52,188 bases of DNA from an uncultured Lachnospiraceae bacterium (lineage in GTDB: Bacteria > Bacillota > Clostridia > Lachnospirales > Lachnospiraceae): the NCBI GenBank assembly GCA_902785985.1, contig CADABA010000022.1:1-52188 (forward strand), given 5' to 3'. The notes beneath the pieces were generated by a model that had not been told where the DNA came from, made no database searches, and saw nothing but the letters and a program-made list of their open reading frames with translations. Below, one piece after another: positions 1 to 52,188 of the stretch (the stretch's first letter is position 1; every line of letters begins with the position of its first letter). The translations under genes and the position numbers were made by a program.

Positions 1-1
1 C

Positions 2-883
2 ATCGCGCTGGAAGGAATCATGGTCATCGGCGCGCTCTGCGCAAGCTTTGCACTGAAGGGATTTGACAGCGCCGGATGGGGAAAGGAACACCCTCAGATT
101 GCTATGTTCTTAGCAATTCTTATTGCCGGAATCTCCGGTATGGTATTTTCTGTTCTTCTGGCCTTTGCGGCAATCAACCTGAGAGCGGATCAGACGATCG
201 GCGGTACAGCGCTCAATATTTTCGCTCCGGCTTTTGCAGTCGTTATTACCTGGGCTGTGCAGGGACAGGGCCTCACAACGATCCAGATCCCTACCTGGAT
301 CCGTATTACGCAGGCTAATTTCGGTCTGGAAGCCGGAAACGGTTTTCTGGATTCGCTGATCTTCAAGTACTTTTACCTGACGACTCCGGTCGCAGTCGTG
401 CTTTTCATCATCGCATGGCTCCTGATGTACAAGACGAGGTTCGGACTCCGGCTCCGTGCGTGCGGAGAACATCCGCAGGCGGCTGACTCGGTCGGCATCA
501 ACGTATATAAGATGCGCTATGCCGGCGTCCTGATTTCAGGGTTCCTCGGGGGAGTCGGCGGCATTGCCTACACGATCGCGGTCGGAAGCGGCTTCAGCGC
601 GAGCGTCGGCGGATATGGTTTCCTTGCTCTCGCCGTAATGATCTTCGGTAACTGGAAACCTTTCCAGATCCTCGGATCCGCATTTTTCTTCGCGCTGTTC
701 AAGGTCATTGCAGCCTATAATTCCTCGATTCCTTTCCTGCCGAAGTTTGAAGGACTCAAGGATATTTCATCGCTCTATCAGATGCTTCCGTACATCGTCA
801 CAATGATCGTCCTGGTCTTCACTTCCAAGAGGTCTCAGGCACCGAAGGCGGAAGGCATACCGTACGATAAGGGAACAAGATAA
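2..883 (+). CDS. Nucleoside/BMP-type ABC transporter permease, 5'-truncated by the window
   Basis: Integral-membrane permease subunit of a branched-chain/ribose-type ABC importer (BPD_transp_2 family), of the subgroup that works with a Bmp lipoprotein to import nucleosides. The open frame runs unbroken to the left edge and reads IALEGIMVIGAL, the conserved start of the second part of this family, so the ATG at 20 is internal and only a short N-terminal piece is missing. Seven or so hydrophobic segments follow, with the family signature around LRACGEHPQAADSVGINV (residues about 150-167) and a Gly-rich GFLGGVGGIAYT segment. Its stop overlaps the start of the thymidine kinase gene (TAATG), implying translational coupling and a nucleoside salvage role. 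Partner ATPase and second permease genes would lie to the left, outside the window. Confidence 0.88.
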   Translation: MALEGIMVIGALCASFALKGFDSAGWGKEHPQIAMFLAILIAGISGMVFSVLLAFAAINLRADQTIGGTALNIFAPAFAVVITWAVQGQGLTTIQIPTWIRITQANFGLEAGNGFLDSLIFKYFYLTTPVAVVLFIIAWLLMYKTRFGLRLRACGEHPQAADSVGINVYKMRYAGVLISGFLGGVGGIAYTIAVGSGFSASVGGYGFLALAVMIFGNWKPFQILGSAFFFALFKVIAAYNSSIPFLPKFEGLKDISSLYQMLPYIVTMIVLVFTSKRSQAPKAEGIPYDKGTR

Positions 884-1503
884 TGGCAAAACTTTATTTC
901 CGCTATGGGGCGATGGGCAGTTCGAAGACGGCCAACGCCCTCATGGTGTGTTATAACTATGAGGAGAAAGGCCAGAAAGCGATCATTCTGAAGCCCCGGG
1001 TCGACAAACGGGACGGGGATGTGACGATCAGATCAAGGATCGGGCTCGAGAGAGAAGGGATGTACGCCGAGGAATTTCTTGAGAACGTCAGGACAAACTG
1101 GCTCCCGCTTCTCGGTCCGGAAAATGAAAGACCTGCAGAGGGCGAATGGACACAGTATCAGTGCATTATCGTTGACGAGGTCCAGTTCCTGAAAAAGGAG
1201 CAGATCGATCTTCTTGCGGACATAGTGGATTATTTTGATATCCCGGTCATCTGCTACGGGCTGCGCACGGATTTCACGAGCACTCTCTTTGAAGGGTCAA
1301 AGAGGCTTTTCGAGGTGGCGGACCGGATCGAGGAGATCCCGACGGTCTGCTGGTGCGGAAGGAGAGCGCATTTTAACGCGCGGTTCTCGGATGGGAAAAT
1401 TCTCCGGACCGGTGAACAAATCTTTCTCGGGGCGAATGAGAGCTATGTTTCTCTCTGCAGGAGGCACTTCAAAGAAGGGAATCTGGGCGAAAAAGGCAGG
1501 TAA
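883..1503 (+). CDS. tdk: Thymidine kinase (type II, zinc-containing)
   Basis: Phosphorylates thymidine to dTMP with ATP in the cytosolic pyrimidine salvage pathway. The 206-aa protein has the P-loop GAMGSSKT at residues 9-16, the DEVQF motif at 98-102 with the catalytic Glu, and a C-terminal zinc-binding lasso with CWC at 156-158 and CRRH at 192-195. Length and motif order match type II (bacterial/human-like) kinases rather than viral type I enzymes. The ATG overlaps the TAA of the preceding permease gene by one base. A long hairpin with a U tract follows, so this is probably the last gene of a nucleoside uptake operon. Confidence 0.93.
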   Translation: MAKLYFRYGAMGSSKTANALMVCYNYEEKGQKAIILKPRVDKRDGDVTIRSRIGLEREGMYAEEFLENVRTNWLPLLGPENERPAEGEWTQYQCIIVDEVQFLKKEQIDLLADIVDYFDIPVICYGLRTDFTSTLFEGSKRLFEVADRIEEIPTVCWCGRRAHFNARFSDGKILRTGEQIFLGANESYVSLCRRHFKEGNLGEKGR

Positions 1504-1535
1504 AACGTGACAAATGTGTATCGAATGCAATTCGA

Positions 1536-1641
1536 TACCTGCAGAGCTGCTGCACGATTGACGGAGTGCGGATTTCGGATGGCCGGGTGTGACCGGCCAT
1601 CCCGGTCTGCACCGGAAATCGGGCAGCGGCTCTTTTTCCGG
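1536..1641 (+). terminator. Very long rho-independent terminator after tdk
   Basis: The arms AGAGCTGCTGC and GCAGCGGCTCT enclose a second, nearly continuous stem that ends in GATGGCCGG / CCGGCCATC. The whole structure spans about 100 nt and is followed at once by TTTTT. The size is well above the usual 20-40 nt of an intrinsic terminator. Confidence 0.7.
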
Positions 1642-1661
1642 AAATGAACATAAAAAAGGAT

Positions 1662-1689
1662 GTTGCTATATTCAGCGGAACTTTTATAC
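1662..1689 (+). promoter_or_regulatory. Candidate sigma-A promoter for the histidine phosphatase gene
   Basis: TTGCTA and TATACT are separated by 16 bp, in an A/T-rich stretch just after the tdk terminator and about 50 bp before the ATG at 1738. The -35 match is partial, so this is inferred. Confidence 0.4.
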
Positions 1690-1737
1690 TTATATAGGAT
1701 CAAAAATCACACATTATACACAGAGGATTAGTAAAAT

Positions 1738-2459
1738 ATGAGAATTCTGATTATCAGGCACGGCGATCCGGATTATGTCAATGACTCGCTGACTCCGCGC
1801 GGAGACAGGGAGGCGGAGCTTCTGGCCGGGATCATAGACCGGTTCGGGATCGACGAGGTCTTCCTTTCCCCGCAGGGAAGAGCGCAGCGGACTCCAGGCT
1901 GGGGCTTTCCGGCACGACGCTTCAGTGGCTCCACGAATTTGTGCCGCTCATACGGCGTCCGGACCGGGACCCGGTGAAGACGATCGCATGGGACTGGAGA
2001 CCGTCTGACTGGACTGTCCATCCGGAGTTTTTTGACAAGGATCGGTGGTTCACGAATGAGATCATGACTGCAGGCGGGGTCGAAGAGGAATTCGTGAAGG
2101 TCACGGAAGGTCTCGACGAACTTTTGGCCGCGCACGGATACAGAAGAGACGGCCTTGTCTACCGGGTGGAGGAGAGTAACCATAAGACGCTCGCGTTCTT
2201 CTGCCACTTTGGAGTGGAATGTGTTATTCTGGGGCATCTGCTCAATATTTCTCCGATGCAGCTCTGGCATGGTTTTGCGGCTTCACCGACTTCTGTCACG
2301 AGCCTGTATACGGAGGAGCGTGTTCCCGGGACTGCAAGCTTCAGAGTGAACTTTTTCGGAGTGACGCCGCATCTTTTCGGTGCGGGGGTGGAAGTGTCCC
2401 GCCGGGCAAGGTTCGTGGAATGTGCCGGAGACCCGGGAGACGGATTCGAGAGGTCCTGA
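1738..2459 (+). pseudogene. Histidine phosphatase family gene, frameshifted
   Basis: The N-terminal frame (1738-1977) starts MRILIIRHGDPDY, the phosphoglycerate-mutase-like RHG catalytic motif, and continues through FLSPQGRAQ (family SPLGRAQDT). It then runs into unrelated residues. The rest of the family sequence (LQWLHEF, AWDWRPSDW, FFCHFGVECVI with the second catalytic His, PTSVTSLYTEER) continues in the -1 frame up to 2459. The joint lies near 1885-1900. Together the two frames give about 240 codons, near the family norm, but the section between GRAQ and WLHEF looks several residues short, which suggests a small out-of-frame deletion rather than one missing base. The 172-aa second frame has no ribosome site of its own. 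A sequencing error cannot be excluded. Confidence 0.75.
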
Positions 2460-2569
2460 AATTCCGGTGCTGCTTTCCGATGTTTTTGCCGGCACGGGTC
2501 TTTCACAGATTACCACAATAGAATTCCACGTCAGAGATTATCGGTGCCCGTGTAAAGGGGGAATGATGT

Positions 2570-3358
2570 ATGTCGGCACAACACCCTGGAAATGACAAAA
2601 GAAATAAGAACAAGTCAGCCGGCAGCACTTTTGTGACCGTCATTGCGGGACTGCTTGCGGCAGTGATTGCCTGTGCGGTGGGTATGATCATCTATATTCT
2701 GGTGGTGGATGACCCCATCATCGGCTCCGGATTCTTAAGCTCGGAGGAGGAGTCCGCAGATGTATCGGAGATCCTTCCTGTATTTGCTGATCACGATCCG
2801 GATTTTTATGACAATATCAACGCGTCCAGAATTCCGGAATACGGGAACGGGAAAAAGTATATAGCGATTCATTATCTGGGAGTGAATGCGCAGAATAATA
2901 CGATCGAGGCAAATGGTGAAGGTGCTCATTTCTATATTTACTGGGACGGAACGATTTATCAGGCCGCCGGTCTGGATGCAGTGACCTGGCATGTCGGGAC
3001 TTCCGGCGGGACCTACACCCAGATTCATGATAAGGCAAACAATTATAATACGATCGGCATCGAGATGTGTGCAAAATGCGACGGGGATGCGACGAACGAC
3101 CGTGATGAACAGTGGTATATCACAGAAGAGACGCAGGAAGCCTGTATATTGCTTGTGAGATATCTTATGAAGGAACTGAACATCCCGAAGGATCATGTCC
3201 TGCGGCACGGAGATATCGTCAATAAGTGGTGCCCGGCACCTTATTTTACGGATAACGGATATAATGGTACATGGACATGGGATATTTTCCGGGAGAAGCT
3301 TGAGGCAATTCCGAGATCCAGGGTGCCGGCTTTTCCGGTCCGCTACGACAGTGACTGA
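2570..3358 (+). CDS. Membrane-anchored N-acetylmuramoyl-L-alanine amidase (Amidase_2/PGRP type)
   Basis: Probably cleaves the amide bond between MurNAc and the stem peptide in the cell wall. The 262-aa protein has a basic cytoplasmic N-terminus, one transmembrane helix (about 20-46), a short acidic linker, and an Amidase_2 fold. The zinc ligands are visible: AIHYLG (His at about 101) and VLRHGDIVNKWCPAPY near residue 215, giving the His and Cys ligands. Between them are FYIYWDGTIYQ and NTIGIEMC, the usual strands of the fold. It should sit on the outer face of the membrane. The start follows a GGGGG ribosome site. Specificity (wall turnover or recycling) cannot be told from sequence. Confidence 0.85.
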   Translation: MSAQHPGNDKRNKNKSAGSTFVTVIAGLLAAVIACAVGMIIYILVVDDPIIGSGFLSSEEESADVSEILPVFADHDPDFYDNINASRIPEYGNGKKYIAIHYLGVNAQNNTIEANGEGAHFYIYWDGTIYQAAGLDAVTWHVGTSGGTYTQIHDKANNYNTIGIEMCAKCDGDATNDRDEQWYITEETQEACILLVRYLMKELNIPKDHVLRHGDIVNKWCPAPYFTDNGYNGTWTWDIFREKLEAIPRSRVPAFPVRYDSD

Positions 3359-3361
3359 GTC

Positions 3362-3441
3362 CAAGAACGCTTCAGCGTTCCTGCCGCGCCGCGCTTACGT
3401 GCGAAGCACCTTCTACTTACGCGGCTGCGATCCGCCGGATC
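3362..3441 (-). repeat. R repeat copy 1 (reverse orientation)
   Basis: A copy of the ~78-bp GC-rich R element, beginning three bases after the amidase stop. It contains the CAAGAACGC hairpin, the GTGCGAAGCAC hairpin and the terminal TCCGCCGGA palindrome. It diverges in the middle (TTACG instead of the usual TGCG arms). More GC-rich palindromic sequence follows to about 3480. Confidence 0.75.
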
Positions 3442-3490
3442 GCGTACCGTGCGCTGCAAAAAAGCGCCGGCACGCCGCGGCAGGAACACG

Positions 3491-3522
3491 AGGCATCTTT
3501 GAAGGGAGGCATCTTTGAAGGG
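3491..3522 (+). repeat. Perfect 16-bp tandem duplication carrying a ribosome binding site
   Basis: AGGCATCTTTGAAGGG occurs twice in direct succession (3491-3506 and 3507-3522). Each unit supplies a GAAGGGAG-type Shine-Dalgarno. The TTG start at 3515 lies inside the second unit. Confidence 0.85.
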
Positions 3523-5050
3523 AGAGAAGAAGAGAACGATGTATTTTACGTATCAATCTTTCAGAAAATTCTGCAAAGAGAATATTCCTCTGCTTATCCT
3601 GGTCCCGATCATAACCTTTATGGCGTACGGAGGAAAAATCTTTTACCAGACCGTTTCGTTCGATCTGGAGATTCTGATGGACAGTCCCGTGGAGTTTTAT
3701 AATTCCTGGCTCACTCTGCGACGGTGGGCGCTGCTTCCCTATAAGTATCTTTCAGGGACGTGGGTCTTCAGCATGCCGATGGAGATCATCTATCTGATCA
3801 TTAACCTGATGGCTGCCATGGTCCTTTTTGCGTGGCTGCTGGATGTTCTGACAGATGGAAAGAACCGGCTCGGCAATGCAGTTTTCCTGACTCTCTTCCT
3901 CACGCATCCTGTATGGGGAGAACAGTATGTCTATATGCTTCAGGGGGCAGCGATTTCCTTTTATACGGCACTGACCGCTGTCGCGCTCATGCTGTTTGCG
4001 GACGGTGCAGTCCATAAATCGCTTCCGCGATTTCTCCTCGGGCTCGTTGCTTCGGTTTTCTGCTTCGGAGCGTATCAGTCCTTTGACTCGCTGATCGTAG
4101 CCGGTCTTTGTGCTGTGTTTATTCTGGTCATGCGAAGGGAGAAAATGGACGCCCGTGCCGGCTGGATCCTTGTCCTTAAGTGCGCAGTCTGTATTCTGGG
4201 TGCTTTTGCGATTTCCCAGGTGATCGGGAATATTCTGGTCAGGGTCACAGGAGTTCCTGCCAGCAGTTATTTCGACAATATGATCTCCTGGGGAAAGTTG
4301 CCAGTGGGGGAATGCCTGCTCAAGATCCGACGTTCGATCGGAAAGATCTTTTTCGCGAAGGATTTTTACTATAATCTTCTTTATCCGGTCTGCACTGTAC
4401 TTGGAGCTGCCCTTATCTTTATCAGAAGAAAGGAATACAAGTGCGTTGTGCTTCCGTTTCTCGCCTTCTGTCTCCTGGTTCTTGCACCGTTCTACCTGAT
4501 TTTTCTTACAGGTCAGTCGCAGCAGTCCAGATCGCATTTCGCGGGACCTTTTGCGTTCGCATTCCTTGCATTTTTCGTGCTGCTCGAACTCAGGGGAAAG
4601 ATTTTTTACATAATCGGGGCGGTACTGGCTTTCGTGATCAGTCTGTCCCAGATCGAGCTGATCGAGAGGATCCACTACACGGAATATGTGCGCTATGAGC
4701 AGGATCTGGCCCGGGCAACGGATATTTCACGCAGGATCAATATGATAACGGGTACGGAAGAGTGTCCTCTTCCGCTCGTGTTCGTCGGAAACTGTGCAAA
4801 TTCCATGAACGAGACCTGTGTGCCGAAACATGACGATGCTTATGTCGGGACTTCGCTCTTTGAGGTGGAGCAGATCGCGCCGAATAAACTGAATTCTTTT
4901 ATGAGTCAGCATGGAATGCTCTATGGATATGCGTCCCATGATCAGATCAGGCGGGGCTATCAGCTTTCCGCCGAACGGGGACTGCCGACCTATCCGGCAG
5001 ACGGGTCGATCGCAATTATTGAAGACATCATCATCGTTCGCCTGAGCTGA
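3515..5050 (+). CDS. GtrII-like polytopic membrane glucosyltransferase-domain protein
   Basis: A 511-aa protein with about ten hydrophobic helices, resembling the GtrII (PF14264) family of polyprenyl-phosphate-sugar-dependent glucosyltransferases that modify surface polysaccharides. The N-terminal block FDLEILMDSP...NSWLTLRRWALLPYKYL, with an acidic pair after the first helix, fits that family. A soluble ~100-aa C-terminal domain follows the last helix. The TTG at 3515 is preceded by GGGAGG at good spacing. The alternative ATG at 3539 (MYFTYQ) also has a purine-rich site, so the start is uncertain by eight codons. It precedes the ABC cassette by 24 bp and may share its transcript. Substrate unknown. 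Confidence 0.7.
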   Translation: MKGEKKRTMYFTYQSFRKFCKENIPLLILVPIITFMAYGGKIFYQTVSFDLEILMDSPVEFYNSWLTLRRWALLPYKYLSGTWVFSMPMEIIYLIINLMAAMVLFAWLLDVLTDGKNRLGNAVFLTLFLTHPVWGEQYVYMLQGAAISFYTALTAVALMLFADGAVHKSLPRFLLGLVASVFCFGAYQSFDSLIVAGLCAVFILVMRREKMDARAGWILVLKCAVCILGAFAISQVIGNILVRVTGVPASSYFDNMISWGKLPVGECLLKIRRSIGKIFFAKDFYYNLLYPVCTVLGAALIFIRRKEYKCVVLPFLAFCLLVLAPFYLIFLTGQSQQSRSHFAGPFAFAFLAFFVLLELRGKIFYIIGAVLAFVISLSQIELIERIHYTEYVRYEQDLARATDISRRINMITGTEECPLPLVFVGNCANSMNETCVPKHDDAYVGTSLFEVEQIAPNKLNSFMSQHGMLYGYASHDQIRRGYQLSAERGLPTYPADGSIAIIEDIIIVRLS

Positions 5051-5074
5051 TCGGGACTTTCGGAGGAAGCAATT

Positions 5075-6094
5075 TTGATAGAAGTCAGAAATCTGACAAA
5101 ACGATACGGAAATCGTATTGCCGTGGACGATCTGAATTTTACGATCGGGCAGGGCCGGATCTACGGCTTTCTGGGACCGAACGGAGCCGGAAAATCCACG
5201 ACGATGAATATTATGACAGGGTATCTGGCTCCGTCGGCAGGGGATGTGCTGATCGACGGGGTCAGTATCGTCGATATGCCGGAGAAAGCGAAGACACATA
5301 TCGGCTATCTGCCTGAGATCCCTCCGCTCTATTCGGATATGACGGTTCGGGAATATCTGTCCTTTGCTGCGGAACTTCGGAAGGTGCCCCGCAGGAAGAT
5401 CAGGGAGAGATGTGACGCCGTTATGGCCGATCTCTCTCTCGTTGAGTGTGCGGACAGATTAATTCGGAATCTCTCCAAGGGGTATCGGCAGCGGATCGGG
5501 CTGGCCCAGGCTCTTGTGCATGAGCCCGAGACACTGATCCTGGACGAACCGACGGTAGGTCTTGATCCCAAACAGATCATTGAGATCCGGGAATTGATAA
5601 AAAAACTCGGGAAGAAGCATACGGTAATTCTCAGCTCCCATATTCTCGCGGAGGTCAGCGAAATCTGCGACACAATTCTCATTCTGTCCGGGGGAAAGCT
5701 TAAGGCGTCCGGAAGTCCGGCAGAGCTGACAAAAGGACAGAGCGGGGCGATCGCTGTTACAGTGACTTCTCCCGCAGACGAGAAGAAGATTCTTGCCGCA
5801 CTCTCACCGAAGCTTTCGAAAGGGCAGGTCCGGTTCAGCTCTGATCCGGCAGGTCTGGTCCGGGCGGAAATTACAATTGGCGAAGAGACTGTCAGGAACG
5901 ATCCGGAGCTTGCTTCCGATCCCAGAAGATTCGTCTCGGGTCTTCTCGCGCAGGCTTCCTGTCCGTACTATTCTGTCGAGATCATGGAATCGAGTCTGGA
6001 AAAGATTTTCCTGGAGCTCACGGAAGAGCAGGAAACCGCTGCGGAGAGGAAAGCAGCTGCGGAGCCGGAGAATGGGAAGGAGGCCGGAGAGTGA
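5075..6094 (+). CDS. ABC transporter ATP-binding protein (Gld/ABC-2 type exporter)
   Basis: Cytosolic ATPase of an ABC-2 exporter. Walker A GPNGAGKST is at about 35-43, the signature LSKGYRQR at about 135, and Walker B LILDEP at about 160, followed by a switch His in ILSSHILAE. The TTG start at 5075 has a clear CGGAGGAAG site. A ~100-aa C-terminal extension after the nucleotide-binding domain is common in GldA/NosF-like ATPases. The gene overlaps the next permease gene by four bases (GTGA), so the two subunits are translationally coupled. The following GldG- and DUF4340-type genes mark this as the widespread Gld-like transport cassette, whose substrate in Firmicutes is not known. Confidence 0.9.
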   Translation: MIEVRNLTKRYGNRIAVDDLNFTIGQGRIYGFLGPNGAGKSTTMNIMTGYLAPSAGDVLIDGVSIVDMPEKAKTHIGYLPEIPPLYSDMTVREYLSFAAELRKVPRRKIRERCDAVMADLSLVECADRLIRNLSKGYRQRIGLAQALVHEPETLILDEPTVGLDPKQIIEIRELIKKLGKKHTVILSSHILAEVSEICDTILILSGGKLKASGSPAELTKGQSGAIAVTVTSPADEKKILAALSPKLSKGQVRFSSDPAGLVRAEITIGEETVRNDPELASDPRRFVSGLLAQASCPYYSVEIMESSLEKIFLELTEEQETAAERKAAAEPENGKEAGE

Positions 6095-6954
6095 GAGCAG
6101 TTTATAAAAAGGAACTCAGGTCGTCTTTTACCACCATGACAGGCCCGGTCGCAATTGCCGTGATGCTGTTTATCGCTGGCTATATGTTCAGGACGTATAA
6201 TCTGGCGAATGGCCTCTCTTCCGTAATCTATGCGGTCTTCAACTCGAGTCTCATTTTCTATTTTGTCGTCCCGATTCTTTCCATGAGAGTTTTCGCGGAG
6301 GAACGCAGACAACGGACGGACCAGCTGCTTTTCACCGCGCCGGTGCGTCTGATTGATATTATTTTAGGAAAGTATTTTGCACTCGTGACGGTCTTTGCAG
6401 TGCCGGTGCTCGTACTTTGCACGATGCCGGTCGTGCTGCGCCCGTCAGGCGGCTCGACACCTGCACTCGACTATGCGGGGATCCTGGTATTCTTCCTCAT
6501 GGGCTGCGCCTATCTCTCAGCGGGTATGTTCATCTCCACGCTGACGGAGAATCTGATCGTTTCCGCCATCCTGAACATTCTGTTCGTCGCTGTCACGATG
6601 ATGATCCACAACGCGTATTCGATGATCAGCGGGACTGTGTTTACGTCGATGATCTTTTTCGTTGTGCTTTCGTTCCTGATCGGGATCGCCGTGTATGCGA
6701 TGACGGGTTTTTACTGGCTTTCGATCGGTGTGCTGACCGTGCTGGCCGCTGTCTCGCTTATTCTGTCCTACATGGAGTCAGGGTTTATTACGGGATCCGC
6801 GGAGAAGATCCTGGGAATACTGGATTTCTATTCGCATTTTGAATCCTTTGTCTACGAGACTTTCAGCCTGACGGATATCGCGTATTTCATTTCCGCCATC
6901 GCTGTGGGAATCATACTCACCCACACGTCTATCGTGCGGCGCAGGTGGAACTGA
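6091..6954 (+). CDS. ABC-2 type permease (GldF-like)
   Basis: A 287-aa membrane subunit with six predicted helices that partners the ATPase encoded upstream. RAVYKKELRSSF at the N-terminus and the cytoplasmic loop SMRVFAEERRQRTDQLLFTAPV are characteristic of GldF/ABC-2 permeases. The GTG start at 6091 overlaps the upstream TGA, and no independent promoter is visible. A 157-bp gap to the next gene contains a fragment of the X repeat (6986-7020). Confidence 0.88.
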   Translation: MRAVYKKELRSSFTTMTGPVAIAVMLFIAGYMFRTYNLANGLSSVIYAVFNSSLIFYFVVPILSMRVFAEERRQRTDQLLFTAPVRLIDIILGKYFALVTVFAVPVLVLCTMPVVLRPSGGSTPALDYAGILVFFLMGCAYLSAGMFISTLTENLIVSAILNILFVAVTMMIHNAYSMISGTVFTSMIFFVVLSFLIGIAVYAMTGFYWLSIGVLTVLAAVSLILSYMESGFITGSAEKILGILDFYSHFESFVYETFSLTDIAYFISAIAVGIILTHTSIVRRRWN

Positions 6955-6985
6955 GGAAATTCGGATCTCTGCAACGGGGGAGGAT

Positions 6986-7020
6986 GTTTCGGGAAGCCTC
7001 AGGAATCCGGATGCAGGGAG
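6986..7020 (+). repeat. X repeat fragment
   Basis: CCTCAGGAATCCGGATGC here is identical to the right end of X copy 1 (near 33560). The palindromic left part is absent. It lies in the gap between the permease and GldG-like genes. Confidence 0.5.
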
Positions 7021-7111
7021 TTTCAGCAGATGATCATCGCGTGGCAAAGCACAGAACACAGGATCTTCCTGTTTCTGACGGGTCTGTACCACGATTACCG
7101 AAAGGATTTTT

Positions 7112-8650
7112 TTGATGAAGAAATTTAAAATGAAGACCGGAGATCCGTCGGCAGACGCAGGTGAAAAGCGCCCGGGCTTCAACGCCCGCTCGGCGCTCAA
7201 CGGTTCCTACGCGATGGGTATGACCGGAATGATCCTCGCACTGATCTTAGTGATCAACCTGATCATCGGAGCGCTGCCCCTTAAGTATACGAAGTTCGAT
7301 CTGTCAAAGTCCGGTCTTTATACGATCGGGGAGGAGACAAAGGCGGTCCTCGCGGAGCTTCAGGAGGATGTCAGTCTGTATTTCCTCACAAAATCGGGGA
7401 GTGAGGACGCCACGATCGAGACGCTGCTTGGGGCATATGAGAGCGGATCTGCGCATGTTCATGTGAAAAAGGTCGATATTATTGCTGACCCGACGTTCAC
7501 TTCTGCTTATACGGAAGATACAGTGTCTGCAAACAGCGTGATCGTTGAATGCGGGGACAGATACAGGATCGTCGATTATTACGATATTTATATGACCGAT
7601 ATGAAAAACGGATACAGCGCCGAGTTTGACGGGGAAGGGCAGATCACATCAGCGATCGCCTCCGCAGCGAGCGGAGAGAGCTCTGTGGCGTACATCACGA
7701 CCGGCCATGGGGAGATCCTCCTGTCCGCATCGATGGAGGACGCGCTCGGGAAAGCCGACATAGAGACGAAAAACCTGAATCTGCTGTCTCAGGAGATACC
7801 GGCAGACTGTGATTTTCTGATCATTTTTGCGCCGATGCAGGATTTTACCCCTGAGGAGGCGGCAAAAGTCCGGAGTTATCTGGGCAGTGGAGGACATGCG
7901 CTGATCGTTTCCGTCCTCGGTGCCCATGAGGCGGAGAATTTTGAGAGTATTATGGGTTCCTATGGGGTGCGTGTGGTTGATTCGCTCGTCCTTGAGAGGG
8001 ACACGGATCATTATATGGAGATGCCGTATCTGCTCCTGCCGAATGTGTCGTCCCTCTCCGAGGTGACGGACAGCATCTCCGGCATGAACCTTGTTGCAGG
8101 CTACGCGGAAGCCCTGTCGACAGCGGAATCTCAGGATTCCTCTTATGCAGTGCTTCCGCTGCTTTCCACATCGGAATCAGCATATCTGAAACCGATTGAA
8201 ACGGATACGATCGAGTACGCGGAAGGGGATGTGACCGGAAGCTTTCTTCTCGGAGTGCAGGTGGAACAGACAATGTCTGTGACCGGTCACGGTACACCTG
8301 ACGTTGATCTCTCCGGAGCAGACAGCGGGGAAGAGAACAGGGAGGATGTTCCGATCACCAAAATCCTGTGCTATTCGACACCCTGTATTTTCAGTTCGGA
8401 CGCTCTCTCATCGATCCTGCAGACGCAGGTCTCGATGCCGGAGGGCAATATGGCGCTCTTTGCCGACAGTATCAGCTATCTCGCTGACCGAAAAATCACG
8501 GTCTCTGTCCCGGCAAAGTCGATGATGAATGCGACGATCACCGTATCTGAGAAGACAGCCAACCTGCTCGGAAATGTTTATATGTTCGTCATTCCGGGTG
8601 TGATCCTTGCCGCCGGTGCATTTCTCATGATCCGCAGGCGTGCAAAGTGA
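7112..8650 (+). CDS. GldG-like ABC transporter auxiliary protein
   Basis: A 512-aa protein with one N-terminal transmembrane helix (about 35-55), a large extracytoplasmic region, and a C-terminal helix ending in a short basic tail (MIRRRAK). The N-terminal pattern KYTKFDLSKSGLYTIGEETKAVL matches the GldG/ABC_transp_aux family, in which the region folds like a periplasmic sensor; YITTGHGE near residue 196 is the typical GldG motif. TTG (7112) and ATG (7115) are adjacent possible starts after AAAGGA; the ATG gives better spacing. Its position after ATPase and permease genes supports a structural or substrate-handling role in the same transporter. Confidence 0.82.
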   Translation: MMKKFKMKTGDPSADAGEKRPGFNARSALNGSYAMGMTGMILALILVINLIIGALPLKYTKFDLSKSGLYTIGEETKAVLAELQEDVSLYFLTKSGSEDATIETLLGAYESGSAHVHVKKVDIIADPTFTSAYTEDTVSANSVIVECGDRYRIVDYYDIYMTDMKNGYSAEFDGEGQITSAIASAASGESSVAYITTGHGEILLSASMEDALGKADIETKNLNLLSQEIPADCDFLIIFAPMQDFTPEEAAKVRSYLGSGGHALIVSVLGAHEAENFESIMGSYGVRVVDSLVLERDTDHYMEMPYLLLPNVSSLSEVTDSISGMNLVAGYAEALSTAESQDSSYAVLPLLSTSESAYLKPIETDTIEYAEGDVTGSFLLGVQVEQTMSVTGHGTPDVDLSGADSGEENREDVPITKILCYSTPCIFSSDALSSILQTQVSMPEGNMALFADSISYLADRKITVSVPAKSMMNATITVSEKTANLLGNVYMFVIPGVILAAGAFLMIRRRAK

Positions 8651-8705
8651 ACAGCTGCAGCAGGAACTTTTTCAGCCATTATTCGGACAGTCGGGGAAAA
8701 ATGAC

Positions 8706-9227
8706 ATGAATAAAATCAGGAATCTGCGTCTTTGCGCGGGGCTGCTCCTTGTAGCCATAGGAATATTTTTCGCACTGACGAACGGACAGAAAGTCAGCAG
8801 GAAGAGGGAGTTACTGATTGATCTCACGGCAGATAAGATTGCCGGGATCAGCTGGACAGATGAGAATGGAGAGACTCTCTCTTTTCAGCGCGAGGACGGA
8901 AACTGGATCTGTAAATCGGATCCGTCTGTCAAGCTCGACCAGACAGAGATGAATACGCTCTGCGCCGGAATGACGGGAATTGCTGTTTTCCGGACGATGG
9001 AGGATGTAGAGGATCTCTCGCAATACGGACTGGATATTCCGGCTGTGACAATTACGGTGACGGATGTCTCCGGAAATGAAATTACAGTTGCGCTTGGGAA
9101 CAACAATGATTCTGCCGGTGTGATCTATGCGGTCCGTGAAGGCGACAGGGGATGTGTCTATGCGGTGACTCCTTCGATCAGGACTGCGGTACAGAAGAAG
9201 CTCGGGGACCTTGCGGAGAAGGCGTAA
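8706..9227 (+). CDS. DUF4340 domain protein of the Gld-like cassette
   Basis: A 173-aa membrane-anchored protein: basic N-terminus, one helix (about 7-25), then an extracytoplasmic region with the repeating pattern typical of DUF4340 (LTADKIAGISWTDENGETLSFQREDGNWI, then YGLDIPAVTITVTD). I chose ATG 8706, preceded by CGGGGAAAA at good spacing. A GTG at 8640 overlapping the previous stop would add 22 residues without family character. It is shorter than most DUF4340 proteins (300 aa or more), so the C-terminal part may be lost. Last gene of the cassette; repeats follow. Confidence 0.72.
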   Translation: MNKIRNLRLCAGLLLVAIGIFFALTNGQKVSRKRELLIDLTADKIAGISWTDENGETLSFQREDGNWICKSDPSVKLDQTEMNTLCAGMTGIAVFRTMEDVEDLSQYGLDIPAVTITVTDVSGNEITVALGNNNDSAGVIYAVREGDRGCVYAVTPSIRTAVQKKLGDLAEKA

Positions 9228-9291
9228 TGTGTGCAGGTGATACGGCCGGCATTTCCCGTAAACGGGGAAGGGAACTTGCTTGCGTCAGAGT

Positions 9292-9478
9292 TTTATCTCA
9301 GTGGGGAAGACCCCCGCTTCTACAAGCGGCGGGAAAAACAATATCCTGCTCGTCTCAGTGGCGGGTTTCAATCCCCCACTGAGATAAACGCTCCGCGAGG
9401 ATGCGCAGGGATTCGGCTTGGAAGATGTCAGCTTACGCTGACCCGAATCCCGCGCCAATTCTCGCGAGCGAGAATTGA
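9292..9478 (+). repeat. P-T composite repeat, copy A
   Basis: P core 9292-9388 (97 bp) with the perfect 15-bp terminal inverted repeats TTTATCTCAGTGGGG / CCCCACTGAGATAAA, an internal hairpin (CCGCTT / AAGCGG, imperfect here) and the conserved ATATCCTGCTCGTCTCAGTG. The T tail at 9389-9478 has GGGATTCGG / CCCGAATCCC arms around a TCAGC-TTAC-GCTGA hairpin, and ends in AATTCTCGC-GA-GCGAGAATT. Confidence 0.9.
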
Positions 9479-9570
9479 ACTCTGACGCCGAATTCTCGTG
9501 ATTTCAATCATGAGATGAATGCGCAAAGTGAAACCTGGCTCTGACATGGGTTACAAACCTGCGTCAGTAA

Positions 9571-9757
9571 TTTATCTCAGTGGGGAAGACCACCGCTTCT
9601 ATAAGCGGGGGATAGGTCAATATCCTGCTCGTCTCAGTGGTGGGTTACAATCCCCCACTGAGATAAACGCTCCGCGAGGATGCGCAGGGATTCGGTTTGG
9701 AAGAAGTCAGCTTACGCTGACCCGAATCCCGCGCCAATTCTCGCGAGCGAGAATTGA
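9571..9757 (+). repeat. P-T composite repeat, copy B
   Basis: P core 9571-9667 and T tail 9668-9757, nearly identical to copy A about 280 bp upstream. The 90-bp spacer between A and B (9480-9570) carries a degenerate piece related to the Y/T repeats (GAGATGAATGCGCAAAGTG). Copy B is directly followed by R copy 2, giving a full P-T-R array. Confidence 0.9.
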
Positions 9758-9762
9758 AGCTT

Positions 9763-9840
9763 CCGGCGGATCGCAGCCGCGCAAACAGGAAGGTGCTTTG
9801 CACCCTGCGCGGCGCGGCAAGAACGCCGAGGCGTTCTTGA
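9763..9840 (+). repeat. R repeat copy 2
   Basis: Three successive hairpins: TCCGGCGGA; CCGCGCA...TGCGCGG enclosing GGTGC...GCACC; and CAAGAACGC-CGAG-GCGTTCTTG. Completes the P-T-R order with copy B. The gene-free stretch 9228-9900 is thus almost entirely repeats. Confidence 0.85.
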
Positions 9841-9900
9841 TATGAGTTATGTTAACAGAAACCTTGTTTTACGGCGTTCATATGCCGGGGAGGAAAGAGA

Positions 9901-10410
9901 ATGATCAGAGTTGGAACGGGATATGATGTACACAGACTGGTCGAGGGCAGGAAGCTGATCCTGGGCGGAGTGGAGATTCCCTATGAAAAAGGGCTTCTCG
10001 GACATTCGGACGCAGATGTCCTTCTGCACGCGATCATGGACGCGCTGCTGGGCGCTGCTGCGATGGGCGATATCGGTCTTCATTTTCCGGATACTGCGAA
10101 GGAATATGAGGGGGCGGATTCCCTGAAGCTCCTGTCCATCGTGGGCGGAATGCTTAAGCGGGAAGGATATACGATCAGCAATATCGATGCAACGATCATC
10201 GCGCAGCAGCCTAAGATGAGGCCGCATATTGAGCAGATGCGTAAGAATATTGCCGGAGCGCTGCGGATCCGCGTTGAATATGTAAGTGTAAAGGCCACGA
10301 CTGAGGAGCATCTCGGGTTCACCGGTGAGGGTCTTGGTATCTCCGCGCAGGCGGTCTGCGCGATCGAACGCGCGGGGGATGCGAGGGCAAGAGGATTCAA
10401 GCTTATGTGA
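9901..10410 (+). CDS. ispF: 2-C-methyl-D-erythritol 2,4-cyclodiphosphate synthase
   Basis: Converts CDP-ME 2-phosphate to ME-cPP in the non-mevalonate isoprenoid pathway; a cytosolic homotrimer. The 169-aa length is normal. Visible motifs: [17 protein letters not shown] with the Asp and His metal ligands (residues 8 and 10), [19 protein letters not shown] (third ligand His), DIGLHFPD, and the C-terminal [36 protein letters not shown] precedes the ATG. It stands alone between repeat clusters; R copy 3 begins at the base after its stop. Confidence 0.96.
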
Positions 10411-10489
10411 TCCGGCGGATCGCAGCCGCGCAAAGAGGAAGGTGCTTTGCACCTTGCGCGGTGCGGCAGGAACGCTGAGGCTTTCTTGA
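10411..10489 (+). repeat. R repeat copy 3
   Basis: Starts immediately after the ispF TGA. The arms CCGCGCAA / TTGCGCGG change together relative to copy 2, which keeps the stem paired. Confidence 0.85.
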
Positions 10490-10491
10490 AT

Positions 10492-10585
10492 CTTCATCGC
10501 GAGATTGTACGCAAGATGAAGGCATGTTTCACTTTGCGCACGTATTTCACGACTGAAGCCGCGGGGAAAATCGCGATGAAGAAAA
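10492..10585 (+). repeat. Y repeat copy 1
   Basis: Bounded by the inverted repeats TTCATCGCGA / TCGCGATGAA, with the shared core CACGACTGAAGCCGCGGGG. Related copies are at 16895 and 29935. Confidence 0.6.
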
Positions 10586-10633
10586 ACCTTTCGTAAACCT
10601 CTGAATGCAGTGCAGCAGAAAGGAGCAGACAGT

Positions 10634-11461
10634 ATGGCTCTTCGCGCAAATTATCATACGCACACGACCTTCTGCGACGGGTCAGATTCCGCGGAGGACG
10701 TCGTCCTTGCCGCGATCGATAAAGGGTTTTCTCATCTCGGGTTTTCAGGGCACATGGATCCTGACATCCATATGGACTTTGATGCTTACTTAGCAGAGAT
10801 CGGGAGACTCAGGGAAAAGTATGCGGACAAAATTGAGATCCTCTGCGGGGTCGAGCTCGACAATCTGTATGATCCGCACTGTGCGGACGGAGCAGAGTAT
10901 GTGATCGGGTCGACGCATTTTCTTGACGTACAGAGCGATATTCCGATATCGGTCGACAACAGCGTGGAGATGATGAGAAGGCTTGCTGAGGAGTTCTTCG
11001 GAGGTGACTATTATAAGCTTGCGAAGTCCTATTATGAGCTTTCTGCCCGGGTATATGACAGACTGCACTGCACGTTTGTCGGCCACTTTGACCTGGTGAC
11101 AAGGTTCAACGACAGCATGCATTTTCTTGATGAGGCGGATCCCCGTTACATCATGCCGGCACTGGAGGCCATGGAGTATCTCGTAAAGGAGGGCGTGCCG
11201 TTCGAGATCAACTGCGGGGCGGTGAACAGGAACAGAAAGAAGGAGCTCTATCCGAATATGTTCCTCCTGAAAAATCTCAGGGAATTTGGCGGAGAGATCC
11301 TGATCAATTCGGATGCGCATCAGAAGGAGCTGCTCGACGGCGGATTTGAAATAGCGGTCGAGCGGGCGCTTGCCTGCGGTTTTACGCATGTGAATATTCT
11401 AACGCGCCGGGGAACGGGAAAGATCCACTTTGAGCAGCTGGCGCTGGACGCACTTTACTGA
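10634..11461 (+). CDS. PHP-domain histidinol-phosphatase family protein
   Basis: Predicted metal-dependent phosphatase of the HisJ/HisK PHP type, which releases phosphate from L-histidinol phosphate in histidine synthesis. The 275-aa protein has the PHP metal-binding motifs: NYHTHTTFCDG at the N-terminus, FSGHMDPD, a Glu in CGVELDN, HFDLVTRF, and NSDAHQ near the C-terminus. The ATG at 10634 has AAAGGAG eight bases upstream; an in-frame start eight codons earlier lacks a site. No other his genes are in the window, so a related PHP phosphatase activity is possible. Confidence 0.82.
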   Translation: MALRANYHTHTTFCDGSDSAEDVVLAAIDKGFSHLGFSGHMDPDIHMDFDAYLAEIGRLREKYADKIEILCGVELDNLYDPHCADGAEYVIGSTHFLDVQSDIPISVDNSVEMMRRLAEEFFGGDYYKLAKSYYELSARVYDRLHCTFVGHFDLVTRFNDSMHFLDEADPRYIMPALEAMEYLVKEGVPFEINCGAVNRNRKKELYPNMFLLKNLREFGGEILINSDAHQKELLDGGFEIAVERALACGFTHVNILTRRGTGKIHFEQLALDALY

Positions 11462-11472
11462 CCGAGGGGCTT

Positions 11473-11569
11473 TTTATCTCAGTGGGGAAGATCCCCGCTT
11501 CTATAAGCGGGGGATAGGTCAATATCCTGCTCGTCTCAGTGGCGGGTTTCAATCCCCCACTGAGATAAA
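11473..11569 (+). repeat. P repeat copy C
   Basis: Full 97-bp P core with perfect 15-bp terminal inverted repeats and a perfect CCCCGCTT / AAGCGGGG hairpin, 11 bp after the stop of the PHP phosphatase. The T tail is missing; R copy 4 follows directly. Confidence 0.9.
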
Positions 11570-11639
11570 CGGCAGCCGCGCAAAGAGGAAGGTGCTTCGC
11601 ACCATGCGCGGCGCGGCAAGAACGCTGAGGCGTTCTTGA
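11570..11639 (+). repeat. R repeat copy 4
   Basis: R element without its first TCCGGCGGA palindrome, fused to P copy C. Contains GGTGC-TTC-GCACC and CAAGAACGC-TGAG-GCGTTCTTG. Confidence 0.85.
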
Positions 11640-11721
11640 AGTGCCGGGCGGTATCGCCTGCGACAGAAGGACGGGCCGAAATATTTTCAAAATACACTGT
11701 TCGTTGTTTGGAGTCATATTT

Positions 11722-12690
11722 ATGAAATACTATTTTGCTCCGATGGAGGGAATCACAGGATATATTTACCGGAATGTGCATCGCAGGCATTTCCCGGAGA
11801 TCGACCGGTACTATATGCCGTTCATTTCCGCACATGCAAGCCATTCCATGAAACACAAGGAAAAAGAGGATATCAGGCCGGCCAATAATGCCGGCCTTTT
11901 TGCCGTCCCGCAGGTCCTCACGAAAAATGCGGAGGATTTCGCCTGGACGGTCCGGGAACTCTGTGATCTGGGATACAGGGAAGTCAACCTGAATCTGGGA
12001 TGTCCGTCCCCGACTGTGACGACAAAAGGGAGAGGGGCTGCATTTCTCGGAAGACCGGAGGAGCTTCGGGAGTTTTTTTCCCGAAGCTTCGAGCTGATCG
12101 GAAAGGATACTCCTGAAATGAAAATCTCGGTCAAGACGCGTCTTGGGACAGAGGATCCGAATGAGATCCATGACCTGATTCGGCTGTATAACGAATTTCC
12201 GATCTGTGAAGTCATCGTCCATGCGCGCACACTGCGTGAGATGTATGAGGGGGAGGCGCATACCGGAGTGTTCGCATCCATTCTCTCCGAGAGTGTTCAT
12301 CCGCTCGTCTATAACGGAAATATTTACCGTTCTGAAGAGGCAGCTCGTCTTGAGGAACAGTTTGACGGAGCCTCGGGCATGATGATCGGGCGGGGTCTCC
12401 TTCGGAATCCCGCCCTGGTCCGGGAAATCCGGGGCGGAGAGCGGCTTCAGATGCATGAGCTTGCGTCTTTCCACAGGCAGCTTTTCGAGGCATATCGGGA
12501 CGTCCTTCCGGGACCGAAGCCTGTCCTTGCGCGCATGAAGGAGCTCTGGTGGTATATGAGTATGCTCTTTGAGGACAGAGAGTATGTTCTCAAAAAGGTA
12601 AGGCGGGCAAAAACGCTGACGGACATGGAGATCGTAAGTGAGAGGATCTTTATGGAGCAGCCGTTCGCGGATGAAGGGGGAGAGGTATAA
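11722..12690 (+). CDS. dus: tRNA-dihydrouridine synthase
   Basis: FMN-dependent reductase that converts uridines of the tRNA D-loop to dihydrouridine. The 322-aa protein begins MKYYFAPMEGITG, the usual first strand of the Dus TIM barrel. NLGCPSPTVTTKGRGAAFL carries the catalytic Cys, VHARTLREMYEG the RNA/FMN-contact motif, and YNGNI and MMIGRGLLRNPAL the phosphate-binding end. The ATG at 11722 is chosen over an upstream frame because TTTGGAG precedes it and the family sequence starts here. It is followed by a bidirectional hairpin shared with the - strand AraC gene. Confidence 0.93.
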   Translation: MKYYFAPMEGITGYIYRNVHRRHFPEIDRYYMPFISAHASHSMKHKEKEDIRPANNAGLFAVPQVLTKNAEDFAWTVRELCDLGYREVNLNLGCPSPTVTTKGRGAAFLGRPEELREFFSRSFELIGKDTPEMKISVKTRLGTEDPNEIHDLIRLYNEFPICEVIVHARTLREMYEGEAHTGVFASILSESVHPLVYNGNIYRSEEAARLEEQFDGASGMMIGRGLLRNPALVREIRGGERLQMHELASFHRQLFEAYRDVLPGPKPVLARMKELWWYMSMLFEDREYVLKKVRRAKTLTDMEIVSERIFMEQPFADEGGEV

Positions 12691-12863
12691 GCAGGTGACT
12701 GATGTAAACACAGGCATTCGTGCGGGACGACACGGATCCGGGAACGCCGTGGCATCCATGAATCCGGGAGTTAGATCGGTCATAAATGCGGGAAAGATTC
12801 AATTGCTTAGCGGACTGCGAACAGCTGCTATACGGCAGGTGTGCCGGGGAGGGCAGGAGTATA
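12691..12863. other. Gap between dus and the convergent terminator
   Basis: About 170 bp with no supported gene or clear repeat. With the terminator and a short repeat fragment after it, the gene-free stretch extends to 13001. Confidence 0.4.
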
Positions 12864-12960
12864 AAAGAGGCTGCCGTTTCAGAAAATGAGACTCGATCAG
12901 CGTCAGACAGCAGATGTCTGTCGGCTGAGCCGGTCTTTTTCTGAAATGACAGCCTCTTTT
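12864..12960. terminator. Bidirectional nested-hairpin terminator between dus and araC-type gene
   Basis: Outer arms AGAGGCTG...TTTCAGAAA and TTTCTGAAA...CAGCCTCT pair over about 20 bp. Inner stems TCAGC / GCTGA and CAGACA / TGTCTG complete the fold. It is flanked by TTTT on the + strand and AAAA (U-run on the - strand), so it can serve both converging genes. Confidence 0.75.
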
Positions 12961-12965
12961 CCCGG

Positions 12966-12994
12966 GACGCGCAGGAACGCCGGGGAGTTCTTGA
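12966..12994 (+). repeat. R repeat fragment
   Basis: GCGCAGGAACGCCGGGG then AGTTCTTGA: the right-hand hairpin of the R element, in decayed form. Confidence 0.5.
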
Positions 12995-13001
12995 TGGGAC
13001 T

Positions 13002-13877
13002 TCATTTGTCAGCCCTGCTGCTGAGGGGATTCAGCGGGGTGCCCGTGTCAGCGAATTTGTTCAAAGAAGCGGAATTCTTTTCCCTGAGTTTGCTCTGCTC
13101 GCGGTACTCCTTTGGTGTCATATGAAAATGATCGCGGAAAGCCCTGTTGAAAGTCCGCTGACTTCCGAACCCGGCGTTGGAATAGGCTTCAGTGATCGTC
13201 TGCTCCGTGTACTCAAGCAGGTAACGTACATATTCCAGTCTTGTGATATTCAGATACTTGTTGAAATTCATGTGGAAAGTACCTGAAAATATGCGCGACA
13301 AAGAAAACGGACTCACAAAAAGATCGTGCGCCATCTTGGTCAGGGAGAGATCCTCCTCTGTATAATGCTCCGCGATATAGGAGACGGTGCGGTAGACCAG
13401 GTCTTCACTGTTTGCACTTCCTTTTTCGATCATGGTAAGATACGGGAGCAGCCGGGCGAGAATGATCATGACATAAGCCTGATGCAGGACGTCTTCCTCG
13501 GGACTTTCCTGATCATCCAAAAGTGTCTCAAGCGCATAATAGATATCCGGATGGACATCCTTCGCATGCACGATAGGATTTTTGGGGCTCAGTGTGGTAA
13601 TCGACTGAAGAAAAGGACCGCTGAGCGAGGGTGTCGCGAGCATATAAAGGGAAGTTCCGCTCTGCTCAAAAGCCTGGTAGTGATGGATCTGTTCGGGAAA
13701 AATGATCGCAATGTCCCCTTTTTCCATGCTGTACAGATGCGTTCCGATCCCGACTGCCAGTGTTCCTTCAAGAACATACACGACTTCCAGGTTCTTGTGG
13801 AGGTGCGGCGGAATATGCTTTGACTGCATCCGAAAAATTTCAAAATCGTTTTTTTCTTTGTAGAACAGGGAATACAT
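13002..13877 (-). CDS. AraC-family transcriptional regulator with cupin sensor domain
   Basis: A 291-aa one-component regulator. Residues about 20-100 form a cupin-like effector domain (IPPHLHKNLEVVYVLEGTL with the cupin His pair, then GDIAIIFPEQIHHYQ). Residues about 185-280 hold the two helix-turn-helix motifs of the AraC domain (LSLTKMAHDLFVSPFSLSRIF and ITEAYSNAGFGSQRTFNRAFR, followed by HFHMTPKEYR). The ATG at 13877 has AGGAAAGG upstream; a longer frame adds 24 residues without family match. Likely senses a sugar or related metabolite. The nearest upstream gene is 750 bp away, so its target is not evident. Confidence 0.88.
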   Translation of the reverse strand: MYSLFYKEKNDFEIFRMQSKHIPPHLHKNLEVVYVLEGTLAVGIGTHLYSMEKGDIAIIFPEQIHHYQAFEQSGTSLYMLATPSLSGPFLQSITTLSPKNPIVHAKDVHPDIYYALETLLDDQESPEEDVLHQAYVMIILARLLPYLTMIEKGSANSEDLVYRTVSYIAEHYTEEDLSLTKMAHDLFVSPFSLSRIFSGTFHMNFNKYLNITRLEYVRYLLEYTEQTITEAYSNAGFGSQRTFNRAFRDHFHMTPKEYREQSKLREKNSASLNKFADTGTPLNPLSSRADK

Positions 13878-14632
13878 ACTTGACCTTTCCTGTCGGAGTG
13901 CAGAATGCAGGACGATGTTTTCTGCAGCGGTGATATGCGGGCGTATCATACTCAGATCCCGGAGATTTTTCGGCAGCCATATGCCGGAAGGGACCTGAAG
14001 CGACCATATGCATATAATAAATTAAGGGCGGTATATTCAGCAAGGAAAAAAACGGGATTTTATAAAAAAATTGCCCGAAAAACAGAAAAAAAGGAAGAAT
14101 TTGAGTGAATATGCTTGATAATGCAAATAATGGCTGAATTCAGGGGAGTTATTTGCAGTTTTTTTATTTCATTTTTCTTGCCTTACGGCTTTCCTTGGAA
14201 AAGGCCATAAAAAGAATCAAAATAAAGAGACAAAATGGCAAAACTGTTTCTTTCTGAGTTGATACAGAAAGACATAAAAGAACCGGTGGACCCGATATCA
14301 TAAAAGAAGTTGACATTGAGACTCTGATTCGTTAAGGTTTAAGCGACAACAGCGCTTTTGCGCATGAAAAGTTAAATTGCAGACAGAGCAGCGACATTTG
14401 ACTCCAAACGGCACAATGCCGGAGCATGTGCCAGCGTAAAACATCCGGCGGATCCTTCGTCTCTGCGCGGATCGCAGCGGAGCAGAGAGCAGAAATAAAT
14501 CGGCTTGATAGCTGTCAGCAAATGCAGACCCGAATCCCGCGCTATCGGCATGCGGGCGAGACTTGAAACGAGACCCGGTGCTGCCATTGAGTCTGCGCGA
14601 AATTCCGCAGACGGGACTGGAATGAGGTATTT
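13878..14632. other. 755-bp gene-free, partly A/T-rich stretch with decayed repeats
   Basis: No ORF here has family character or a ribosome site. 14000-14380 is markedly A/T-rich compared with its surroundings, with small inverted repeats (TCTTTCTG / CAGAAAGA near 14250-14275). 14440-14575 holds decayed R and T repeat pieces: ATCCGGCGGATC, CGGATCGCAGC, ACCCGAATCCCGCG and GAGACTTGAA. It also contains the upstream regions of the divergent AraC-type and rlmD genes. Confidence 0.6.
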
Positions 14633-16240
14633 ATGAGTGATAAAGAATTTGATATAAAGAAGGCATATGAGAGATGGCTCCGGGAAGAGCAGAGGAGCAG
14701 CCGGGGAAAAAAAGGCAGCAGGGAAGAAGGTGGGAACCGGACTGATAAGAACAGCCGGGCAGAAGATGGAAAACGGACTGATAAGGGCAGTCGGGGAAAA
14801 GGGCCTTCTGACAGATCCGGAAAAAATAAGATTCAGGGTGTTTCGGTCCTGCAGGGAGACCACGCAGCCGATGACGGGACAGCCGGCAGAAAATCTGCAA
14901 AAAAAGGCGCTCGTGGGAACTCGTCGGGGGAAGGGAAAAAGGCTGAAAGCCCGGACAGAGGGAGAAGGCCTGCCCGGGAATCCATGCGTGTGAAAGAAGG
15001 GACGCGTGTGAGAATTGAACAGCGCGCGAATCTTCAGGGTGAGAATGCCGGAGGGAACATTGTATGTCCCTATGCAAAGCGCTGCGGAGGATGTTCCTAT
15101 ATTAACAGGGACTACGAGTGGACGCTTGGTTACAAAGAAATGAAGATCCGCAGGCTCCTGAAGCCCTATGTCAATCTCTCCGGGATCGTCGGTATGGAGG
15201 ATCCGTTCCATTACCGAAACAAGGTCCATGCGGTATTTGCCCATGTACGGGACGGACACAGAGAGCGGAATGTAGCCGGCATATATGAACAGGGAACGCA
15301 TAAGGTCGTTCCTGTGGAGAAATGTATGATCGAAAATGAGAAGGCGGATGAGATCATACAGGATATCCTCAGGATGCTTTCAAGCTTTAAGATCAAGGTC
15401 TACGATGAAGATACCGGGTACGGTCTTCTCCGCCATGTCCTCGTCCGGACAGCCCATGTCACGGGACAGATCATGGTCGTGCTCGTCCTCTCCTCGCCGA
15501 TCCTTCCCGGAAAGAATAATTTTGTCAAGGCTCTCAGGGAAAAGCATCCGGAAATCACAACGATCATTTTAAATGTGAACGATGAGCAGACCTCTATGGT
15601 CCTGGGTGAGCGGGAGACCGTACTGTATGGGAATGGCTATATAGAGGACAGGCTATGCGGGCATACTTTCAGGATCTCGGCAAAATCGTTTTATCAGGTC
15701 AATTCCGTGCAGACGGAGAAGCTGTATCGGAAAGCAGTCGAGTACGCAAATCTCACGGGACATGAGCGTGTGATCGATGCATACTGCGGGATCGGAACGA
15801 TCGGGATCACAGCGGCAGCAAAGGCGAAAGAAGTCATCGGTGTCGAGCTGAACGGAGATGCAATTCGGGATGCGGTGAGAAATGCGCGGGAGAATAAGAT
15901 AAAGAATATTTCCTTCTATACCAATGATGCGGGAGATTTTCTCTCTCAGATGGCGCAGAATGGAGAGAAGACGGAAGTCGTTTTCATGGATCCGCCGAGA
16001 TCGGGATCGACGGAGAAGTTCATGTCGGCTGCGGTTTCGATGTCGCCCGGCAGGATTATTTACATTTCCTGTGAGCCGGAAACGCTTGCGCGCGATCTCA
16101 AATGGCTTCAGTCGCACGGCTATAAGGCAAGGGAGGCAACTGCATATGATATGTTTCCCTTTACGGAAAATGCGGAAGTCATCGTACTCCTTTCCAAAAA
16201 CGGGGAAGGGAAGCAGTCCGGCCGAAAAATGCGGCAGTGA
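14633..16240 (+). CDS. rlmD: 23S rRNA (uracil-C5)-methyltransferase RlmD family with basic N-terminal extension
   Basis: SAM-dependent methyltransferase of the RumA/RlmD/TrmA family that makes m5U in 23S rRNA. The iron-sulfur cluster Cys are visible (CPYAKRCGGC at about 145-154, and a fourth near 231 in CMIENE), as are the SAM-binding DAYCGIGTIGI, the catalytic block FMDPPRSGS and YISCEPETL with the nucleophilic Cys near 480. The 535-aa length exceeds the usual ~450. The extra ~120 residues are an Arg/Lys/Gly/Ser-rich, apparently disordered tail with a duplicated 12-residue unit (G-N/K-RTDK-N/G-SR) at about 34-57, in place of the usual TRAM domain until about residue 120. GAGG precedes the ATG. 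Confidence 0.9.
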   Translation: MSDKEFDIKKAYERWLREEQRSSRGKKGSREEGGNRTDKNSRAEDGKRTDKGSRGKGPSDRSGKNKIQGVSVLQGDHAADDGTAGRKSAKKGARGNSSGEGKKAESPDRGRRPARESMRVKEGTRVRIEQRANLQGENAGGNIVCPYAKRCGGCSYINRDYEWTLGYKEMKIRRLLKPYVNLSGIVGMEDPFHYRNKVHAVFAHVRDGHRERNVAGIYEQGTHKVVPVEKCMIENEKADEIIQDILRMLSSFKIKVYDEDTGYGLLRHVLVRTAHVTGQIMVVLVLSSPILPGKNNFVKALREKHPEITTIILNVNDEQTSMVLGERETVLYGNGYIEDRLCGHTFRISAKSFYQVNSVQTEKLYRKAVEYANLTGHERVIDAYCGIGTIGITAAAKAKEVIGVELNGDAIRDAVRNARENKIKNISFYTNDAGDFLSQMAQNGEKTEVVFMDPPRSGSTEKFMSAAVSMSPGRIIYISCEPETLARDLKWLQSHGYKAREATAYDMFPFTENAEVIVLLSKNGEGKQSGRKMRQ

Positions 16241-16295
16241 ATAAGATCAGGAAGCATTGGTGTTCCTGCTTTCATCAGTTGAACAGGAGGTCTGT

Positions 16296-16862
16296 ATGAG
16301 CCTTGCAGAAATCAGAAAAGAGATCGATGCGATCGATCCGAAAATCCGCGCGCTTCTTATGAAGCGGCTGGACTGTTCGCGTCGGATCGCCGAGGCGAAG
16401 AATGCGTCAGGGGATCTCAGGATCTATCGCCCGGATCGTGAGAATGAGATTCTTGCCCGCCTTTCAGAGGAAGTTCCGGAAGAGAAGAGGGCAGGGTATC
16501 TGGCAGTCGTCCGAAAAATCATGCAGACCAGCCGTATGTACCAGTATGGTCTTCTCTATGACTGGAATGATGGCCTTTTTGCCCCGTTGATCAGGGATCT
16601 TGCAATTCCTGAAAATGCAGCCCGGGTAAGAGTTCGCCTTTCCCGTCCGAATCGTCCGAATTCCATGTCCGAGATCCTCTCCATGATCGGGGATTACGGG
16701 TACAGTATGGAACGCATGGAGCTCATTGAGGATAACAGGGATGAGGGGACGGTTACATTCGAGCTTACGATGCTCGGGAATCTGAACGAGATAAATATGA
16801 AGAAACTCATGTTCCAGCTGTCTATGGAGAGTATGGATTTCAGAATCGAGGCAGTGGGATAA
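16296..16862 (+). CDS. Chorismate mutase (AroQ class) with C-terminal ACT-like region
   Basis: The first ~85 residues are an AroQ-type chorismate mutase (chorismate to prephenate, for Phe/Tyr synthesis). Visible active-site elements are EIRKEIDAIDPKI, RRIAEAKN, RPDRENEIL and KIMQTSRMYQ. The second half (about 105-188) has the spacing of an ACT-like regulatory fold (PNRPNSMSEILSMIGDYGYSM, then TVTFELTMLG). The whole is 188 aa. The ATG at 16296 has a strong AACAGGAGG. It is not fused to prephenate dehydratase or DAHP synthase. Allosteric control by an aromatic amino acid is an inference. Confidence 0.82.
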   Translation: MSLAEIRKEIDAIDPKIRALLMKRLDCSRRIAEAKNASGDLRIYRPDRENEILARLSEEVPEEKRAGYLAVVRKIMQTSRMYQYGLLYDWNDGLFAPLIRDLAIPENAARVRVRLSRPNRPNSMSEILSMIGDYGYSMERMELIEDNRDEGTVTFELTMLGNLNEINMKKLMFQLSMESMDFRIEAVG

Positions 16863-17289
16863 GGATCGGAGCGTCCGACGCAGAGGAGGGACTGAGCACG
16901 CGTATCTCACGACGGAAGCCGCAGGTATTGCGCGATGAAGAATAGAAAAGGAGCTGTGCAGCGCACAGCTCCAAATATCAGTTTGACACTGTAAAATTCT
17001 AGAAGGCCGCTATGAGGGGTTGCGGCCTTCCGGGGATGCCGGCATAGCCGACATTGAAAAAGTGAGTGCTGTTAAGCACAATTCTTTTATAGCATGAAAT
17101 TATTAAGAAATCAATATAAAAGACCATGATAAATTAAAATAAAGACCGTTTTTTCGTTGATTTCATGTTTCTGAAAAGTTTTTTCAGACAATGAGACGCA
17201 GATCAACTGGTCAAAACCAGGTATTTTGATGATAGAATAGATAAAAAGGTCCTGCAGACCTCTGTGAGTACATAAGCGAGGAGGAGTAT
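16863..17289. other. 427-bp gap with Y repeat and two hairpins
   Basis: Contains Y copy 2 (16895-16943), a perfect 10-bp hairpin GGAGCTGTGC-AGC-GCACAGCTCC at 16950-16972 without a strong U tract, and AAGGCCGC / GCGGCCTT near 17003-17030. The rest is A/T-rich up to the next ribosome site. No ORF is supported. Confidence 0.55.
16895..16943 (+). repeat. Y repeat copy 2
   Basis: Shares CGTATCTCACGACGGAAGCC and GCGCGATGAAGAATA with the copy near 29970. Confidence 0.6.
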
Positions 17290-18537
17290 ATGCCGGAAGC
17301 GATCGTTACACTGAAGAAAGGACAGGGCAGGCTTTTGAAGGCCGGCGGAGCCTGGGTCTTTGACAACGAGATTGCCGGAATCAGCGGTAGTTTTCTGAAC
17401 GGGGATATTGTGTGCGTACAGGATTTTGACGGATATCCGATGGGCAGAGGCGTTATCAACATGAATTCGAAGATCCGGGTAAGGATGCTCACACGTAAGG
17501 GGAGTGCCATGATCGATGACGAATTCTTAAGAGGCCGTCTCATGGACGCCTGGAGTTATCGCAAATCGATCGTTGATACCGGATGCTGCCGGATCGTTTT
17601 CGGAGACGCTGATTTTCTCCCCGGGATAACGATCGATAAGTACGGGGACATTCTTGTCATCGAATCTCTCTCCCTCGGTATGGACCGCCTGAAAATGAAG
17701 ATCCTGGACATCCTTGTGGAGATTCTCGCTGAAGATGGCATTGTGATCCGGGGGATCTATGAGCGGAGTGATGCGAAGGAGCGCCTGAAGGAGGGGATGG
17801 AGCGGAAGAAGGGGTTCATAGGAGAACCCTTTGACACACTCGTTCCCATCACGGAGAACGGGGTCCGTTATCTTGTGGATGTGGCGGAAGGTCAGAAGAC
17901 CGGCTTCTTCCTTGATCAGAAGTATAACCGTAAGGCCTGCGGGAAGCTCTGCCGGGGAAAGAAGGTCCTTGACTGCTTTACACATACAGGTTCTTTCGCA
18001 TTGAACGCTGCACTTGCAGGAGCGGAGAGTGTTCTTGCAGTCGATGCATCAGCGTCCGCGCTCTCAATGGCGGAAAGGAATGCTGCGCTCAACGGATTCT
18101 CATTTTCCGAAGATGCCGGGGACGGGTGGATGCGGAATGAAAAAGGCACATGTCTGCGGTTCATGGAGGCAGATCTTCTGGAACTCCTCCCGGAGATGGC
18201 AGCGGGGGATGAGCGGTATGATGTCGTTATCCTCGATCCGCCGGCGTTCGCAAAGAGCCGGCAGAACGTGAAGAGCGCGGTGAAGGGCTACCGAAAGATC
18301 AACGCGGCAGGGATGCGGATCACGCGGGACGGGGGATTTCTTATGACCTGTACCTGCTCTCACTTTATGACGCGGGAACTGTTTGAGAAGATGCTTCTCG
18401 AGGCGTCGCGCGAGGCGCATGTGCGGCTGCGCCAGATCGAGGCCCGGGCGCAGGCACCGGATCATCCGATCCTGTGGTCGGCGGAGGAGAGCTCGTATCT
18501 CAAGTTCTACATTTTCCAGATCGTGCATGAGCGCTGA
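17290..18537 (+). CDS. Class I SAM-dependent rRNA methyltransferase (RlmI/YwbD family)
   Basis: Predicted m5C methyltransferase acting on 23S rRNA. Residues 1-75 resemble a PUA RNA-binding domain (KKGQGRLLKAGGAWVFDNEI, then GDIVCVQDFDGYPMGRG). Residues about 190-415 form the Rossmann methyltransferase with VLDCFTHTGSFALNAALAGA, a VDASASALSMAERNAALNG binding loop, VVILDPPAFAKSR, and MTCTCSHFM near the active site. The 415-aa length is typical. The start follows CGAGGAGGAG. The gene stands alone. Confidence 0.9.
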   Translation: MPEAIVTLKKGQGRLLKAGGAWVFDNEIAGISGSFLNGDIVCVQDFDGYPMGRGVINMNSKIRVRMLTRKGSAMIDDEFLRGRLMDAWSYRKSIVDTGCCRIVFGDADFLPGITIDKYGDILVIESLSLGMDRLKMKILDILVEILAEDGIVIRGIYERSDAKERLKEGMERKKGFIGEPFDTLVPITENGVRYLVDVAEGQKTGFFLDQKYNRKACGKLCRGKKVLDCFTHTGSFALNAALAGAESVLAVDASASALSMAERNAALNGFSFSEDAGDGWMRNEKGTCLRFMEADLLELLPEMAAGDERYDVVILDPPAFAKSRQNVKSAVKGYRKINAAGMRITRDGGFLMTCTCSHFMTRELFEKMLLEASREAHVRLRQIEARAQAPDHPILWSAEESSYLKFYIFQIVHER

Positions 18538-18723
18538 GAGGGGAAAGCAGGAAATGTGCTGACCCGGTGTGTGCGAATAATCTTCGGTCGGTGCGTGACC
18601 GGCTGCACGGTGCAGGGCTTCCGGGGATGAGGCAGGGATGCAGGAGGAGCGGGGTCCGCAGACGGATCCTGAATGAAGCAGTCGGTGCAAAAGAAAAGCT
18701 CCGGCATTTTCAAGGAGAAAAAA

Positions 18724-19950
18724 ATGAAGTATGAAGATGCAGTAAAGAAGCTTTCGGCTTACGGACAGGAGCATGTGCTCCGCTTTTATGAGACCCTCGA
18801 TGAGGGAGAGAAGGAAGCGCTCCTTCGCCAGATCGATGAAATCGATTTTTCTGTTATTTCCGCGCTTGGAAACGAGAAGGAGAACATAAAGCGCGGTGTG
18901 ATCACTCCCCTTGCGGCTATGCGTGCGGATGAGATCGAGAGCAGGAAGGAGATCTTCAGGGAGGAGGGACTTGCTGCCATCCGAGCCGGAAAAGTCGCTG
19001 CTGTTCTGCTCGCGGGCGGTATGGGAACCAGGCTCGGAAGTCCCGACCCCAAGGGAATGTATGACATCGGGATCCATAAGCATGTATATATTTTCCAGAG
19101 ACTCATAGAGAACATGCTCGACGTGGTCCGGGAAGCCGGATGTTTTTTCCGTCTCTATGTCATGACCAGCGAGAAAAATGATGCAAAGACCCGCGCTTTT
19201 TTTGAAGAACATAAATATTTCGGCTATGATCCCGCATATATTGCATTTTTCTGCCAGGATAACGCCCCGACGGTAGATTTTGACGGGAAAGTACTGATGG
19301 AGAGTAAAGGCCGTATCTCCACATCCCCGAACGGCAACGGCGGATGGATGAAATCGCTCGAGCGCGCGGGGCTTCTTCAGGAAATGCATCGGGAAGGAAT
19401 TCAGTGGCTCAACACATTCAGCGTCGACAATGTTCTCCAGAAGATCTGCGACCCGGTCTTTGTGGGTGCAACGATCCTCTCAGGCCGAGATTCGGGATCC
19501 AAGGTCGTACGGAAGGCAAATCCGGAGGAGGCGATCGGAGTGATTTGCAGCGAGGACGGTAAGACCGCGGTCGTCGAGTACTCAGAACTCTCGGAGGAGA
19601 TGCGCTACGCAAAAGACGAATCCGGAGATTACGCGTATTATTACGGCGTGATCCTCAATTATCTCTTCAGCCTCTCTGCGGCGGAGAAGGTCATGAATGA
19701 AGAGATGACAAATCATATTGCACGGAAAAAGATTGCCTGCATTGACGGGGAGGGAAATGCAGTAAGACCCGAGGTTCCGAACGGATGTAAATTCGAGCTT
19801 TTCATTTTCGACCTTCTGAAGGGAATGAACGGCTGCCTGCCCTTTGAGGTCGTGCGGAATCGTGAGTTTGCGCCGGTGAAAAATAAGGAGGGAGCGGATT
19901 CCGTTCAGACAGCGAGAGAACTTTGCCGTGAGAACGGGATCGAGCTGTAA
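18724..19950 (+). CDS. UDPGP-family UTP-sugar-1-phosphate uridylyltransferase
   Basis: The 408-aa protein belongs to the eukaryotic-type UDPGP family (UAP1-like: UDP-GlcNAc/GalNAc or UDP-glucose pyrophosphorylases), unrelated in layout to GalU or GlmU. The nucleotide-binding loop LLAGGMGTRLG and then PKGMYDIG (about 98-120) is diagnostic. MTSEKNDAKTRAFFEE, STSPNGNGGWMKSL and FSVDNVLQKICDPVF follow in family order. It should make a UDP-sugar for surface polymers. The ATG at 18724 is preceded by CAAGGAG; a frame 17 codons longer lacks family match. Sugar specificity cannot be set from sequence. Confidence 0.88.
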   Translation: MKYEDAVKKLSAYGQEHVLRFYETLDEGEKEALLRQIDEIDFSVISALGNEKENIKRGVITPLAAMRADEIESRKEIFREEGLAAIRAGKVAAVLLAGGMGTRLGSPDPKGMYDIGIHKHVYIFQRLIENMLDVVREAGCFFRLYVMTSEKNDAKTRAFFEEHKYFGYDPAYIAFFCQDNAPTVDFDGKVLMESKGRISTSPNGNGGWMKSLERAGLLQEMHREGIQWLNTFSVDNVLQKICDPVFVGATILSGRDSGSKVVRKANPEEAIGVICSEDGKTAVVEYSELSEEMRYAKDESGDYAYYYGVILNYLFSLSAAEKVMNEEMTNHIARKKIACIDGEGNAVRPEVPNGCKFELFIFDLLKGMNGCLPFEVVRNREFAPVKNKEGADSVQTARELCRENGIEL

Positions 19951-20050
19951 GCGCTGTACAGTGCGGGCAGCGTTTCCGCAGGTCTTCCGGGATGGAGGAA
20001 GACCGACCGCCTGACCGGTAACAGGAAAAAGTATAAACGAGGAAAAGAAT

Positions 20051-20971
20051 ATGGAAGAAAGAGAAGAGCGCAAGCTGGCGCTCCTGATTGATTCCGACAA
20101 TGTCTCGTCGAAGTACCTGAACGGTATCTTCGATGAGCTTTCACAGTATGGAATCATCACATACAGAAGAATCTACGGAGATTTCACAACGCAGGCCAAT
20201 GCCCGCTGGAGCGACCGCCTGCTCGAAAAATCCATTATCCCGATCCAGCAGTTTTCAAATACCAGCGGCAAAAATGCGACGGATTCGGCTCTCATCATCG
20301 ATGCGATGGACCTGCTGTACACATCCAATGTCGACGGTTTCTGCATTGTCTCGAGCGACAGTGATTTTACCCGTCTTGCCTCCCGCCTGCGCGAGTCAGG
20401 CAAAATAATCATCGGCATGGGAGAGAAAAAGACGCCGGATTCGTTCAGGTCGGCCTGTACGATCTTCACGGAGCTTGAAAACCTGCTTGAAAATGAAAAC
20501 AGCTCGAACGGTAATGACAAGCAGGCGATCGAGGAGACGATCGTCAATATCATCACGCAGAATGACAACAAGGGGAAAGTGACCGGTTCCGGCGAGATCG
20601 GAAGCAAGCTCCAGAACAAATATCCGGATTTCGATATCCGAACTTTCGGATATACTCAGCTCTCAAAATTCCTGGAGGATATCCCTGCAATCGTTCTCAA
20701 TAAGGACAGCAGTCAGATCACGGTCAGCCTCCGGGATGAGAAGAATGATGAGGATCCCACGATCCAGGATATCCGTGAGATCGTGAAAAGGCGCGGGAAC
20801 CGCGGAATTGCGCTCGCAACGCTGGGTCTTGAGATCCGCAGACGGCACAGGGAATTTAATGTCAAGCTCTACGGCTACAGCCAGCTGTATCGCTTCATCG
20901 AGAGCATACCGGATCTGGAGGTGATCGGGGACAGGGCTGACCGGAAGGTTGTGTACAGAGGAAAGAGCTGA
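20051..20971 (+). CDS. NYN-domain (LabA-like) protein with two OST-HTH/LOTUS domains
   Basis: Residues about 5-150 form an NYN/PIN-like nuclease fold with the acidic clusters expected at its metal site: ALLIDSDNVS, NATDSALIIDAMDLL, and CIVSSDSDFTRLASRLRE. Two OST-HTH/LOTUS-type modules follow at about 160-228 and 236-305; both contain the GYTQL/GYSQL-x-x-F(L/I) signature. This layout is common in Firmicutes and Proteobacteria and is thought to process or bind structured RNA; targets are unknown. The start has AACGAGGAAAAG upstream. The next gene, a nuclease-helicase, begins 57 bp downstream and may be co-transcribed. Confidence 0.85.
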   Translation: MEEREERKLALLIDSDNVSSKYLNGIFDELSQYGIITYRRIYGDFTTQANARWSDRLLEKSIIPIQQFSNTSGKNATDSALIIDAMDLLYTSNVDGFCIVSSDSDFTRLASRLRESGKIIIGMGEKKTPDSFRSACTIFTELENLLENENSSNGNDKQAIEETIVNIITQNDNKGKVTGSGEIGSKLQNKYPDFDIRTFGYTQLSKFLEDIPAIVLNKDSSQITVSLRDEKNDEDPTIQDIREIVKRRGNRGIALATLGLEIRRRHREFNVKLYGYSQLYRFIESIPDLEVIGDRADRKVVYRGKS

Positions 20972-21028
20972 GGAGTCCGATCATTGAGACGTGAAGATGC
21001 ACATGCATCGCATGGTTGAAATCGTAAA

Positions 21029-23542
21029 ATGGCTGAAACAGAGACGAATGTACGCAACAAAAAAAGTGAAGAAGTCCGGATCTCCGTGAGATCACTGGTC
21101 GAATTCATCAGAAGGAGCGGGGATATCGACACCCGTTCCGGGAGCAGCTTTGATCCGGAAGCCATGCTTGCGGGAGGACGCGCCCACAGAAGGATCCAGA
21201 AGGGAATGGCCGGTGACTACCAGGCAGAAATGTCACTGAAGGATTTGTTTGACTGCGGTGACTACCGCATAAAGATCGAGGGGCGGGCTGACGGTGTTTT
21301 CACGGAGAAGACGGGTACGGAAGGCGTCCGGCGCTTTGCGGTCGACGAGATCAAGGGGACTTATGTGGATCCTGACAGTCTTCGGGAGCCGGTGCCGGTC
21401 CATCTGGCGCAGGCGAAGTGCTATGCGGCCATTATTTTGAAACAGTATCCGGTAAAGAGAGGGGATTTTCGAGAGCTGTTTGCCATCCCTGACGGGACGG
21501 AGATGTCCGAAAATGAGATCGGTGTGTGCATGACCTATGTGCATCTCACGGAAAATGAAAAGATCAGGCGCTTTTCTTTCATTTTCAACAGGGAAGAGAT
21601 CTTCGGATGGTATGAGGAACTCATCGCGGACTTTAAAAAATGGACGGATATGCAGACGGCCTGGAAAAGAAAACGCGATCTTTCAATGGAGCCGTTAAGC
21701 TTTCCCTTCGAGTACAGAAAAGGTCAGAAGATCCTTGTATCTTCCGTTTACCACACGATCCGGGAGAAGAAGGAGCTTTTTCTCATGGCTCCGACCGGTA
21801 CGGGGAAGACGATGGCGGTCATCTATCCGTCCGTCAGGGCGATCGGTCAGGGAATCGCAGACAGGATCTTTTATCTGACCGCAAAGAATCAGACGCACCG
21901 TGTGGCGGAGGAGGCCTTCGGGATTCTTAAGAACGCAGGGCTCTCAATGAGGACGGTCACGCTTACAGCAAAAGAAAAAATTTGCCCGATGAATGAGGTT
22001 TCCTGCAATCCGGATGACTGTCCGTACGCGAAGGGCCATTTTGACAGGATTAATGATGCGGTCTTTGACCTTCTGTCTGAGAAAGAAGTGTTCGACAGGG
22101 AGACGATTGCGGATTGGGCTGCCGGGCGCACTGTATGTCCGTTCGAGCTCGGACTTGATCTCTCGACGTGGTGCGACGCAGTCATAGGGGATTACAATTA
22201 TGCCTTTGATCCGAACGCACACCTTGCCCGCTTTTTCGGAGAGGGGAAAAAGAGCGATGCGATCCTTCTGATCGACGAAGCACACAATCTGGTCGACCGT
22301 GCGAGGGAGATGTACAGCGCAGAACTCGTCAAGGAGGATGTCCTGAAGGCACGGAATCTCGTAAAGAATGTGAGCCGGAAAGCCGCGCGTGCTCTTTCCC
22401 GCGTCAACCGGAAGATGCTTGCGCTCAGGAAGAGCTTTGACGCTGAGGTGCCGGATACGGGGCGTGAGCGATGGATGATTCTCCCTGAGGGCGGTGATCT
22501 CTATAACGAAGCGCTCAGGGCGTTCGGTGAACTGCAGGTCTTTTTTAAGGAGGAGAGGGATGCGTCCTGCAGGGAGGATCTGCTTGATTTTTATTTCCAG
22601 ATCTCCGGGTTCGTGTCGACCTGTGAGGCGATGGATGCCGACTATGCGACCTACGCGTTTGCCGATGAGAAAGGGCATTTTCATGTCCGGCTCTTCTGCG
22701 TAAATCCGGCGAGAAGGCTTGGGGAGATGATCGACCGCACAAGGAGCGCTATTTTTTTCTCCGCGACACTGCTCCCCGTCGGATACTACAGAAAGCTCCT
22801 GTCCGTCAGGGAGGATGCCTACACGGTCTATGCCGAGAGCTCTTTTAAGGAGGAACAGCGGCTGATCCTTGTCGGAGGGGATGTGAGCACGCGCATGCGG
22901 AGCCGGGGAAAAACGATGTATCGGAAAATCGCGTCTTATATCCACGAGACCGTGACAGCACACAGGGGGAATTACATGGCATTTTTCCCGTCCTACAAAT
23001 TCATGGAGGACGTGCTTGCGATCTACAGGACAGAGTTCGATGAACCGGATGTGAACTGGGTCGCCCAGTCGAGGTACATGGACGGGATGGACCGGGAGAT
23101 ATTCCTGGAGAATTTCTATGAAGCTCCGGAAATGTCCCTGGTCGGCTTTTGTGTCATGGGCGGCATCTTTGCGGAGGGGATCGATCTCACCGGCTCGCGC
23201 CTTGTCGGCGCGATTGTTGTAGGATGCGGACTGCCGCAGGTCGGGGCAGAGACAGAGCTGCTCCGGAAATATTACGAGGATAAGGACCATACCGGATTTG
23301 CATCCGCCTATCTTTATCCGGGAATGAATAAGGTCCTTCAGTCTGCGGGGCGCGTGATCCGGACAGCGACGGATCGGGGAATCATTCTCCTTCTGGATGA
23401 CCGGTTCCTTACGCGTGACTGCCTTGGCATGTTCCCGAGGGAGTGGAGGCACTTCATTTCCTGCAGGGAGGGGCAGGCGGGGACGATCCTTCGCGAGTTC
23501 TGGGAAAATGAAAATCCGTCAGACCCGGGTGTACAGACATAG
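21029..23542 (+). CDS. PD-(D/E)XK nuclease fused to XPD/DinG-type superfamily 2 helicase
   Basis: An 837-aa predicted nuclease-helicase. The N-terminal ~180 residues show a Cas4/RecB-like PD-(D/E)XK pattern: AHRRIQ, EGRADGVF, VDEIKGTY, then AQAKCYAAIILKQ. From about 220 it is a DinG/XPD-like helicase: Walker A APTGTGKT at about 253, four Cys (CPMNE, CNPDD, CPYA, CPFEL) spaced for a 4Fe-4S cluster, DEAH box LLIDEAHN at about 413, and the C-terminal SATLLP, VGFCVMGGIFAEGIDL and QSAGRVIR motifs. The fusion is known in Firmicutes and presumed to act in DNA repair. It ends one base before the next start codon. Confidence 0.87.
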   Translation: MAETETNVRNKKSEEVRISVRSLVEFIRRSGDIDTRSGSSFDPEAMLAGGRAHRRIQKGMAGDYQAEMSLKDLFDCGDYRIKIEGRADGVFTEKTGTEGVRRFAVDEIKGTYVDPDSLREPVPVHLAQAKCYAAIILKQYPVKRGDFRELFAIPDGTEMSENEIGVCMTYVHLTENEKIRRFSFIFNREEIFGWYEELIADFKKWTDMQTAWKRKRDLSMEPLSFPFEYRKGQKILVSSVYHTIREKKELFLMAPTGTGKTMAVIYPSVRAIGQGIADRIFYLTAKNQTHRVAEEAFGILKNAGLSMRTVTLTAKEKICPMNEVSCNPDDCPYAKGHFDRINDAVFDLLSEKEVFDRETIADWAAGRTVCPFELGLDLSTWCDAVIGDYNYAFDPNAHLARFFGEGKKSDAILLIDEAHNLVDRAREMYSAELVKEDVLKARNLVKNVSRKAARALSRVNRKMLALRKSFDAEVPDTGRERWMILPEGGDLYNEALRAFGELQVFFKEERDASCREDLLDFYFQISGFVSTCEAMDADYATYAFADEKGHFHVRLFCVNPARRLGEMIDRTRSAIFFSATLLPVGYYRKLLSVREDAYTVYAESSFKEEQRLILVGGDVSTRMRSRGKTMYRKIASYIHETVTAHRGNYMAFFPSYKFMEDVLAIYRTEFDEPDVNWVAQSRYMDGMDREIFLENFYEAPEMSLVGFCVMGGIFAEGIDLTGSRLVGAIVVGCGLPQVGAETELLRKYYEDKDHTGFASAYLYPGMNKVLQSAGRVIRTATDRGIILLLDDRFLTRDCLGMFPREWRHFISCREGQAGTILREFWENENPSDPGVQT

Positions 23543-24301
23543 ATGAGAGACCTGCAGATGAAAGGATGTGAACATTCTTTGAGAGACACAGAGGAGATGA
23601 GTATCCGGGAAATGGCCGAAAGACTCAAAAGGAAAGATGCTGAGGAGATAAGAGTACGGGAAATGGCCGGAAGACTCAACAGGAAAGATGCAGAAGAGAT
23701 GAGGATCCGGGAAATGGCAGAAAGCTTCTTTAAGGAAGATCTGCAGGCAGATGCAGGACCGGAAGAAGACAGGAGGAACCGTGAGGCTGTAAAGAAAGCG
23801 CAGCGGGAAAAGAATCTTCAGAAAATGAAAAAACTGCTTCTTCTGCATGGGCAGGATATCCTCTTTGCGCCGGGCATGCAGCAGGAGAAGAGCTTTATAC
23901 AGCACGGAAAGGTAAGCGTCTTTGAGCACTCTGTCGGCGTAACTCTCGTAAGCCTTATGCTGGCAGAGAAATTTAAAATGAAAGTCGATACAAGATCTCT
24001 CGTCCGAGGGAGCCTTCTCCACGATTACTTTCTTTATGACTGGCATGATCCGCATCCGGAAGTCGGGCTGCACGGTTTTACCCATGCAAAGATTGCGATG
24101 GAAAATGCCTGCAGGGATTTTGATCTCAACGAGATCGAGAAGGATATGATCGCGCGGCATATGTTCCCGCTCAATCTGAAGCCGCCGAAATACGCAGAGA
24201 GCAGAATTCTGTGTCTTGCGGATAAGATCGCGGCGACCTGCGAGACGATCAGGATTCCCTATTGCGCGGAAGTCATAAGGGAACTGCTGGAAGCCGTGTG
24301 A
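23543..24301 (+). CDS. HD-domain protein with N-terminal 17-residue tandem repeats
   Basis: The C-terminal ~165 residues are an HD hydrolase domain: VFEHSVGVTLVSLMLA (first His), RGSLLHDYFLYDW (HD pair), and HGFTHAKIAMENA and DMIARHMFP downstream. The family often acts on phosphodiesters or nucleotides; substrate unknown. Residues 17-67 are an insertion of three 17-aa repeats (EE-x-x-(I/V)REMA-x-x-L-x-RKDA), charged and helix-prone, encoded by a 51-bp tandem duplication at 23591-23743. The ATG directly follows the helicase stop, indicating coupling. A small Cys-rich ORF and a terminator follow. Confidence 0.8.
   Translation: MRDLQMKGCEHSLRDTEEMSIREMAERLKRKDAEEIRVREMAGRLNRKDAEEMRIREMAESFFKEDLQADAGPEEDRRNREAVKKAQREKNLQKMKKLLLLHGQDILFAPGMQQEKSFIQHGKVSVFEHSVGVTLVSLMLAEKFKMKVDTRSLVRGSLLHDYFLYDWHDPHPEVGLHGFTHAKIAMENACRDFDLNEIEKDMIARHMFPLNLKPPKYAESRILCLADKIAATCETIRIPYCAEVIRELLEAV
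23591..23743 (+). repeat. 51-bp coding tandem repeat, three units
   Basis: Units at 23591-23641, 23642-23692 and 23693-23743. Units 1 and 2 are close at DNA level (CGGGAAATGGCCG and AGGAAAGATGC shared). Unit 3 degenerates at its 3' end. The length is a multiple of three and keeps the HD gene in frame. Confidence 0.85.
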
Positions 24302-24307
24302 AAAGAG

Positions 24308-24436
24308 ATGGAAACTTGCGGAACGGTATGTTATGATACGAACGGCAAAGTCATGCCTGCCTGTACCCGATGCATGATGCGTGGGTGCGGTATTGACAGT
24401 AAAAAGGAACAGATGTCGCGGTTCCTGTCATCATAA
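24308..24436 (+). CDS. Hypothetical 42-aa Cys-rich peptide
   Basis: An unrecognised short ORF six bases after the HD-gene stop. It encodes five Cys (residues 4, 7, 19, 22 and 27) arranged CxxC...CxxC-x4-C, a pattern seen in small zinc-binding or redox peptides. Its TAA lies three bases before a rho-independent terminator, as expected for the last gene of an operon. AAAAGAG abuts the ATG with almost no spacing, so initiation would rely on coupling to the upstream stop. A non-coding leader or small RNA is the alternative. Confidence 0.42.
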   Translation: METCGTVCYDTNGKVMPACTRCMMRGCGIDSKKEQMSRFLSS

Positions 24437-24439
24437 TTC

Positions 24440-24463
24440 GACCGATACATCGGTCTTTTATTT
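24440..24463 (+). terminator. Rho-independent terminator
   Basis: GACCGA-TACA-TCGGTC followed by TTTTATTT. It ends the NYN-helicase-HD(-small ORF) cluster. A weaker hairpin AATGAA...TTCATTTTTT follows at 24475-24495. Confidence 0.75.
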
Positions 24464-24602
24464 CCGGTTCGGCCAATGAAGGACTTTCATTTTTTCAGGA
24501 GACATATTTTGCCCGCGAATGCCAATTTGGCATGAGTGGCTGCAAAATAGTCATCCGAGGCCATTAGTCAGACATCAAAACTTCGCTTTGGGAGGTGGAA
24601 CA

Positions 24603-27600
24603 ATGGTACGAAGAGTTTACGTTGAGAAGAAGCCGGCTTATGCGGTCCAGGCAAAGGAGCTGCTCCACGAGGCAAAGTATTATATGCACATCGAGGGAAT
24701 CGAGAATGTCAGAGTATTTATCCGCTATGACGCAGAGAACCTCACAGATGAGACCTATGAGACTGCAAAGAAGTCGGTCTTCGCGGAACCTCCGGTAGAT
24801 GATCTCTACGAGGAGAAACTCCCGGATTGCGGGAAGAGCCGCGTCTTTTCCGTCGAATATCTGCCCGGACAGTTCGATCAGAGGGCTGACTCTGCGGAGC
24901 AGTGCATCCGTTTTCTTAATGAAAATGAAGACCCGACCATACACACAGCAACGACGTATATGCTGATCGGCGATATTTCCGACGAGGACTTTGAAAAGTT
25001 CATGGCTGACCGCATCAATCCGGTCGACTCCCGCGCGACGGATGAAGTCAAGCCGGAGACGCTCGCAGCGGATTATCCCGAGCCTGCGGATGTGATCGAA
25101 CTGAAGAATTTCCGCACGATGGATCTTACGGAACTTCGGGAGCTTTACAGTTCGCTGAATCTTGCCATGACATTTGCGGATTTCGAATTCATCCGCGCGT
25201 ATTTTAAGGATACAGAGAAGCGGGATCCGACGATCACGGAAATCCGCGTCCTTGATACATACTGGTCGGATCACTGCCGTCACACGACTTTCTCCACAGA
25301 GCTTAAGAATGTGGAATTCAGGGATGGCGATATGCGTGCTCCGATCGAGGACACATTCAAGGCGTATCTTGAAGATCACGACGAGATGTACAGGGGCAGG
25401 AGCGACAAGTTCGTCTGCCTGATGGATCTTGCCATTCTCGGTGCGAAGAAGCTCAAAAAAGAAGGAAAACTCGAAGATCAGGAAGAATCTGATGAGATTA
25501 ATGCCTGCTCGATCGTTGTTCCCGTCGATGTGAACGGAAAGGAAGAGGAGTGGCTCATCAATTTCAAAAATGAGACCCACAACCATCCGACAGAAATCGA
25601 GCCGTTCGGCGGGGCTGCCACCTGCCTTGGCGGCGCGATCCGTGATCCGCTCTCAGGGCGCACGTATGTCTATCAGGCGATGCGCGTGACGGGTGCCGCA
25701 GATCCGACTCGCCCGCAGTCTGAGACGCTTAAGGGCAAACTGCCGCAGAAGAAGATCGTTCGTCAGGCAGCCCGGGGATACAGTTCCTACGGCAACCAGA
25801 TCGGCCTTGCGACCGGTCTTGTAAAAGAAATCTATCATCCGGATTACGTCGCGAAGCGCATGGAGATCGGCGCGGTCATCGCGGCTGCTCCCAGATCCGC
25901 GGTCATCCGTGAGAACTCTGATCCGGGCGATATCATTATCCTGCTCGGCGGGCGGACAGGCCGTGACGGAATCGGCGGTGCTACCGGCTCCTCCAAGGTC
26001 CATACTGAGAAGTCCACGGAGGACTGCGGCGCTGAGGTCCAGAAGGGAAATGCGCCGACGGAAAGAAAGCTGCAGCGTCTCTTCAGACGCACAGATGCCG
26101 CCCATCTCATTAAAAAATGTAATGATTTCGGTGCCGGCGGTGTCTCTGTCGCGATCGGCGAGCTCGCCCGCGGTCTTGACATCGATCTCGACAAGGTCCC
26201 GAAGAAGTACGCGGGACTTGACGGGACGGAGATTGCGATCTCCGAGTCGCAGGAGAGAATGGCTGTCGTGATCGACAAAAAAGACGTAAAGAAATTTATG
26301 AAGTATGCGGACGAGGAGAATCTCGAGTCCACGATCGTGGCGACCGTGACAAAGGAGCCGAGACTGGTGATGCACTGGAGAGGGAAGACGATCGTAGACC
26401 TGTCCCGTGACTTCCTCGACACGAACGGAGCGCATCAGGAAGCCTCTGTCCTTGTGGATGTCCCGTCGAAGGCGGATTCCGTGCTTAATACGAATCCGTA
26501 CTGCCCGACAGATGTGAACGATTCCGGGAATATCGAGCGCCAGTGGAAAGAGATCCTTGCTGATCTGAACGTGTGCTCACAGCGCGGGCTTGTCGAAATG
26601 TTCGACGCGTCCATCGGCGCGGGTACGGTCCTCATGCCTTACGGCGGACAGTACCAGCTCACTGAGACACAGGCGATGGCTGCGAAGGTCCCTGTTCTGA
26701 ACGGGACAACAGAGACGGTCACGCTCATGAGCTATGGATTTGATCCTTATGTGAGCTCCTGGAGCCCGTATCACGGAGCAGCCTGGGCTGTCACGGATTC
26801 TGTCGCGAAGATCGCGGCTGCGGGCGGTGACGTGACGAAGATCCGCTTTACCTTCCAGGAATATTTCCGCAGAATGAGTGAGGATCCGTCCCGCTGGAGC
26901 CAGCCGTTCTCTGCATTGCTGGGCGCTTACGCCGCTCAGATCGGGTTCGGACTTCCCTCGATCGGAGGAAAGGACTCCATGTCCGGTACATTCGAGCATA
27001 TCGATGTGCCGCCGACGCTCGTATCTTTCGCGGTGGATGTGGCGAAGGAGCGGGATATCATTTCCCCGGAATTCAAGAAGGCCGGGAACAGGATCGTATG
27101 GATCCGTGTGCCGAAGGATGATTATCAGCTTCCGAAGTATGCGGAAATCCTTGAAGTATACGGAAAGCTCCGCGAGGATATTCAGGCGGGACGTGTCGTT
27201 TCGGCCTATGCTCTCGGAAGAAAGATGGCTTTCGGCAACCGCCTGGGCGTGAAGATCGAGCATAATCTTGATCCGCGTGATTTCTTCTCGCCGGCTTTCG
27301 GAGATATCGTCTGCGAAGTGAAGGACGGGCAGGTCGGAAATCTGGCCTCCTCCTATACGCTGATCGGCGAGGTGACAGGCGACGACACATTCCGCTACGG
27401 GAACGCAGCAGTATGGCTCGATGACGCGCTCGGGTGCTGGATGGGCACTCTGGAGAAAGTCTTCCGGACGAGGACAAATGATGATAAGACGGAGGTCCCG
27501 TCTCCTCTCTATAACTCGCCGGAGATCTACGTGACAAAGCACAAGGTCGCGAAGCCGCATGTCTTTATCCCGGTCTTCCCGGGCACGAACTGCGAGTATG

Positions 27601-28349
27601 ATTCGAGACGGGCGTTCGAGCGTGCCGGAGCTGCGGTCACGGACATGGTATTTAAGAACAGGACAGCGGAAGACATCCGCGAATCTGTGGATGAGTTCGT
27701 TAAGCAGATCAAAAAGGCTCAGATCATCATGTTCCCGGGCGGATTCTCGGCCGGAGACGAGCCGGACGGATCCGCGAAGTTCTTTGCGACGGCTTTCCGG
27801 AATGCGAAGATCCGCGAGGCGGTTGAAGAACTCCTGAACAAACGGGATGGTCTCGCTCTGGGTATCTGCAACGGTTTCCAGGCGCTGATCAAGCTCGGGC
27901 TTGTTCCGAATGGCCAGATCACAGGACAGGATGAGAATGCTCCGACACTTACGTACAATACGATCGGCCGCCACATCTCGCATATGGTCTACACGAAGGT
28001 CGTGACAAACAAGTCTCCGTGGCTTCAGGGAGCGGAGCTGGGCGGCGTCTATGTCAATCCGGCTTCCCATGGAGAGGGACGTTTCGTCGCTCCGAAGGAG
28101 TGGATCGATAAGCTCTTTGAGAACGGGCAGGTCGCAACACAGTACTCGGATCCGTTCGGGAATGTCACGATGGATGAGGAGTGGAATATTAACGGGTCTT
28201 ACGCAGCGATCGAGGGTATCACATCGCCGGATGGGCGTGTCCTCGGCAAGATGGCGCACGCAGAGCGCAGAGATCAGGGCGTAAACATGAATATCTGCGG
28301 TGAGCAGGATATGAAGATCTTTGAGTCGGGCGTAAAGTACTTCCTGTAA
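24603..28349 (+). CDS. purL: Phosphoribosylformylglycinamidine synthase, single-chain with glutaminase domain
   Basis: Fourth step of purine synthesis: converts FGAR, glutamine and ATP to FGAM. The 1248-aa chain has the order N-terminal domain, linker, FGAM synthetase halves, and class I glutamine amidotransferase. Visible motifs: VLDTYWSDHCRHTTF, NETHNHPTEIEPFGGAATC, ATGSSKVHTEKS, SIGGKDSMSGTF, then FPGTNCEYDSRRAFERAG, FPGGFSAGDEPDG and LGICNGFQ with the catalytic Cys near 1088. ATG 24603 follows GGGAGGTGG; an upstream in-frame ATG adds 28 unrelated residues. This clostridial form needs no separate PurQ/PurS. It stands alone with an upstream terminator and palindrome (AATGCCAATTTGGCATG). Confidence 0.95.
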   Translation: MVRRVYVEKKPAYAVQAKELLHEAKYYMHIEGIENVRVFIRYDAENLTDETYETAKKSVFAEPPVDDLYEEKLPDCGKSRVFSVEYLPGQFDQRADSAEQCIRFLNENEDPTIHTATTYMLIGDISDEDFEKFMADRINPVDSRATDEVKPETLAADYPEPADVIELKNFRTMDLTELRELYSSLNLAMTFADFEFIRAYFKDTEKRDPTITEIRVLDTYWSDHCRHTTFSTELKNVEFRDGDMRAPIEDTFKAYLEDHDEMYRGRSDKFVCLMDLAILGAKKLKKEGKLEDQEESDEINACSIVVPVDVNGKEEEWLINFKNETHNHPTEIEPFGGAATCLGGAIRDPLSGRTYVYQAMRVTGAADPTRPQSETLKGKLPQKKIVRQAARGYSSYGNQIGLATGLVKEIYHPDYVAKRMEIGAVIAAAPRSAVIRENSDPGDIIILLGGRTGRDGIGGATGSSKVHTEKSTEDCGAEVQKGNAPTERKLQRLFRRTDAAHLIKKCNDFGAGGVSVAIGELARGLDIDLDKVPKKYAGLDGTEIAISESQERMAVVIDKKDVKKFMKYADEENLESTIVATVTKEPRLVMHWRGKTIVDLSRDFLDTNGAHQEASVLVDVPSKADSVLNTNPYCPTDVNDSGNIERQWKEILADLNVCSQRGLVEMFDASIGAGTVLMPYGGQYQLTETQAMAAKVPVLNGTTETVTLMSYGFDPYVSSWSPYHGAAWAVTDSVAKIAAAGGDVTKIRFTFQEYFRRMSEDPSRWSQPFSALLGAYAAQIGFGLPSIGGKDSMSGTFEHIDVPPTLVSFAVDVAKERDIISPEFKKAGNRIVWIRVPKDDYQLPKYAEILEVYGKLREDIQAGRVVSAYALGRKMAFGNRLGVKIEHNLDPRDFFSPAFGDIVCEVKDGQVGNLASSYTLIGEVTGDDTFRYGNAAVWLDDALGCWMGTLEKVFRTRTNDDKTEVPSPLYNSPEIYVTKHKVAKPHVFIPVFPGTNCEYDSRRAFERAGAAVTDMVFKNRTAEDIRESVDEFVKQIKKAQIIMFPGGFSAGDEPDGSAKFFATAFRNAKIREAVEELLNKRDGLALGICNGFQALIKLGLVPNGQITGQDENAPTLTYNTIGRHISHMVYTKVVTNKSPWLQGAELGGVYVNPASHGEGRFVAPKEWIDKLFENGQVATQYSDPFGNVTMDEEWNINGSYAAIEGITSPDGRVLGKMAHAERRDQGVNMNICGEQDMKIFESGVKYFL

Positions 28350-28379
28350 GGCTTTCAGTGAATCGATGATGTCAGCATC

Positions 28380-28419
28380 TGTACACGGGAATCTGATTTT
28401 TGCAGCATTCCCGTGTACA
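28380..28419. other. Perfect 13-bp inverted repeat after purL
   Basis: TGTACACGGGAAT and ATTCCCGTGTACA are separated by 14 nt, with no U tract after the stem. ATTTTTGCAGCA in the loop is repeated at about 28433. It could be a terminator of an unusual kind or a protein site. Confidence 0.45.
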
Positions 28420-28536
28420 AAGCTGTTCAGACGATTTTTGCAGCAGCTCCGTATGTGAAGCTGCAGAAGATTTACGCCTTGCGGGGTATTTTGTGCGAGT
28501 TTTATGCAATTTTTAAAAAACTTAGACATTAAGTGC

Positions 28537-28565
28537 TTGACAAAGAAAACTCCCTGTTATATACT
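28537..28565 (+). promoter_or_regulatory. Sigma-A promoter of the tRNA gene
   Basis: TTGACA, 17-bp spacer, TATACT; predicted start about 25 bp before the mature tRNA. Confidence 0.85.
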
Positions 28566-28597
28566 AACCTAGCGTTGAAAACGCAGGAATTAAATAT

Positions 28598-28671
28598 GGC
28601 GAGATAGCTCAGTTGGCTAGAGCACGCGGTTCATACCCGCGGTGTCGAGAGTTCGAATCTCCCTCTCGCTA
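28598..28671 (+). tRNA. tRNA with CAU anticodon (elongator Met, or Ile2)
   Basis: A 74-nt cloverleaf without encoded CCA. Acceptor stem GGCGAGA / TCTCGCT with discriminator A, D-arm GCTC...GAGC, anticodon stem CGCGG-TTCATAC-CCGCG, and T-arm GAGAG-TTCGAAT-CTCCC with one A-C mismatch. The paired 1-72 position and the anticodon stem lacking the three G-C pairs of initiators argue against fMet. Elongator Met is favoured; Ile2 (lysidine-modified) also has a CAT gene sequence and cannot be fully excluded. Confidence 0.92.
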
Positions 28672-28679
28672 CGTTAGTT

Positions 28680-28713
28680 AAGACCCTGATACTTTTGTTT
28701 CAGGGTCTTTTCG
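28680..28713 (+). terminator. Terminator of the tRNA gene
   Basis: AAGACCCTGA...TCAGGGTCTT stem followed by TTTTCGTT, starting nine bases after the tRNA. Confidence 0.88.
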
Positions 28714-28790
28714 TTCTACCTGATTTTTTCTGCCGAACAGGTTTCCTTTTCGGGGATTTCTTCCCATCATAAAATCGTAGGAGAACAAAG

Positions 28791-29894
28791 ATGAATAACC
28801 GGGAACATTCGAAGATCAGGCTGGCGGTCATCGGGGCCGGCTGGCGGGCACACTATTACATTCGCATCGCCAACGCTCTTCCTGATCTCTTTGAAAGACC
28901 GATCGTGCTGGTCCGGGACAGGGAGAAAGCGGAAGCCCTTCGCGCGGAGGAAGGACTTTTTGCGACAGAGCGGACAGAGGAGGTCGGGGAATATTCCCCG
29001 CATCTGATCGTGTGTGCCGTCCGGAAGGGGGAAATTTTTGATGCCTCTCTTCCCTGGCTTATGAAAGGCTTTAAAGTACTCGGGGAGACACCGGCGGCCA
29101 TGTCTCTTGCGGAGCTTGTGAGAATCCGGGACGCAAAAGCCCTCGGCGCAAAGTATCTTGTGGCGGAGCAGTATTGTTTTTACCCGGAGATTTCGGCAAT
29201 GCTGCAGGTCCTTCGGAAGGGCCTGATCGGTGATCCGTACATGGCCCGGGTCTCCTATGCCCACGAATATCACGGTGCGAGTCTTCTTCGGGCGATCCTG
29301 AATACGGGAATCCTGCCGTTCCGCATTGCGGGAGAGCGGTATTCATTTCCGGTGACCGGGACACTGACCAGATATGAAGCCTGCCGTGAGATGAAATCCG
29401 TGATGAAGCCGTCGGATATCTGCCGCATCGTTTTTGAAAACGGAAAACTGGGCCTCTATTTCTTCAACAGTGAACAGTACAGATCCCCGATCCGGGCAAA
29501 CAGTATTCATGTACTTGGCGAGAGGGGAGAGTTCAGGGACGGGACATTTTCCTGGGTGGATGACAAGATGACAGCGCACAGGGAATCGCTCGTAATTGAG
29601 GAGCGCACGGTCTGCACGGATGATCCGAACCCGAACTTCGCGAAAGTGCGCGAGATTCTTAAGATCACATTCGGAGGAGAGACAGTTTATGAAAAAGCAT
29701 ATTCCGGGAAAGCTGTTCTATCGCAGGATGAGGCTGCAGTTCTCTCTGTGATGCTGAACGCAGTAAGAGAACCGGAGAACGCTGTCAGTCTTGAAGAGAC
29801 GCTTGAAGACGCATACACGGCCCTGCTTATGAGGGAGGCGATCGAGACGGGTGCGGAAGTCAGATCCCGGAGGATGCCCTGGGCGTATGACTGA
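28791..29894 (+). CDS. Gfo/Idh/MocA family oxidoreductase
   Basis: A 367-aa NAD(P)-dependent oxidoreductase, likely acting on a sugar or inositol derivative. The N-terminal Rossmann fold shows IRLAVIGAGWRAHYYIRIANAL (dinucleotide loop at about 10-20) and the family strand-helix LGETPAAMSL (usually EKP; here ETP) near residue 100. The C-terminal alpha/beta region contains KYLVAEQYCFYPEI and ARVSYAHEYHG. The EKP Lys is not seen at its expected position, which may mean altered catalysis. GTAGGAGAACAAAG precedes the ATG. It follows the tRNA terminator and is monocistronic by appearance. Confidence 0.82.
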   Translation: MNNREHSKIRLAVIGAGWRAHYYIRIANALPDLFERPIVLVRDREKAEALRAEEGLFATERTEEVGEYSPHLIVCAVRKGEIFDASLPWLMKGFKVLGETPAAMSLAELVRIRDAKALGAKYLVAEQYCFYPEISAMLQVLRKGLIGDPYMARVSYAHEYHGASLLRAILNTGILPFRIAGERYSFPVTGTLTRYEACREMKSVMKPSDICRIVFENGKLGLYFFNSEQYRSPIRANSIHVLGERGEFRDGTFSWVDDKMTAHRESLVIEERTVCTDDPNPNFAKVREILKITFGGETVYEKAYSGKAVLSQDEAAVLSVMLNAVREPENAVSLEETLEDAYTALLMREAIETGAEVRSRRMPWAYD

Positions 29895-29934
29895 CTGCAC
29901 GCTCAGATGGCGTAAACCCGATGAAGTCACGGGT

Positions 29935-30012
29935 AAAAGCGCGATGAAGGCGAGTTTTGCTTTGCGCACGTATCTCACGACGGAAGCCGCGAGGAAAAGC
30001 GCGATGAAGAAT
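29935..30012 (+). repeat. Y repeat copy 3
   Basis: AAAAGCGCGATGAAG is directly repeated at 29935 and 29995, flanking the core CGTATCTCACGACGGAAGCC shared with the copies at 10492 and 16895. Confidence 0.6.
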
Positions 30013-30043
30013 AAAACCTGTAGGATGTTCATGTAAAATATGA

Positions 30044-30157
30044 TAGAATAAAAATACTTCTCAAGTGCGGGCGGACAGGAAACTGCCGTGGGGGGAACGC
30101 TTCTGCCTGCTCCTGAGAAGTGAGACAGGGGATTAATCAATAAGGGGAGTAGTCTTT
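30044..30157 (+). promoter_or_regulatory. Candidate -10 element and structured leader of larC
   Basis: TAGAAT at 30044-30049 could be a -10; the -35 is poor. The predicted transcript would begin near ACTTCTCA (about 30055), which pairs with TGAGAAGT at about 30114-30121. Inside are CGG-A-CAG / CTGCCG and further G-rich pairings. The ribosome site AAGGGGAG lies after the structure. It resembles a compact aptamer-like leader but matches no riboswitch class I can name. Confidence 0.35.
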
Positions 30158-31564
30158 ATGAAATCATTATATCTGGATCTGGGCATGGGCGCTGCAGGAG
30201 ATATGATCACTGCCGCGCTGCTCGAACTGTTCAACGAAGGGGAGCAGGACGACATTATCTGGGAGCTGAATGACGCGGGAATTCCGGGTACTTTGATCAG
30301 TGCGGAGAAGATCAAGCGGTACGGAATCGAAGGCACGCATGTACACGTGCGTGTTAACGGCACCGAGGAGGAAGATTTTATGGCCTCCTACTCTCGTAAG
30401 CCGATCAGGTTTCTGGATCAATATACGGAGCAGAGAAACGGAGGACGGGCGAAAGTTCAGCAGGGAGGAACTTCCCAGGCGGAAAATGAGGAATACGGAC
30501 ATTTTCACGGCCATGGGCCCCATCCGTACACACCCGAAGGCAGTTCCGGTGCTGACGGACAGAGCCACGATGCGCATGAACATGGTGAACACCATCACGG
30601 AACAGGTCTTTATGAGGTCACGGACATCATAAATCGGCTGCGTTTTTCCATCAAAGTCAAGACGGACATTGTAAATATCTACAATATGATCGCTGAAGCG
30701 GAGAGCACTGTTCACGGTGTACCGGTGACGGATATTCATTTTCATGAAGTCGGAACAATGGACGCAATCATGGATGTCGCGGCGGTCTGTTTTATTATGG
30801 ATAAGCTGTCCCCGGATCAGGTCTGTGCGTCCCCGGTCCATGTCGGGGCAGGGACGGTCGAATGTGCGCATGGCGTTCTGCCGGTGCCGGCGCCTGCTAC
30901 GGCGGAGATTCTTAAGGACGTACCCATATACGGGGGCGAAATTCAGGGTGAGCTCTGTACGCCTACCGGTGCGGCACTGGTCAAGTATTTCGTAAGTGAC
31001 TTCGGCGCAATGCCGACTATGAAAATTGAGAAGATCGGATATGGAATCGGGTCGAAGGATTTCGGACGTCTGAACTGTGTCAGAGCGATGATCGGCGATA
31101 CCAATGAAGCCCGGGAGAACGTTCTCGAGATGACCGCAAATATCGATGATATGACTGCGGAGGAAATCGGATTTGCCATGGAGAGACTTTTTGACGCAGG
31201 CGCGCTCGACGTGTTCACGACCCCGATCGGAATGAAAAAATCCCGTCCCGGAACGATGCTGCATGTTCTGTGCAGACCGGCAAGGCGTGAGCTCCTGGCA
31301 GGAGTGATGTTCAAATACACAACGACACTTGGGATCCGTGAGCAGGAAATGAAGAGACACGTTCTGAGCCGGAAAGTCCGGGAAGTTGAGACAGAGTACG
31401 GAAACGTACGCGTAAAGATCAGCAGCGGGTACGGTGTAAAGCGGAGGAAGATCGAGTACGACGATATGGCAAAGATCGCAAAGGAAAAGGGGATTCCGCT
31501 GAGTGAGGTGAAAAAAAGCGTCGAGAAGGGCATGAAGCCGAGGAAGACGTACAGAATTGATTAA
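30158..31564 (+). CDS. larC: Nickel-pincer cofactor biosynthesis protein LarC (single reading frame)
   Basis: Inserts nickel into the pyridinium bisthiocarboxylate precursor to form the NPN cofactor of lactate-racemase-type enzymes. The 468-aa protein starts LYLDLGMGAAGDMITAALLE, the LarC hallmark, and carries DIHFHEVGTMDAIMDV, CTPTGAALVKYF, and a C-terminal region (NIDDMTAEEIGFAMERLF, KKSRPGTMLHVL). A His/Gly-rich stretch at about 112-150 probably binds nickel. LarC1 and LarC2 are in one continuous frame, unlike the frameshift-dependent version known from Lactobacillus. No larA, larB or larE is nearby. Confidence 0.93.
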   Translation: MKSLYLDLGMGAAGDMITAALLELFNEGEQDDIIWELNDAGIPGTLISAEKIKRYGIEGTHVHVRVNGTEEEDFMASYSRKPIRFLDQYTEQRNGGRAKVQQGGTSQAENEEYGHFHGHGPHPYTPEGSSGADGQSHDAHEHGEHHHGTGLYEVTDIINRLRFSIKVKTDIVNIYNMIAEAESTVHGVPVTDIHFHEVGTMDAIMDVAAVCFIMDKLSPDQVCASPVHVGAGTVECAHGVLPVPAPATAEILKDVPIYGGEIQGELCTPTGAALVKYFVSDFGAMPTMKIEKIGYGIGSKDFGRLNCVRAMIGDTNEARENVLEMTANIDDMTAEEIGFAMERLFDAGALDVFTTPIGMKKSRPGTMLHVLCRPARRELLAGVMFKYTTTLGIREQEMKRHVLSRKVREVETEYGNVRVKISSGYGVKRRKIEYDDMAKIAKEKGIPLSEVKKSVEKGMKPRKTYRID

Positions 31565-31579
31565 AGCTTCCTGCAGAAC

Positions 31580-31648
31580 GCACCCGTGCAAAGAGGCAGG
31601 TGCTTCGCACCCAGCGCGGTGCGGCAGGGACGCCGGGGCGTTCTTGAT
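31580..31648 (+). repeat. R repeat copy 5
   Basis: Lacks the first palindrome; GGTGC-TTC-GCACC and a GGACGCC...GGCGTTCTTGA right arm are present. It begins about 15 bp after the larC stop. Confidence 0.75.
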
Positions 31649-31749
31649 TCCCTGAATTCATCTTTTCCGGGCATATCCTGATCAGAAGAAGGTGCAGCGG
31701 TGCGGAAGAGACCTGAAGCAGGGACAGAAAAATCTACAGGAATATGAAA

Positions 31750-31804
31750 ACCGGGCTCGTGCAGCGGCTCTTAAGAAGCCGGCTGCACAGCCCGGTATTT
31801 TTTT
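31750..31804. terminator. Bidirectional terminator between larC and the amidase gene
   Basis: ACCGGGCT-c-GTGCAGC pairs with GCTGCAC-a-GCCCGGT over about 15 bp, followed by ATTTTTTT on the + strand and CCGGTTTTC on the - strand. The + U tract overlaps the stop codon of the - strand amidase gene. Confidence 0.85.
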
Positions 31805-32828
31805 ATTTGAAGAACTGATTGATTCCTGCGAGCAGACCCTGAGCAAGCGTTGCGAGCGCCTGCTCTGAGTGATCTGAGACTTTGTCTCCGAGCTCAATAT
31901 CGATGCTGGGAACGGATGAGTAGGAGGTCTGTGTGAGATCCTGCTCGATGGATCCGCTTCCATAAATCTTGACTCCGACACTGCGGAGACCTTCAATCAG
32001 GCAGTCTCCAAGCTGATGGCTCCTCTCCCATGTTGATGCCACCGGTTCCATGCTCCGATATGACTGGTCGCTCGGAACAGCCATGTAATAGGCACCCTTG
32101 TCAGATTCCGAGGAATCCCAGTGAATCGCGACATGGCATTCTGCATAGTTGTTGGCGAGAACTGTGCGGGCGATATTGTCAAGCTGACGGTCTTCGGTCT
32201 CCCTGATCATCAGGACATTGTAACCGTTTTCAAGAAGGAGGTCACGGAGAACAAGCGCCTCTGCGAGAGTGACGGCACGTTCAGGCGTCCCGTCAGCGAA
32301 ATCCATACCGGAAGCGACGGCCATTGCTGTTGTTGATCCCTCCGCAGTGGATCCGCCGGTCACCTTCGGCGTTCCGTCCGGATGACACTGGGTGCGGACA
32401 GACTCACCGCCTGAAGTGCCGTGCCCGGCATTCACGCAGACGGTATGACCGTTCTTGTTTTCCTTATTATTCGTATAAAGGATGGCAGGTTCGGAATGAA
32501 TGGCAGAGAAAGAAGCATAAGGGAGATCGTCCGAGAGGAATATCTCACTTGTGGTATAGGGCTCGGTCGGTTCCGGCGTTGCAGTCGGCTCCGGAGAAGG
32601 GGTCTCTGTCGGTGTCTCTGTCGGTGTCTCCTGCACAGTCGGTGCAGCGCTTACAGCAGCGGATTCTGCAGGTTTTTCCGGAGCGGATGTTACCGACGAG
32701 ACGGTGGATTCCGGTGCAGGGGATATGACGGAATCAGATATTGTGTTTGTGCTTTTTGACCCGCAGGAACAGAGCAATAAGCAGGCTGACAGAGCAAGAA
32801 TCATTTTTTTCATGTTTTTTTTGTACAT
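31803..32828 (-). CDS. Lipoprotein N-acetylmuramoyl-L-alanine amidase (Amidase_3)
   Basis: Zinc amidase that cleaves MurNAc-L-Ala bonds in peptidoglycan. The N-terminus MKKMILALSACLLLCSC is a lipoprotein signal with the lipobox Cys near residue 22. A Pro/Thr/Glu-rich wall-spanning linker follows (about 66-93, with PTETPTETP repeats). The catalytic domain shows VCVNAGHGTSGG (His ligand), a Glu in TLAEALVLRDLL, AIHWDSSES (second His ligand) and a C-terminal catalytic Glu in SIDIELGDKVSD. It should be anchored outside the membrane. The start is preceded by AACGAGG. It differs in family from the membrane amidase at 2570. Confidence 0.9.
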   Translation of the reverse strand: MYKKNMKKMILALSACLLLCSCGSKSTNTISDSVISPAPESTVSSVTSAPEKPAESAAVSAAPTVQETPTETPTETPSPEPTATPEPTEPYTTSEIFLSDDLPYASFSAIHSEPAILYTNNKENKNGHTVCVNAGHGTSGGESVRTQCHPDGTPKVTGGSTAEGSTTAMAVASGMDFADGTPERAVTLAEALVLRDLLLENGYNVLMIRETEDRQLDNIARTVLANNYAECHVAIHWDSSESDKGAYYMAVPSDQSYRSMEPVASTWERSHQLGDCLIEGLRSVGVKIYGSGSIEQDLTQTSYSSVPSIDIELGDKVSDHSEQALATLAQGLLAGINQFFK

Positions 32829-33032
32829 AACTACCTCGTTTCTTTCAGTGAGTGTGCTGTATCCTTAAAAGTGAGCAATTGATCGGATACCTTGTGTATC
32901 AGTTGGTCGTGAGGCGGAAGAACTCTGAGAAGGGCGGGCACAGCAAACGGAACCGCTTCTTGAAATCATACTTTATAATCCGGCCGGATAATCGGCCTGA
33001 TCTATTCTTTACCGCACAATATCCGTGAGTTT

Positions 33033-33110
33033 CAAGAACGCCTCAGCGTTCTTGCCGCGCCGCGCATGGTGCGAAGCACCTTCCTCTTTGCGCGGCTGCG
33101 ATCCGCCGGA
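33033..33110 (-). repeat. R repeat copy 6 (reverse orientation)
   Basis: Complete R element with all three hairpins intact, adjoining P copy D. Read on the - strand, the order is P then R, as in copy C. Confidence 0.88.
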
Positions 33111-33114
33111 GGCG

Positions 33115-33197
33115 TTTATCTCAGTGGGCACTGAGACGAGCAGGATATTGATCTATCCCCCGCTTATAGAAGCGGGAGTCTTTCCCACTGAGATAAA
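33115..33197 (-). repeat. P repeat copy D (reverse, internally deleted)
   Basis: An 83-bp P core lacking about 14 bp near its right terminal repeat. Both terminal inverted repeats (TTTATCTCAGTGGG / CCCACTGAGATAAA) are intact. The internal hairpin keeps pairing through a T-G change. Confidence 0.88.
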
Positions 33198-33488
33198 TCT
33201 TGATTTACATGTGCAATGTGATTACACGTCTTTATCGTGAGTATAATTCCGTGATCAGGAACCGGATCTCGCTCGCAGTTCGTGTCAGAGGCAGCTGACA
33301 TATTACCGGATCGAATCCCTGCGCATCCTCGCGGCAAGAACGCCTGGACAGTTCTGATATGCTGCGGCAGACTTGTTTTGCACAGCCCGGGTTTTCCGGT
33401 CTTCATTTTATCACACAGAAACTGGTTTGTCTCTATCTGAGATGGTTATCATCGCGGATAATCCTTAAAAGATACTGGAGTGTTATCA

Positions 33489-33592
33489 ACTAAGGCCTCC
33501 CACACGCATGAACGTGACCGCGACCGGGATTCAAGTCTCGCGAGCGAGACTTGAATCCTTGTGCCTCAGGAATCCGGATGCGGGAAGTTTTT
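33489..33592 (+). repeat. X repeat copy 1 with perfect 15-bp palindromic stem
   Basis: CACACGCATGAACGTGACCG leads into GGATTCAAGTCTCGC-GA-GCGAGACTTGAATCC (33527-33558), then CCTCAGGAATCCGGATGCGG. The flanks match X copy 2 at 36470, while the stem sequence differs. Confidence 0.8.
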
Positions 33593-33847
33593 GCTGTCAA
33601 TCCTTCGGGACTTCGCATTTTTTGTTAACACAAACGTACTTTGCTTCACATTCTTTGCGTTGTATTTTTCCGACATTCGTATTAAAATTGTTTTCGGCAA
33701 ACAGACAGGTTCCCGCGAGTGAGAAATAAACGAAGGGGCCGGGCGGAATAACCGCTTTCTGCGGCTTTGGTCCGGCCTTCTGCATGGAGGTCATCAGGAG
33801 CGATTGATCGGAAAGAGGAATCGTGCGCCGCTGCATGGAGGTTTTTT

Positions 33848-34777
33848 ATGAAATATTTGATTATCGGAGCGGGCGGCACCGGCGGTGTGCTCGGTTATAA
33901 TATGTCCCGGGCAGGGCTGGACGTGGCACTTCTTGCGCGCGGACCTCATCTTCGCGCTATGTGGGGTCAGGGACTGATCCTCGAGAAGATGTGGAAAGGA
34001 TCCTGTGAGAACGTTCCTGTCAAAGCTTATGATGAGGAACATTATTATGACGAGCCTGACGTGATCTTTGTCTGTGTGAAGAGTTATTCTCTGAAAGAAG
34101 TGATTCCGTTCATACGGAGAATATCAAAGCCTGAGACGGTCGTAATCCCGCTTTGCAACGTTTTCGGCACCGGTGGGATGCTTCAGACGAAACTTCCGAA
34201 GCAGGCTGTCCTGGACGGATGCATTTATGTATCCGCAAATATCAAGAGCCCCGGATGGATCCTGCAGCACAGCGAAATCCTGCGCGTCTATTTCGGTCCC
34301 CGGAAAGGTGAGAGAGGACCTGAGCTTCGCCAGATTGCCGACGACCTGAACTATGCGGGCATAGAGACGCATCTTTCCGAGAATATCGAGAGAGATTGTC
34401 TGGAGAAGTTTTCCTATGTTTCCCCGATCGGTGCGGCAGGCATCTATTACGATGTGAGCGCGTATGCTTTTCAGCGGCCGGGCGAACCGCGAACGATGTT
34501 CAAGACGATGATCCGGGAAATCATGGCGCTGGCCTACGAGATGGGATATCCTTTCGAGAGAGATTATGTCGAAGTCAATCTGGATATTCTGAAGAATCAG
34601 CCGGGAGATGCCACGACATCCATGCAGAGAGATGTGAAGGCGGGAGGCCCGTCTGAGATTGACGGACTTGTCTATAATGTCGTGAAGATGGCAAAAAAGT
34701 TCAACGTCTACATGCCGGCCTATGAGATGGTGGCAGAGGGACTGCGCAAAAGAGGACTTGGTGAAAAGAAGATATGA
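33848..34777 (+). CDS. Ketopantoate reductase family protein (ApbA/PanE-like)
   Basis: A 309-aa NADP-dependent 2-hydroxyacid-type dehydrogenase. The dinucleotide-binding start MKYLIIGAGGTGGVLGYNMSRAG, then VIFVCVKSYSL with the conserved Lys of the ApbA fold, VIPLCNVFGTG, and a C-terminal helical domain (SMQRDVKAGGPSEIDGL near residue 257) fit the family. The classical product is pantoate for CoA synthesis, but many clostridial paralogues have unknown substrates, so panE is not assigned. ATG 33848 follows ATGGAGG; a longer frame adds 27 unrelated residues. A terminator follows. Confidence 0.85.
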   Translation: MKYLIIGAGGTGGVLGYNMSRAGLDVALLARGPHLRAMWGQGLILEKMWKGSCENVPVKAYDEEHYYDEPDVIFVCVKSYSLKEVIPFIRRISKPETVVIPLCNVFGTGGMLQTKLPKQAVLDGCIYVSANIKSPGWILQHSEILRVYFGPRKGERGPELRQIADDLNYAGIETHLSENIERDCLEKFSYVSPIGAAGIYYDVSAYAFQRPGEPRTMFKTMIREIMALAYEMGYPFERDYVEVNLDILKNQPGDATTSMQRDVKAGGPSEIDGLVYNVVKMAKKFNVYMPAYEMVAEGLRKRGLGEKKI

Positions 34778-34795
34778 CATATTTTAAACGGCCCG

Positions 34796-34826
34796 GCTGT
34801 AGTTCATACAGTCGGGCCGTTCTTAC
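34796..34826 (+). terminator. Terminator of the ketopantoate-reductase-like gene
   Basis: AACGGCCCGGCTGT-AGTTCAT-ACAGTCGGGCCGTT, followed by a short T-rich stretch, 18 bp after the stop. Confidence 0.8.
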
Positions 34827-34924
34827 GCCGGGCAAGGGGTTTTCGCTCGGGTGCGTAAGCTCTTTTGGAAATTTGATCAGACAGAAATGTCTGTTATGAA
34901 TTTTTCATCGGAAATGCCCCGGCT

Positions 34925-34985
34925 TTTCTGCCGCGCCGTGCGGGCGCGGGGCTTCTTCCTCTTTTCACGGCGGTGATCCGCCGGA
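34925..34985 (-). repeat. Decayed R repeat
   Basis: CTGCCGCGCCGTGCGGGCGC, CTTCTTCCTCTTTTC and ATCCGCCGGA are in the order of a reverse R element, but both stems are damaged. Otherwise the 420-bp gap 34778-35197 holds only the two terminators and A/T-rich DNA. Confidence 0.5.
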
Positions 34986-35115
34986 CAGGTGTTCATGTAC
35001 ACTAATATAATACTATCAATGCGTTTGGAAATGCAAGATATTGGCTGAAATTTCTCCCATAATCGAGTGGGAAAAAGACGGAAATATTGCGTGACGGCAT
35101 TTTTTGACAAATAAT

Positions 35116-35161
35116 ATAAAAAAAACCCCGGATATTTCAATAAATTGAAGGATATCCGGGG
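35116..35161 (-). terminator. Terminator of the - strand PfoR-like gene
   Basis: CCCCGGATAT-TTCAAT / ATTGAA-GG-ATATCCGGGG stem, flanked by a run of nine A on the + strand that reads as a U tract on the - strand. Confidence 0.85.
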
Positions 35162-35197
35162 AAAATTCCGTGTTTTTGTGTGTCAAATATTGCAAAA

Positions 35198-36289
35198 TCA
35201 GGATAACTTCAGATCCCCTTCGCGGACCCATCCGATCTTTTTCAGAAGAATATTGATGCATGGGCAGATCACCGCCGGCAGGACAAAGGAGATAAAAAGC
35301 AGACCGATCCAGTCAAAGGCCGTAACAGAAGACCTGCTCCCGGCTGCAATATCATTCAGCCACCCGGTGTAGACACCGATCTGACCGACAAAGCCGCAGG
35401 TTCCCATGCCGCTGGAGACGGCAGCGCCGTTCATTTTCAATTTGAAAATGCAGGTCGCGACCGGACCTGTGATCATGGATGTCACACAGGGAGCGATCCA
35501 GATTCTTGGATTCTTTACGATGTTTCCCATCTGCAGCATGGATGTGCCGATGCCCTGCGAGATGAGACCGCCCCATTTATTCTCGGGGAAGGACATCACC
35601 GCAAATCCGATCATCTGTGCACAGCATCCTGCGAGAGCTGCTCCGCCGGCAAGCCCGGTCAGACCGAGCGCAGCGCAGATCGCAGCGGAGGAGATCGGAA
35701 GCGTGAGCGCTATTCCGACGACCAGAGAGACCAGGATGCCCATGAGGAAGGGCTGAAGATCCGTTGCCCACATGATGATGTCACCGACTTTCATGGCAGC
35801 TTTTCCGAGTGCCGGAGCCCACCATGCGGAGAGCGCGACACCGACACCGATCGTCACGAGAGGAGTCACCAGAATATCAATTTTTGTCTCTTTGGATATT
35901 GCCTTGCCGACTTCGGATGCGATGATCGCGACGAAGAGAACTGCGAGCGGTCCGCCCGCTCCGCCGAGGGCGTTGGAGGCAAACCCTACTGTGATCAGGG
36001 AAAAGAGAACCAGAGGCGGGCAGTGGAGCGCATAGCCGATCGCGACTGCCATGGCAGGCCCGCTCATAGCGGAGGCGAGACCGCCTACCGTATAGTCAGC
36101 GCCGGCAACAGTTGCCACAGGAGCTGTAAGAATACCGATGCCGAACTGAGAGCCGATTGTGTTGATAATTGTTCCGATGAGAAGGGAACAGAAGAGACCC
36201 TGCGCCATTGCGCCGAGAGCGTCAATACCGTAGCGTTTTGCGGAAATTTCGATATCTTTCCGCTTGAGAAAGGCTTTAAACTTCTCCAT
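35198..36289 (-). CDS. PTS_EIIC_2/PfoR-family membrane protein
   Basis: A 363-aa polytopic protein (about ten helices) of the EIIC-like family that includes Clostridium PfoR. Family features are FKRKD/ISAKRYGIDALGAMAQGLF at the N-terminus, repeated Gly/Ala-rich helices, and PISSAAICAALGL...GLAGGAALAGCCAQMIGFAV in the core. No EIIA or EIIB domain or gene is nearby, so phosphotransfer-coupled sugar uptake is doubtful; transport or sensing is possible. ATG 36289 follows AATGGAGG. It lies downstream of a NadR/NiaR-like repressor gene in the same orientation, but has its own promoter with an operator-like palindrome. Confidence 0.83.
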   Translation of the reverse strand: MEKFKAFLKRKDIEISAKRYGIDALGAMAQGLFCSLLIGTIINTIGSQFGIGILTAPVATVAGADYTVGGLASAMSGPAMAVAIGYALHCPPLVLFSLITVGFASNALGGAGGPLAVLFVAIIASEVGKAISKETKIDILVTPLVTIGVGVALSAWWAPALGKAAMKVGDIIMWATDLQPFLMGILVSLVVGIALTLPISSAAICAALGLTGLAGGAALAGCCAQMIGFAVMSFPENKWGGLISQGIGTSMLQMGNIVKNPRIWIAPCVTSMITGPVATCIFKLKMNGAAVSSGMGTCGFVGQIGVYTGWLNDIAAGSRSSVTAFDWIGLLFISFVLPAVICPCINILLKKIGWVREGDLKLS

Positions 36290-36337
36290 GGCATTTCCTC
36301 CATTAGACACTGAGTCTGACTGACTAAAAAAGGACTG

Positions 36338-36349
36338 GTGTCAAGACAC
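36338..36349. promoter_or_regulatory. Operator-like palindrome at the PfoR-like gene start site
   Basis: GTGTC-AA-GACAC overlaps the predicted +1 of the - strand promoter. The NadR/NiaR-type repressor encoded 330 bp upstream is an obvious candidate ligand (inference). Confidence 0.55.
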
Positions 36350-36350
36350 A

Positions 36351-36379
36351 TGTATACATTAATAATGGGGAGATGTCAA
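36351..36379 (-). promoter_or_regulatory. Sigma-A promoter of the PfoR-like gene
   Basis: On the - strand: TTGACA (36379-36374), 17-bp spacer, TATACA (36356-36351). The predicted start is near 36344, with a leader of about 55 nt. Confidence 0.75.
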
Positions 36380-36380
36380 G

Positions 36381-36454
36381 TGATAATTCTGTGAACACGG
36401 CTGTATTGATAATTCTGTGAACACGGCTGTATGGAATTCTGTGAACACCGGCTG
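36381..36454 (-). repeat. 26-bp tandem repeat immediately upstream of the -35 element
   Basis: Two identical units (36381-36406 and 36407-36432) and a partial third (36433-36454) share AATTCTGTGAACAC. They cover about -38 to -110 relative to the start, the position typical of activator sites. Confidence 0.85.
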
Positions 36455-36469
36455 ACTGTAATTTACTAA

Positions 36470-36566
36470 AACTTCCTACACGCATTAACGTGACTGCGAC
36501 CGGGATTCAAGAACGCCGAGGTGTTCTTGAATCCGGGAGCCCGGGAATCTGGATGTGGGAAGCTTT
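36470..36566 (+). repeat. X repeat copy 2
   Basis: Flanks CTACACGCATTAACGTGACT and GGGAATCTGGATGTGGGAAG match X copy 1. The central stem is GGATTCAAGAAC / GTTCTTGAATCC, sharing the GAACGCCGAGG loop region of the R element instead of the GTCTCGC stem. Confidence 0.8.
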
Positions 36567-36621
36567 TGTAATTCAGAATACAGCGGCCGCATGTACGTCT
36601 GGCTCGAGGTCCTTTCAGACC

Positions 36622-37143
36622 TTATTCATCGAGCAGAAATCCGAGTCTGGTGAGAGCTGTGCATACGTTCCTGTAAGCCTGCTCAGTCGGGCAGAGGATC
36701 GTATGAAGATGAATTCCGTTCGTGAGGGCGGAAAGAGGAAGCGATTCCGGATGCTCTTTGCATTTTCCGACGAAATCAGAGACATCACGCCGTGATGAGG
36801 CATCGATAAGTCCGGTGATCTGACCGTAGATCGGATGCTCGACAATGACATCATGGATGGTGCAGCCCTCGTCAACGATTGCGTTCATCTCAGTTTCCAT
36901 GTCTTCATTTTCATGCCTCGTCGCGATTCTGTATGTAAGCACGGCACGGTTTTTGGGGATAATATATCCTCTCGGGGTTGCCGCGATTTCATATCCCCCT
37001 GCACGCAGAAGAGCGATGTCTCCGACGATGATCTGGCGGCTGACAGAGTAATCCGCTGCCAGCGACGCTGCGCTGACCGGCCTTGCGGCAACGCTCAGTG
37101 TTTCCAGGATTCTGTTTCTTCTGTCTTCCGCTTTCATTGTCAT
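36622..37143 (-). CDS. Transcription repressor NadR/NiaR type (HTH + 3H domain)
   Basis: A 173-aa regulator of the YrxA/NiaR family, which represses NAD-synthesis or niacin-uptake genes when nicotinic acid binds. Residues about 5-65 are a winged HTH_11 domain (RRNRILETLSVAARPVSAASLAADYSVSRQIIVGDIALLR) and about 75-170 the 3H domain (CTIHDVIVEHPIYGQITG and GIHLHTILCPTEQAY supply the conserved His). ATG 37143 follows TGGAGAG; a longer frame adds 27 unrelated residues. No nadABC or niacin transporter gene of a known class is in the window. Confidence 0.88.
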   Translation of the reverse strand: MTMKAEDRRNRILETLSVAARPVSAASLAADYSVSRQIIVGDIALLRAGGYEIAATPRGYIIPKNRAVLTYRIATRHENEDMETEMNAIVDEGCTIHDVIVEHPIYGQITGLIDASSRRDVSDFVGKCKEHPESLPLSALTNGIHLHTILCPTEQAYRNVCTALTRLGFLLDE

Positions 37144-37703
37144 AATGCGCTCTCCATACTGATCAGGAACGCCGCGGCGTTTCCGTACACGGTGAATGCC
37201 GGGTACCCGGCGAAATTGATTCAAGTGCGGTACTTACGGGATATTTTAGAAGCGGTGCCATTCGCATTCCGCATACGCTCCATGCTCATGCCGCGCTGTC
37301 GCGCTATGCGGCTGGTCGCATAAATGCGCTTGTGTGAGCAAGCTCCCACCGCGCAGTATGCTCCATCCTCGCACCGCTCGTAGCTGTATTATTTCACTTC
37401 GCCGAAAAAGCGTCAAGAGAATCGGGGGAGAGAAGGCGTAGGACAGAGATTCTGCCGGTCCGCAGTGCTTATAAGGGCAGAAAACCGGGAGATGGAAATT
37501 TTCCTGAAAACGATGTATGATGTAAAGACGTATAATACCGATCATCAGAACGTATTATAAAAACGTATCCCTTTATCGCGCGGTCCGGAAAGCGTATGAA
37601 CCGATACAAACAGTGAGACAGACCTGATCGTTCGGGACCTCACAGAACATAAGAGAATGATCAGATTTCCGGATGGCATTCACTTTAGAAGACAGGTGTT
37701 TAT
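37144..37703. other. 560-bp gap with a long structured element
   Basis: 37168-37188 holds an R-like hairpin (GGAACGCCGCGGCGTTTCC). 37251-37378 is bounded by AGCGGTGC / GCACCGCT and holds shorter inverted repeats (GAGC-AA-GCTC, GCATAAATGC) and the related pieces CATACGCTCCAT and GTATGCTCCAT. 37400-37690 is ordinary DNA with a possible -10 TATAAT at 37531-37536 for nth. No ORF is supported. Confidence 0.5.
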
Positions 37704-38336
37704 ATGGATAAGAAGAACCTTGCACTTTCCGTTATCGAGAGGCTGAAAAATGAATACCCCGACGCCGACTGCACGCTTGATTATGATGAAGCCTGGAAAC
37801 TGCTCGTCAGCGTCCGGCTTGCCGCGCAGTGCACGGACGCACGCGTCAACGTCGTTGTGGAGAAACTTTACGAAAAGTATCCCGATGTCAATGCCCTGGC
37901 ATCCTGCGAGCCGGAGGATATTGAGGAGATCGTCCGACCCTGCGGGCTTGGAAAGAGCAAAGCCAGAGACATCTCAGCATGTATGCGGGTGCTCCGTGAC
38001 AAATATGGAGGGAGAGTCCCCGGTAATTTCGAGGAACTTCTTGCGCTGCCGGGAGTTGGCCGGAAGAGCGCAAACCTCATTATGGGAGATGTTTTCGGAA
38101 AACCTGCAATTGTCACAGACACCCACTGTATTCGTCTGACGAACCGGATCGGGCTGGTGGAGGGGACGAAAGATCCCAAAAAAGTCGAGATGGCACTCTG
38201 GAAGATCATCCCTCCGGAGGAAGGCAACGCTTTCTGCCACCGGCTGGTCCTGCATGGCAGGGAGGTCTGTACCGCGAGAACGCATCCTCACTGTGATCTG
38301 TGCTGTCTCTCAGATATCTGTAAGAAAGTGATCTGA
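37704..38336 (+). CDS. nth: Endonuclease III
   Basis: Bifunctional DNA glycosylase/AP lyase that removes oxidised pyrimidines in base-excision repair. The 210-aa protein has the helix-hairpin-helix LPGVGRKSANLI with the catalytic Lys in the family position, VTDTHCIRLTNRIG with the catalytic Asp, and the C-terminal iron-sulfur loop. The loop Cys are spaced C-x7-C-x2-C-x5-C; the usual first gap is six residues. The start is preceded by AGAAGACAGGTG, a modest ribosome site. P-T copy E follows after 55 bp. Confidence 0.93.
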   Translation: MDKKNLALSVIERLKNEYPDADCTLDYDEAWKLLVSVRLAAQCTDARVNVVVEKLYEKYPDVNALASCEPEDIEEIVRPCGLGKSKARDISACMRVLRDKYGGRVPGNFEELLALPGVGRKSANLIMGDVFGKPAIVTDTHCIRLTNRIGLVEGTKDPKKVEMALWKIIPPEEGNAFCHRLVLHGREVCTARTHPHCDLCCLSDICKKVI

Positions 38337-38391
38337 GAAGGGATCTCTGAGGAGTACCTGTCTTTCAGTCATGCTGTTCCACATTTGGAGG

Positions 38392-38577
38392 TTTATCTCA
38401 GTGGGGAAGACCCCGCTTCTATAAGCGGGGGATAAATCAATATCCTGCTCGTCTCAGTGGTGGGTTACAATCCCCCACTGAGATAAACGCTCCGCGAGGA
38501 TGCGCAGGGATTCGGTTTGGAAGATATCAGCTTACGCTGACCCGAATCCCGCGCCAATTCTCGCGAGCGAGAATTGA
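38392..38577 (+). repeat. P-T composite repeat, copy E
   Basis: P core 38392-38487 (96 bp, perfect terminal repeats and CCCCGCTT / AAGCGGGG hairpin) with a complete T tail 38488-38577, closest to copies A and B. The rest of the 460-bp gap 38337-38796 holds the rhomboid leader. Confidence 0.9.
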
Positions 38578-38718
38578 ACGGAGCGGGAGGCTCTGTCAGG
38601 CTTCTGCCGGACGATAATTGCCGCATTTTCGCAGCTTACGGGCATAAGCTAGTGCCGAAAATGCAAGATTTGGCTTTAATATTATAGAATCTGACCATAC
38701 AAATGAAAAAAACAGAGT

Positions 38719-38780
38719 TATAATGCGAATCGTCACAGAAGAGACCGTTGACGAGCTTCGCGCCGTTGGCGGTTTTTTTT
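38719..38780 (+). promoter_or_regulatory. -10 element and intrinsic terminator in the rhomboid gene leader
   Basis: TATAAT at 38719-38724 (-35 unclear) would give a transcript starting near 38731. It would meet a 10-bp hairpin ACCGTTGACG / CGTTGGCGGT at 38744-38773, followed by eight T, before the GGAGG at 38788. Either an attenuated leader or a stop for upstream transcription. Confidence 0.5.
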
Positions 38781-38796
38781 ATTGTTCGGAGGTTTT

Positions 38797-39423
38797 ATGC
38801 GCGAGGGAGAAGATTTTCTTAAAACATATCCGGTCACGGCAGTGCTCTTTCTGATCAACGTGATCATGTTCCTTCTGACGGAATTCACAGGAGAACCGGG
38901 AAATACGGATACGGTGCTCCGTCTGGGCGCTTCATATACACCGTACATTCATGACGGGCAGTACTGGCGCCTTGTTACATCCTGCTTTCTGCACTTTGGG
39001 ATAGGACATCTGGTCAATAACATGATCGCCCTTGTCGCAGTCGGAAGCATACTGGAGGTATGGCTTGGGCATGTACGGTACTTCATTTTTTATATGATCT
39101 CCGGTCTTGCCGGCAGTATCCTGACATATTCCGTTGAGCTTCTGAGAGAGGAGAAGAATATTTCTGCAGGGGCTTCCGGTGCGATTTTCGGCCTGATCGG
39201 GATCTATGCGATACTTCTCCTGAAGAACCGCAGCCGCCTTGGAAGGGGAACGTTCCTTCGTGTGGTCTTCGGTGTCACACTGGCAGTCCTCCCGGGGTTC
39301 TATAATAAGGGGATCAGCCTTACTGCGCATCTGGGCGGTCTTCTTGCCGGTATCCTCATGGGTCTTACAGTGAAGGCGCCGGAGAAAAGTGTAAACTCCT
39401 CTAAAGACAGCGAGGTGCGGTAA
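38797..39423 (+). CDS. Rhomboid family intramembrane serine protease
   Basis: A 208-aa membrane protease with six or so helices. Visible hallmarks are HFGIGHLVNNMIALVAVG (oxyanion-loop His and Asn), GASGAIFGLIG (catalytic Ser in GxSG) and AHLGGLLAGILMG (catalytic His). The wide WR-like loop motif appears as YWRLVTSCFLH. It cleaves membrane-bound substrates, identity unknown. ATG 38797 is chosen because GGAGG lies four bases upstream; an upstream TTG adds five residues. Confidence 0.92.
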   Translation: MREGEDFLKTYPVTAVLFLINVIMFLLTEFTGEPGNTDTVLRLGASYTPYIHDGQYWRLVTSCFLHFGIGHLVNNMIALVAVGSILEVWLGHVRYFIFYMISGLAGSILTYSVELLREEKNISAGASGAIFGLIGIYAILLLKNRSRLGRGTFLRVVFGVTLAVLPGFYNKGISLTAHLGGLLAGILMGLTVKAPEKSVNSSKDSEVR

Positions 39424-39627
39424 GAACACTGAATTTCTGTATTCCTGCACCGTATGCGCAGGGTACGCAGGGAGATTTCTGCTCTAAATGTGTATAAACT
39501 GTGTACAAGGACGGAACTGACTTGAGATATTTTGAGAAAAATGTTACCATGGCACATATGAGACGGGGTGTATACCTGAGATGCTTCGCAGAGATACGAT
39601 CCGTCTGCGTCAGTGAAGGGGATCAAT

Positions 39628-40275
39628 ATGGCAGGAAAGCTGAAAAAATTCTTCCGCCCTCAGGAAATCAATCTGAAGAATCCGAAGGTCTGCAGCAACT
39701 GCGGCAGTGTAAAGGTAGTCGAGAAGGACGGTATGTACATCTGTAAGGTCTGCGGATTTAAGACGGATGCCGGCAGGGATCCCGAACGGATCAGACAGAT
39801 GAAAAGAAAGCGCCTCATCATGAATACTCTGATCTTCGTGATCGTGGCAGCCGCGTGCGTGGCGGCAATCTGGCTCGGAGTGGGCAGGAACAAAAATGCT
39901 GAGGCGCATATCAGGGAGAATCTGACCGGAACGAGCTGGACAGGCTATTCGGAGTTTGTTCTGGAGGACCCGTTTGCTGTGCAGCATACGGAGACATATA
40001 TTGTACAGTTCGGGGAAGACGGGAGCTGTTCCATAGACCGCACGCATCTGGCTGTCGATGGAATGGGCAATCAGACAGAGGAAAAAACAGCCCTTGTTTC
40101 AAAGTATAAAGTCACTGTCAATGGGAGAAAGGTCTCGCTGTCCCTTGATACGCCGGAGGAGGATGTCGCATCTGCTTTTTCACTGAACGTGGATAAGCAG
40201 ATGGATGTACAGAATCTCGGTGCTGTCCTTACACAGTATAAGGAGGAGCCGATCCTGGTTCTTGCGAGAGAGTGA
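39628..40275 (+). CDS. Zinc-ribbon membrane-anchored protein of unknown function
   Basis: A 215-aa protein not recognised beyond its layout: an N-terminal zinc ribbon (CSNCG...CKVCG, about 22-43), a basic stretch, one transmembrane helix (about 64-85), and a ~130-aa extracytoplasmic domain with alternating strands (TYIVQFGEDGSCSIDRTHL; KYKVTVNGRKVSLSLD). Such zinc-ribbon plus helix proteins are common in Firmicutes. ATG 39628 follows AAGGGG; a GTG five codons earlier is possible. TTGAGA and TACCAT with a 17-bp spacer (about 39522-39550) could be its promoter. Confidence 0.7.
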   Translation: MAGKLKKFFRPQEINLKNPKVCSNCGSVKVVEKDGMYICKVCGFKTDAGRDPERIRQMKRKRLIMNTLIFVIVAAACVAAIWLGVGRNKNAEAHIRENLTGTSWTGYSEFVLEDPFAVQHTETYIVQFGEDGSCSIDRTHLAVDGMGNQTEEKTALVSKYKVTVNGRKVSLSLDTPEEDVASAFSLNVDKQMDVQNLGAVLTQYKEEPILVLARE

Positions 40276-40278
40276 AGC

Positions 40279-40977
40279 ATGAGACTTGATAAGTATCTAT
40301 CCGACATGGGATGCGGGACACGGAGCGAAATAAAGAAAAATATTCGTGCCGGCCGGGTCAGTGTCGGGGTAAAAACAATTCGGGATGCAGGTTTTTCCGT
40401 GCAGAGCGGAGATGTGATCCGATATCTCGGGGAGATCGTTCGGTATGAAAACTTTTCCTACTACATGATGAACAAGCCGCAGGGCGTGATCTCGGCGAGT
40501 GAGGACAGGAAAATGAAGACCGTGATTGACCTCATCGACGAAGAACACAGAAGGAAAGATCTCTTTCCTGTCGGCCGTCTCGACCGGGATACGGAAGGAC
40601 TGCTGCTCATTACCAACGACGGACAGCTGGCGCATCGCCTGCTGTCTCCGAAGAAGCATGTTGACAAACAGTATTTTGCGGAAGTGCGCGGTCGTGTGAC
40701 CGAAGAGGACACACAGCGATTCGCGGAAGGGGTCACGATCGACGGAGAGTATACCTGTCTGCCGGCGGAGCTGGAGATCCTTGAGAGCGGAGAGATCTCA
40801 TGTGTCAGTGTCATTATCCGCGAAGGTAAATTTCATCAGATCAAGAAAATGTTTGAGGCGTTGGGGAAGGAGGTCCTCTTCCTCAAACGACTGCGCATGG
40901 GAAGCCTTGTTCTCGATCCGGCACTCTCGCCGGGCGAATACAGGCGTCTTACGGAGGAAGAAATAAAGGCATTATGA
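40279..40977 (+). CDS. RsuA-family 16S rRNA pseudouridine synthase
   Basis: A 232-aa enzyme that isomerises a uridine in rRNA, most like RsuA (16S position 516 in E. coli). Residues 1-60 form an S4 RNA-binding domain (MRLDKYLSDMGCGTRSEIKK, then GRVSVGVKTIRDAGF). The catalytic core has the RluA/RsuA signature GRLDRDTEGLLLITNDG with the active-site Asp at about 101, and KKMFEALGKEVLFLKRLRMG near the end. It starts three bases after the previous stop, and its TGA overlaps the next ATG, indicating an operon. Confidence 0.9.
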   Translation: MRLDKYLSDMGCGTRSEIKKNIRAGRVSVGVKTIRDAGFSVQSGDVIRYLGEIVRYENFSYYMMNKPQGVISASEDRKMKTVIDLIDEEHRRKDLFPVGRLDRDTEGLLLITNDGQLAHRLLSPKKHVDKQYFAEVRGRVTEEDTQRFAEGVTIDGEYTCLPAELEILESGEISCVSVIIREGKFHQIKKMFEALGKEVLFLKRLRMGSLVLDPALSPGEYRRLTEEEIKAL

Positions 40978-41123
40978 AAAAACCATTTTTTCTGCTGTAT
41001 CCTGCCGTTTTCGTTGCCGGTGCGCTCTGTGCCGCAGCCGGATACATGACGTATCGGCTTGCTGCATGGACAGCAGTACGCGAGCAGGCTATCAGGGAAG
41101 AACTTTTGAATGTGGAACTTTGA
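40974..41123 (+). CDS. Hypothetical 49-aa single-helix membrane peptide
   Basis: The ATG overlaps the TGA of the pseudouridine synthase gene (ATGA). Translation gives a basic start MKKP, one hydrophobic helix (about residues 5-24, with several Ala and Gly), and an amphipathic charged tail (TAVREQAIREELLNVEL). ACGGAGGAAG lies upstream within the previous gene at suitable spacing. The next gene has its own GGAGG 20 bp further on. Unknown function. The overlap and good ribosome site support it being real. Confidence 0.6.
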   Translation: MKKPFFLLYPAVFVAGALCAAAGYMTYRLAAWTAVREQAIREELLNVEL

Positions 41124-41143
41124 GGTGATCCGGAGGAACCAAT

Positions 41144-43231
41144 TTGATTAAGAACATTGTCTTTGATATGGGCAAGGTGCTTCTTCAATATAATCCACGC
41201 GCTGTTTGTAAGCAGTATTGTCATTCACCGGAGGAAGAGGCGGTCGTTTTACACGAGCTCTTTGAAGGACCGGAGTGGGTCCTTATGGATAAGGGTGAGA
41301 TGACGCCTGAGGAGAGCCTTGTGCAGATAAAGCAGAGGGTTCCGGAAAGATTCCATAAGGCTCTTTCGGACTGCCTTCGGAACTGGACGGTCTGCATGAT
41401 CCCGGTTCCCGGCGCGAAGGAATTTGTGAAGGAAGTCAGAAATGCAGGCTATGATCTCTATGTGCTGTCCAACGCAGCGCCTGCTTTTTATAACTATTTT
41501 CCAAAAGAATATCCTCTGGAGATCTTTGACGATATAGTCGTGTCCTGCGATATACACAAGCTGAAACCGGATCCGGCGATTTATCTTCACCTGCTCAGGT
41601 CCAATGAACTTCGTTCTCAGGAATGCCTTTTTATCGATGATTCCCCGGAAAATGTCGAGACGGCGAAGGATCTCGGGATGAAGGGAATGGTTTTTGACGG
41701 GGATTGGAAGAGGATCAGGGCGGAGCTCGGCGAAGGGATCTCGGAGGAGGAGACCATCGGGGCTACTCTTAAGCGAAGGCTTTCGGGCAGAAGGATCCGT
41801 ATTGTGCTGGCTGTTCTTATCGTTATCCTGCTGGCTTCCACGCTGCCGCTGGCCGCTTTTTACTCCTCCGACGGATATCGCTATGACAGACATATTCGTC
41901 AGGGAATTGCCTATATGAATGAGGAGCGCTATGATGAGGCGCTGAGTGAATTTTCAAAAGCGATCGACATAGACGATTCGCAGGCCCGGCCCTGGGTCCT
42001 CCGGGGAGATGTTTTCGTGCTGAAGGGGGATGATGCCAGGGCACTCAGGGAGTACGGTGTCGCGAAGAAACTTGCAGCGGACGATGAGGCGATCCAGGCG
42101 AAGATTGACGGCATCCAAACTTCAGAGAGCTCCGCTGAGAGTAAGGCTGCAGAATCGACAGCTGAAACGGAAGTGACGACGCAGACTGTACTTGAAGTGA
42201 AGGAAAGCGAAGAATCGCTTTCGCAGTATGAAGTTGCGGAAGGCGTGAAGGATCAGATCGGGTATACTCTGTATCCTCGGAGAAGGACCATTCATATTCG
42301 TGTGCAGACGCCTGATATGACCGAGCCTTTTGCGGAGACGTTCAATCAGGATTTCGGAGAGAACGTAAGCTGCAGACTCTATGCGGTCGACCTTGACACA
42401 AAGGACAGTTATCGGAACCTGGTCGCGGTGTATACGTTCGATACCGGGACAATGGTGACGCTTTTTGCTTACGGGCAGGGGAAGGTCACGGAGATCCCCT
42501 TTGCGGAAGGCGGAGCTGTAAGCGATTTTGTTCACAATGAGGTGCCGGGAGACGGCAGTATGTATGTTTTCCGGAACATGAAATCCCGGATTCCGGGGAG
42601 TAGTACACTTGTCGAGAAAAGAAAATTTCTGGTCAGTGATCTGAAGATCTTACCGGAAGATCCGAACGATAAAAATGCCGGTGAATCCCAGGTGGGTTCT
42701 ATTGAGAAGAAAGAGGGGAAAAGTGTCTTTAAGACTGGGATCAAGGCAAGACTCCTGAAATCCTGTCTTGTGAGTGTAGATAAAAAATGCACGGACACGA
42801 CGCTCACACTGAATGCCGGGACCGAGGTCGTGATTGACGGCCTGTACCGCATACCGGGTACAGGCGCTGCAGGGGCAGGCGATTACGAGCAAGAACTTAT
42901 TACTCTGCAATACTATGACGATGAGATAGACGGCTATTATGACAGGTATGGGAATTTCCTGATCGTTTATGAGGATTGGGACGGAACTTATGTGGTATTT
43001 GCTTATATAGACACAGCCTGGAATTTCCATGATATATCTGAGTATCCGTATTCTCTCACAGAGGCTTATACGACTTCAGCAGAAGGGACGGATGATGGAT
43101 TATTTCTTGATGCGGACGGTGTCTTCAGTTATCACATAAGATCCGGAGATTACGATGGCTGGGTCGAAGCGCAGTATATGGATCAGGCATTCGGAATGGC
43201 TGCTGCGAATACCTGGGAACAATATGAATGA
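41144..43231 (+). CDS. HAD-family phosphatase fused through a TM helix to a TPR and an extracytoplasmic domain
   Basis: A 695-aa three-part protein. Residues 1-205 form a complete HAD-IA phosphatase: MIKNIVFDMGKVLLQYNP (motif I in the DxG form known from YihX-like enzymes), VLSNAAP (motif II), KPDPAIYLHLL (motif III Lys) and CLFIDDSPENVETA (motif IV). Residues about 219-240 are a transmembrane helix. Residues about 248-325 contain two to three TPR repeats (GIAYMNEERYDEALSEFSKA), then a Ser/Glu/Thr linker and a ~330-aa domain I do not recognise. The HAD part would be cytosolic and the rest outside. One unbroken frame from a TTG with GGAGGAA. Confidence 0.78.
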   Translation: MIKNIVFDMGKVLLQYNPRAVCKQYCHSPEEEAVVLHELFEGPEWVLMDKGEMTPEESLVQIKQRVPERFHKALSDCLRNWTVCMIPVPGAKEFVKEVRNAGYDLYVLSNAAPAFYNYFPKEYPLEIFDDIVVSCDIHKLKPDPAIYLHLLRSNELRSQECLFIDDSPENVETAKDLGMKGMVFDGDWKRIRAELGEGISEEETIGATLKRRLSGRRIRIVLAVLIVILLASTLPLAAFYSSDGYRYDRHIRQGIAYMNEERYDEALSEFSKAIDIDDSQARPWVLRGDVFVLKGDDARALREYGVAKKLAADDEAIQAKIDGIQTSESSAESKAAESTAETEVTTQTVLEVKESEESLSQYEVAEGVKDQIGYTLYPRRRTIHIRVQTPDMTEPFAETFNQDFGENVSCRLYAVDLDTKDSYRNLVAVYTFDTGTMVTLFAYGQGKVTEIPFAEGGAVSDFVHNEVPGDGSMYVFRNMKSRIPGSSTLVEKRKFLVSDLKILPEDPNDKNAGESQVGSIEKKEGKSVFKTGIKARLLKSCLVSVDKKCTDTTLTLNAGTEVVIDGLYRIPGTGAAGAGDYEQELITLQYYDDEIDGYYDRYGNFLIVYEDWDGTYVVFAYIDTAWNFHDISEYPYSLTEAYTTSAEGTDDGLFLDADGVFSYHIRSGDYDGWVEAQYMDQAFGMAAANTWEQYE

Positions 43232-43306
43232 AAAGGGGGATTTCCGGGAACGTTCACTCGTTTCCGGGGTCCCTTTTTGCGTTCAGACAGGGAGTTTTGT
43301 TTGCCT

Positions 43307-43370
43307 CAGTGTGGGAAGATCTCTCTTTACGCAAGTGGCAGGAATGCGAGGCGTTCCTGATAAAAAATAC
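43307..43370 (+). repeat. Decayed P/R repeat
   Basis: CTCAGTGTGGGAAGATC resembles the left part of the P core and CAGGAATGCGAGGCGTTCCTG the last hairpin of the R element. They lie in P-R order in the 208-bp gap before the serine hydrolase gene. Confidence 0.45.
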
Positions 43371-43439
43371 CCCGGCGAATCCGGGAGAAAGGAACAATCC
43401 GATCATCACTGGGGATGACCGGGTCATAGAGTAATATAG

Positions 43440-45395
43440 ATGGCAAGATTTGATTTTGCGTTTTATCAGCTGTTATTCCGAATGCTTGGACGAAGGACCG
43501 GAGATATAAGCCGCGTAGAATATACTCCGCAGAAACCCGAATTTCTGGGGCTTCCGGTCAGTCAGCCCTTCCCGAGGGCAACGCCGGAGTCCCAGGGTGT
43601 TCGTTCTTCACATGTCATGGAGTATTTTCGGGCACTTGCCGATGACAGTGAGGCCAATCCGCATCACGCGATGGTCCTTCGGAACGGGTATGTGATCGGA
43701 GAATGCGCCTTCGGACCATGCGAGCGCGGAATGTGGCATATCACCCATTCCATGTGCAAATCTGTGACAGGGATGGCGATCGGCCTTCTTGTTGAGGAGG
43801 GAAAACTGGACCTCGATGAAAAAATCGGGGAGATATTTCCCGAGGACAGTACGACCTGGGGAATCCGCAGGAAGCAGCATGTGACGGTGCGCGACCTGCT
43901 CCGCATGACTTCCGGTGTGAGTCTTTCAGAGGCCGGTGCGATCTCCGGAAACAACTGGAAGCGTGAGTACCTGCAGTCGGCGACGAAGGAGCCGGCGGGC
44001 AGGAAGTTTCATTACAACAGCATGAATTCCTACATGCTCTCCGCAATTGTCACAAAACGGACAGGCGAGACCCTTTACGAGTACCTGAAGCCGAGGCTCT
44101 TTTTGCCGCTCGGTATCGATGAGGTCTTCTGGGAGGCATCTCCCGAGGGATATACGAAGGGCGGATGGGGGATGTTCCTGAAACCGGAGGATGCTGCAAA
44201 GCTCGGCCAGCTCTACCTGGACCTCGGGCGCTGGAACGGGCAGCAGATCATTCCTGCCGACTGGGTCCTGGAGTCGACAAAGAAGCAGATCGACAACGAT
44301 TCCTTCGGATATGGATACCATATCTGGATGGATGAGAGGGAAGGCAGCTTTGCCTACAACGGAATGCTCGGTCAGGATGTTGTTGTCTGCCCGGACGACG
44401 GGATCATCCTTGTGATCTTTGCGGGCAACCGTGAACTCACCCAGATGGGCAACCTTACGGATATCATGAGAGGATTCTGGGGCAAAGCCTACGAGCCTTC
44501 TGAGGAGGCGATTCCGGAGGATCCTGCGGCTTTTATGCGTCTTGAAAATGAAATACGGCGTCTTGAGGGCAAAAGCCGGAGTAACCCGGTCATCCTCCGG
44601 GGCGGGTGGCCCGGCAGGCGGCGTATGTTCGAAAATCGGATCGGAGTATCTTACGATGCCTTCCGTCAGGCTGTAAATGGGAAGAAATATGTTCTTGAGC
44701 AGCAGTATGTCGGGTTCTTCCCGCTCCTTATGCAGGTCTTCCACAATAACTTTACCGACGGGATCAGCGAGGTCTCCTTCGAGACGGAGCAGGATGCGCT
44801 TTTCATTTCCTTCCTGGAGGGAGAGACGGAGCATCGCCTGCAGGTCGGTTTCGAATCCTGGCAGAGGAACAGGATCCTGGAGCACGATGAGCCCTATCTC
44901 GTCGCGGTGAAGGGAAGTCTGAAGACGGATGAGAAAGACAGGTTGACGCTTATATTGGATGTGCATTTTCTTGAGGAGGCCTGTTCGAGAAAGTTCAAAT
45001 TCTTTTTTGAGAAGGGGAAGATCGAACTCCGCGTCACGGAGGCGCCCGGAGACGATATCATTATGGACGGAATTGCCTATGCAGGGGATCCGGAGTCCCT
45101 GAAGGGGATTCCCTTCCTTGGAAATGTAATGGATAAGGGCGGAATGTCCCTGCTTACCGGTTCGGTGATCGATCTCATTCATCCGGTCGTGTTCGGCAGG
45201 GAGGAAACAGCGGATCCTTCTGACAATATTCCGGATGCAGATGAGGAGCTTCTGCCTGTTTCAGAAGGAGAGGAAACGGAAGAATCAGACGTTTCGGAAA
45301 ACAGAGAGGAAGGATCGGTCGGAATTGCGCTCGCGGAGACAGCGGCAGATCAGGCCGGGAAGGCAGACACAGAGGATCCGGCAGAACTGCTTTGA
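43440..45395 (+). CDS. Serine hydrolase (class C beta-lactamase/PBP4-like family), long form
   Basis: The N-terminal ~380 residues are a beta-lactamase-like hydrolase: SMCK (SxxK) at 104-107, a YNS motif in KFHYNSMNSYML, and FGYGYHIWMDERE with FAYNGMLGQDV in the third-motif region. The family includes esterases, D-aminopeptidases and penicillin-binding proteins. About 250 residues follow that form a beta-rich domain, and then an acidic Glu/Asp/Thr-rich tail (about 585-651). No signal peptide is visible, so it is likely cytosolic. The ribosome site before 43440 is weak. Confidence 0.78.
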   Translation: MARFDFAFYQLLFRMLGRRTGDISRVEYTPQKPEFLGLPVSQPFPRATPESQGVRSSHVMEYFRALADDSEANPHHAMVLRNGYVIGECAFGPCERGMWHITHSMCKSVTGMAIGLLVEEGKLDLDEKIGEIFPEDSTTWGIRRKQHVTVRDLLRMTSGVSLSEAGAISGNNWKREYLQSATKEPAGRKFHYNSMNSYMLSAIVTKRTGETLYEYLKPRLFLPLGIDEVFWEASPEGYTKGGWGMFLKPEDAAKLGQLYLDLGRWNGQQIIPADWVLESTKKQIDNDSFGYGYHIWMDEREGSFAYNGMLGQDVVVCPDDGIILVIFAGNRELTQMGNLTDIMRGFWGKAYEPSEEAIPEDPAAFMRLENEIRRLEGKSRSNPVILRGGWPGRRRMFENRIGVSYDAFRQAVNGKKYVLEQQYVGFFPLLMQVFHNNFTDGISEVSFETEQDALFISFLEGETEHRLQVGFESWQRNRILEHDEPYLVAVKGSLKTDEKDRLTLILDVHFLEEACSRKFKFFFEKGKIELRVTEAPGDDIIMDGIAYAGDPESLKGIPFLGNVMDKGGMSLLTGSVIDLIHPVVFGREETADPSDNIPDADEELLPVSEGEETEESDVSENREEGSVGIALAETAADQAGKADTEDPAELL

Positions 45396-45416
45396 AATTC
45401 GGACAGAGGAAGAGGC

Positions 45417-45475
45417 TTTTTTTGCATTGAATTATTGTCATTTTTACACAAAACATATGCAAAAAGGAGTATAAT
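45417..45475 (+). promoter_or_regulatory. Promoter region of the nucleoside catabolic operon
   Basis: A strong -10 TATAAT (45470-45475) with no good -35 (CACAAA at 17-bp spacing, TTTACA at 21). The inverted repeat TTTTTGCAT (45419-45427) / ATGCAAAAA (45457-45465), 29 bp apart, overlaps the -35 to -10 interval. This suits regulator-dependent or repressed expression. Confidence 0.5.
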
Positions 45476-45558
45476 ATATTTGCGATTTTCATAAATTCTG
45501 GATGCGAATCCTATATGGTTCTCCACATCCGAATGATGCGTGGAAAGGAGCGGTGACA

Positions 45559-46338
45559 ATGATCAATTATTCGGAGGATCAAGGCAGGCAGTATCATATT
45601 CAGGTCGCACCGGGAGAAGTCGGTGAATACGTTCTCCTGCCGGGCGATCCGAAAAGGTGCAGCAAAATCGCAGCTTATTTTGAAGACCCCGTTCTGGTGG
45701 CAGATAACAGAGAATATGTTACCTACACGGGAACGCTTGACGGAAAACCTGTGAGTGTGACATCGACGGGAATCGGAGGACCGTCCGCTTCGATCGCCAT
45801 GGAGGAGCTCGTCCGCTGCGGGGCAAAGAACTTCATCCGGATCGGGACATGCGGAGGAATGCAGAAGGAGATCGAGAGCGGTGATATCGTCATCGCGACA
45901 GGCGCGATCCGCATGGAAGGGACGAGCAAAGAGTACGCCCCGATCGAGTATCCTGCCGTTCCGGACTTTGATGTGACCAATGCACTCGCGGACGCCGCGA
46001 AAAAGCTGGGTATGCGGTATCATACCGGCGTTGTTCAGTGCAAGGATGCATTTTACGGACAGCATGAGCCGGAGACAAAGGCCGTGTACTGGGAACTCGA
46101 AAACAAATGGGAAGCCTGGAAGCGCATGGGCTGTAAAGCTTCCGAGATGGAGAGTGCAGCGCTCTTTATAGTGGGCAGCCTGCTCAGAGTCCGCGTGGGA
46201 TCCGTATTTCTTGTCATGGCAAATCAGGAGCGCGCGAAAGCCGGGCTCCCGAATCCTGTTGTGCATGACACGGACGGTGCGATCAAAACGGCAATAGAGG
46301 CAATCAGGATACTTATGGGACAGGAGAAAGGGGAATAA
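45559..46338 (+). CDS. udp: Uridine phosphorylase family nucleoside phosphorylase
   Basis: Phosphorolyses uridine (possibly also deoxyuridine/thymidine) to base and (deoxy)ribose-1-phosphate. The 259-aa protein is of the NP-I family: [16 protein letters not shown] (phosphate loop), [33 protein letters not shown] (nucleoside/phosphate site) and [17 protein letters not shown] (ribose site). ATG 45559 follows AAAGGAG; a longer frame adds 19 unrelated residues. First gene of a five-gene operon with two-base spacing to deoD. Confidence 0.85.
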
Positions 46339-46340
46339 CT

Positions 46341-47066
46341 ATGAGTAAAGATCAGATTCCGACACCACACATCAACGCGAAATACGGAGATTTTGCGGAT
46401 ACGGTGCTTCTGCCGGGAGATCCGCTCAGGGCGAAGCTTGTCGCAGAGACATTTCTTGAGGATGCAAAACAGGTGACCGGTGTCCGCGGAGCGCTCGGAT
46501 TTACGGGTCTTTATAAGGGAGAGCGCGTATCCGTCATGGGGACCGGCATGGGAATGCCGTCCATTGGCATTTACTCCTATGAGCTTTATAACTTTTACGA
46601 TGTAAAGAACCTGGTACGGATCGGATCGGCCGGATCGATCAGTGACAGAGTTCATGTCATGGATATCGTACTCGGACAGGGAGCGTGCACGAACTCCTCC
46701 TTTGTGAACACCTTCAAACTTCCCGGAACTTTTGCTCCGATCGCAGACTGGGATCTTCTCGAGACGACAGCAAAGACAGCGAAGGAGATCGGAATTAACA
46801 CGGTCGTCGGAAATATTTTATCGAGCGATGTCTTTTACGGGGATGATCCTTCCGACAGTGACCGTTGGAGAAAGATGGGCGTCCTGTGCATTGAGATGGA
46901 GGCAGCGGCCCTCTATATGAATGCTGCCCGCTGCGGAAAGAAGGCGCTCACGATCCTTACGATTTCCGATGAGATTTACACAGGAAAGGCATTGAGTGCG
47001 GAAGACAGACAGAACTCTTTCAAGGATATGATGAGACTTGCACTGGAATCAGCTATTCGTTTCTGA
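46341..47066 (+). CDS. deoD: Purine-nucleoside phosphorylase, DeoD type
   Basis: Hexameric PNP that converts purine (deoxy)nucleosides and phosphate to base and (deoxy)ribose-1-phosphate. The 241-aa protein has TPHINAKYGDFADTVLLPGDPLRAK, the GMGMPSIGIYSYEL block, RIGSAGSI, and CIEMEAAALYMNAARCGKKALTILTISDEI with the catalytic Asp. This matches the DeoD group rather than the trimeric PunA group. It lies two bases after udp, with its own AAAGGGG site. Confidence 0.95.
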   Translation: MSKDQIPTPHINAKYGDFADTVLLPGDPLRAKLVAETFLEDAKQVTGVRGALGFTGLYKGERVSVMGTGMGMPSIGIYSYELYNFYDVKNLVRIGSAGSISDRVHVMDIVLGQGACTNSSFVNTFKLPGTFAPIADWDLLETTAKTAKEIGINTVVGNILSSDVFYGDDPSDSDRWRKMGVLCIEMEAAALYMNAARCGKKALTILTISDEIYTGKALSAEDRQNSFKDMMRLALESAIRF

Positions 47067-47120
47067 TGACACGGGCGGCATCTGCTGCTTCGGAACATTG
47101 ACGATTCATGGAGGTTAATT

Positions 47121-47780
47121 ATGGAAATCAAAGAGATTCTTATGCATGTGGACCATACGGATCTTCGGCCGGATGCGCGATGGGCGGATATCAAAAATCT
47201 GTGCGATGACGCGATCCGGTACGGGACGGCATCGGTATGTATTCCGGCGGCTTATGTCAGGCGCGCGAAGGAATACGTGGAAGGGAAAATGAAGATCTGT
47301 ACCGTCGTCGGCTTCCCGGGCGGTTATACGACCACTGCTGCGAAAGTCTTCGAGGCCTCAGACGCCATCGGAAACGGTGCGGATGAGATCGATATGGTCA
47401 TCAATATCGGGTGGGCGAAGGACGGCTATTTCGACGCCATCACGAAGGAGATCAAAGCACTTAAAGCGGCGTGCGGAGATCATGTGCTGAAGGTCATCAT
47501 CGAGACCTGCCTTCTGACAGAGGAGGAAAAAATCGCTCTCTGCGGCTGCGTCACGGAGGCAAAAGCTGATTATATCAAGACATCGACCGGATTCTCCACC
47601 GCCGGAGCTACCTTTGAGGACATAGCCCTGTTCAGGGAGCATATCGGTCCTGCCGTGAAAATGAAAGCCGCCGGCGGTATCAGCTCACTGGAGGATGCAG
47701 AACATTTCCTTGAGCTCGGAGCGGACAGGCTTGGTACAAGCCGTGTGGTAAAGATTGCAAAGAGTCTGGAGGCTGATTGA
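47121..47780 (+). CDS. deoC: Deoxyribose-phosphate aldolase
   Basis: Class I aldolase that splits 2-deoxyribose-5-phosphate into glyceraldehyde-3-phosphate and acetaldehyde. The 219-aa protein begins [19 protein letters not shown] and has [37 protein letters not shown] with the Schiff-base Lys at 153, and [11 protein letters not shown] with the second active-site Lys. ATGGAGG precedes it. It supplies the last step for deoxyribose from DeoD/Udp after DeoB. Confidence 0.95.
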
Positions 47781-47784
47781 TATT

Positions 47785-48195
47785 ATGCAGGATGAAACGA
47801 TCCGGATACTTGTCAGAAGAGCGATGGACATGCTGTCGATGTCTTATGTACCCTACAGCCATTTTCATGTAGGTGCGGCTCTCCTTACAAAAAGCGGAAA
47901 AGTCTATGGCGGCTGCAATATTGAAAACAAAGCATATTCCCCGACGATCTGCGCAGAACGAACTGCCATTTTCAAGGCGGTATCCGAGGGTGAGACGGAA
48001 TTTCAGGCAATCTGCATAGTGGGCGGACCGGACGGAATCGTTGCAGATCACTGTCCGCCGTGCGGAGTGTGCCGGCAGGTCATGTCTGAGTTCTGTGAAC
48101 CGGATACATTTCTGATCATCCTTGCAAGGACAGAGGAAGACTATAAGGTATATACCCTGCGGGAGATGCTTCCGTTCCGGTTCGATTTGATCTGA
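47785..48195 (+). CDS. cdd: Cytidine deaminase
   Basis: Hydrolyses cytidine and deoxycytidine to uridine forms for Udp. The 136-aa protein has SMSYVPYSHFHVGAALL, a CAERTAIFKA zinc/catalytic Glu motif and PPCGVCRQV with two further Cys ligands, which together define the homotetrameric Cys-liganded enzyme. ATG 47785 lies four bases after the deoC stop, with GGAGG 12 bases upstream, a slightly long spacing. Confidence 0.93.
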   Translation: MQDETIRILVRRAMDMLSMSYVPYSHFHVGAALLTKSGKVYGGCNIENKAYSPTICAERTAIFKAVSEGETEFQAICIVGGPDGIVADHCPPCGVCRQVMSEFCEPDTFLIILARTEEDYKVYTLREMLPFRFDLI

Positions 48196-48273
48196 ATCGA
48201 CAGTGCGGGAGAGCAGGAGCCGTTCGATCTCAGATACGGGAAGTTCAGTCATTTAGAAGAGGGAGGTAAGCGA

Positions 48274-49467
48274 ATGAGCAGATTTGACCGGGTATTTGTC
48301 GTAGTCATTGATTCCATGGGAATCGGAGATGGCCCGGATGCTGCCGATTTTGGGGACAGCGGAGCAGATACATTAGGCCATATTGCCGAGACTGTGGGGA
48401 CATTCCTGATCCCGAATCTCGTCTCGATGGGAATCGCCGATATAAAACCGCTTGCCGGCATTAAGCCTGCCGGGAGACCGCTCGGATATGCATGCCGGAT
48501 GACGGAGAAGAGCAGCGGCAAGGATACGATGACGGGTCACTGGGAGATGATGGGTGTCCATACAACCAAGCCCTTCATCACATTTACGGATACAGGATTT
48601 CCCCCGGAACTTATTAAGCTTCTCGAGGAAAAGAGCGGGCGCGAAGTTGTCTGCAATGCATCCGCCAGCGGCACCGTCGTCCTGGATGAATATGCGGAGG
48701 ACGAGATCTATCATAATAAGATGATTGTTTATACATCCGCCGATTCGGTCCTCCAGATCTGCGGGAATGAGGAGACGTTCGGTCTTCAGAATCTCTACGA
48801 TATCTGTGAATATGCCCGCGAGATCACTCTGCGGGATGAGTGGAGAGTCGGCCGGGTGATCGCGCGTCCCTATGTCGGGAAGCACCGCGGTGAATTCGTC
48901 CGGACAGCGAACCGTCACGACCTTGCGCTCAGTCCGACCAATCCTACGGCGCTTGATGCGCTGAAAGAGGCTGGATTTGATGTAATTTCCGTCGGAAAGA
49001 TCGCAGATATTTTCAATACCTGCGGTATCACGGAGGGCGTGAAGTCGAAGTCCTCTGTCCACGGAATGGAGCAGACGATCGATATCTGCAGGAGAGATGA
49101 CTGGAAGGGCGTATGCTTCACGAATCTTGTCGATTTTGACGCCTTGTGGGGTCATCGCAGAAATGTGCAGGGATATGCACAGGAGATCGTCCGCTTTGAT
49201 GTGAAGCTCGGAGAGCTCCTCTCGGAAATGAAAGAGACAGATCTGCTTATGATCACCGCAGACCATGGCAATGATCCGACTTATACCGGGACAGACCACA
49301 CGAGAGAGCAGGTTCCGCTTCTTATGTACTCCCCGTCCATGAAGGAGGGCGGTGTGCTTCCGGAGACGGACAGCTTTGCGGTGATCGGCTGTACGATCGC
49401 GGAGAATTTCGGCGTGGAGATGCCTGCCGGAACGATCGGATCCTCGATTCTCGATAAGCTTGTGTGA
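48274..49467 (+). CDS. deoB: Phosphopentomutase
   Basis: Mn-dependent alkaline-phosphatase-fold mutase that converts (deoxy)ribose-1-phosphate to the 5-phosphate, linking the phosphorylases to DeoC and the pentose pathway. The 397-aa protein shows [20 protein letters not shown] (metal Asp), [12 protein letters not shown] with the phosphorylated Thr, [14 protein letters not shown], and [18 protein letters not shown] with metal ligands. GAGGGAGG precedes the ATG. Last gene of the operon. Confidence 0.95.
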
Positions 49468-49619
49468 GACCGGGATCCGTTGCCCCGGAAGAATGCAGAA
49501 ATGTACAGGACCGTCCGGGAATCGACACGGGGCGACTGTCCGGCGCTTCGATCTGTGATGAAAGAGTGCATCTGATCCATAAATATGAATCCTTTTTTTA
49601 AAATACAGAAGGAAAAACA

Positions 49620-49648
49620 TGGACATCAATGATTTAACGTGCTAAAAT
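49620..49648 (+). promoter_or_regulatory. Sigma-A promoter of the paaK-ACT pair
   Basis: TGGACA, 17-bp spacer, TAAAAT; predicted start near 49656, about 28 bp before the paaK ATG. Confidence 0.75.
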
Positions 49649-49683
49649 CACCCTAATGTTGGTTCAAAAAAAGGAGAATTATT

Positions 49684-50880
49684 ATGGGAAATTATTTTAC
49701 ACCTGAGAAGGAAACTGCGTCCCGTGAACAGATCACACAATGGCAGACTGCAGGATTCCTGGATGCTGTGAAGCGGGTATATGAGAATGTTCCGTATTAC
49801 CGCGAAAAGATGGAGGAGAAGGGAGTTACGCCGGACGATATCAAAGATCTTTCCGATCTTTCGAAGCTTCCGTTCCTGACAAAGGACGATCTTCGCGAAG
49901 CTTATCCGTACGGCCTGATGGCAAGACCGCTCTCTGACTGTGTCCGCATTCACTCCACATCCGGAACGACAGGGCGCAGGGTAGTTGCATTTTACACGGA
50001 AAATGATATCCGTATGTGGGATGAGTGCTGTGCAAGAGCGCTCGTCGCTGCAGGCGGAACAAAGGATGACGTCGTCCAGGTATCCTATGGATTCGGTCTC
50101 TTCACCGGAGGTGCGGGACTGAACGGCGGTTCCCACATGCTCGGATCGCTCACGCTTCCGATGTCATCCGGCAATACGGACCGTCAGATCCAGTTCATGA
50201 CGGATCTGGGTGCTACGATCCTGTGCTGCACACCTTCTTATGCAGCTTACCTGGCTGAATCGATCAATGAGAGAGGGGTCCGTGACCGGATCCGGCTGAA
50301 GGCGGGTATCTTCGGCGCAGAGGCATGGACAGAGGAGATGCGCCATGATATCGAGAAGGCTCTCGGCATCAAGGCGTATGATATTTACGGACTCACGGAA
50401 ATTTCAGGACCGGGCGTGGCTTTCGAGTGCGAGGAACAGGCCGGCATGCATATCAATGAGGACTATTTCATCGTCGAGGTCATCGATCCCAAGACAGGCG
50501 AGGTCCTTCCGGAAGGCGAAAAAGGTGAGCTCGTATTCACATCCTTCGCGAAGGAAGCGTTCCCGCTGATCCGTTACCGCACGAAGGATATCGGTATCCT
50601 GAACCATGAGAAATGTTCCTGCGGAAGGACATTTGTCAGAATGACCAAGCCGCTCGGACGTTCGGATGATATGCTCATTGTCAAGGGCGTCAACGTATTC
50701 CCGAGCCAGATCGAGACAGTTCTTCTCAATCATGGCTATGCCGCAAATTATCAGATCGTCGTCGACCGCGTGAACAACAGCGATACGATCGAAGTCCGCG
50801 TAGAGATGACTCCCGAGATGTTCTCCGACGAAGTCGGTAAGGTCCGCGTAATTGATAAGAGAAACCTGTATAAGGGCTGA
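49684..50880 (+). CDS. paaK: Phenylacetate-CoA ligase, with internal C-terminal deletion
   Basis: Acyl-adenylate-forming ligase that activates phenylacetate or another aryl acid as a CoA thioester. STSGTTGRRV (P-loop) is at about 97-106, YGLTEISGPG near 240, the Cys pair CSCGRT near 315, and RYRTKDIG and GRSDDMLIVKGVNVFPSQIE all match. The 398-aa length is about 35-40 residues short. After EMTPEMFSDEV the sequence jumps to GKVRVIDKRNLYKG, the normal family end (GKA-x-RVIDKR), so an in-frame deletion removed most of the final strand-helix region of the C-terminal domain, including the usual catalytic loop neighbourhood. Activity may be lost. The adjacent ACT gene is also damaged. Confidence 0.88.
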   Translation: MGNYFTPEKETASREQITQWQTAGFLDAVKRVYENVPYYREKMEEKGVTPDDIKDLSDLSKLPFLTKDDLREAYPYGLMARPLSDCVRIHSTSGTTGRRVVAFYTENDIRMWDECCARALVAAGGTKDDVVQVSYGFGLFTGGAGLNGGSHMLGSLTLPMSSGNTDRQIQFMTDLGATILCCTPSYAAYLAESINERGVRDRIRLKAGIFGAEAWTEEMRHDIEKALGIKAYDIYGLTEISGPGVAFECEEQAGMHINEDYFIVEVIDPKTGEVLPEGEKGELVFTSFAKEAFPLIRYRTKDIGILNHEKCSCGRTFVRMTKPLGRSDDMLIVKGVNVFPSQIETVLLNHGYAANYQIVVDRVNNSDTIEVRVEMTPEMFSDEVGKVRVIDKRNLYKG

Positions 50881-50952
50881 TGTGTTTTTGAAACTGTAAA
50901 TGTACGGCTTTCCAAAGCCTGTTATTCGATGTTCATGGAAGGAGAAAAGCAA

Positions 50953-51334
50953 ATGGCCACACAGCAGATTTCCGTATTTCTTGAGAACAACCATGTGCGT
51001 TGCAGATGCGATGGACTTCGGTATCGTCCGTGTCATTGTGGATGATGTCTATTCTACCGTCACGATCCTCAAGGACGAGGGGTATGTCTGCCAGATCACA
51101 AAAGTCCTGACAGTCGAGATGGAGGATAAGCCCGGTGCACTCGGGAAGATTCTTTCCCTGCTTACGGATGCAAACATTAATCTTGAATATACCTATGCAT
51201 TCCTCTCCCGCAAGAAGGCGAAAGCTTATCTGATCGTCAAGGTCAATGAGAGAAAGAAAGCGGAGCAGATCCTCTCCGGAGCAGGAATCCACGTTGTCCA
51301 GCAGGATGAACTGTCTGATATTTTCGGAAACTGA
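50953..51334 (+). pseudogene. ACT-domain protein gene, frameshifted by internal deletion
   Basis: The partner regulatory protein of paaK in Clostridia. ATG 50953 follows GAAGGAGAAAAG and encodes ATQQISVFLENN, the family start (xQISVFLENKPG). The frame then breaks: the rest of the protein (CVADAMDFGIVRVIVDDVYS...LTDANINLEYTYAF to QDELSDIFGN) continues in the +1 frame from about 50995 to 51334. The ~22 residues normally between FLEN and CVADA, first ACT repeat included, are almost absent. The intact second ACT repeat is about residues 60-130 of the ancestral protein. The frame open from 50900 does not have a family start. Confidence 0.8.
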
Positions 51335-51805
51335 CCTTAAAATATGATCGACCAGGAACTGTCCCTGACTCATTGCGAGAACAGGGACAGTTTTCGTTTT
51401 CACAGGATTCCGGAAAAGAGTTGATTCTGCAGTTCAGGTGGATTCTGAAGAGATTTTCTGATACTATAGTTCAGGTAGACAGGCAATTGCGAAAGTCTGT
51501 GCTTCATGGGAATTGTATGAACATTCAAACGGCTTCCGCGCCAGGAACTTCTAACATTCACTCAAGATGTGGAAAGGCATTCGCAAAAATCGTGAGTTCC
51601 AAGGCTTGTGCAGATTGTTTGAATTGTTCAAACAATTCCATTACGCACAGAGTTTCGCAAGAGCCTGTCAGTTCAGGCAGATCATGAAAAGAATACTTAA
51701 TCTCCGACGCAGAATCATTGTGATCCTGATCGTGAGATGAGTGCGCAAATTGAAGCTTCTTTGAATGTCTTAGGGCATCAGTGTACAGCCAGAGAGGGGA
51801 AATAT
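51335..51805. other. 471-bp gap before the last gene
   Basis: After the terminator at 51357 the DNA is A/T-richer. It holds a palindrome GAATTGT-TCAA-ACAATTC near 51620-51640 and GTGAGATGAGTGCGCAAA at about 51735, resembling the Y/T-related sequence at 9505. An ORF open through 51373-51687 shows no family character. Confidence 0.5.
51357..51400 (+). terminator. Terminator after the paaK-ACT pair
   Basis: AACTGTCCCTG / CAGGGACAGTT stem with a 14-nt loop, then TTTTCGTTTTC. Confidence 0.85.
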
Positions 51806-52188
51806 ATGAAAATCGGTTTCAGCAACGAGAAGTACGTCAAAACGCAGTCCGAGCACATCAGGGAGCGTATCAGCCAGTTCGGCGGAAAGCTCTATCTGGA
51901 ATTCGGCGGGAAGCTTTTTGATGATTATCACGCGTCCCGCGTCCTTCCCGGCTTTGAGCCGGATTCCAAGCTTAAGATGCTCATGCAGCTTCGGGATCAG
52001 GCGGAAGTGGTCATCGTCATCTCTGCGATCGATATTGAGAACAATAAGGTGCGCGGGGACCTCGGAATCACGTATGACACCGACGTCCTGCGCCTGATCA
52101 ATGAATTCCGCGACTGCGGTCTCTATGTGGGATCTGTGTGCATAACGCATTTCAAGAATCAGGACGGCGCGGTCCTCTTTAAGAACCA
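51806..52188 (+). CDS. DUF1846 family protein, 3'-truncated by the window
   Basis: The first 127 residues of a protein that normally exceeds 490 aa. MKIGFSNEKYVKTQSEHI, then GGKLYLEFGGKLFDDYHASRVLPGFEPDSKL, RDQAEVVIVISAIDIENNKVRGDLGITYD and GLYVGSVCITHF match the conserved N-terminus of DUF1846, a family of unknown function. AGAGGGGAAAT precedes the ATG. The frame is open to the right edge. Confidence 0.88.
   Translation, partial: MKIGFSNEKYVKTQSEHIRERISQFGGKLYLEFGGKLFDDYHASRVLPGFEPDSKLKMLMQLRDQAEVVIVISAIDIENNKVRGDLGITYDTDVLRLINEFRDCGLYVGSVCITHFKNQDGAVLFKN

What the first reader, a model, noticed from the sequence alone, without database searches (positions are those of the whole stretch)
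9292..9840. Modular P-T-R intergenic repeat system with a 97-bp palindromic cassette
Five P copies (9292, 9571, 11473, 33115 reverse, 38392) have perfect 14-15-bp terminal inverted repeats and a conserved internal hairpin. T tails follow in A, B and E; R follows directly in C and D; B has P-T-R in full. The modules are lost separately but never reordered. All five P copies are intergenic, and P or R often begins within a few bases of a stop codon (ispF, the 2570 amidase, the PHP phosphatase, larC). No transposase is present. This looks like a non-autonomous mobile element or a structured 3'-UTR RNA family whose parts insert or delete as cassettes. The GGTT(A/T)CAATCC segment and inner hairpin recall IS200/IS605 ends, but the long terminal repeats do not.
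Basis: partly seen in the sequence, partly recalled or inferred. Interest (0 to 1): 0.78.

Follow-up and report, generated by a model that had tools for sequence, protein, structure and literature searches.

The report
Guide-matched mobile repeats without transposase
These repeats are small mobile DNA elements in ruminant-gut bacteria that carry a five-letter sequence complementary to the five letters they insert behind, which suggests that they find landing sites by base pairing and borrow an enzyme made elsewhere.

Summary
The five P copies are real and belong to a high-copy family: 59 exact left-end cores in this 78%-complete genome, present in 8 of 42 genomes of one ruminant-gut Lachnospiraceae genus. 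Filled/empty comparisons show insertion directly behind a pre-existing TTTAT or TATAT, without duplication, so 5 nt of the "15-bp terminal repeat" are flanking target. The arm that pairs with the 5' end finishes in a 5-nt complement of that target. Across five left-end families 124 of 151 copies match perfectly (shuffles: mean 63.5, maximum 80); beyond 5 nt pairing is at chance in P. P is a left end; T and R are alternative right ends, both closing in a 20-nt hairpin plus TTGAA/T. The window's "P-T-R" is a P-T nested in an older N-R element. This is the insertion logic of IS200/IS605 single-strand transposons, but the guide follows a long stem, ends are exchangeable, and no transposase was found inside any element. 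An IS200 TnpA co-occurs (5 of 8 P+, 0 of 29 P- genomes), yet shares no end sequence, and IS110 genes are also enriched, so the mobiliser is unproven. A 3'-UTR RNA role is not supported. New variant of a known kind.

The parts
9292..9296 (+). copy A: target TTTAT (flank)
9297..9390 (+). copy A: left end P with guide ATAAA at 9384-9388
9391..9479 (+). copy A: right end T, closing hairpin and TTGAA
9480..9570 (+). left end of an older N-type element, hit by copies A and B
   Evidence: joined flanks match N-R elements L186, L188, L189, L053
9571..9575 (+). copy B: target TTTAT
9576..9669 (+). copy B: left end P
9670..9758 (+). copy B: right end T
9759..9841 (+). right end R of the older N element (ends TTGAT), not part of copy B
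10411..10490 (+). lone R fragment directly after ispF
10491..10586 (+). E-type repeat sequence, reverse orientation
   Evidence: (family D7 for 10515-10586)
11473..11477 (+). copy C: target TTTAT
11478..11571 (+). copy C: left end P
11572..11640 (+). copy C: R lacking its 5' part, fused behind ATAAACG
31560..31648 (+). lone R copy, 5' part divergent
33193..33197 (-). copy D: target TTTAT
33113..33192 (-). copy D: left end P with an internal deletion ending at CCCACTGAGATAAACG
33031..33112 (-). copy D: full R
38392..38396 (+). copy E: target TTTAT
38397..38489 (+). copy E: left end P
38490..38578 (+). copy E: right end T

Best explanation
P-T and P-R are short (about 175-230 nt when complete) non-autonomous mobile elements that work like IS200/IS605 single-strand transposons. 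Shown: the element (CTCAG ... TTGAA) sits immediately 3' of a pentanucleotide that exists in the empty site and stays in the left flank; nothing is duplicated; the left-end stem finishes in a 5-nt complement of that target, and target and guide differ together between families. Inferred: a Y1 (HUH) transposase supplied in trans cuts the folded single strand behind the target and behind TTGAA, and the circle reinserts where its guide pairs with a matching pentanucleotide, preferably on the lagging-strand template. T and R are interchangeable right ends; P, P2, E, N and Q are interchangeable left ends. The IS200 TnpA at G000:C341 (L068) is a candidate, not a proven, mobiliser.
For: Empty/filled pairs: 7 of 107 joined flanks have an exact empty counterpart among the loci held, and 4 more P copies sit in the retained target in front of an older copy. 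Flank conservation is confined to TTTAT in 88 P and E copies. Target-guide complementarity in 124 of 151 left ends, shuffles at most 80; 123 of 145, shuffles at most 76, after dropping one reading at 6 places read on both strands. Compensatory change within E: L236 TTGAT/ATCAA. Same 20-nt closing hairpin format in T and R. Orientation bias 104 of 150 against 53-54% for bare target words. IS608 rule: PMC5934647 (first of six parts of the text read). TnpA of at least 89% identity in 5 of 8 P+ and 0 of 29 P- genomes.
Against: No transposase was found in any element, and no Y1 element shares P, T or R ends. G003, G018 and G023 have P but no close relative of that TnpA beyond a 16-aa fragment in G003; in G035 it is present only as two fragments. 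IS110 genes are enriched in P+ genomes too (5 of 8 over cut-off against 4 of 34, p 0.006), so co-occurrence is not specific, and ancestry was not corrected for. The guide follows a long stem, whereas in IS608 it lies 5' of the hairpin; left and right hairpins differ. 27 of 151 left ends do not match perfectly. Independent target changes are few. The orientation bias is entangled with gene direction. Six of the seven empty sites are paralogous.
Confidence: 0.67

Rival explanations
1. A guided mobile element moved by another enzyme: the target is chosen by pairing with the element or an RNA copy of it, but the catalyst is a different or unknown recombinase (for example IS110-like with a bridge RNA, or IS607-like).
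For: No matching Y1 ends; IS110 genes over cut-off in 5 of 8 P+ against 4 of 34 other genomes (Fisher 0.006).
Against: G005, G023 and G026 have P but no IS110 match. Only the left 5 nt of the target pair; the right flank is not conserved. IS607 serine enzymes were not searched.
Confidence: 0.14
2. IS91- or Helitron-like rolling-circle elements, or REP sequences served by a RAYT.
For: No duplication, hairpin at the 3' end; CTTGA near the end recalls the IS91 target (recalled).
Against: TTGAA is element, not flank: the empty sites lack it. IS91 Y2 genes are in 2 of 8 P+ and 3 of 34 other genomes. No P+ genome has a REP transposase above cut-off (1 of 42 genomes does, a P- one).
Confidence: 0.05
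3. A structured 3'-UTR or small RNA family with P, T and R as domains.
For: Strong folding; compensatory changes in R and T; many copies follow a stop codon.
Against: Empty sites; 47 of 113 copies have the upstream gene on the other strand; G-T and A-C mismatches equally frequent in R (41 and 46, leaving out one constant T-G pair) and T (10 and 10); no Rfam match.
Confidence: 0.04
4. A classical MITE with terminal inverted repeats moved by a DDE transposase.
For: Palindromic look, high copy number, no coding capacity.
Against: The inverted repeat is inside P, not at both element ends; the 3' end is TTGAA; no target duplication.
Confidence: 0.02

Closest known systems
IS200/IS605 family (IS608)
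   Same: Insertion 3' of a short target kept in the left flank, no duplication, internal guide pairing with the target, hairpin near the right end (PMC5934647, part 1 of 6 read; PMC6006769, passages)
   Different: No tnpA; guide lies behind a long stem rather than at the 5' foot of the left hairpin; left and right hairpins differ; exchangeable ends; 5-nt rather than 4-nt pairing
PATEs (palindrome-associated transposable elements) of Haloquadratum and Halanaerobium
   Same: Transposase-free, palindromes near both ends, no target duplication (PMC3119063 and PMC7290912, passages)
   Different: PATE palindromes resemble those of IS605-type elements; no such relative found here
Small mobile repeats (SMR-A) of Haloquadratum
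   Same: About 110 bp, inverted repeats, no duplication, insert into palindromes of other elements, mobiliser unknown (PMC3119063, passages)
   Different: No guide reported in the passages seen; one size class rather than modular ends
BOX elements of streptococci
   Same: Modular intergenic repeats with fixed 5' and 3' modules and a variable middle (PMC3049150, passages)
   Different: boxB tandem arrays; no target-guide pairing described in the passages seen; no sequence comparison made
REP/BIME with TnpA-REP
   Same: High-copy intergenic palindromes linked to Y1 enzymes (PMC6006769, passages)
   Different: Two-ended, larger elements; no GTAG-type tag noticed; no RAYT above cut-off in P+ genomes

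Membership tests
IS200/IS605 (works like) | insertion 3' of a short target that stays in the left flank, no duplication | tested here: met
   7 exact filled/empty pairs and 4 self-insertions among 107 joined flanks
IS200/IS605 (works like) | internal guide complementary to the target | tested here: met
   124 of 151 perfect; 123 of 145 without double readings
IS200/IS605 (works like) | guide at the 5' foot of the transposase-binding hairpin | tested here: inconclusive
   guide lies 3' of the long stem; small hairpins follow it in full R, T and M by eye, but shortened R copies lack them
IS200/IS605 (member) | encodes TnpA | tested here: not met
   right end within 260 nt of the guide in 90 of 109 copies, no right end found for 17, and two next right ends at about 1.76 kb with MecA or DUF1275 genes between; no transposase seen
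IS200/IS605 (member) | similar left and right hairpins | tested here: not met
   T and R closing hairpins differ from P, E and N hairpins (by eye)
IS200/IS605 (works like) | single-strand circle, lagging-strand preference | tested here: inconclusive
   104 of 150 on the G-rich strand; circles not testable here
PATE | palindromes related to those of IS605-type elements of the host | tested here: not met
   modules matched none of 30 Y1 loci except one R that an IS200 element had split off; ends differ
PATE | no terminal inverted repeats, no duplication, no transposase | tested here: met
MITE (DDE type) | terminal inverted repeats and target duplication | tested here: not met
Known RNA family (Rfam 15) | match above gathering score | tested here: not met
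   only a tRNA in the window

The most novel reading that the evidence does not exclude
A distinct class of guide-programmed mobile elements: the guide is the tail of a long left-end stem in which two 5' arms (S1 and the internal near-copy S1') compete for one 3' arm and so could switch between integrated and excised forms; left and right ends are swapped like cassettes; an enzyme unlike classical TnpA moves them; and within one genus the target has been reprogrammed several times (TTTAT, TATAT, TTTAA, TTGAT, CTTTC) with the guide changing to match.
Probability: 0.22. Interest if true: 0.8.

Novelty: new variant of a known kind. Interest (0 to 1): 0.57.

Why it matters
Target choice by base pairing is known for IS608 and has been re-engineered (PMC5934647, part read). 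Here one genus appears to hold a natural series of retargeted elements, guide and target changed together, in high copy and without an enzyme of their own. That makes the rules of retargeting and of mobilisation in trans testable from sequence, and it offers very short insertion units whose address is written in five letters.

Tried and rejected
Rejected readings: classical MITE, 3'-UTR RNA, IS91/Helitron-like, RAYT-served REP (reasons under rivals). IS110-type guiding came up from the listing; its genes are in fact enriched in P+ genomes (5 of 8 against 4 of 34 over cut-off), which I first misjudged and now count as evidence that co-occurrence with a TnpA is not specific. IS607 serine transposases were not searched.

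Autonomous copy: of 109 left ends, 90 have a right end within 260 nt, 17 have none before 4 kb or the end of the locus (several loci end early), and 2 have the next right end at about 1.76 kb (L018, L117). The open frames between there are MecA, DUF1275 and one 225-aa frame without a family match, so no element with its own transposase was seen; the frames near the other 17 were not scanned. Y1 loci of the genus carry other ends.

Not found: P in viral contigs (exact pattern), plasmids, phages. Not used: the gapped pattern (wrongly spaced, 2 matches) and the consensus structure of P (poor fold). The first T collection failed and was repeated.

Selection effects: the 151 left ends remain from 222 anchors after removing the internal second arm of P and duplicate loci; copies without a recognisable right-end start within 22 nt of the guide were not counted; 6 places were read on both strands. 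Many loci were fetched with queries that contain ATAAA or ATAWA, so for P and P2 the guide, not the target, is partly fixed by the search. R loci for searches were picked by me from the list (about 60 places), which was itself capped. All P+ genomes are drafts.

Unexplained: nine R and one T shortenings start directly behind ATAAACG (ATAAACC in L029), and several P deletions end at CCCACTGAGATAAACG. Slippage at hairpin feet and cutting at hairpin tips were thought of, not tested.

Full report
What is there. The five P copies exist at the stated places and are far beyond chance (11 sites of a 16-mer of P with up to 3 mismatches against 0.29 expected). In the host genome (G000, 3.88 Mb in 449 contigs, 78% complete) the exact left-end core CCCACTGAGATAWACG occurs 59 times. 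Over the genus it is in 8 of 42 genomes (59, 33, 18, 13, 11, 6, 6, 5) and in none of the other 34. None of 24 genomes from other families of the order matched P (8 of 61 in all). The right end R is wider: a match in 16 of 42 genomes. P was not found in viral contigs, plasmids or phages.

How it sits in the genome. I joined the two flanks of 107 filled copies and searched the loci held. Seven have an exact empty counterpart. L129 (filled) and L101 (empty) share a unique gene context in two species (...GAATGATATAT^AAAA); L056, L029, L111 and L128 are filled versions of ...TTTAT^TCC; L126 of ...TTTAT^TCTTCATC; L039 of ...TTTAT^TTCC. Nothing is duplicated; in L129 a run of A differs by one, so its end is uncertain by one base. 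Apart from L129/L101 these empty sites lie in other repeats and are paralogous. Four copies (L015, L121, L123, L124) sit in the retained target in front of an older copy, as a target-retaining mechanism predicts. The other 96 joined flanks gave no such pair in the loci held. In 88 P and E copies with a right end the conserved flank is exactly TTTAT (83, 87, 79, 84 and 81 of 88 per position); the right flank shows only a weak T preference.

The guide. So the element starts at CTCAG, and the outer 5 bp of the 15-bp repeat join flank and element. Left ends of five families were collected by anchors that contain neither target nor guide (222 anchors, 151 after removing the internal second arm and duplicates). 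The 5-nt target and 5-nt guide are perfect complements in 124 of 151: P 74 of 87 (73 TTTAT/ATAAA), P2 19 of 20 (TATAT/ATATA), E 14 of 23 (13 TTTAT/ATAAA, one TTGAT/ATCAA), N 13 of 17 (TTTAA/TTAAA), Q 4 of 4 (CTTTC/GAAAG). Dealing targets out anew gives a mean of 63.5 and at most 80 in 5000 shuffles. Six places had been read on both strands; without the worse reading it is 123 of 145 (shuffles: mean 62.3, at most 76). Beyond the fifth letter complementarity in P is at chance (17, 16, 16, 26 of 87); in E and N the sixth letter pairs in about half (12 of 23, 9 of 17). Among the 27 mismatches, five have the TTGAA of another element as left neighbour. These are counts of copies; independent changes are few (P to P2, P/E to N, L236 within E, Q). 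The empty site of N is seen only as a self-insertion (L190), that of Q not at all.

Anatomy. Full-length P, P2, E and N left ends share the order target, S1, hairpin and linker, S1', loop with NCAAWC, S2, guide; S1' is an internal near-copy of S1, so two 5' arms could compete for one 3' arm. Q has only target, S1, loop, S2, guide, and some shortened copies lack the middle; the shortest P keeps TTTATCTCAG joined to CCCACTGAGATAAACG (L250). Of 108 P/P2 left ends 48 lead into full T, 20 into full R, 20 into the spacer M, 9 into R shortened from its 5' side, 5 into irregular T and 6 into none of these. T and R both close in a 20-nt hairpin with an AA/TT foot and a YGAG loop, then GAA or GAT. The last base is T in 16 of 16 N copies and in 2 of 103 P, P2 and E copies with a right end (27 copies without one left out); this may only mark separate lineages. 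Stems of R (79 sequences) and T (36) show compensatory changes (R: C-G 60/A-T 13, C-G 59/T-A 16, A-T 47/G-C 14, T-A 59/C-G 15; T: G-C 22/T-A 11), but G-T and A-C mismatches are equally frequent (R 41 and 46 without one constant T-G pair, T 10 and 10).

The window's 'P-T-R'. With copy B (P-T) left out, its flanks form an N-type left end joined to R, 86% identical over 139 bp to L189, with similar matches to L186, L188, L053 and L023; its R ends in TTGAT as N elements do. Copy A is a second P-T at the 5' end of the same N. So 9292-9841 is an old N-R element with two P-T insertions. Copy D's flanks are 73-75% identical to E repeats over 83-97 bp.

Mechanism. Retained 5' target, no duplication, closing hairpin and internal guide are the IS200/IS605 pattern described for IS608 (PMC5934647, first of six parts read; PMC6006769, passages). 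Orientation fits insertion into the lagging-strand template: 104 of 150 copies lie on the G-rich strand (p 2.5e-6) and 99 of 150 with the majority of coding length (p 1e-4), while the bare target words are 53-54% on the G-rich strand. The bias is moderate and tied up with gene direction. That a Y1 enzyme does it is inferred. Y1 genes occur in 21 of 41 genomes searched. The TnpA of L068 (NCBIfam transpos_IS200) has relatives of at least 89% identity in G000, G005, G021, G026 and, as two fragments, G035, all P+; none in the 29 P- genomes (Fisher 1.3e-4). P+ G018 and G003 have only 65-66% relatives (G003 also a 16-aa fragment at 88%), G023 none; P- G019 has one of 78% and P- G002 a 17-aa fragment at 82%. 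Three copies of that IS with a visible left end follow TTTAT (L155), ATTAT (L157) and TCTCT (L171), and two of the three have ATAAA before the left hairpin, but its ends share no sequence with P, T or R. As a control, IS110 genes over cut-off are in 5 of 8 P+ and 4 of 34 other genomes (p 0.006), so P+ genomes may simply be rich in mobile DNA. IS91 Y2 (2 of 8 and 3 of 34) and RAYT (none of 8 over cut-off) do not follow P.

What it is not. A vertical 3'-UTR RNA family is contradicted by the empty sites and by mixed gene context (up+dn+ 50, up-dn+ 26, up-dn- 21, up+dn- 16). A TIR/TSD MITE is contradicted by the junctions. It cannot be filed as a PATE, because PATE palindromes are related to those of IS605-type elements (PMC3119063, passages) and no such relative was found; it works like one.

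Open. Why shortened copies so often break exactly at the S2-guide-CG core; whether shortened copies still move; what S1' does; which enzyme moves the elements.

Noticed in passing
window 33478-33565 and 36454-36541; L005, L056, L101, L111, L119, L121: Another intergenic repeat family with the site TTTATTCCGGGAG / TTTATTCCCGGTCGC serves again and again as landing site for P, and in the window it carries a lone T- or R-type hairpin at that site.
   Followed up: partly
L068 (G000:C341) 845-1740: An intact IS200-type element is inserted at TTTAT on the strand opposite the guide of an E-R repeat, splitting guide and right end from the left end.
   Followed up: partly
G018, G021, G023, G024 (places, such as G023:C5:12-140): Many short pieces of Y1 transposase genes (profile 2-44 or 87-121), several at contig ends, as if internally deleted IS200 copies or assembly breaks.
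   Followed up: no
window 23581-23740: Three tandem 51-bp direct repeats inside a predicted gene (ORF 23543-24301).
   Followed up: no
G028:C1 (one-contig genome of the same genus): 20 IS110-type genes above cut-off, several clustered at 384-464 kb, in a genome without P.
   Followed up: no
L195, L196, L203, L250, window 33113-33192; L184 and L249: P deletions end repeatedly at the core CCCACTGAGATAAACG, and L184 and L249 carry this core twice in a row, as if it had been added as a unit.
   Followed up: partly
L236 and L247 (G005, G035): E-type left ends behind TTGAT: one with the matching guide ATCAA, one still with ATAAA.
   Followed up: no
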